From contig JAHJZO010000042.1 of assembly GCA_018826255.1 (NCBI GenBank), positions 1 through 33,972 on the forward strand: a DNA stretch of 33,972 nucleotides. Direction: 5' to 3'. Position numbers and translations under genes: made by a program. Origin of the DNA: Patescibacteria group bacterium (lineage in GTDB: Bacteria; Patescibacteriota; Minisyncoccia; UBA10092). Every line of letters starts with the position of its first letter. Within the stretch, counting starts at the first letter, position 1. The notes beneath the pieces are model-generated. The model ran no database searches and had not been told where the DNA came from. It was given only the letters and a program-made list of their open reading frames with translations. This document shows, one piece after another, positions 1 to 33,972 of the stretch.

Positions 1-713
1 GCCTGTCTTATCCACCAGGTGGCGTAAGTTGAAAATTTAAAACCCCGGCGGTAATCAAATTTATCAACCGCCCGCGCCAATCCCATATTTCCTTCTTGGA
101 TCAGATCCAAAAGAGTCAAATTCGGACTGCGGCCGATATAGCGCTTGGCAATTGAAACAACCAGCCGCAAGTTTGACTGAATCAATTTGTTGCGCGCTTC
201 AAGATCGCCCTTTTCATTTTTTTTCGCCAGTTCTTTTTCTTCGTCGCTTGTTAAAAGCGGAGTTTTGCCGATTTCCCGGAGATATAATTGCACCGAATCA
301 AAAGCTGCCGTGTCGTCCGCCTCAATATTCAACGCTCTGTTGATTTCCTCTTCGCTCGGTTCTGGTATTACATCTTCTATAAACTCCCGGCTTCCCTCAA
401 CTTTGATATTCGCTTCTTCCAAACGGTCATAGAGACGCTCAAGTCCCGTAATGTCTTTTTCAACATCCGGAAAAAATTTCAAAATTTCCGTTTCGGTAAC
501 AAACCTTCTCTCCCGGCCGCGGTTAATTATGGCCTGGACACGCCCTTCAAAAATCCGATCCTTCTTACTGACTCTTGGCGTTGGCTTTACTTTCTTTTTT
601 GACCGGATTTTTTTCTTGGGACTTGTTTTTTTAATAACCCTTTTTTTCTTTTTGCCAACGGACTTTTTCTTGCCGGTAGAAATTTTTCTCTTTTTTTTAC
701 TTTTTGTTTTCAT
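1..713 (-). CDS. rpoD: RNA polymerase sigma factor RpoD (sigma-70), 3' part outside window
   Basis: Reverse-strand translation starts at the ATG at 713 (MKTKSKKK...) and reaches the region 2 motif [57 protein letters not shown] at the window edge; directly downstream of dnaG with a 17-nt overlap. Confidence 0.93.
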
Positions 714-2466
714 CTATTTTATAGAGTTTATTGGAAACACTTTGAAATTCTTCCATCAGCTGATTCATATCAAGGCCTTCTTCAGCCTCGCATTTTCTTA
801 TTTGCTGACCGATTTTTTGCAAATTTTCTTTGTGGCGTTCGCGTTCGATCTCTTTAATTAAAAGCTTCACTTCTTCGCCGATATCAAAATCGTGATCCGC
901 TTTTTCCAACTCGTAATCGCCGGCGAGGTACAAAAAGTCCAGTCGCGGGCGCAAATCCGGGGAAAGCGCCGCTCTCGTCGCGGAAAATTCATTTTGATTC
1001 GCCGCCAGAGCGCTCAAAATTTCAAAATCGTTTTTGGGCAGAACGGCAGCCGCTTTAATCGCTTCGGCGATTAATTCCGGCTTTTTTAATAATAACGCTA
1101 AAAGGCGTTCGCTCAAAATTTCTTTCCGCCCCCGTGCCGATATTGCCGGTCGTTGAGACGAAGCGACATTGGCCATTTCGGTTTTTTCTATTTCTATTCT
1201 TTCCATCTCTTCTTTTAAATCACTTTCTGAAATACCGAGCCGCAGCGACAATTCCCTGAGCCAGCCGCTTCTTTCCACGGCGCTGGGCAAGCGTTTTATT
1301 TCGGAAAGCAAAGTTAAAGCAATAAATTTTTTCCCTTCGATTTTGTCGGTTGAAAATTTTCCGAACGCCCGGTTGAAATAATATGCCATAATTGGCTGGC
1401 TTTCCGAAACAAGTTTTATAAACTCTCCCGGCCGTTCTTTAACGAAATCGGCGGGGTCTTTACCGGAAGAAATATCCAAAACCGAAACCCCGAATCCCAA
1501 TTCATTAGCCAAATCAACGCCACGTTTGGTGGCGCGAAAACCGGCGTCATCCACATCAAAAGCCAAAATCAAATTATTGGTAAGCCGTTTCAAAATTGAA
1601 AGGTGATTTTCGGTTAAAGCCGTACCCGATGTCGCTACAATATTTTTTATTCCGTCTTGCCATGGCAGAATTGCGTCCATTTGTCCCTCAACCAAAACTA
1701 CTTTGTCGGCTTTTCTGATTTCCGTTTTTGCTTTATCAAAACCGTAAAGAACCTTGCTTTTACTATACAAAATCGTTTCCGGGGAATTAACATATTTACC
1801 GCTGTCGGCTCTTTCGGTTTTTGAAGGTATAACATCGCTCATGATGCGGCCGGAAAAAGCCACCACGCGCCCGTTGGAATCAAAAATCGGGAACATCAGG
1901 CGGTTTCTAAATCGGTCGTGATATCTGTCGCCCCGCAAAATCAAGCCGGCTTTTTCTATTTCCGTTTCGCGATAGCCCTGCTTTAATAAAAATGACAATA
2001 GCGAGCTCCAAGAATCCGGCGCGTAACCGAGACGCCATTCGCTTATGGTTTTCTCTTGTGCTCCCCTTCCGCGAAGATAGTCCAAGATAACGGAAGCGCT
2101 ATTTAATGAAGCGGTAAAAAATTGAGTCGCCTTTTCGCAGATTTCGTAAATTCTGTCTTTTTCGGTCCGCAGTTTCGGATCGCTGTATTTCAAAGCCACT
2201 CCTGCTTTTTCCGCCAAAATTTTCAGCGCTTCCTTGAATTCAACGCCTTCAATTTTTTGAACAAATGTGAAAATGTCGCCACCTTCGGCGCAACCGAAGC
2301 AATGCCAGTTTTGGCGCGACGGCGAAACCATAAATGACGGGGTTTTTTCATTATGAAAAGGACACAATCCTTTGTGGTTGATGCCGGCTTTTTGCAGACG
2401 AATGTAACCGGAAATTACGTCAACTATATTAAGTTTTTCCTTTATCTCTTGAACCTGATCAGACAT
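697..2466 (-). CDS. dnaG: DNA primase DnaG
   Basis: 589 aa; CHC2 zinc finger ([25 protein letters not shown]), [14 protein letters not shown]; next to rpoD. Confidence 0.97.
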
Positions 2467-2467
2467 A

Positions 2468-2911
2468 TTATTTATACTCTATCTTAACCTGAAGCCACTG
2501 GCCATTACCAACTGTAAAAGAATAGCTGTCGCGAACCGGCGCGATGGGGCCATCGGGGTCCATAGGTTTCAAAATATAAGAACCGGGGCGTAAAGGAATC
2601 TGGAAAGTTCCATCGCTGTGAGTCCGTACTGAAATAAAAGGCGTCGATGAATTGTCGCTCTTGAAAATTTCAAGCGACGCTTCATATTCATATGGCCCGC
2701 CACCCAATAAAACCACTTTGCCGGCGATACCTGAATTAACAATATTGCCCTCCACTGCCGGCGCTTGCGCGGCGGCTTGAATAAAATCATTATTTACCGA
2801 TGGTGAGATGGAATCGTTTTTTGACGTTCTATAAAAATAAAAAACAAGCGCGCCCCCCGCCGCGGCCAAAACAACAAATCCGGTTAAAAATACCAATAGT
2901 TTTTTATTCAT
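2468..2911 (-). CDS. Membrane-anchored protein with carboxypeptidase-regulatory-like (beta-sandwich) domain
   Basis: 147 aa; N-terminal TM helix, then GxVxL...SDGTFQIPLRPGSYILKP pattern. Confidence 0.6.
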   Translation of the reverse strand: MNKKLLVFLTGFVVLAAAGGALVFYFYRTSKNDSISPSVNNDFIQAAAQAPAVEGNIVNSGIAGKVVLLGGGPYEYEASLEIFKSDNSSTPFISVRTHSDGTFQIPLRPGSYILKPMDPDGPIAPVRDSYSFTVGNGQWLQVKIEYK

Positions 2912-2916
2912 ATCGC

Positions 2917-3183
2917 TTATTTTACTGATTGCAACTGTTCCAAAAGTTTTTGAAAATCCATAGAAGAATCCGTAACACCCTTAAACTGCTGCGCTACCGA
3001 CATTACGCGTTCTATGTACGGCGTAAGAAAATAAAACGCTCCGAAAATAATTCCGATAAAAATAATATATCTAAATATAGTCCAGAACCGCCGCCATTTC
3101 TCCGCCCGCCAGATCTTTTTAACTAAAATTAAAGTTTCTTCTTGCTTAGCCTGAATTTCTTTTAATTCTTCATCATTCACCAA
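2917..3183 (-). CDS. Small single-TM hypothetical protein
   Basis: 88 aa; in operon orientation; TM segment IFRYIIFIGIIFGAFYFLTPYI. Confidence 0.55.
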   Translation of the reverse strand: MVNDEELKEIQAKQEETLILVKKIWRAEKWRRFWTIFRYIIFIGIIFGAFYFLTPYIERVMSVAQQFKGVTDSSMDFQKLLEQLQSVK

Positions 3184-3187
3184 TTTT

Positions 3188-5512
3188 TTATCGATTCCAA
3201 TTAGTAATCAATTTTTGAATTTGATCAAGAGACGCTTTTATGTTTTCAAGCATAGAGGCAGAATATTGGTTGTTCGGTGAAGAACCGTCAATGGAAGATT
3301 CATTTGCCGTCGGCACCCAATCCAGCTTAGTAGAGTCCCAGCGGTAGGATTCCCCATTGCGCCAGATGTTGGTGGCTGAATCTATATATTGTCCCTTATT
3401 ATAACCATAAGCGGTTACCTCAGTTATGTTAATTCGCAGGTCTCTATTAGTGTCGGCTGGGTGGTAGGTTTTGTCCTCACAAGTAGGCTTACTCTGACAA
3501 CCATTAACATCAATACTTCCAGAAACAATCGTTCCGTCACTGCACCAACCAGGAACTGGCGGCGCATATTGAGGACAAGTGTTTGCCGGAGTCACCGCCA
3601 CAATGCTAAACGCCGCATCGGATTCATCTTTAGCCGAATAATTAGTATAAGTCCCCAAATAGACAACTACTTTATAGTTACCCGGAATTGTTGTTGATGG
3701 TATTGTCCAATAAGTTCCGCATTTACTATCAAAACAAGAAGTTATTGCGTTAGATAAAACAGTAGAATAACCCCTATCTGACAAAATACCCACCTCTAGT
3801 TTGGCGGTTAAATCAGAAACATTCCATCGAATAAATTGAGTAGAGCCAACTTGCCACGCCTCTCCCCCGTTCGGCGAAAGCACGGTGATGGAAGGAGTTT
3901 TGGAAGAAATGACGGTCATGATGTTTCCATACACAGGCATTCCAGATGTTTTTGCTCCCGGAGAAACGAAGTTAAGTCCAGGAATCCCTAAACGAATGGG
4001 TATACTAGGTCCACTTCCTACAGAAGCACGAACATCGGCACTAACGGCCAAAGTTTTTGACGAGTAAGCAGGAATCGTAAGGTTATCCACATCAATCCAC
4101 TGATAGTAATAATTGCCATTGTAAGTCAATATACTCGCGGTTGCACCTAATTGAGACCCGGATGTAGAATCAACAACTTTTATATTTTGAACGAAGTCAG
4201 AAGCATTTGGCGTATCAGAACCGACTTGAATTGAATTTACGCTAACATCGCTGGCGCCGGCTGATAATCTTATCTTCGCGAATGGCACATTTGCTCGTCC
4301 GGGTGTGATATCGCCACCTGCTGGAGTCGAAGAGTCCAAGGAGACATTAACCGAAGAAATGTTTGCCGATGCGATTTTGAAGTAGCTATCGCTTGAGTCG
4401 CATGTCGTGGTTTCAGTTCTGCAAACTTGAATGGTGTATGAACCATCAGAGGCGAGCGCATTATCCAAGCCATCAAGCGCTCCAACCGACCATGAGTATG
4501 AAAGACCAGCTACATTCTTCGCGATCGTATAAGAACATGTGACGCCCCCGGCGCACTGCGGAGATGTTGCTACGAGTTTAATGTAATAAGAACTCGGCGG
4601 AGGCATACAGGTTTTTTCAGCCGGGCATGCCGGTGTGGGTGTGTTGTCCTGCCACTTAATTGTCTGCTTTGTACCACTTGTCCATGTCTCCCCGCCGTTT
4701 GGGGAAGTAACGGTGATGGTGGAAGTGGGGATTGTATCTCCAACATTTACGCTTATGCTAGTTTGGGCGGAAAGACCTTGATTATCGGTGACGGTAAAAG
4801 TTGGGCTGAAGGCGCCGCCTCTGCTATAGGAATGAGTGAAAGTAGTGGTTTGGGTATAAGTTGTTGATTTTGGCGCAAGAGTTGAAGCGCCGTATGTCAA
4901 TTCGTCTCCCCAAACGACTGAATAAGTTAGTACGCCCTGCTCCGAATCACTAGCTTTGACTGTCCAAGTTCCGATTTCGTTAATCTTAAGAGTTATCGGT
5001 CCACTAACCGCATTGATTGTTGGTGGCTGATTTTGCATTGGCTGAGTTGGCTGAGGAGGAACAATTCCGCACCCATACAAACTATTCAACTTTGCACGCG
5101 TTGATTTTCCAACAAAACCGGTACCATATTTAAGTCCGTAAGAAGCCAAAACTTCACTGCGGTATTTTTCCTGAAAAGCGGTAACGACAGAAGCTACTTG
5201 CTCATCAAAGTCAGCCTCGTGTTCTGTAATTAAAGTTTCTTTTTGTAGGGCTATAATTAAATTTGCTACCTCATCACCGCTTTTCCCTATTCCCAAATTC
5301 GCGTTAAAATCATGGCACCAAGCAGTTGTTCCTTGCTGGGCTTGCAACTGCCGAATTTGCTGCTGAAGCGCCTGAATCTGCTGCATTAACGCATTTATTT
5401 GGGCTTGCACTTCCGCGGTTACAGCGTTAGCTTTGGGCGCACCGCCCGTCAGAGACAAACTAAGAACCACTGCCAACGCTATTAGCAACGAATACTTAAA
5501 ATATTTTTTCAT
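3188..5512 (-). CDS. Secreted modular surface protein (peptidoglycan-binding-like N-terminus, PKD-like, two Kre9/KNH-like domains, dockerin/EF-hand-like calcium loop)
   Basis: Listed ORF extends to 5596; signal peptide MKKYFKYSLLIALAVVLSLSLTGGAPKANA begins at the ATG at 5512; repeated SPNGGE(T/A)W..G modules; DTNRDLRINITEV loop. Confidence 0.75.
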   Translation of the reverse strand: MKKYFKYSLLIALAVVLSLSLTGGAPKANAVTAEVQAQINALMQQIQALQQQIRQLQAQQGTTAWCHDFNANLGIGKSGDEVANLIIALQKETLITEHEADFDEQVASVVTAFQEKYRSEVLASYGLKYGTGFVGKSTRAKLNSLYGCGIVPPQPTQPMQNQPPTINAVSGPITLKINEIGTWTVKASDSEQGVLTYSVVWGDELTYGASTLAPKSTTYTQTTTFTHSYSRGGAFSPTFTVTDNQGLSAQTSISVNVGDTIPTSTITVTSPNGGETWTSGTKQTIKWQDNTPTPACPAEKTCMPPPSSYYIKLVATSPQCAGGVTCSYTIAKNVAGLSYSWSVGALDGLDNALASDGSYTIQVCRTETTTCDSSDSYFKIASANISSVNVSLDSSTPAGGDITPGRANVPFAKIRLSAGASDVSVNSIQVGSDTPNASDFVQNIKVVDSTSGSQLGATASILTYNGNYYYQWIDVDNLTIPAYSSKTLAVSADVRASVGSGPSIPIRLGIPGLNFVSPGAKTSGMPVYGNIMTVISSKTPSITVLSPNGGEAWQVGSTQFIRWNVSDLTAKLEVGILSDRGYSTVLSNAITSCFDSKCGTYWTIPSTTIPGNYKVVVYLGTYTNYSAKDESDAAFSIVAVTPANTCPQYAPPVPGWCSDGTIVSGSIDVNGCQSKPTCEDKTYHPADTNRDLRINITEVTAYGYNKGQYIDSATNIWRNGESYRWDSTKLDWVPTANESSIDGSSPNNQYSASMLENIKASLDQIQKLITNWNR

Positions 5513-5611
5513 ATTTTTATTTTTACGCTTAATTTTAATTTTATGATTAATAATAAACCCACAATCTAATAATACCCCCCCCAAGCCAAAAATCAAGCGC
5601 CTGTAGAAAAC

Positions 5612-6850
5612 TTACTCGTACCTCAATGCTTCCATGGGACTTTTGCGGGAGGCCTTGCGGGCCGGATAAATGCCGAAAACAAGGCCGATTAAAGTGGCTA
5701 TGCCAAGTCCTAAAATTATCGCCAGAACTGGAATTGAAAATTGCCACACCAGCGCGAGATAATGCCCCAAAATAAAAGACACTATAAATGAAAGAAAAAT
5801 CCCCAATGCGATGCCAATTATTCCGCCCATAGTTGTGAGCATAATCGCTTCAAGAAGAAATTGAATTAAAATATTCTTGCCGGTGGCGCCGAGAGCTTTA
5901 CGGAGACCGATTTCTCTTGTTCGTTCCGTTACCGACACCAGCATAATATTCATAATGCCGATGCCGCCGACAAAAAGAGAAATCGCGGCGATGGCCGCTA
6001 AAAACAAGGTGAAAATATCCGTTATGGAACTTACCATCTTCAGGGCCTCGGCTTGGGTTTCAACAAAAAAATCATCTTTGGACGAGTCGGATATATTATG
6101 ATTGTTTCTTAAAGTTATTTTTATATCATTAACCGTACGATTGACATTTTCTTCGCTATCGGCTTCAACCACTATGCGGTTAAAATATTTTATTCCGAAA
6201 ATATATTGCTGAGCGGTGGTATAAGGAATAATGGCGATATCGTCAAAATTTAAAAAACTCACTTGTCCCGTTTTGGGAAAAATTCCGATAATCCTGAAGT
6301 TTTTTCCTTTAATTTTAATCCTTTGCCCCAACGCGCTGTCATTGCCGAAAAGCTGATCTTTAACTTTTGAACCGACTATAACCACATCGGCATATCCTTT
6401 AACTTCTTCATCCGTAAAAATTCTGCCTTCCGAAGGATAAATATTATAGATTTTGGTAAAAAGACCGGTTACTCCGAGAATTGTTGGCCGGTAGGCCTCA
6501 TTTTCATAAACAGCAGTTTGGCTTCCAAAAACTATTGGCATGATTTCGGCCAGATGCGGCACATTGTTTTTTTTCTGAAGTTCCGCGACATCTTTTTCTT
6601 TCAGCGAATCCGTAAATGTTGAAAGCATATCGGTGATTCCCTGCGGTTGGCGGCCGGGAGCGATCGCAATAACTTTCGGGCCCATGCTTTGAATCTGACT
6701 TAAAATAAGATTTTGAGCTCCTTGTCCCAAAGACATTATTAAAATAATCGCCGTAATGCCAATCACAATACCGAGCAAAGTTAAAAAACTTCTCATTTTA
6801 TTTATCGTAAGCCCTCTAAACGCGGTTTTTACTGTGTATTTAATATGCAT
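5612..6850 (-). CDS. ABC transporter permease, MacB/FtsX family
   Basis: 412 aa; MRSFLTLLGIVIGITAIILIMSLGQGA N-terminus, VSVTERTREIGLRKALGAT motif, C-terminal TMs. Confidence 0.93.
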   Translation of the reverse strand: MHIKYTVKTAFRGLTINKMRSFLTLLGIVIGITAIILIMSLGQGAQNLILSQIQSMGPKVIAIAPGRQPQGITDMLSTFTDSLKEKDVAELQKKNNVPHLAEIMPIVFGSQTAVYENEAYRPTILGVTGLFTKIYNIYPSEGRIFTDEEVKGYADVVIVGSKVKDQLFGNDSALGQRIKIKGKNFRIIGIFPKTGQVSFLNFDDIAIIPYTTAQQYIFGIKYFNRIVVEADSEENVNRTVNDIKITLRNNHNISDSSKDDFFVETQAEALKMVSSITDIFTLFLAAIAAISLFVGGIGIMNIMLVSVTERTREIGLRKALGATGKNILIQFLLEAIMLTTMGGIIGIALGIFLSFIVSFILGHYLALVWQFSIPVLAIILGLGIATLIGLVFGIYPARKASRKSPMEALRYE

Positions 6851-6859
6851 AATTATGGA

Positions 6860-7576
6860 TTATTTGAAAAATCCGTTTTGATGTTTGTGCTTTTGTTCAA
6901 CAATTTGGTCAACTTCAATAAGGCCATCTTTAATTTTAATCAGCCGGTGGGCGTATTCGGCAGTATATGTTTCGTGAGTTACCAAAATAATTGTGTGGCC
7001 TTCAATATGGAGTTTTTCCAAAATTTCCATAACTTGGCTTCCGGATTTTGAATCAAGATTACCGGTTGGTTCATCGGCAAAAATCACCGACGGATTATTA
7101 ACTAGGGCGCGCGCTATGGCGATCCTTTGCTTTTCACCGCCGGAAAGATGGGCCGGTTCGTAATCTTTCCTGTGGGACATCCCGACCGAATCAATCGCTT
7201 TCAAAGCCATTTCATCCCAAAGAGATTCTTTGACATCGGAATAAAGCAATGGCAATTTTACATTTTCCAGAACCGAAGTTCTGGGCAAAAGATTGAACGC
7301 TTGAAAAATAAATCCCATTTTTTCATTGCGCACTTGGGCCAATCCCTCGTCGGAATAATCATTCATGCTTTTTTCTTCAAAAAGATAATCCCCGCCCGTG
7401 AGCCGGTCCAGAAATCCCAGAATATGCAAAAGAGTCGACTTGCCGGATCCGGAAGGCCCCATGATTGAAATAAATTCTCCCTTTTCAACGGAAAAATCCA
7501 AGCCGCGCAGAGCTATTGTTTCAATTTCGTCGCGGTAAGTTTTTTCTAATTTTACTGCCTTGATAATAGCCGTCAT
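6860..7576 (-). CDS. ABC transporter ATP-binding protein, MacB/LolD type
   Basis: 238 aa; Walker [10 protein letters not shown], signature LSGGEKQR, Walker [13 protein letters not shown]. Confidence 0.95.
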
Positions 7577-9009
7577 TGAGAAATGACAATTTTGTCGCCT
7601 TCTTTCAAACCTTCCAAAATTTCTATATTTCCGTCAGAACCGCGAAGACCGGTTACAACCTTGAGCCTTGTTACAGTTCCATCTTGAGCGGATGCCGGGT
7701 CATAAATATCCACAAATTTATCGCCATCGGCCGATGTTATGGCTCGTTGCGGAACAATGAGCGCATCATTTTTTTGAGCGGTTAGAATTTCCAAATTGGC
7801 AGTCATCCCAGATTTAATCGGTTTATCGCCCGAATTGAACCGTAAAATTGTTTTATAAGTAGCAACACCTTCAACCATCGTTTCGGCTGGATTTATAGAA
7901 ATTACTTTTGTTTCAAAAACAATATCCCTGCCGTATGCATCAAGAGTCGCCTTGGCGGAATCGCCGATTTTTATTTTTGCGATATCAACTTCGGGAATAA
8001 ACGCTTCAATTTCATAAACAGAAGAAAGAATAGAAACCAGAATGGAACCGGCAGTTGCTATTTCTCCCACTTTTGCATCTTGTTTTATAACGACGCCATT
8101 TATTGGAGAATGAAGAACCGCCTTTGCGATTTGAGCTTCTATACTGCCAACCGAAGCTTCGTATGATTTAATGGAAACTTCTTCGGAAACAATATTCGCG
8201 CCTTGTAAATTAATCGCCTGTTTTTGATCGCTTATATTGGTTAGCGCGGCATTAATATTTGTCCTTGCCGTAGCTACATTCGCCTTATAGGAGTCCAAGG
8301 TTGAAGCTGATAAATTAGTTGCCTTTTCAAGAGCATCCATAGCATCAAATAAGAAATCCCTGATAACTTTAAGATGGGCGTCGCCTTTTGAAAGCGCCGA
8401 ATTTAGTTCATCACGTGAATTTGCATCCAATTTATTAAGTTCGCTCTTCCAGTTATCAAGCTCGGTTCTGGAGGTTAAACGGCCATTTTGCGAGTCGGTT
8501 TGGGCCTGGGAATTAGCGGTCGTAAAATTTAATTTCGGAGTATCGGATTCACCGTCGGAAAAAAAACTGTCTATTTGTTTTTTTACCGCGTCGTCGGCTT
8601 TGGCGTAGGCATCATTTAAAATATTGGCAACGGCCGAATAATAATTGTCCAGAACAATTTTTGATTTGTTAAACTCGGCTTTTTGAGTTTCTAAATCGGC
8701 ATTGGCTTTTTCAAGCTGGCTGTAAAGTTCGGAGTTGTCTTGGCCGACCAATGTGGCGCCGCTTGAGACATAATTGCCAACATCAACCAAGACCAGGGAT
8801 ATTTTTCCGCTTTTTTCAAACGCCAAATCGACGCTTCTGACCGGTTTAACATTGCCGACGACGCTTACTTCTTGAAGAATGGAACCTTTTTTAACAGTGA
8901 TGAATTCCGTTTCAGTTTTTTTGTTTCCGGCAAAAATAAAATAACCGCCCAAAATAATTACCGCGATAACTGTAGTGACTATGAAAATCGGCTTTTTGAA
9001 AAATCTCAT
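7573..9009 (-). CDS. Periplasmic adaptor/membrane fusion protein (MacA/HlyD-like)
   Basis: 478 aa; N-terminal TM, split lipoyl (GNVKPVRSVDLAFEKSGKI... / AVLHSPINGVVIKQDAKVGE), coiled coil; 4-nt overlap with the ATPase gene. Confidence 0.92.
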   Translation of the reverse strand: MRFFKKPIFIVTTVIAVIILGGYFIFAGNKKTETEFITVKKGSILQEVSVVGNVKPVRSVDLAFEKSGKISLVLVDVGNYVSSGATLVGQDNSELYSQLEKANADLETQKAEFNKSKIVLDNYYSAVANILNDAYAKADDAVKKQIDSFFSDGESDTPKLNFTTANSQAQTDSQNGRLTSRTELDNWKSELNKLDANSRDELNSALSKGDAHLKVIRDFLFDAMDALEKATNLSASTLDSYKANVATARTNINAALTNISDQKQAINLQGANIVSEEVSIKSYEASVGSIEAQIAKAVLHSPINGVVIKQDAKVGEIATAGSILVSILSSVYEIEAFIPEVDIAKIKIGDSAKATLDAYGRDIVFETKVISINPAETMVEGVATYKTILRFNSGDKPIKSGMTANLEILTAQKNDALIVPQRAITSADGDKFVDIYDPASAQDGTVTRLKVVTGLRGSDGNIEILEGLKEGDKIVISQ

Positions 9010-9015
9010 TTATAT

Positions 9016-9300
9016 TTATGTTTTTTTAGAAAGTTTTTCCGGATTCAGTTCCGAACCGCGCGCCTTCTGTTCTGCTTCTTCCTCTTTTTCTCGGCGCTTT
9101 TTTTCCTTTTTAGTCAGTTTCGCCATAACATCTATAACTTCTTTTCCATCGTAAAAACCGCAATGGGCGCAAACACGATGCGGCAAAACTTCTCTATCGC
9201 ATTTCTGACATATCGCCAAAAATGTTTTTTTCAAAGCCAAATGAGACCGTCTCCGGTTTCTCTTGCCTTTCGTATGCCTTTTTACCTGTACTCCACCCAT
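9016..9300 (-). CDS. rpmF: 50S ribosomal protein L32
   Basis: 94 aa; RHTKGKRNRRRSH...C..C.....PHRVCAHCGFYDGKEV with Cys4 zinc ribbon. Confidence 0.93.
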   Translation of the reverse strand: MGGVQVKRHTKGKRNRRRSHLALKKTFLAICQKCDREVLPHRVCAHCGFYDGKEVIDVMAKLTKKEKKRREKEEEAEQKARGSELNPEKLSKKT

Positions 9301-9315
9301 AAAATTAGTTTTTGG

Positions 9316-9344
9316 ATATTAACATAAAAAATTTTCCTTGGCAA
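9316..9344 (-). promoter_or_regulatory. Sigma-70 promoter upstream of rpmF
   Basis: TTGCCA - 17 nt - TAATAT on the minus strand, ending 15 nt before the rpmF ATG. Confidence 0.6.
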
Positions 9345-9362
9345 GATTTTATTACAAAATAA

Positions 9363-9396
9363 AAACCGCCAATCCTGTTTCAGAATTAAGCGGTTT
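9363..9396 (-). terminator. Intrinsic terminator downstream of the small membrane protein gene
   Basis: AAACCGC...GCGGTTT stem with interior AAT.CTG/CAG.ATT pairing followed by a T-rich tract on the minus strand. Confidence 0.7.
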
Positions 9397-9407
9397 CGTC
9401 TGTTCAT

Positions 9408-9614
9408 TTAATTATTGATATGATCTTTGTGCGAAGCTCTAGCTTGGTCTCGCACAAATCCAAGTCTCATCCAGACACCACCCCATACAGCGGCGACAAA
9501 AAAACTTACTGATAGACCAAAATCAAAACTGTCAAAAGCGTAATAATAGAAAATACCGGCGAGAATACAATAAATTGCAACCCCGCCAATTAGTGCTATC
9601 CAATATCGCCACAT
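9408..9614 (-). CDS. Small two-TM membrane protein
   Basis: Listed ORF begins at GTG 9620, but the SD GGAGG with 5-nt spacing points to the ATG at 9614 (MWRYWIALIGG...); own promoter and terminator. Confidence 0.6.
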   Translation of the reverse strand: MWRYWIALIGGVAIYCILAGIFYYYAFDSFDFGLSVSFFVAAVWGGVWMRLGFVRDQARASHKDHINN

Positions 9615-9665
9615 TGCCACCTCCTTCTTTCAAAATTTATTAAAAGGTTAACGAACTGTATTTAC

Positions 9666-9694
9666 ACTGTAACAAGAATTATATCTCTTGTCAA
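9666..9694 (-). promoter_or_regulatory. Sigma-70 promoter of the small membrane protein gene
   Basis: TTGACA - 17 nt - TACAGT on minus strand; spacer contains the ACAAGA-N8-TCTTGT inverted repeat. Confidence 0.65.
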
Positions 9695-9702
9695 ATATCA
9701 AA

Positions 9703-9740
9703 TTACATATCTGATATGCTATAGCATTCTATATATGTAA
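9703..9740. repeat. 38-bp nested palindrome between divergent promoters
   Basis: TTACATAT-5-ATGCTATAGCAT-5-ATATGTAA, symmetric. Confidence 0.75.
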
Positions 9741-9774
9741 TTCTGTTTTTGTTGAGAATTTTGAATAAAAAATT

Positions 9775-9802
9775 TTGATTGGAATTTTTTTAGTGATAGA
9801 AT
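9775..9802 (+). promoter_or_regulatory. Sigma-70 promoter of dnaE
   Basis: TTGATT - 16 nt - TAGAAT, 12 nt upstream of the dnaE ATG. Confidence 0.55.
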
Positions 9803-9814
9803 GAAAATATATTT

Positions 9815-12800
9815 ATGGCAAAATTCGCCCATCTTCATGTTCACTCTCACTACAGCTTGCTTGACGGCTTGGCGAAAATTGACGATCTGGTAAACCGCGC
9901 CAAAGAACTCGGGATGGAAGCTCTGGCATTGACCGATCATGGGACCATTTATGGCGCCGTCGAATTTTTTCAGAAAGCCAAACGAGCGGGGCTTAAGCCG
10001 ATCATTGGTTGCGAATTTTATGTGGCAAACGGCAGCATGGCCGACAAAAATCCCGGGCCCGGTAACAAACGATTTCATTTAACTCTTTTGGTAAAAAACA
10101 AAAACGGATATAAAAATCTGGTTAAATTGATAACCGGCGCTCATCTGGAGGGGTTTTATTACAAGCCAAGAATTGATAAAAATTTGCTGTGCCAGTACGC
10201 CGACGGATTAATTTGTCTTTCCGGCTGCATGCAGGGTGAAATCCCCCATCTGATATCTTCCAATAAAATAGAAACCGCCGAAGAAACAGCGCAAGAGTAT
10301 CAGGATATTTTTGGCAAAGATAATTTTTATATGGAAATCCAGCCGCATTTTGAAAAAGGCGGCAATAAAAATCTTCGCGCCAATTTAATAGAACTTTCAA
10401 AAAAACTTGAAATTCCTCTTGTCGCGTCAAACGATGTTCACTATATTTCAAAAGAAGACGAAGATTATCACGACGCGCTATTGGCAATCGGCACCGGAAA
10501 CAAAATCTCCGACTCAAATCGCTTATCGCTTAAGGGAATGGATTTGTCTTTCCAATCAGAAGAGGAAATGACCAGAATCTTTAGCGATATTCCGGAGGCG
10601 GTTAGCAATTCTCAAAAGATTGTTGATGCCGTTGATTTTGAATTTGAATTCGGCAATCCGCAATTCCCCCACTTTGAATTGCCGGAAGGTGAAACTGCGG
10701 AAAGTTACTTGGAAAAATTGGCGTTTTCTGGTTTTCAGAAAAAATTCAGTTATTCATCTTTAGCTGATGCGTCGCAAGAAATTCTTAACCGTTTCAAATT
10801 TGAACTTGGCGTTATCCAAAAAACCGGATTCGCTTCATATATTTTAATTGTTTGGGACATTGTTAATTGGGCAAAGAATCAAGGGATTGCCGTCGGTCCC
10901 GGCCGCGGTTCGGCCGCCGGTTCGCTAATTTTATATTCAATGGGCATTACCAATCTTGACCCGATAAAATATAACCTTCTTTTTGAAAGATTTTTAAATC
11001 CCGACCGCATAGCGCCGCCGGATATCGACCTTGATTTTGCCGACCACAGACGCAACGAAGTTTTGGAATATATCGCCAAAAAATATGGCCGCGAACATGT
11101 CGCTCAAATCATAACTTTCGGGACAATGGCGGCCCGCGCCGCCATACGCGACGCGGGCCGGGCTCTGGGATTCGGTTATGGTTTTTGCGACACCATCGCC
11201 AAAATGATTCCTTTCAATCCGACCCAAGGAATGAAAACCGGATGGCTTGAAAAATCGCTTCAAAATGTAGCCGAATTGAAACAAGCCGTGGACACCGACC
11301 CGCAAGCCCGTCAGTTGATTGAAACCGCGAAAAAATTGGAAGGTGTCGCCCGTCACGCTTCAACTCACGCTTGCGGAATCGTCATTACTAAAAATCCGAT
11401 TACCGAATACATGCCCCTTCAATGGGCCACCAAATCAAACGGTAAAAAAGACGGCGAGCAGGCGCTTGTGACCCAATACGACATGCGTTCGGTTGAGGCC
11501 TTGGGACTTTTGAAAATGGACATTTTGGGACTGCGGAACCTGACAACAATTGAAAAAACGCTTGAACTTATAGAAAAAAATTACAGCAAAAAAATAGACA
11601 TTTACAATATTCCTTTGGATGACGAAAAAACTTTTGAGCTTTTGAAAAAAGCCAACACTACCGGTGTTTTTCAATTGGAATCCGCCGGAATGCGGCGTTA
11701 TCTGAAAGAATTAAAGCCGACCACTTTGGAAGATATTATCGTTATGGTGGCGGCGTTTCGCCCCGGTCCGATGGAATTTATCCCCACTTATATCGCGCGA
11801 AAAAATGGCCTGGAAAGAGTCGAGTACCTGCATCCGAAATTGAAACCTATTTTGGAAAGCACTTACGGCGTCGCCATTTATCAAGAACAAGTCATTAAAA
11901 TTGCCAATCAAATGGCCGGCTTCACTCTTTCGGAAGCCGATGTCTTGAGAAAGGCTGTCGGTAAAAAAATAAAAAAGCTTCTTGATGAACAGTCGGAGAA
12001 ATTTATAAGCGGGCTTGTCACCAATGGCATTAGCTTGGCAACCGCGGAAAAAATATGGCAATTTATAGAACCGTTCGCGCGCTATGGCTTCAACAGGTCG
12101 CACGCCGCCTGTTACGCGCTTATCGCCTACCAAACGGCTTATCTAAAAACAAATTACCCGGCAGAATTTATGGCTTCTCTTCTGAATACGGAAAGTTTTG
12201 ATATGGATCGTGTCGCCATATTGATGAACGGAGCCAAAAAGATGGGCATAGATATTCTGCCCCCGGATATTAACGAAAGCCTGGAAAATTTCACTCTGGT
12301 TAAACATGAAAATGAAGGAATAAAAATCAGATTTGGTTTTTCGGCGGTAAAAAATTTGAGCGGGAACGCCATTTCAAGCATTATCGAAAAAAGAGAAAAT
12401 AACGGAAAATTTTTATCATTACAAAATTTTCTTGAAAGAACCCCCTCAACAAATTTAAATAAAAAGTCTCTTGAAGCGCTTACAAAATGCGGAGCTTTAG
12501 ATGCTTTTAACGAAAGACGAATGCTTAATAACAACATAGAAGAAATTCTGCGGTACTTAAGAGACGCCAACAAAAGCGCCGGGACTCCCCAAACAGGACT
12601 TTTTGAATCATATTCAACCGTCGCGCCGCTAAAATTAGCGAATGTTGAGCCGGCGGCAAAAAAAGAAAAACTGGCTTGGGAAAAAGAATTTTTGGGACTA
12701 TATATTCAGAACATCCGATGCAGGATTATCGTGAAATTATGGAGAAAAAATCGCTGATGATTCAAAAAATAAAACCTGCGTTGGTCGGACAAAAAATCGC

Positions 12801-13053
12801 CATCGGCGGCCTGATTTCCGGCATACAGAAGTTCGTCACCAAAAATGGCCGCTTGATGCTCTTTACAAAACTTGAGGATTGGGCTAATAAGATAGAGATA
12901 GTTGTTTTCCCCAATATATTGGAAAAAAATCCCGACATTTGGCGGGAAGACAATATTATTATCGTTCAGGGAAAAGTTTCTCAGCGCAATGGAACGCTTA
13001 GCGTAATTTGCGATGGCGCTCGGGAGTTTTTAATAAATGGAAAAAGAACTTAA
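9815..13053 (+). CDS. dnaE: DNA polymerase III subunit alpha, interrupted by a 1-nt frameshift near 12706
   Basis: ORF 9815..12757 has PHP motifs (FAHLHVHSHYSLLDG) and the polymerase core (PDIDLDF); the expected continuation GLYI|SEHPMQDY and OB-fold are in the -1 frame ORF 12676..13053. Confidence 0.93.
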
Positions 13054-13068
13054 AAAATAAATATTAAA

Positions 13069-14826
13069 ATGAAAAAATCAACAAAAATAGATACTATTCG
13101 CCACTCGTTGTCGCATTTAATGAGTATGGCGGTGCAAGAGCTTTATCCGAAGGTCGGATTGGGTGTCGGTCCGTTTATCGAAAACGGTTTTTATCAGGAT
13201 TACGATTTGCCGGAAGTTATTACGCCGGAAATTTTACCTTCACTTGAAAAGCGGATGAAGGAGCTGATCAAGGAGAATACTAAATTTGAACAGCACAACA
13301 TGGATTTTGATGAGGCCTATAAGTTTTATAAGCGCGACCCTTACAAAACAGGATTTATCGATGACTTAAAAGCCGCCGGAGAGAAAAAAGTCAGTTTTTA
13401 CAAATCCGGTTGGTTCGACAATCTCTGCGCCGGCCCGCATGTCAGTTCGGCTAAAGAAATTAATCCCGATGCTTTCAAGCTGATCTCAATCGCCGGCGCC
13501 TACTGGCGCGGAGACGAAAAAAACAAGATGCTCACCCGTATATATGGCGTGGCTTTTGAAACCGAAAAAGAACTGGAACATTATTTGTGGCAGCAGGAAG
13601 AGGCCAAAAAAAGGGATCATCGTATTATTGGAAAAAATTTAGACCTTTTCACTTTTTCCGATTTAGTCGGTAAGGGCCTGCCACTCTTTACCGAGAAGGG
13701 CTCCATAATCCGGCGCGAACTTGAAAGATTTATTGTTGACGAAGAAATAAAACGCGGATATAAGCATGTTTACACTCCGGAATTGGCAAAAGTAGAGCTT
13801 TACAAAACTTCCGGCCATTATCCCTATTACAAAGATACGATGTATCCCGTTATGAAAATTGATGAGGAAGAATTAATTTTGCGCCCTATGACTTGTCCGC
13901 ACCACTTCCAACTTTACGCCAGTAAACCCCATTCCTATAAAGAATTACCGCTCCGGATTGCCGAATTAGCCAAACAATTCCGCTATGAAAAATCCGGTGA
14001 ATTAACCGGTTTAATGCGCGTCCGCAGTTTCTGTTTGGCCGATGCCCATATTATCTGCCAAAAAGAACAAGCTACCGACGAAATTAATAGCGTGCTTGAT
14101 TTAATCGAATATGCCGCTTCCGCGTTGGGATTAAAAAAAGAAGAAAATTATCGGTATCGCCTATCTTTAGGCGATAGGACAGATACTAAAAAATATTATA
14201 AAGACGACCAGGCCTGGAATTTTGCCGAAAACATTTTACGTTCGGTATTAAAAGATAGAAAATCTCCGTTTTTTGAAGAAGAAAATGAGGCCGCTTTTTA
14301 CGGACCAAAAATAGACATTCAAATGAAGACCTTTTCTGGCAAAGAAGATACGGCTTTTACCGTTCAATACGATTTTGTTATGCCCAAAAGATTTAATCTT
14401 ACTTATATTGATGAGGCGGGCAAAAAACAAGAACCGATCGTTATTCATCGCTCGTCTATTGGAGCGATAGAACGGGTAATGGCCTTTTTAATCGAACACT
14501 ATGCCGGCGCTTTTCCGGTTTGGCTTTCCCCTGTTCAGGTAAAAATTCTTAATATAACTGACCGTAATTTGAAATATTCTGAAAAAATTCTGGAAGAACT
14601 TAAAAAAGAAGGAATTCGGACAGAATTAGGCAGCGACAATGAAACTATCGGAAAAAAGATTCGCGAATCTGAACTTGAAAAAATTCCCTATATTTTAATA
14701 GCCGGCGACAAAGAAGAAAAAAATGATTCAGTCGCGGTTCGCGAGAGAGGCAAAGGCGATCTGGGCGCGATGGAATTGAAAAAATTCATTGAAAAAATCA
14801 AAAAAGAAATTGAAAGCAAAAAATAA
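13069..14826 (+). CDS. thrS: Threonine--tRNA ligase
   Basis: 585 aa; class II motifs, LRPMTCPHHFQLY, RVRSFCLADAHI, HRSSIGAIERVMAFLIEHYAGAFPVWLSPVQ. Confidence 0.97.
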   Translation: MKKSTKIDTIRHSLSHLMSMAVQELYPKVGLGVGPFIENGFYQDYDLPEVITPEILPSLEKRMKELIKENTKFEQHNMDFDEAYKFYKRDPYKTGFIDDLKAAGEKKVSFYKSGWFDNLCAGPHVSSAKEINPDAFKLISIAGAYWRGDEKNKMLTRIYGVAFETEKELEHYLWQQEEAKKRDHRIIGKNLDLFTFSDLVGKGLPLFTEKGSIIRRELERFIVDEEIKRGYKHVYTPELAKVELYKTSGHYPYYKDTMYPVMKIDEEELILRPMTCPHHFQLYASKPHSYKELPLRIAELAKQFRYEKSGELTGLMRVRSFCLADAHIICQKEQATDEINSVLDLIEYAASALGLKKEENYRYRLSLGDRTDTKKYYKDDQAWNFAENILRSVLKDRKSPFFEEENEAAFYGPKIDIQMKTFSGKEDTAFTVQYDFVMPKRFNLTYIDEAGKKQEPIVIHRSSIGAIERVMAFLIEHYAGAFPVWLSPVQVKILNITDRNLKYSEKILEELKKEGIRTELGSDNETIGKKIRESELEKIPYILIAGDKEEKNDSVAVRERGKGDLGAMELKKFIEKIKKEIESKK

Positions 14827-15703
14827 AATAATCGTGGTTGTTGGGCCAACGGCTTCCGGGAAAAGCGCGCTTGCGATAAAACTCGCCAAAAAATTTGGCG
14901 GTGAAATTATTTCCGCCGATTCGCGGCAAGTTTATGAAAGGATGGATATCGGTACCGGCAAAATTACCAAAAAAGAGATGACGAAAATCCCCCATCACCT
15001 TCTAGATGCCGCCAATCCCAAAAGGCAATTTTCCGTTGCCCAATACAAACGATTGGCCAATAAAGAAATTAAAAAAATAATTCGCCGTGGGAAAATTCCC
15101 ATTATTTGCGGCGGAACAGGCTTTTATATTCAATCAATAACGGAAAATATTTCCATTCCGGAAATAAAGCCCGATAAAAAATTAAGGGCTACGCTTGAGA
15201 AAAAAACAACAAAAGAATTGTTTAGCCAATTAAAGAAACTGGACCCACGGCGGGCAAAAAACATAGACCGGAACAATCGCCGCCGTTTAATTAGAGCGTT
15301 GGAAATAATTATTAAATCCGGAAATAAAGTTCCTCCGCTTAAATCCACGCCCGAATATGAAGCGTTATTTATCGGCATAAGACGCGGTATGAAAGAGTTG
15401 AAAGAATTAATAAAAACACGACTTTTGAAACGACTTAAAATAGGAATGGTTAAAGAAGTTATAAATCTGAAAAAATCCGGCTTGAGTTGGAAGCGACTTG
15501 AGGATTTCGGCCTGGAATACCGCTATGTCGCCTATTATCTTCAAAACAAGTTGTCTTACGATGAAATGATTGCCAAGCTTCAAAAAGAAATAGAGCATTA
15601 CGCCAAGCGCCAAATGACTTGGTTCAATCGCAACAAAAAAATTCGCTGGGTTGCGAATTCAAAACAAGTCGGAAAATTAACTAAAAAATTCTTACTTCAG
15701 TAA
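14789..15703 (+). CDS. miaA: tRNA dimethylallyltransferase
   Basis: 304 aa; VVVGPTASGKSALA, ISADSRQVYERMDIGTGK, YAKRQMTWFNR; overlaps the thrS 3' end by 38 nt. Confidence 0.95.
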   Translation: MKKSKKKLKAKNKIIVVVGPTASGKSALAIKLAKKFGGEIISADSRQVYERMDIGTGKITKKEMTKIPHHLLDAANPKRQFSVAQYKRLANKEIKKIIRRGKIPIICGGTGFYIQSITENISIPEIKPDKKLRATLEKKTTKELFSQLKKLDPRRAKNIDRNNRRRLIRALEIIIKSGNKVPPLKSTPEYEALFIGIRRGMKELKELIKTRLLKRLKIGMVKEVINLKKSGLSWKRLEDFGLEYRYVAYYLQNKLSYDEMIAKLQKEIEHYAKRQMTWFNRNKKIRWVANSKQVGKLTKKFLLQ

Positions 15704-17146
15704 TTTTTTGAGAATATCGGAAATGATTTCCGGATTGGCTTTGCCGCGAGTGACGGCCATAACCTGCCCGATTAAAAATTGCAAAGACGCTTCTTTGCCC
15801 TTTTTATAATCTGCAACTGCCGCTTGATTTTTACTTATTATTTTTTCAGCGGCTTTCTTGAGCTCATCAGTATCTTGAACCTGTCCCAAATCTTTTTCAT
15901 CAATAATATTGGAAGGGTCTTTTCCGGTTGCCCACATCTCTTTAAGAACTTCTTTAGCGGCCGACGTGGTTATGTCTCCTTTATGGACTAGACCAACCAA
16001 TTCGGCAAAATCTTCAGCGGTTATTCTGGTGTCATCAACTTCGGCCGAGGATTTGTTCAAAAGCCCTAAAAAATCACCTAAAATATAATTGGCGGATAAA
16101 TTGGCAAGCTTGTTTTTGTCGCCACTTTCCAAGTTCATAAGTTCACTTAAAACATTTTCAAAAAACCCTGCGAGCTTTTTATTATTAACCAAAATATTAA
16201 TCTGATTATCTGTCAATCCGTATTCTGATTTAAATCTTTTCCTTTTGCCACTTGGCAATTCGGGTAATCCGGTTTCGATTTCTTTAACCAATTCGACGTT
16301 AGTTTTCAAGAGCGGTAAATCCGGTTCGGGGAAATATCTGTAATCATGGGACTCTTCCTTGGTTCTTTGCAATACCGTTTCCCCTTTTGATTCGTTCCAG
16401 CCGTATGTTTGCTGAACAATTTTTTCGCCGCGCTCAAGAATTTTCGTCTGCCGCTTTATTTCAAAATCTATCGCATCGCGGACCGCTTTAAAAGAATTTA
16501 AGTTTTTAACTTCAACTTTAGTGCCAAGTTCTTTAGCGCCAACCGGCTTTAATGAGAGATTGGCCTCTACCCGCAATTGTCCTTTTTCCATATCCGCATC
16601 GGAAACCCCTAGATATCTCAAAGCTAATTGAAGCTCTTGGGCAAAGGCGACGGCTTCTTTCCCGGAAGTTATGTCGGGCTCAGTGACGAGCTCCATCAAA
16701 GGCACGCCCGCACGGTTAAAGTCAACCAAAGAATGACCAATATGGCCGAAATGAATCAGCCGGCCGGTATCCTCTTCAAGATGCACCCGTGTTATTTTTA
16801 TTTTTTTTGCTATGCCCGGGATACTTAATTCTCCGCCCAAACAAATCGGCTTATCGTATTGAGATATTTGATAACCCTTCGGTAAATCGGGATAGAAATA
16901 ATTTTTTCTGTCCCATTTGGTAATTTCCGGAATTTTACTTTTCAAAGCTAAACCGACTTTTATAACTTTATCAACCGCCTCTCTGTTTATAACGGGCAAA
17001 GTCCCCGGCTGGCCGGTGCAGATAGGGCAAATATTAAAATTGGGATGATGTTCGTCCGGGTCGTTTTTACAGGCACAAAACATCTTTGTTTTCGTCTTCA
17101 GTTCCGCGTGTATTTCCAACCCGATAACTGGTTCGTATTTTGTCAT
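15692..17146 (-). CDS. gatB: Asp-tRNA(Asn)/Glu-tRNA(Gln) amidotransferase subunit B
   Basis: MTKYEPVIGLEIHAELKTKTKMFC start at 17146; PDLPKGYQISQYDKPI; DYRYFPEPDLP. Confidence 0.97.
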   Translation of the reverse strand: MTKYEPVIGLEIHAELKTKTKMFCACKNDPDEHHPNFNICPICTGQPGTLPVINREAVDKVIKVGLALKSKIPEITKWDRKNYFYPDLPKGYQISQYDKPICLGGELSIPGIAKKIKITRVHLEEDTGRLIHFGHIGHSLVDFNRAGVPLMELVTEPDITSGKEAVAFAQELQLALRYLGVSDADMEKGQLRVEANLSLKPVGAKELGTKVEVKNLNSFKAVRDAIDFEIKRQTKILERGEKIVQQTYGWNESKGETVLQRTKEESHDYRYFPEPDLPLLKTNVELVKEIETGLPELPSGKRKRFKSEYGLTDNQINILVNNKKLAGFFENVLSELMNLESGDKNKLANLSANYILGDFLGLLNKSSAEVDDTRITAEDFAELVGLVHKGDITTSAAKEVLKEMWATGKDPSNIIDEKDLGQVQDTDELKKAAEKIISKNQAAVADYKKGKEASLQFLIGQVMAVTRGKANPEIISDILKKLLK

Positions 17147-17164
17147 GACTCCAGAATACCACAA

Positions 17165-17590
17165 TTACTTCTGGATTTCGATTCCCATTGAACGGGCGGT
17201 GCCCATGATGATTTTTTCCGCAGCGCCAATATCATTGGCGTTTAAATCAACCATTTTCTTTTCGGCAATTTCACGAATTTGCGCCATAGTGACTTTACCA
17301 ACTTTGATCTTCTTCGGATTAGCGCTGGCCTTTTCAATGCCCGCCGCTTTTTTAAGTAAAGACGCCGCCGGTGATGTTTTGAATCTCATATCAAAAGTTC
17401 GGTCTTCATAAACCGTAACTTCAACCGGAATAATATCACCGGCCATTTCTTTGGTAGCGACATTAAATTTGCTGACAAACTCGCCGATATTAAGGCCGTG
17501 CGGGCCCAAGGCCGTGCCAACCGGCGGCTGGGCTGTCGCCGCTCCGGCGGGAATTTGTATTTTTATAATTGTTTTTATTTTCTTTGCCAT
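17165..17590 (-). CDS. rplK: 50S ribosomal protein L11
   Basis: 141 aa; [26 protein letters not shown]...[13 protein letters not shown]. Confidence 0.98.
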
Positions 17591-17593
17591 ATT

Positions 17594-18136
17594 TTATAAT
17601 TTTTTTATTTGAAGCGAGTCAAGTTCAACCGCCGTTTCGCGACCGAACATTGAAATTAATACTTTAACCTTGCCATGGTCTTCATCTACTTCATTAACTT
17701 TGCCGTCAAAATCTTTAAATGGCCCATCAACTATTTTAACCGGATCGCCGACCGAAAATTCAATTTTGTATTTTGATTCTCCGCCGCTCATCCGTCTTTG
17801 AAGGTCAGTTATTTCCCCTGCCGAAACCGGAATGGGCATCGTCCCCGAACCGATAAAGCCGGTAACGCGCGGCGTGTTTCTGACCACATACCACGAATCA
17901 TCGGTAACAATCATCTCAACCAAAACATAGCCCGGATAAATTTTTTCTTCAATTACCCGCCGTTTGCCGTCTTTAATCTTAATTTTCTTTTCTTTCGGAA
18001 CCAGAACATTAAAAATTTTATCCTGCATATCCAGGGATTCAATTCTCTGTTTCAAATTGCGCGCCACCGCGTCTTCATAACCGGAATAGGTATGAAGCAC
18101 GTACCAGTTTCTGCCTTGTGACTGTTGCCGTGTCAT
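17594..18136 (-). CDS. nusG: Transcription termination/antitermination protein NusG
   Basis: 180 aa; WYVLHTYSGYEDAVARNL, PGYVLVEM, KOW domain; rplK-nusG-secE order. Confidence 0.97.
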   Translation of the reverse strand: MTRQQSQGRNWYVLHTYSGYEDAVARNLKQRIESLDMQDKIFNVLVPKEKKIKIKDGKRRVIEEKIYPGYVLVEMIVTDDSWYVVRNTPRVTGFIGSGTMPIPVSAGEITDLQRRMSGGESKYKIEFSVGDPVKIVDGPFKDFDGKVNEVDEDHGKVKVLISMFGRETAVELDSLQIKKL

Positions 18137-18139
18137 AGT

Positions 18140-18334
18140 TTATCTAAATAGAAAAATGTCCAGGCCCAAGCCGAAAAAGTAGTCTAAGACGCTCAAAAAT
18201 ACCGCCGTAGTAGCAGAAACACCGATAACTATCAATGTATACTTAACAGTAGTGTCTTTGGATGGCCACTCAACTTTGCTCATTTCAACTTTTACTTCTT
18301 TGAAATAATTTTTTATTTTTTCCAAATTGCCCAT
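18140..18334 (-). CDS. secE: Preprotein translocase subunit SecE
   Basis: 64 aa; YFKEVKVEMSKVEWPSKDTTVKYTLIVIGVS. Confidence 0.93.
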   Translation of the reverse strand: MGNLEKIKNYFKEVKVEMSKVEWPSKDTTVKYTLIVIGVSATTAVFLSVLDYFFGLGLDIFLFR

Positions 18335-18364
18335 AAATCGGGTGTTAGAATAACAAATAATAAA

Positions 18365-20317
18365 TTAAATGTCAAGGTTTTTGACTGTTTTGGCATGTAG
18401 CTGGATGAACCTCTTACGTGGGGCTACTTCGTCGCCCATTAATATATCAAACACTTTATCGGCTTTATCGGCGTCTTCAACACTGATTTGCTTCATGCTT
18501 CTGCTTTCCGGATTCATTGTCGTTTCCCAAAGTTGATCGGGATTCATTTCGCCCAAACCTTTATAGCGTTGAATGTTGGGATTTAATATTTTGTCTTTTT
18601 TGAAATCCCCCAAAATTTCCGCCTTATCTTCATCGGTATAGGCGTACTCGGATCTTTTTCCGCTTGAAATTTTATAAAGCGGCGGCTCGGCTACGTATAT
18701 GTGCCCCTGGTTTATCAATTCCGGAAAATAGCGAAAAAATAAGGTTAAAAGCAGCGTTCTAATGTGCGCGCCGTCAACATCCGCATCGGTCATAATTATA
18801 ATCCGTCCATAACGCAACTTCGAAATATCAAACTCTTCGGCAATGGCCGTGCCAAGCGCGATAACCAGCGCCCTGATTTCTTTGAAAGCCAATATCTTGT
18901 CAATTCTTGCTTTTTCAACATTTAAAATCTTGCCGCGCAGAGGCAAAATTGCCTGGAATTTCCTATCGCGCCCCTGTTTTGCCGAACCACCGGCCGAATC
19001 GCCTTCAACAATAAATAATTCCGATTCCACGGGGTCGTCGCTAGAACAGTCGGCCAATTTGCCGGGCAAGGCCAATCCTTCCATAATTCCTTTTCTCAAC
19101 ACTGTTTCCCGCGCCGCTTTAGCCGCTTTTCTGGCTTTCGACGCTAAAATTGTTCTTTCTAAAATTTTCTTCGCATCAGATGGATTTTTTTCAAGCCACT
19201 CTCCCAAGGACTCTCCAATTACCGCTTCTGTGGCGGTTCTGGCTTCAGGATTTCCCAATTTTGCCTTGGTTTGTCCCTCAAATTGCGGTTCTTGTAATTT
19301 AACGCTTATAGCGACCGTAAGCCCTTCACGCACATCTTCACCGGTAAGATTATCTTCCGAATCTTTTACATAACCATTTTTGCGGGCATAGTCGTTAAGC
19401 GTCCTTGTAAGCGCGGTCCTAAAACCTGTGGCATGCATTCCGCCCTCCCCCGTGTGGATGTTATTGGCAAAACTTAACTCCTCGGTCTGCATGTCTTCGG
19501 TATATTGAAATGCCGTTTCCACCACTATGTCATCATAAGTTTTTTCAACATAAAAAATATTTTCCTGAATGGGTTTTTCATTTTTATTTAAAAAGCGAAT
19601 GAAAGAAATTAAACCGCCCTCAAAATAAAAGGTGAAAGAGACGGGAATTTTTTTCCTTTCATCGCGGAAAATTATTTTAACGCCCTTTGTTAAATAAGCT
19701 TGTTCGCGCAAGTGTTCCAAAATTCTTTTTTCGTCAAACCACTCCCCTCCTTTTTCAAAAGTATTGAAAATTTCCTGATCGGGCTCAAAAGTAACTATAG
19801 TACCAGTTATTTTAGAAGTGCCGGTTTTTTTAACTTTTCCGGTTGGCTTGCCTCGTTCGTATTCTTGAGTCCAAATAGCGCCATCCCGGCAGACATCAAC
19901 CTTCAGCCAGCGCGATAAAGCGTTAACAACTGAAACACCGACTCCGTGAAGACCACCGGAAATTTTATATGACTCGCCGCCGAACTTGCCACCCGCGTGA
20001 AGAGTGGTCATAACCGTTTCAAGGGCCGATTTTTTGGTTTGTTTGTGAGTTTCAACCGGAATACCGCGTCCGTCATCAGTTACTTTAACTTTATTTTCTG
20101 GAAGTAAAACAATTTCTATATTTTTGGCATATCCTCCCATTGCTTCGTCCAGAGAGTTGTCAAAAACTTCCCAAACCAAATGATGCAGACCGTCAGGACC
20201 TGTTGAACCAATATACATCCCCGGCCGTTTTCTGACCGGATCAAGGCCTTCCAAAACATAAATGTCTTTGGCTGTATATGTTGGTTCTTTTTTTGTTTTT
20301 ATTTTTTCTTTTGCCAT
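18365..20317 (-). CDS. gyrB: DNA gyrase subunit B
   Basis: 650 aa; GLDPVRKRPGMYIGSTGPDGLHHLVWEVFDNSLDEA, VEGDSAGGSAKQGRDRKFQAILPLRGKILNVEKA. Confidence 0.97.
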   Translation of the reverse strand: MAKEKIKTKKEPTYTAKDIYVLEGLDPVRKRPGMYIGSTGPDGLHHLVWEVFDNSLDEAMGGYAKNIEIVLLPENKVKVTDDGRGIPVETHKQTKKSALETVMTTLHAGGKFGGESYKISGGLHGVGVSVVNALSRWLKVDVCRDGAIWTQEYERGKPTGKVKKTGTSKITGTIVTFEPDQEIFNTFEKGGEWFDEKRILEHLREQAYLTKGVKIIFRDERKKIPVSFTFYFEGGLISFIRFLNKNEKPIQENIFYVEKTYDDIVVETAFQYTEDMQTEELSFANNIHTGEGGMHATGFRTALTRTLNDYARKNGYVKDSEDNLTGEDVREGLTVAISVKLQEPQFEGQTKAKLGNPEARTATEAVIGESLGEWLEKNPSDAKKILERTILASKARKAAKAARETVLRKGIMEGLALPGKLADCSSDDPVESELFIVEGDSAGGSAKQGRDRKFQAILPLRGKILNVEKARIDKILAFKEIRALVIALGTAIAEEFDISKLRYGRIIIMTDADVDGAHIRTLLLTLFFRYFPELINQGHIYVAEPPLYKISSGKRSEYAYTDEDKAEILGDFKKDKILNPNIQRYKGLGEMNPDQLWETTMNPESRSMKQISVEDADKADKVFDILMGDEVAPRKRFIQLHAKTVKNLDI

Positions 20318-22338
20318 TATCTTATTTCGGCATTTAATTCTTTAATCAGCGCATTTTTAATTTTTTCCTCTTCGTGACGGACTTCTTCATTAATTAGCGT
20401 GCGCTCGGCTTGATAGATAATATGGAAAGCCAGATTTTTCCTGCCTTCGGGAAGTTCTTCCCCCTCGTAATAATCAAATAAATCGACACCTTTAACCAAT
20501 TCGGCGCCAGCGCCGTGAATCACATTCAGGACATCGTCTACTTTTGTCTCTCTGCCAACCAAAATAGAAATGTCTCTGATAACCGCCGGAAATTTTGAAA
20601 TCGGAGAAAATTCCCTTTCCTCTTCCACGATTTCAATTAGTTTTTCAAAGTCCAAGTGAAACATCGCGACTCGGCCGGGAATATCCAAAACTGCGAGCGT
20701 GGCCGGATTGACTTCACCGATAATTCCCAAAAAATTTTCACCGTATTTTATATGGGCAAATCGGCCGGGATGCCACCACTTGCTAACCGCCGAGTTATAT
20801 TGGCAATCCGTAATACCCAGATTTTCAAACAAAACATCAAGATCGCCTTTCAGTTCAAAAAATCTTCTGCCGGCTACATTTTCCTTGCTCTCTTTTACGG
20901 CGTAAATTCCGGCCAAACTAAGCCGTTCGGAAGCGGAAGCGGAAAAAACTTTTCCTGATTCAAAAAATTTCACCTTTTCGAAAAAACGAAAATTATTTTT
21001 TATATTTTTCAAAAGACCGAAAGTCAATTCCGGCCGCAGAAATTTAAAATCTTCGCTCGCTGGATTTTGAATTTCTATCAACTTACTTTTGTAATCTTCA
21101 CTGATATCCTTATCACCGACAAAAGAATAATTATAAACTTCGCTGAAACCGACGCCGGTTAAAATATCTCTGGTTTTATTGATTAAAAAATTAACATCAT
21201 TTTTTTTCGGAATAGTTATGGCGGCCACCGGCATTTGGCCTTTGAGATTCATACAGCCGTAAATTCGAAAGACCTCTTCAATCAAGTCCTCTTCTATTTC
21301 CAAATCAAGCCGCGCCGTCGGAACGGTGACAAAAAATAGTTTTTTACCTACGATTTTAATTTTGGCTCCCAGCGATTCCAGAGTTATTTTGACGAATTCC
21401 GGCTTAATATTTTCGCCGACTAATTTGTTTAAATAATCCAGATTCAGTTTTATTGTTCTGAGTAAAAATTTCTTCGGATAAATATCAATTTTGCCGCTCG
21501 CAATTTTAACGCCGGGAATAATTTCTTGAATCAAAGCGCAAACCCTGTTCATGCCAAATTCGGTCAAATTCGGGTCAATGCCGTAAGAAAAGCGGATGGC
21601 GGCATCAGTGTTCAACCCCAAAGTCCGGCTGGTTCGCTTGATGGCGCCCGATTCAAAATTAGCCGATTCAATAACGATTGTTCTTGTTTTTTCAGATATG
21701 CCAGTTTCCAGCCCGCCTTTGATTCCGGCAATAGCGGCGGGTTTTTTGCTGTCGGCGATTACCAAAACATCTTCATCCAAATCATAACGGCCGCCGTCAA
21801 GTGTATTGATTTTTTCGCCTTTTCGCGCAGTTCTTACGATAATTTTTTTGCCGTCTAACTTGTCATAATCAAAAGCGTGCAGCGGCTGGCCGATTTCAAG
21901 CATTACATAATTCAAAATATCCACGATATTGTTGTGAGAATTTATATTGAATTCGGCAAGCGCGTTTTTTAGCCATTTTGGAGAATGCCCGATTTTAACA
22001 TCAGTCAGGACTTTGGCGATATAGCGCGGACACAAATTTTTTTCAGTAACGCTTACTGAAATAAAATCGCCGGATTTAATTTTTGAATCTTCCCGAAATT
22101 TGGTTTTTAATTTTTTCAGCGGCTTTTTGGTCAACGTGGCAATTTCTTTCACTAGACCGTAATGCGACAGCGCGTCATGGGAACGATTGGGCAAAATATC
22201 AACATCCAAAATAGAATCGTTGTCGGTTTTTCTGAAGACCGCACATTCGAAAGAATGCATAGTCAGCAACTCCGCCAGTTTTTCAGGCGTTAATTTTATA
22301 TCAATATATTTTTTTAAAAAGTTATAAGAAAATTTCAT
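20317..22338 (-). CDS. pheT: Phenylalanine--tRNA ligase beta subunit (short form, no N-terminal tRNA-binding EMAP-type domain apparent)
   Basis: 673 aa; MKFSYNFLKKYIDIKLTPEKLAELLTMHSFE; B3/B4 and B5 domains; C-terminal FDX-ACB. Confidence 0.95.
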   Translation of the reverse strand: MKFSYNFLKKYIDIKLTPEKLAELLTMHSFECAVFRKTDNDSILDVDILPNRSHDALSHYGLVKEIATLTKKPLKKLKTKFREDSKIKSGDFISVSVTEKNLCPRYIAKVLTDVKIGHSPKWLKNALAEFNINSHNNIVDILNYVMLEIGQPLHAFDYDKLDGKKIIVRTARKGEKINTLDGGRYDLDEDVLVIADSKKPAAIAGIKGGLETGISEKTRTIVIESANFESGAIKRTSRTLGLNTDAAIRFSYGIDPNLTEFGMNRVCALIQEIIPGVKIASGKIDIYPKKFLLRTIKLNLDYLNKLVGENIKPEFVKITLESLGAKIKIVGKKLFFVTVPTARLDLEIEEDLIEEVFRIYGCMNLKGQMPVAAITIPKKNDVNFLINKTRDILTGVGFSEVYNYSFVGDKDISEDYKSKLIEIQNPASEDFKFLRPELTFGLLKNIKNNFRFFEKVKFFESGKVFSASASERLSLAGIYAVKESKENVAGRRFFELKGDLDVLFENLGITDCQYNSAVSKWWHPGRFAHIKYGENFLGIIGEVNPATLAVLDIPGRVAMFHLDFEKLIEIVEEEREFSPISKFPAVIRDISILVGRETKVDDVLNVIHGAGAELVKGVDLFDYYEGEELPEGRKNLAFHIIYQAERTLINEEVRHEEEKIKNALIKELNAEIR

Positions 22339-22342
22339 GCTA

Positions 22343-23380
22343 TCAAAATTGTTTTAAGAATCTAAAGTCGCTTGAATAAAAAAGCCGGATATCGCTTATG
22401 CCGTAATAAATCATGGATAAGCGGTCTAAGCCAACGCCGAAAGCGAATCCTTGCTGTTTGCCCGGAATATAGCCCGCCGCCTTAAAAACTTTGGGATGAA
22501 CCATGCCGGCTCCGGCCACTTCAAGCCATTTGGAACCGGTCTCCAGCTTAATATCCACTTCAATGCCCGGTTCAACAAAGGGAAAATATCCCGGCCTAAA
22601 TCTGATTTCAACCTTCTTTTTATTAAAAAATCTTTTAAAAAATTCTTCAAAAATGGCTTTCAGATTGGCCAGAGAAATATCTTCGCCGACCATAAGCCCT
22701 TCAATCTGATGGAATTGAATTTCATGGGAAGCGTCGGTGGCTTCATGGCGATAAACGCGGCCGGGGACGATAATCCGCAATGGAGGATTATTTTTTTCCA
22801 TATAACGCGCCTGCATCGGACTGGTGTGGGTTCTTAACAACAAATGTTGTTTCGGATTTTGGATTTCAGATTTCGGATTTTTAATCCAGAATGTGTCCTG
22901 CATCTCTCGCGCCGGATGGTCTTTGGAGATATTCAAAGCGTCAAAATTATAATATTCGCTTTCAATTTCCGAACCGAAAACAACCGAAAAACCCATTGAT
23001 TGGAAAATGTCCTCAATGCGGCGTTCGACTTTTGTCAAAGGATGAAGATGCCCCAGCGAAACACTCCTGCCGGGCATGGTAACATCAATTCCCTCTTTCT
23101 TAAGTTTTTCTTCAACAAATTTGTCTTTCAATTCTACCGATTTTTTGTTGATTAAATTTTCTAAGTCATTCCTTACGGAATTGAGACGGCGGCCGTTATG
23201 GGCTTTCAACTCTTCGGGAATGCCCGGGAGTTCTTTAATAAGGTCATTTAACTCGCCTTTGCGGCCGAGATATTTGACCCTTATCTCGTCAAGACGCACT
23301 AAATCAAGCGCTCGGCTCACCGCTTCTTTCACTTTTTTTTCCAAGATATTTATTTTTTCATCAAAATTTTCAACTGCCAT
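22343..23380 (-). CDS. pheS: Phenylalanine--tRNA ligase alpha subunit
   Basis: Listed ORF extends to 23425; start chosen at ATG 23380 (MAVENFDEKINIL...); LLRTHTSPMQARYM, GAGMVHPKVF, GVGLDRLSMIYYGISDIRLFYSSDFRFL. Confidence 0.95.
   Translation of the reverse strand: MAVENFDEKINILEKKVKEAVSRALDLVRLDEIRVKYLGRKGELNDLIKELPGIPEELKAHNGRRLNSVRNDLENLINKKSVELKDKFVEEKLKKEGIDVTMPGRSVSLGHLHPLTKVERRIEDIFQSMGFSVVFGSEIESEYYNFDALNISKDHPAREMQDTFWIKNPKSEIQNPKQHLLLRTHTSPMQARYMEKNNPPLRIIVPGRVYRHEATDASHEIQFHQIEGLMVGEDISLANLKAIFEEFFKRFFNKKKVEIRFRPGYFPFVEPGIEVDIKLETGSKWLEVAGAGMVHPKVFKAAGYIPGKQQGFAFGVGLDRLSMIYYGISDIRLFYSSDFRFLKQF
22851..22878. repeat. Tandem heptanucleotide repeat (TTYRGAT-type, 4 units) inside pheS
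   Basis: TTCGGAT TTTGGAT TTCAGAT TTCGGAT; encodes part of the KNPKSEIQNPKQ insert. Confidence 0.8.
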
Positions 23381-23556
23381 ATTAAGAGTCCGAAACAAAC
23401 CAATCCTATTACCAAACTTACGCATAAAACAACGGCGCCGAACACGCCGGCATTTTGGGGGTTAGTCAGTAAAATAACGCTAAAAAAAGACGCCCAAGCC
23501 AAGATATTCGCGAAAATTAGGGCTATTAAATGCGCTTTTCCACCATCCCAAAACAT
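23350..23556 (-). CDS. Small two-TM membrane protein overlapping the pheS start
   Basis: 68 aa; two hydrophobic helices; 31-nt overlap with pheS. Confidence 0.5.
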   Translation of the reverse strand: MFWDGGKAHLIALIFANILAWASFFSVILLTNPQNAGVFGAVVLCVSLVIGLVCFGLLIWQLKILMKK

Positions 23557-23637
23557 GCTTGAATTATATCAAATTTGCGCATCAAAAGCAATAAGTGTTG
23601 CGGGGGTTGGATTTGAACCAACGACCTCAAGGTTATG

Positions 23638-24300
23638 CTTACTCTCTACAGCTTCCGCTGCTCCGCCATAATGGCGAATTTGGAGTCTGGACTTTCTCTT
23701 CGCCCCCTATAAATATAGGTTGGGCGCCTGCCGTTAAGTCTCTACACCTTTCCATCCTTTTGATATCAGGAGGACTTGGCTCGGGATTGCCCATTTTGGG
23801 TTTCCCCGAATTTGACAGGTTATCACGCGCGAATTTCTTCGCGCGCAGCCCATTGCAAAATTAAATCCCAAGCGTCGCGATAATCTGCCGAGAGAGGTTT
23901 TCTTTGACGCTTCTTTTCCTCAACAAAATGGATAACACTGCCGTAGGCGATAAACGCCTCAATGGGTAAAACATAAAATATGTTTGGCCCATTTAGATAA
24001 ATTACGGCAAAGTCAAAATCGGATTTTTTGTATGGTTCGCGCAACATAAGGCGTCTATTTGTCTTAGTTCTGCGATTATCTACAACAAAATTTCCTGACT
24101 TTTTATCCAACCATGCTGATTTGATTTGGATTTTTACCAGCTTGCCCCTTACATCCAAAACTAAATCATATGGAAGCCGATCGCCTAAAGGTTTTAGTAC
24201 TGCCCAGCCGTGTTCTAAAGTCCTCATAATCACGGCCTGTTCAGCTATGTCTCCTTTAAGTTTTGTATCCATTATTCAGGATTTTAATTTTGCGGAATCG
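23638..24300 (-). ncRNA. Group I intron (tRNA-type, IC3-like) with internal homing-endonuclease ORF
   Basis: Conserved elements AAATTCGGGGAAACCC (P), GGCAATCCCGAGCCAAGTC (Q), GGTGTAGAGACTTAACGGC (R), GAGAAAGTCCAGAC (S), P9 hairpin CGCCATTATGGCG, terminal G. Confidence 0.92.
23823..24272 (-). CDS. PD-(D/E)xK group I intron homing endonuclease (I-Ssp6803I-like)
   Basis: 149 aa MDTKLKGDIAEQAVIMRTLEHGWAVLKPLGDRLPYDLVLDVRGKLVKIQIKSAW...; PYD...QIK catalytic pattern; lies entirely inside the intron. Confidence 0.9.
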   Translation of the reverse strand: MDTKLKGDIAEQAVIMRTLEHGWAVLKPLGDRLPYDLVLDVRGKLVKIQIKSAWLDKKSGNFVVDNRRTKTNRRLMLREPYKKSDFDFAVIYLNGPNIFYVLPIEAFIAYGSVIHFVEEKKRQRKPLSADYRDAWDLILQWAAREEIRA

Positions 24301-24334
24301 AGCCTTGCGAGCTACCAGGCTGCTCTACCCCGCA

Positions 24335-24369
24335 TTGAAATTATAGAATAATTCTGATAATATGGTCAA
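24335..24369. promoter_or_regulatory. Overlapping divergent promoters of tRNA-fMet (-) and tRNA-Met (+)
   Basis: Minus: TTGACC-18-TATAAT; plus: TTGAAA-17-TAATAT. Confidence 0.65.
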
Positions 24370-24375
24370 ATATTG

Positions 24376-24450
24376 GCCAGCGTAGCTCAGTGGTAGAGCA
24401 CCGCCCTCATAAAGCGGTCGTCACAGGTTCAATTCCTGTCGCTGGCACCA
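24376..24450 (+). tRNA. tRNA with CAT anticodon, most likely elongator tRNA-Met; CCA encoded
   Basis: GCCAGCGTAGCTCAGTGGTAGAGCACCGCCCTCATAAAGCGGTCGTCACAGGTTCAATTCCTGTCGCTGGCACCA; acceptor, D and T stems pair; anticodon stem has a C31.A39 mismatch. Confidence 0.9.
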
Positions 24451-24463
24451 AAAATCAATATAT

Positions 24464-24539
24464 GCGGTGGTAGCTTAGCCCGGTTTAAAGCGCCTCCCTG
24501 TCACGGAGGAGATCGTGGGTTCGAATCCCATCCACCGCG
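24464..24539 (+). tRNA. tRNA-Asp(GTC)
   Basis: GCGGTGGTAGCTTAGCCCGGTTTAAAGCGCCTCCCTGTCACGGAGGAGATCGTGGGTTCGAATCCCATCCACCGCG; anticodon loop CTGTCAC. Confidence 0.93.
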
Positions 24540-24542
24540 CAT

Positions 24543-24645
24543 TTGACAAGACAATATTAAAGTGCCATTATTTAGGCATTGTTCTTCTCAAAAAAATGAC
24601 GAAGGAGGATCTGATATGAGATGCCAAGCAATGGCTTTTTTTTAA
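24543..24645 (+). other. Candidate miniature transcription unit with a 9-codon ORF (MRCQAMAFF) and strong SD
   Basis: TTGACA-17-CATTAT; GAAGGAGG with 7-nt spacing to the ATG at 24616; GCCA...TGGC followed by T8. Confidence 0.4.
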
Positions 24646-25175
24646 TCAATAAACTTTAGTTCTTTGAGAGCTTTTTCGTAGACGCGGACGCCGAATTCTA
24701 TTTCGCTTCTGGCAATTGGATATTCCGAACTATGCACCAGCTGATTTCTCAATTTATGCGCCTGCCAAATTTCTTCTATATTGGAAACCTGGGCGGAGTT
24801 CAAATATTTCAACCTGTCGGCCATTGACTCTCCCGGAAGCCCCATTAGTTTTAATAAACCGTCAAAAATATTATCGGCTTCTATCAACGCCAGCCGTAAA
24901 TTGGCTTCATCGCTTTGTTTTAAGCGCGAAAGAATCTTTTGCCACGAAGCGTTCAAATTCTTTTTTGGAGTTTTACCACCTTTCAAAAAATTGCTTGTTG
25001 CTTTGGAAAATTTGTTTAATACGCCAATTTTGTTTATTAAAATTATAACCAAAAAACCAAAAAACAGTGTCAAAAAAATACCTAGCGACCTAAGATAAGC
25101 GGTCCACTCCGAAGCGCCAAAATTAATAACGCTTAAACGGAGATTACTTGTTATGTCGGCTATTAAATCAATCAT
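24642..25175 (-). CDS. Membrane-anchored protein with HEPN-like C-terminal domain
   Basis: 177 aa; TM segment LGIFLTLFFGFLVIILINKIG; AHKLRNQLVHSS fits the Rx4-6H motif. Confidence 0.55.
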   Translation of the reverse strand: MIDLIADITSNLRLSVINFGASEWTAYLRSLGIFLTLFFGFLVIILINKIGVLNKFSKATSNFLKGGKTPKKNLNASWQKILSRLKQSDEANLRLALIEADNIFDGLLKLMGLPGESMADRLKYLNSAQVSNIEEIWQAHKLRNQLVHSSEYPIARSEIEFGVRVYEKALKELKFID

Positions 25176-25182
25176 ATAAAGT

Positions 25183-26625
25183 TTATTTACTCATATCTTC
25201 AACTATTTTGGCAATTTTTAGTAATTTAATATCTTCAAAATTATTGCCGATAATCTGGAGTCCGGCCGGCAGTCCATTTACTTCTTTTATAGGAATGGAA
25301 ATCGCGGGAACCCCCGCCAAATTAATTGAAACCGTGTAAATATCCGCCAGATACATTGATAGCGGATCGTGAGTTTTTTCTCCAAACTTAAAGGCAGTTG
25401 TCGGAGAAGTGGGGGTTATAATCGCGTCAACTTCTTTAAAGGCGTGGGTAAAATCTTGTTTTATAAGCCGTCTGACTTTTTGGGCTTTTGCATAATACGC
25501 ATCGTAATATCCGGCCGAAAGAACATAAGTGCCAAGCATTATTCTCCGCCTCGCTTCTGCGCCAAACCCCTCTCCCCTGCTTTCAAGATAAATATTAAGC
25601 AAGTTTTGCAGTTTCTCATTTTTATTTATTTTGGAGCGTCCGTATTTGATACCATCAAACCTTGCAAGATTAGCCGATACTTCGGCGGGCATAATAATAT
25701 AATAAGCTGCCAATGCCCACTCGCTGTAAGGCAAAGAAATTTCTTCTATTTGCGCGCCTTCTTTTTCCAGTTTTGATATTACCGATTTTATGTTTTTTTC
25801 TATTTCCGGGTCCAGACCATGGGTAAAATATTCTCGAGGAACGCCAAATTTTATTTCTTCTATATCCACCGGTTTATCGGAATAACTTTGCCATTCTCTG
25901 TCGGCGCTTGTTGAGTCCAATGTATCAACGCCGCGAATAATTTCAAAAACCGTAGCGGCATCGTCTACGCATTTGGTAATCGGTCCGATTTGGTCTAAGG
26001 ATGAGGCCATGGCCATCAATCCATGGCGGGAAACGGCGCCGTAAGAAGGCTTAAAGCCGACAACGCCGCAAAAACCAGCTGGCTGGCGGATCGAACCGCC
26101 CGTATCAGAACCCAGCGCGTAAACGGAAAATCCGGCCTTAACTGCGGCGGCAGAGCCGCCGGAAGAGCCACCGGGTACTCTGTCCAGAGCAGCCGGATTT
26201 TTTGTCGGGCCAAAAGCGGAATTCTCGGTTGAGCTGCCCATAGCGAATTCATCCATATTTGTTTTGCCGACAAATACGGCTTCCTCTTCTTTGAGTTTTT
26301 TAATTACCGTTGCATCGTAAGGCGCTGTATAATTTTCAAGAATTTTTGAAGCGGCTGTAGCTTTAATGTCACGAATCAAAATATTATCTTTAATTGCTAC
26401 CGGAATTCCGGCCAACATTTCAATCGGCTCGCCTTTGGAAATTCTGGCATCAACTTTTTTTGCCGATTCAATCGCCTCTTCTTCGGCCAACGATAAAAAT
26501 GCATGAATATCGCCGTCATTTTTTTTAATCTCGTCAAAATGCGCTCGGGTCAATTCACTAGAAGTTACCTCCCTTTTTTCAAGAAGCTCATGAGCTTGTT
26601 TAATTGTCAGTTCTTTTAAGTTCAT
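25183..26625 (-). CDS. gatA: Asp-tRNA(Asn)/Glu-tRNA(Gln) amidotransferase subunit A
   Basis: 480 aa; GGSSGGSAAAVKAG and GSDTGGSIRQPAGFCG amidase signature. Confidence 0.98.
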   Translation of the reverse strand: MNLKELTIKQAHELLEKREVTSSELTRAHFDEIKKNDGDIHAFLSLAEEEAIESAKKVDARISKGEPIEMLAGIPVAIKDNILIRDIKATAASKILENYTAPYDATVIKKLKEEEAVFVGKTNMDEFAMGSSTENSAFGPTKNPAALDRVPGGSSGGSAAAVKAGFSVYALGSDTGGSIRQPAGFCGVVGFKPSYGAVSRHGLMAMASSLDQIGPITKCVDDAATVFEIIRGVDTLDSTSADREWQSYSDKPVDIEEIKFGVPREYFTHGLDPEIEKNIKSVISKLEKEGAQIEEISLPYSEWALAAYYIIMPAEVSANLARFDGIKYGRSKINKNEKLQNLLNIYLESRGEGFGAEARRRIMLGTYVLSAGYYDAYYAKAQKVRRLIKQDFTHAFKEVDAIITPTSPTTAFKFGEKTHDPLSMYLADIYTVSINLAGVPAISIPIKEVNGLPAGLQIIGNNFEDIKLLKIAKIVEDMSK

Positions 26626-26917
26626 TCCAAAATTGATGGGACCTTAAAATAATCTTCTTCACGATTCGGAGCGGCATCTAAAATTTGTTTTCGCATTTCA
26701 GGGTCAGAAATAACTTTTGTTTCATCATCTTGTCTGGTAACGCTCTCCAAATCCGTGCCTCCGGTCATCGGCTCAACTTTTTCAACATTAACTTCCGATA
26801 ATTTTTGAATATAGCCAATAATCAAAGATAAATCTTCGGCAAATTTTTCTTTTTCTTTTTCTTCCAGTTTCAATCTGGCCAGTTCGGCAATTTTTTCAAC
26901 CTCTTTTTTTGTAAGCA

Positions 26918-26918
<1 letters not shown>
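26622..26918 (-). CDS. gatC: Asp-tRNA(Asn)/Glu-tRNA(Gln) amidotransferase subunit C
   Basis: 98 aa; EVEKIAELARLKLEEKEKEKFAEDLSLIIGYIQKL; overlaps gatA. Confidence 0.95.
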
Positions 26919-29076
<2,158 letters not shown>

Positions 29077-29084
29077 TCAAATTT

Positions 29085-29128
29085 CCCCATTTCTGACTAC
29101 TTATATCCCCATCTCTGATTACTTATTT
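29085..29128. repeat. Two tandem 22-bp repeats upstream of ligA
   Basis: CCCCATTTCTGACTACTTATAT / CCCCATCTCTGATTACTTATTT. Confidence 0.85.
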
Positions 29129-29164
29129 CTTCACGCCTAATTTTGATTATCTGTCCAACCAGTT

Positions 29165-29198
29165 GTATCACAAGATGCCTCGAGGTTAGTTATGATAC
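29165..29198. repeat. Nested palindrome copy A (upstream of ligA)
   Basis: GTATCACAA-GATG-CCTCGAGG-TTAG-TTATGATAC. Confidence 0.85.
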
Positions 29199-29244
29199 AA
29201 GAATAAGATATTTAAAATAAAAGCTTATGAGAGTTCAAGAAACC

Positions 29245-29811
29245 TTATAAAAGTTTAAGATTGAAAATTTTATACAAATCCCCCTCCCTCTTATCTACGG
29301 ACTCAACAATACAATAATTAACAAATCGATTAATTGATAAAAATTCACAGATAAAATCTATTTCATCGCGACAATCATGCGGATAAATAAAGACACTTTC
29401 TTGCAACGCGTAAAAACCAATGTCTTTTAATTTTTTAGAAATGGCTCGTCTTTCTTTTCTCTTTTTGTCGGGGATATCAAAAATTACTAGCCGCCATTTT
29501 TTATCCCAAGCTTTGGGTTTTATCAATTCCATATTATCGTAATCAAAATTTTTTATTACTTTTTTTCCATTGCTGGTAATTTTTATATAAAGCTTGTCAT
29601 TTTTCTCCACTAATTCAACTAATCTTTTTTGATTCAATCGCCTTATGGCATTGTAAATAAGACGGCGATCTATTTTGTTCCAATTCTTGCGCCATTTGAT
29701 TAACGGTTTTAACATTTGAGCCGCATTCGGTAAAAATAATGAAGACAATACAACTGGACCGGCGGCAGCTATAAATAAAATTTCTCTGGTCAATGATTTG
29801 CCTCGTAACAT
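29245..29811 (-). CDS. wHTH protein with PaaX/Cas2-like ferredoxin-fold domain
   Basis: 188 aa; N-terminal helical/wHTH segment and WRLVIFDIPDKKRKERRAISKKLKDIGFYALQESVFIYPHDC Cas2/PaaX_M-like segment. Confidence 0.75.
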   Translation of the reverse strand: MLRGKSLTREILFIAAAGPVVLSSLFLPNAAQMLKPLIKWRKNWNKIDRRLIYNAIRRLNQKRLVELVEKNDKLYIKITSNGKKVIKNFDYDNMELIKPKAWDKKWRLVIFDIPDKKRKERRAISKKLKDIGFYALQESVFIYPHDCRDEIDFICEFLSINRFVNYCIVESVDKREGDLYKIFNLKLL

Positions 29812-29854
29812 AATTTCAGAATCTTGTAGTTTATTTTTTAATAATTTTTCTTTA

Positions 29855-29883
29855 ATTATAATACATACTTTTTGTAATCACAA
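29855..29883 (-). promoter_or_regulatory. Promoter of the PaaX/Cas2-like gene; -35 embedded in palindrome copy B
   Basis: TTGTGA-17-TATAAT. Confidence 0.65.
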
Positions 29884-29908
29884 GCGACCTCGAGGTTAAT
29901 TGTGATAC
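29874..29908. repeat. Nested palindrome copy B (upstream of the PaaX/Cas2-like gene)
   Basis: GTAATCACAA-GCGA-CCTCGAGG-TTAA-TTGTGATAC. Confidence 0.85.
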
Positions 29909-29922
29909 TAGAAAATATTGAA

Positions 29923-30110
29923 TATAAAAATGCCTCTTCCGAAGAAGAGGCATTTGCCTTTTTATGTTCCATAGCTATTTCTAGCCAGAGGCAGAATTTT
30001 ACTTGGCGCCCTCTCCAAGGTTCTTTATCGTCTAATGACCATCACCTCCTTTTCATCTCAAGCCGCAGGGCACTGATGGCAACACTGCGGCCACTAAAAA
30101 ACTTCACTGT
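29923..30110 (-). ncRNA. Candidate structured small RNA (~190 nt), family not recognised
   Basis: Near-consensus promoter at 30117..30145, stems GCCGCAG/CTGCGGC, CTTGG/CCAAG, GGCTA-GAAA-TAGCT, UUCG-capped terminator; no convincing ORF. Confidence 0.6.
29928..29955 (-). terminator. Strong intrinsic terminator, UUCG tetraloop
   Basis: AAATGCCTCTTC-TTCG-GAAGAGGCATTT then TT on the minus strand; 12-bp perfect stem. Confidence 0.88.
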
Positions 30111-30116
30111 ATTTGC

Positions 30117-30145
30117 AGTATAGCACAAACAATAATGTTTGTCAA
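30117..30145 (-). promoter_or_regulatory. Near-consensus sigma-70 promoter of the candidate sRNA
   Basis: TTGACA - 17 nt - TATACT; ACAAACA-4-TGTTTGT palindrome overlaps the -35/spacer. Confidence 0.8.
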
Positions 30146-30175
30146 TAGTTTAAGCAATATATACCACAATATGGC

Positions 30176-31165
30176 TTATTTGAGGTAAATCGCTCTGTTT
30201 TGATTGTGTTCTTCGAGGGTTTTGGAAAAAATGGTTATGCCGTCTTTGGCGGAGAGATAATACCAATACGGGCTCGCTTCCGGAGAAAGCGCCGCCTTGA
30301 TAGCGGAGATGCCCGGGTTGGCAATAGGCCCCTTTGGCAAACCGCGGTAAAAATAGGTATTGTATCGCGAATCTATTTTCTTGTCGGAGGCAACAATTTC
30401 ATTGCGGCCGGTGATATAAACCAGCGTGGCATCAACCTGTAGAGGAATATTCGCTTTAAGTCGTTTCCATAATATGCCGGAAACAATTAACCGGTCTGAA
30501 TCTTTTGGAATCTCTTTTTCAATCAGAGAAGCCATAGTTAAAATCTCATATGTGCTGTAAGAAGAAGTTTTTATGGCCGTCTTCAAATCCGGAGTTAATT
30601 TATTATTAAGATTACCAACCATTTTACCAACTATATCAGACAAAGCTGCGTCCTTGAAAAAACGGTAGGAATCGGGGAATAAATATCCTTCCAGAGATGC
30701 GGTCTTTGGCTTGTCGGATAAGATTTCCGAAATATTTTCCAAAAATTTAAAACTCGCTAGTGCGTTCGGATTGGTCAAATTAGCCCTTATTAATCTATCC
30801 TCAATTTGTTTTAAATTAAACCCCTCAGGAATTACGATTAAGACCTCGTTGGTGCCGCCCAGAGCCAATATATCTCCAATATCGCGAACGGACATTTTTG
30901 GCGATAATTTATATTCTCCTGGTTTCAAATCATACTGATTCAAAGACAAGAAAACATAAAGGCGGAAAAGAAAGGGGCTTTTTATCAATCCGGCATTTTT
31001 TAAATTTTCGGCGATTGTCTGGGCCGACTCCCCTTTTTCAACTTTCAAGATTATTGTTTCGCCCGAACTGCTTAACGGCGTTCTTATTTTCCACCAAAAA
31101 ATAAAAAGCGTGGCAAAAATAATAACAAAAAATATTAAAATGACATATGCGATTTTTTTACTCAT
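30176..31165 (-). CDS. mltG: Endolytic transglycosylase MltG (YceG-like)
   Basis: 329 aa; N-terminal TM, LysM-like GESAQTIAENLKNAGLI, LEGYLFPDSYRF, MASLIEKE, GLPKGPIANPGISAIKAAL. Confidence 0.95.
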   Translation of the reverse strand: MSKKIAYVILIFFVIIFATLFIFWWKIRTPLSSSGETIILKVEKGESAQTIAENLKNAGLIKSPFLFRLYVFLSLNQYDLKPGEYKLSPKMSVRDIGDILALGGTNEVLIVIPEGFNLKQIEDRLIRANLTNPNALASFKFLENISEILSDKPKTASLEGYLFPDSYRFFKDAALSDIVGKMVGNLNNKLTPDLKTAIKTSSYSTYEILTMASLIEKEIPKDSDRLIVSGILWKRLKANIPLQVDATLVYITGRNEIVASDKKIDSRYNTYFYRGLPKGPIANPGISAIKAALSPEASPYWYYLSAKDGITIFSKTLEEHNQNRAIYLK

Positions 31166-31913
31166 TTTTTTCCGCCGCTTTTATTATTTTTATAAAACTC
31201 TGGAGTTCAAGAGACGCGCCGCCCACTAAGGCGCCGTCAATTCCATTTTGCGCGATAAAATCAGCTGCATTTTCTTCCGAAACCGACCCGCCGTAAAGAA
31301 CCGGCATATCACTTGCCCATTCGGGTCCGTAGAGGCGGCTTATGATTTTTCTTATTAAAAGCGCCGCCGAAAGGGCATGGTCTGAAGTATCGGCTAAGCC
31401 CGTCCCGATGGCCCAAACCGGCTCATAGGCGATAATCAATCGATTGATTTCCGAAACGCCAACTCCTTCTAGAGCGCTCTCAATTTGTCGGGACAATACC
31501 TTGGAGATATCGTCATTTTGTTCTTTTTCACCCACGGCCAAAATAACCGTTAATCCGATTCTAAGAGCGGTTTTTAATTTCAGATTTATTATTTCCTCCG
31601 TTTCTCCCATGATATACCGCCTTTCGGAATGGCCAATGATCACATGATTACAACCGAGATTTTTCAACATCAATCCCGATATTTCTCCGGTATAAGCGCC
31701 GCGCTCGGCCCAGCTGATATTTTGGGCTGCCAATTTTATTTCTTTCCCGCAATTTTTCTTTAACAACTCAAGATAAACAAACGGCGGAGCGATTATCAAT
31801 TCAATATTTTTCGGCAAGCGCTGAGCCAAAACCCCCTGCACAAAACGCAAGGCCTCGTCAGCCGTTTGAGGATTCATTTTCCAATTAGCGATGATTATCT
31901 TTTTTGCGCTCAT
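31158..31913 (-). CDS. tpiA: Triosephosphate isomerase
   Basis: 251 aa; IIANWKMNP, VIIGHSERR, AYEPVWAIGTG, YGGSV, GALVGGASL. Confidence 0.97.
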   Translation of the reverse strand: MSAKKIIIANWKMNPQTADEALRFVQGVLAQRLPKNIELIIAPPFVYLELLKKNCGKEIKLAAQNISWAERGAYTGEISGLMLKNLGCNHVIIGHSERRYIMGETEEIINLKLKTALRIGLTVILAVGEKEQNDDISKVLSRQIESALEGVGVSEINRLIIAYEPVWAIGTGLADTSDHALSAALLIRKIISRLYGPEWASDMPVLYGGSVSEENAADFIAQNGIDGALVGGASLELQSFIKIIKAAEKNE

Positions 31914-32386
31914 AATAAAAATAAATATTTAAAAATATTTTCGCCAAATACAGTCATGCCGGTAACTATCAAACCGGCGGCTAAAACTCCCAAAACAATA
32001 GACCAAAAGGCATGAGTTTTCGAGATTCCGAAAACAAAAGCGGCCGCCACTCCGGAATAAGCGCCGGTTAACGGTAGTGGAATGGCAACAAACATAAAAA
32101 GCGCCCAATTTTTCCAACATGCAAAATGTTCGGTATGTTTTATTCTCGTTCTCTCAAATAACCAAGAAAAAAATTTGTTAAACCAATAAAATTTGCGACT
32201 TAAATATTCCGATATTTTTTCCAAACCGAATAGAAGCGGCAGTATCGGCAAAATATTCCCCAAAACACCCAAGACAAACGCTTTATATGGATTAAAGCCA
32301 AATTTTAAAATTGCCAAAGGGATAGCTCCTCTAAGCTCGCTTAAAGGCAAGGTGGCGGTAAAAAATGTGATTGATTCATTAAGCAT
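31910..32386 (-). CDS. Small multidrug export protein-like membrane protein
   Basis: 158 aa; ATLPLSELRGAIPLAI...GNILPILPLLFGLEKIS; multiple TMs. Confidence 0.75.
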   Translation of the reverse strand: MLNESITFFTATLPLSELRGAIPLAILKFGFNPYKAFVLGVLGNILPILPLLFGLEKISEYLSRKFYWFNKFFSWLFERTRIKHTEHFACWKNWALFMFVAIPLPLTGAYSGVAAAFVFGISKTHAFWSIVLGVLAAGLIVTGMTVFGENIFKYLFLL

Positions 32387-33339
32387 TATTTTCTAAAAAT
32401 TTCCGCGGCTTCTTCCGGATAAACGGCGACAATATCAAGCCCGGTGCTTAATTCAAAGCCGCCGATGATATCAAATTTTGGCATAATCTCCATATGCCAG
32501 TGATAATGGCCGTAACTTGAACTCCTGTCCACCGGCGCCGTATGGATGAAAAAATTGAAAGCGGGGTCTTTCAGTTTTTTATAAATTTGAGAAAGAGATA
32601 CTTTCAAAGCATCGGCAAGCGCGAATAATTCCGGTTCTTTAATTTTTTCAAAATAAGCAAAATGTTTTTTTGGTAAAATCGCCAATTCAAATTCCGCCCG
32701 CGAGGCAAAGGGAGCAATGACAACCATGTCGCTGTTTTGATAGACTACTCTCTTTTTTTCTTTTAATTCCTTACTAAGCATCCGACAATGCGTGCATTTA
32801 TTATGTTCTTGAAAATAGCGCCGCGAGGCGTCAACACTGCGGGTGATATAAGGCGGCAGTATCGGCAAAGCCAAAATCTGCGAATGAGGATGGGGTATGG
32901 ATGAACCCGCTTCTTTTCCATGATTATGGAAAATCGATATATATTTTATATTTTTTTCTTCGGCCAAACTTTTATAGCGTTCTTGGAAAGCCGCTAAGAC
33001 CGTTTTTATTTCTTCTTTGGTAAAATCAGCCAAATAGCGTTCATGGTCTCTATAAATCACAACATCGTGAGAGCCTAATCCTGGCCCAACCGCCGGATTT
33101 TTATTCGGGATTATCTGCAAAAACCAATCGTTTTTTGTCTTATCTTGATAAACCAAAACTGGCGGTTTGTTTCCGAATTTAGCGGGATTTTCAAAAGGGC
33201 ATTTGTTTTTGGCAAGTTCTGTTTTCGCTCTGTCTTCAAATTTATGTCCCGCGCTGCGAAGCGGCGCGAACAAAATCCAATCACCTGAAATTGAGTCCTG
33301 GCGAAATTCTGATGTAGATTCGGTTTTTTTATTCTTCAT
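32386..33339 (-). CDS. Galactose-1-phosphate uridylyltransferase-like (HIT-fold) protein
   Basis: Start set to ATG 33339; RQDSISGDWILFAPLR, HNHGKEAGSSIPHPHSQILALP, YGHYHWHMEIMPK. Confidence 0.85.
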   Translation of the reverse strand: MKNKKTESTSEFRQDSISGDWILFAPLRSAGHKFEDRAKTELAKNKCPFENPAKFGNKPPVLVYQDKTKNDWFLQIIPNKNPAVGPGLGSHDVVIYRDHERYLADFTKEEIKTVLAAFQERYKSLAEEKNIKYISIFHNHGKEAGSSIPHPHSQILALPILPPYITRSVDASRRYFQEHNKCTHCRMLSKELKEKKRVVYQNSDMVVIAPFASRAEFELAILPKKHFAYFEKIKEPELFALADALKVSLSQIYKKLKDPAFNFFIHTAPVDRSSSYGHYHWHMEIMPKFDIIGGFELSTGLDIVAVYPEEAAEIFRK

Positions 33340-33972
33340 AATTTGTATTTGCCCGTCCACAAACGCCATCTAATTTTGAATAGATCTTTTAATACCTGAA
33401 AATAACTTGAAAAATGTACTGTCGAATTGCCGGAGTTATTCCAGATAACCGGCAATTCTTTTATTTTATAGTTAAACTTCTTGGCTAAAACCAGAACTTC
33501 AATATCAAAGGCAAAGCGGTTAATTTTCGTCCTGGAAAAAATATCATTGGCTGCTTTGGCGGTGAAAAGCTTAAAAGCCCTTTGGGAATCATGAATATCC
33601 CACAATCCGGCAATAATCCTGATGAGATATTTCGAATACTTCCCCAAAAACCGACGATACCATTGAGCATTCTCATTTATTACCGACCCTGGCAGTTCAA
33701 TTGAGCCAATAACAATGTCATAGCCTTCATTGGAGTACGGCCAGAATTTTTCAATTTGCTCCATTGAAATAGCATTATCGGCATCTACAAAAATACGATA
33801 ATCGCCAGTCGCGACAAGCATCCCCTGTTTAACAACATAGCCCTTGCCATGATTTTGAGTATTGGCAATCAGGCTGAATTCCGGTTTATTGCTGATAAAT
33901 TCAGAGACCACTTCAACTGTTTTGTCGGAACCTCCGTCAGAAACCACAATCGCCTCCCAAGAATAATTTAGA
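33336..33972 (-). CDS. Family 2 glycosyltransferase (dolichyl-phosphate glycosyltransferase-like), 5' end outside window
   Basis: Frame continues past 33947 to the window edge (LNYSWEAIVVSDGGSDKT...); HGKGYVVKQGM, FVDADN, DSQRAFKLF. Confidence 0.9.
   Translation of the reverse strand, partial: LNYSWEAIVVSDGGSDKTVEVVSEFISNKPEFSLIANTQNHGKGYVVKQGMLVATGDYRIFVDADNAISMEQIEKFWPYSNEGYDIVIGSIELPGSVINENAQWYRRFLGKYSKYLIRIIAGLWDIHDSQRAFKLFTAKAANDIFSRTKINRFAFDIEVLVLAKKFNYKIKELPVIWNNSGNSTVHFSSYFQVLKDLFKIRWRLWTGKYKL

Follow-up and report, generated by a model that had tools for sequence, protein, structure and literature searches.

Does this organism, a bacterium with a very small genome, begin its proteins with a tRNA whose gene is interrupted, and if so, what kind of element interrupts it? 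The window (the whole stretch of DNA analysed, 33,972 nt) carries on its minus strand an initiator tRNA-Met(CAU) gene into whose anticodon loop, between U33 and C34, a group I intron of 663 nt is inserted. The host, a patescibacterium, belongs to the same genus as the 'Candidatus Azambacteria' genome G390 (locus L077), which bears out the host that an earlier note on this DNA had assumed conditionally. We hold with high confidence that the insert is a mobile group I intron, a close homologue of the tRNA-fMet intron of Synechocystis, residing in the only initiator gene found in this host; self-splicing would restore the tRNA, and the encoded nuclease would home into intronless genes. The anatomy of the element is given in Table 1; from homology, covariation and purifying selection we infer splicing, cleavage and homing.

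The split gene was called by ARAGORN only when the program was run with its intron switch, which gave tRNA-Met(cat) with a 663-nt intron at 24300-23638; without the switch it was missed. With the intron removed the joined exons fold as a complete tRNA-Met(cat), and the proposal in the earlier note that a complete CAT tRNA with A11-U24 forms only after excision of this segment was correct to the nucleotide. So was its placing of the junction at U33|C34, with U as the last exon base and G as the last intron base, in the window as well as in relatives. Over nt 2-74 the spliced tRNA and its uninterrupted counterpart in the same-genus genome G387 share 100% identity. Initiator tRNAs usually possess a CAU anticodon, an A11-U24 pair, G-C pairs in the anticodon stem and a weak 1-72 pair. 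The anticodon and A11-U24 are both present here, near-identical intact genes occur in relatives, and the anticodon stem (AGG:CCU) retains two of the three G-C pairs of the initiator run; pair 1-72 is U-A, as against the textbook C x A. The putative promoter was the best site of the promoter scan and lies where a tRNA promoter would be expected, although such sites also arise by chance (3 found versus 2.3 expected). An assembly error is unlikely, as G390, a separate genome, has the same split gene and the same upstream neighbours.

Table 1. Features of the split initiator tRNA gene and its intron (window coordinates)
Feature	Position	Strand	Basis
Sigma-70-like promoter TTGACC-18-TATAAT, ending 5 bases before the tRNA	24340..24369	-	11/12 consensus matches
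5' exon of initiator tRNA-Met(CAU), nt 1-33, last base U33	24301..24334	-	ARAGORN
Group I intron, 663 nt, last base G (omega G)	23638..24300	-	Rfam RF00028; alignment with 34 relatives
P1 extension, 5' strand, GCAAAAUU, first bases of intron	24286..24293	-	Pairs with 23862-23855; covariation
PD-(D/E)XK homing endonuclease ORF, 149 aa, in P1 loop	23823..24272	-	PF11645; PDB 2OST
P1 extension, 3' strand, AAUUUUGC, also nuclease codons	23855..23862	-	Covariation; reading frame
P10 segment AUG, can pair with C34-A35-U36 (anticodon) of 3' exon	23851..23853	-	Comparison of 32 introns
Internal guide sequence GGCU, overlapping nuclease codons W-A	23847..23850	-	Pairs with 5' exon GGCU
P2 hairpin, GAAA loop	23825..23846	-	9 pairs, 9/9 with two-sided changes
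Catalytic core P3-P8; P7 = 23740-23737 with 23693-23690	23690..23819	-	35-intron alignment
P9.0 and P9 hairpins, before 3' splice site	23641..23686	-	Intron alignment
3' exon of initiator tRNA-Met, C34 to A73, CCA not encoded	23598..23637	-	ARAGORN; sequence

The Infernal search with Rfam Intron_gpI (RF00028), which had been named beforehand as the point on which the group I assignment turned, gave a strong match covering the whole model (64.8 bits, E-value=1.9e-14; cut-off 50 bits). A P2-P9 structure, its helices named by hand and P7 treated as a pseudoknot, was then scored on an alignment of the window intron with 34 relatives having an intron at the same site. Pairing was found in 97.1% of cells, with two-sided changes in 31 of 51 pairs; none of 500 shuffles did as well, and slid versions of the structure paired in 27-42%. 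Over the 35 introns P3, P4, P5 and P7 are paired in 100% of cells, P6 in 98% and P8 in 97%, and all core positions that are invariant among the relatives are intact in the window. The core that had been recognized by eye is thus present as covarying P3-P8 helices, with P7 and the P/Q/R/S strands. The U33.G pair in P1 and the terminal intron G are alike in the window intron and the relatives listed. With its core helices, P7, U.G splice site and omega G, the segment is a group I intron by structure.

P1 itself is short, consisting of four guide/exon pairs (U-1.G, C-G, G-C and G.U), two of them G.U; the same exon/guide combination recurs in 27 of the 32 introns with an internal ORF, and the P10 segment reads AUG in 23 and GUG in 5 of these. 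The P1 extension covaries across the same 32 introns despite being protein-coding as well: the pairing averages -13.7 kcal/mol within a sequence and -7.8 between sequences, a strength reached in 0 of 5000 permutations. Since the nuclease ORF overlaps this extension, its last codons serve at the same time as the P1 3' strand, the guide and P2, the stop codon (23825-23823) beginning inside the P2 hairpin. A pairing of the guide with the P7 3' strand, suggested by RNAalifold, was rejected, the 5' exon being absent from that alignment.

The resemblance of the ORF to I-Ssp6803I, likewise pointed out from the bare sequence, proved strong: it matches PF11645 (E-value=4.4e-48) over model positions 1-137 of 138 and I-Ssp6803I itself (PDB 2OST; E-value=7.9e-60) with 63% identity. 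D36, Q49 and K51, which we take to be the catalytic residues of the family, do not vary in the nuclease alignment, which contains I-Ssp6803I. Compared with the same-genus copy (L077) dN/dS is 0.11, which points to purifying selection on nuclease function. The ORF shows no clear ribosome-binding site, NCBIfam has no model matching these nucleases, and a plasmid search gave no match. The conservation of intron and nuclease indicates their past activity rather than present splicing or cutting by the window copy.

The element belongs to an already known type, the tRNA-fMet intron with an I-Ssp6803I-type nuclease. In Synechocystis PCC 6803 (U10482; Biniszkiewicz 1994; Bonocora and Shub 2001; PDB 2OST) host gene and nuclease family are the same, and the size class is shared, with a 655-nt intron and a 150 aa nuclease (PMC1995217) against 663 nt and 149 aa here. 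A second cyanobacterial relative, from Snowella (L111), has the same layout and a 655-nt intron. The window element differs from that of Synechocystis in host phylum and in the anticodon stem (AGG:CCU versus GGG:CCC), so that the presumed cut site would be slightly different. Group I introns in CPR tRNAs have been mentioned (PMC8172020) and are, to judge by its title, the subject of a preprint by Nakagawa et al. 2025 (cited in PMC12641178) dealing with the same phylum and kind of host gene. Those of CPR rRNA genes, often with LAGLIDADG nucleases (PMC11270868), share phylum and intron class with the window element and differ in host gene and nuclease family.

By analogy, a pre-tRNA would be transcribed from the gene's own promoter, the guide would form P1 with the last bases of the 5' exon and P10 with the anticodon, and the core would bind guanosine, two transesterifications then joining U33 to C34. 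A transcript left unspliced would yield no functional initiator tRNA. The nuclease made from the P1 loop would cut intronless tRNA-fMet genes, and their repair would copy the intron in.

The assembly (537 kb, 96.8% complete) contains 40 uninterrupted tRNA genes. No uninterrupted initiator tRNA gene was found in it, and a search with the spliced tRNA returned the two exon halves only; together with the intact, undecayed core, this agrees with what the earlier note had expected. The sole other CAU tRNA is an elongator adjoining the split gene (24376-24450), and AUA is read by a UAU tRNA. A second initiator gene could sit in the unassembled 3% or so. Because the only initiator gene found is split, translation initiation would depend on self-splicing: in this ultra-reduced genome a mobile ribozyme has been kept in what is apparently the only initiator tRNA gene, and protein synthesis would hinge on the RNA. 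Genes of this kind go unnoticed in standard tRNA annotation, so that where a small genome seems to lack an initiator tRNA, an intron may often be the reason.

The earlier note had viewed the element as a type described in a few cyanobacteria turning up in one odd lineage, a picture that did not survive a wider survey. A scan for the nuclease, one genome per species, found 142 relatives, of which 80 were kept. In 35 of these the ORF lies inside an initiator-tRNA intron of about 640-702 nt, and this form occupies the same site in some 16 phyla, although many of the records are metagenome bins and individual phylum assignments may be wrong. Among them are Patescibacteria groups, Cyanobacteria, Chloroflexota, Nitrospirota, Acidobacteriota, Bacteroidota, Planctomycetota and Chlamydiota. 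A further 39 of the 80 have a short intron (240-340 nt) without a nuclease and a nuclease gene downstream of the 3' exon, mostly 93-173 bp from it; these are chiefly Nostocales with some Bacteroidota, isolates included (L085, L094, L125 and 36 others). A signature of intron 3' end plus 3' exon revealed initiator introns in 12 of 384 Patescibacteria genomes (reversed control pattern, 0), a recurrence well above what chance would give. Four of the 12 enclose a PF11645 nuclease and six are only about 217-276 nt long; most Nostocales introns measure 244 nt. In one patescibacterial intron (L163) an antisense ORF takes the place of the PF11645 nuclease. At L093, L145 and L153 the intron is kept and the nuclease reading frame is broken, as a homing cycle with alternating gain and decay would predict. 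At L171 (2638-2923, genome G251), near a split initiator gene, a tRNA-Asp gene is apparently split by a 211-nt insert. The pattern GGCTCATAACC was dropped as a marker of intact initiator genes in other hosts, being too short for large genomes.

Three other explanations were considered. That the window copy is a pseudogene or decayed intron, the cell using another initiator tRNA, draws on the incompleteness of the assembly, which might conceal a second copy; against this stand the intact invariant core positions, an open ORF under purifying selection, the near-consensus promoter, and the fact that the only other CAU tRNA is the neighbouring elongator. We regard such decay as highly implausible; the split gene with its intron is real and well formed, and it is very probably functional. 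Splicing might instead depend on a protein, perhaps the intron's own nuclease acting as a maturase. In its favour are the weakness of P1 and the existence, in other families, of intron nucleases that also serve as maturases; yet the short patescibacterial and Nostocales introns at the same site leave no room for an ORF, and Biniszkiewicz et al. 1994 (cited in PMC3610870) describe the Synechocystis relative in their title as self-splicing. Dependence on a protein is accordingly given little credence beside self-splicing.

The remaining explanation, that the intron is ancestral, vertically inherited and lost many times, its nuclease being kept and homing playing no role today, is unlikely in our estimation but has more to recommend it. 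Several patescibacterial lineages have the intron, and the closest relative, G390 (gatA 89-90% identical to the window), shares it. A single clade of all Patescibacteria nucleases was not rejected (AU test, p = 0.43). Within the genus, on the other hand, the site is polymorphic, as is relevant to homing: filled in G390, it is empty in G387, G388 and G389, where the initiator tRNA is uninterrupted. G388, with gatA 83% identical, is thus intron-free, yet the intron is present in the more distant L078 (gatA 73%). The L078 nuclease is 83% identical to that of the window and a neighbouring gene only 58%, a contrast that fits transfer of the intron between lineages without proving it. Outside the Patescibacteria the nearest relative comes from a deltaproteobacterial MAG, whose split gene is 72% identical at the DNA level, and the low dN/dS suggests that nuclease function itself has been selected. 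In the nuclease tree (86 rows) the window, L077 and L078 are joined with 99% SH-aLRT; beside them the deltaproteobacterial MAG and an Uhrbacteria row are weakly placed. A single clade of the cyanobacterial nucleases was not rejected either. The horizontal transfer envisaged in the earlier note gains support from the patchy distribution; the tree is compatible with a single patescibacterial clade, and the protein behind it is too short to give the direction or number of transfers. A mobile intron that moves by homing is the reading that we retain.

The host genome has two further group I introns, in tRNA-Phe and 23S rRNA. The former (L032, on contig C29) is 214 nt long, lacks an ORF and lies at U33|G34, the equivalent site; a 48-nt part of its core has 77% identity to the initiator intron. 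Upstream of this split tRNA-Phe gene, and 20 bp from it, ends an ORF of 231 aa whose start is HTH-like and which, compared by eye, resembles the antisense ORF of the G159 initiator intron; ORF and split gene together account for L032 765-1460 and 1481-1767. The 23S rRNA intron is at L033, 1501-1715, on contig C28. A separate anomaly concerns pheS (window 22343-23425), which is 72-73% identical to its counterparts in G387 and G388 and only about 32% to that in G390, though gatA is 90% identical to that of G390; the gene was probably replaced in one lineage.

Relatives of the nuclease also occur free of any intron. On four IMG/VR phage contigs (L157-L160, about 1501-2000) one runs into the 5' end of an intact tRNA-Met gene of initiator type and stops there, the stop codon TAG of L157 coinciding with tRNA nt 8-10. 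The anticodon stems of L157 and L159 depart from the usual GGG:CCC, which perhaps makes these tRNA genes resistant. In Patescibacteria, shorter PF11645 ORFs (L050, L052-L058) adjoin or overlap the 5' end of intact tRNA genes, those for Ser(UGA) in four cases, Tyr in two, and Thr or Asp; this suggests a family of nucleases that home into tRNA genes. Free-standing phage nucleases, e.g. F-CphI and SegB, are known to engage in collaborative or intronless homing, which resembles these side arrangements in relatives, whereas the window nuclease lies inside its intron. Tentatively, and with the odds somewhat against it, intron and nuclease may be separable partners with one shared target, the initiator anticodon loop; free, downstream and intron-borne nucleases would then represent natural stages on the way to a mobile intron, and phages or tRNA-gene homing could carry the nuclease between phyla. 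With the nuclease variously enclosed by the intron, next to it or apart from it, and the site the same in many phyla, the wider family offers material for testing how mobile introns are assembled and travel. The spread over so many phyla, the placing of the nuclease gene downstream and the forms on phage contigs are possibly new, no description having been found in the literature examined, which is not proof of novelty.

As of a 2014 review, phage introns had been seen in protein genes only (PMC3984707). Two phage contigs have group I introns in tRNA genes: L176 (8920-9193) carries one of 199 nt in tRNA-fMet, and L177 (5401-7261) has them in its tRNA-Met, Arg and Leu genes, that of tRNA-Met being 696 nt long and enclosing an antisense ORF with a weak HNH match.

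Follow-up and report, generated by a model that had tools for sequence, protein, structure and literature searches.

The window, the whole 33,972-nt stretch of Patescibacteria DNA analysed here, carries on its minus strand an initiator tRNA gene split by a group I intron, and the P1 loop of this intron holds an open reading frame (ORF). The features referred to below are the following:

24301..24333, minus strand: 5' exon of the initiator tRNA gene (anticodon CAU), ending in GCAAGGCU / GCAAGGCT; from the sequence and the intronless initiator tRNA of the same genus.
23638..24300, minus strand: group I intron of 663 nt, with CG as its first bases and G (omega G) as its last; from RF00028 and intronless tRNA homologs.
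24276..24293, minus strand: 5' strand of the P1 extension and, at the same time, leader immediately before the ATG of the ORF; from the duplex, the fold and covariation.
23823..24272, minus strand: ORF of 149 codons in the P1 loop, for a PD-(D/E)XK homing endonuclease of the I-Ssp6803I family; from PF11645 and PDB 2OST_A.
23855..23871, minus strand: 3' strand of the P1 extension, in the WDLILQ codons, assigned a dual protein and RNA role; from pairing and the protein alignment.
23847..23852, minus strand: internal guide sequence UGGGCU, the 3' strand of P1, in Trp-Ala codons and forming the U.G at the 5' splice site; from conservation of GGGC.
23825..23846, minus strand: P2 hairpin of 9 bp with a GAAA tetraloop, spanning the codons of AREEIRA and the T of the TGA; from covariation and a GNRA loop in 43/43 introns.
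23823..23825, minus strand: TGA stop codon, whose T is the 3' partner in the first pair of P2 (G.U); from the sequence and a comparison of stops and readthrough in homologs.
23638..23822, minus strand: remainder of the ribozyme, from P3 to P9, lying beyond the window's ORF and read through by the ORFs of many homologs; from the Rfam alignment and stop positions.
23594..23637, minus strand: 3' exon of the initiator tRNA gene, reading CAUAACCUUGAGG and beginning CATAACC at 23637; from the sequence and same-genus homologs.

The intron matches Rfam family RF00028 with 64.8 bits (E 1.9e-14, cut-off 50) over model positions 1-253, a match that covers the conserved core P3-P9. Since L1 holds the ORF, the model's own P1 is set locally (from 23892), and the pairing with the exon was derived separately. 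The exon junction is fixed by same-genus genomes that carry the initiator tRNA gene without the intron; there, GGTAGCTCGCAAGGCT (also given as GCAAGGCT) is joined directly to CATAACCTTG. The insertion point lies in the anticodon loop, splitting the initiator tRNA (CAU anticodon) after U33. Exon 1 ends in GGCT at 24301 and the intron starts with CG at 24300, as a sequence-only reading of the locus had proposed; both the letters and the minus-strand coordinates were verified. A pattern search of the window's own genome found no uninterrupted initiator tRNA anticodon arm. The initiator tRNA of this genome therefore appears to depend on splicing, and accurate removal of the intron is probably essential to it. 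Two more group I introns occur in this genome of 0.54 Mb (L002, G000:C29:5028-5259, and L003, G000:C28:15268-15482), one in a tRNA-like gene preceded by an ORF and one apparently in 23S rRNA.

The product of the ORF matches PF11645 (E 4.4e-48) and the solved enzyme I-Ssp6803I (PDB 2OST_A; E 7.9e-60, residues 2-145). Its closest named relative is found in Candidatus Azambacteria (L005/L011; 87% protein identity), and relatives within its family and order contributed only one further copy. Scanning bacterial genomes with the protein as query supplied the best 80 of 103 loci, and further genome and viral searches added more; after deduplication, at least 43 tRNA-fMet introns whose P1 loop holds an ORF were available. 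Their hosts belong to the Patescibacteria, Nitrospirota, Bacteroidota, Cyanobacteriota, Chloroflexota, Omnitrophota, Acidobacteriota and other groups. Phage and viral collections yielded freestanding or distant nucleases only, and no second intron set. In the viral contigs L006, L091, L092 and L093, a freestanding nuclease gene immediately precedes a tRNA-fMet gene without an intron, and in three of them (L006, L091 and L092) the last codons of the ORF overlap the first bases of the tRNA (ATTGCGGGGTGGTAG in L006).

The sequence-only reading had placed the ORF in the P1 loop and assigned the guide and P2 to its last codons. In the window, TGGGCT does lie at 23852..23847 within Trp-Ala codons and is followed by the hairpin GCGCGCGAA-GAAA-TTCGCGCGT at 23846..23825 and by TGA at 23825..23823, the guide and hairpin together translating as W-A-A-R-E-E-I-R-A. 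The same order of guide and hairpin is found in the 43 ORF-containing introns. The guide reads GGGC in all of these and in 34/34 introns that lack an ORF at the tRNA-fMet site. Although the guide search demanded GGGC, no locus with exon 1 upstream and the core downstream was dropped for want of it, so that its occurrence in 43/43 introns is a result. The spacing between guide and core is 36-37 nt in all 43 introns, and the 34 ORF-less ones show the same distance; in most loci the guide lies exactly 421 nt past the start codon. At the 5' splice site the U of GGCU stands opposite the G of GGGC in 43/43 introns, and the window's intron ends in ...GUAAG. The proposed P1, exon GGCU paired with the guide and a U.G at the splice site, is thus borne out by position and conservation, on which its identity rests because no P1 covariation was detectable in the homologous introns: exon and guide are both nearly invariant, and native and swapped strands bind equally well (-6.60 vs -6.62 kcal/mol).

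Covariation in homologous introns had been suggested as a check on P2, and P2 covaries in all nine of its pairs. It takes the form 9+4+9 in 43/43 introns with no indels, double changes are seen in 9/9 pairs, and 95.3% of cells are paired across the 43 introns. P1 and P2 together give a covariation score of 0.637, against 0.214 when shuffled (0/500) and at most 0.18 in slid versions, and 95.2% of their cells are paired, against 22-45% on sliding; the P2 strands bind with -10.58 kcal/mol in their native combination vs -3.14 kcal/mol when swapped between introns, with 0/2000 permutations as good. Because the homologs are related, these shuffle tests overstate independence. Of dinucleotide shuffles of the window's ORF, 0.3% contain a 9-bp hairpin capped by a GNRA loop. 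The loop is GNRA in 43/43 introns, and its codon specifies E (GAAA, GAGA), V (GUAA) or A (GCAA), the reading frame of the loop being shifted in L086 and L090. The loop starts with a codon, so the residue follows the GNRA type, and what looks like a conserved amino acid is conservation of the RNA.

The structural overlap is larger than the earlier reading had it, for a long P1 extension lies directly 5' of the guide. The duplex between 24293..24276 and 23871..23855 amounts to -17.3 kcal/mol and is also present in the unconstrained minimum-energy fold. It covaries in homologs, where native strands bind with -14.27 vs -9.13 kcal/mol for swapped ones (0/2000). Even among introns encoding the same tripeptide, native binding of the P1 extension is stronger than permuted (-10.15 vs -6.68, 0/5000); the choice among synonymous codons therefore tracks the non-coding 5' strand of the respective intron. 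The protein alignment shows almost no variation at W135 and L137, and by these comparisons the WDLILQ codons are the place where protein and RNA constraints clearly meet. The initiation region is paired in 38/43 introns. In L082, L086, L088, L089 and L090 the ORF starts only 2-8 nt past the splice site, so that both strands of the P1 extension are coding and the start region pairs with the last codons. Several ORFs begin with GTG or TTG, start codons that would suit low expression.

It had been supposed that the 3' end of the ORF was under both protein and RNA constraint. This stands for the upstream WDLILQ codons but not for 23825..23852, where residues vary and the protein is free. Between the window and its sister L005, the nine guide and P2 codons differ by 3 nonsynonymous and 0 synonymous changes, as against 16 nonsynonymous and 31 synonymous ones over codons 1-132. 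Of the three changes in the guide and P2 codons, two keep a P2 pair (G.U to A-U and G-C to G.U) and one disrupts the pair that closes the loop. Broken ORFs keep the guide and P2 as well (L068 and L090, with early stops, and L072, where a stop stands in place of the W codon), P2 of L034 contains an in-frame TAG, and in L086 the guide is read in another frame. On this comparative evidence, 23825..23852 is under RNA constraint alone, with the RNA setting the codons; apparently conserved C-terminal motifs of these nucleases (VKFGEA, KET) are translated ribozyme.

The freedom of the protein in this stretch invites the objection that the nuclease stops earlier or that its tail is never made, the overlap being an open frame that happens to cross the RNA, with no dual coding. 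The tail does seem dispensable: relatives without a C-terminal extension exist and, judged by sequence, keep the conserved residues, several freestanding relatives terminate at about residue 139 to 143, before the guide/P2 tail, and the stop of L034 falls inside P2. A published survey also cautions that such overlaps rest on predicted ORF ends (PMC3073962). We nevertheless consider this explanation unlikely. The first in-frame stop past the nuclease domain is the TGA at 23825..23823, and a ribosome that makes the domain must therefore read the guide and P2; moreover, the WDLILQ codons upstream are conserved in the protein and lie within the P1 extension.

The claim about guide and P2 finds a second, independent set of introns in the 34 ORF-less ones at the same tRNA site, where both elements are kept (279/306 P2 cells paired). 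The search for these introns demanded a GNRA loop, not P2 pairing. The persistence of guide and P2 in homologs without an ORF is contrary to a coding coincidence. In the ORF-less introns (upstream in L016-L074), GCTT is found at -22 from the guide in about 25/34 cases, in the register of the ORF's GCTTG codons, and the ORF-less intron of L047 retains TGGGATTTGATTTTGCACCGGGCT; the shared register and this possible remnant suggest that the ORF-less introns may once have carried an ORF and lost it. Many cyanobacteria have a tRNA-fMet intron that lacks an ORF and, just downstream of the tRNA, a nuclease gene. Freestanding genes beside an ORF-less intron occur in L016, L019, L020, L039, L042, L051, L059, L062 and other cyanobacterial loci (match 1501 onward). 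The freestanding C-terminus of L020, GKESCVRSPVQFQEAGF, is an eroded copy of translated P2-P3-P4 (compare GETRMRSPVKFGEA in the intronic L022), and in 16 freestanding eroded tails P2 pairing is down to 85/144, with GGGC absent in all. Such decay outside the intron is as predicted by selection for the RNA inside it, and the cyanobacterial freestanding genes with eroded P2-P3-P4 tails appear, from these remnants, to have left an intron.

These observations weigh heavily against two further explanations. That the hairpin is kept by the protein, as a C-terminal AREEIRA-like motif, or as a transcription terminator rather than as P2, is highly improbable: its codons are translated in the annotated frame and its E residue looks conserved in the protein alignment, but this E is the GAAA tetraloop and becomes V with GUAA and A with GCAA, the residues encoded by the stem change freely without loss of pairing, ORF-less introns and broken ORFs retain the hairpin, which decays in nuclease genes outside introns, and no T run follows it. 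Nor was TGGGCT the only good partner for exon 1, as had been claimed, since TGGGCC at 23991..23986 (intron position 310) also forms six pairs, among them a U.G at the splice site and one G-C in place of a G.U. That this sequence is the true guide and the reported element a coding coincidence is scarcely credible, however, because the reported guide is the element found in all homologs, keeps a constant distance to the core in the 43 introns and in the 34 ORF-less ones, where no ORF middle exists, and immediately precedes P2, as guides do in other group I introns, whereas TGGGCC sits in mid-ORF and belongs to no shared RNA element seen here.

The reading that places the ORF in the P1 loop, with the guide and P2 in its last codons, is thus supported, and comparison among the homologs identifies the guide, P2 and the P1 extension as RNA elements encoded by the end of the ORF. 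The best explanation, which we hold with high confidence, is a mobile group I intron with an ORF that fills its P1 loop and whose 3' end serves as P1 extension, guide and P2. Such an intron would have interrupted the initiator tRNA gene after U33, and the 3' end of its ORF would have been extended into, or have always contained, the RNA that closes the P1 loop. By general group I biochemistry, GGCU of exon 1 would pair with the guide, the U.G would mark the 5' splice site, an exogenous G would attack there and the GNRA loop of P2 would dock on the core. Once about 420 nt of the ORF had been transcribed, the helix between the leader (24293..24276) and the last codons (23871..23855) would hide the start site, so that translation of the nuclease would be confined to the interval before folding of the ribozyme; ribosomes on the tail would be incompatible with a splicing-competent P1/P2. 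We infer this timing switch between translation and splicing from base pairing alone.

The position of the stop codon varies. It lies at +8 to +134 nt from the guide in the 40 intact ORFs, of which 16 end exactly with P2 at TGA (+26) and one ends inside P2; the remainder run past P2, some of them through P3-P6. The outcome goes with the 3' base of the first P2 pair. Where this is U, the codon is TGA (13 cases as G.U, 3 as A-U); where it is C, the codon is CGA, always as G-C; G or A gives other codons. As G.U and G-C both keep the helix, extension of the ORF can cost the RNA nothing. By parsimony, on a weakly resolved protein tree, the state has changed between stop and open at least nine times. 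A published proposal of "core creep" holds, as its first prediction, that introns differ in how far the ORF extends at its 3' end (PMC3073962), and the varying stop positions and repeated changes fit this prediction. Under the same proposal the nuclease would be able to do without the extension. It is conceivable, with the balance about even, that the first P2 pair makes the stop codon an evolutionary switch, that core creep is a repeated, RNA-neutral one-base event, and that some cyanobacterial genes that left the intron carry translated core as a fossil C-terminal tail. If so, U (as G.U or A-U) would end the ORF with P2, and C would strengthen or keep the helix, turn the codon into CGA and let the ORF run on through P3-P6. 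No description of the P2 stop switch, of synonymous covariation in the P1 extension or of fossil tails was found in a limited literature search, which covered the Synechocystis system through PMC3073962.

In genes nested within self-splicing introns, the same letters must satisfy a ribozyme and a protein. Across this family, drawn from many phyla, comparison indicates that it is the RNA that dictates the codons in the overlap. With 43 ORF-containing introns, 34 ORF-less ones and freestanding copies, the origin of the overlap becomes testable by comparison, and the family offers an unusually good test of core creep.

ORFs that run into intron cores have been described in general (PMC3984707, PMC1995217). 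The closest known system is the tRNA-fMet intron of Synechocystis sp. PCC 6803, which encodes I-Ssp6803I (Bonocora and Shub 2001, cited in PMC3073962) and is listed in Table 1 of PMC3073962 as a PD-(D/E)XK case with the ORF inserted in P1 and a 61 nt P1/P2 overlap. The window's intron shares with it the host gene, the type of site, the nuclease family, the ORF in P1 and the P1/P2 overlap, and the copy from Synechocystis salina (L085) aligns with the window's intron over guide, P2 and core. It differs in its Patescibacteria host, in a diverged nuclease and in P2 and P1-extension sequences that are equivalent though not the same; the guide is read as Trp-Ala in the window and as Lys-Gly-Ala in the S. 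salina copy. The T4 td intron with I-TevI (PMC3073962) is similar in that the 3' end of its ORF lies in ribozyme helices and its ribosome-binding site is sequestered by RNA structure, but there the nuclease is of the GIY-YIG type, the ORF occupies loop P6 and overlaps helices P6a and P7, and no guide lies within it. In the Synechococcus rDNA introns L1917, L1931 and L2593 (PMC1995217), the ORF likewise extends from a peripheral loop into the core, a dual role that the authors state; they differ in having LAGLIDADG nucleases and an rRNA host gene, the overlap of L1917 reaching from P6 to P9. The P1/P2 overlap is therefore an arrangement already known from one cyanobacterium, of which the intron in the window is a further case.
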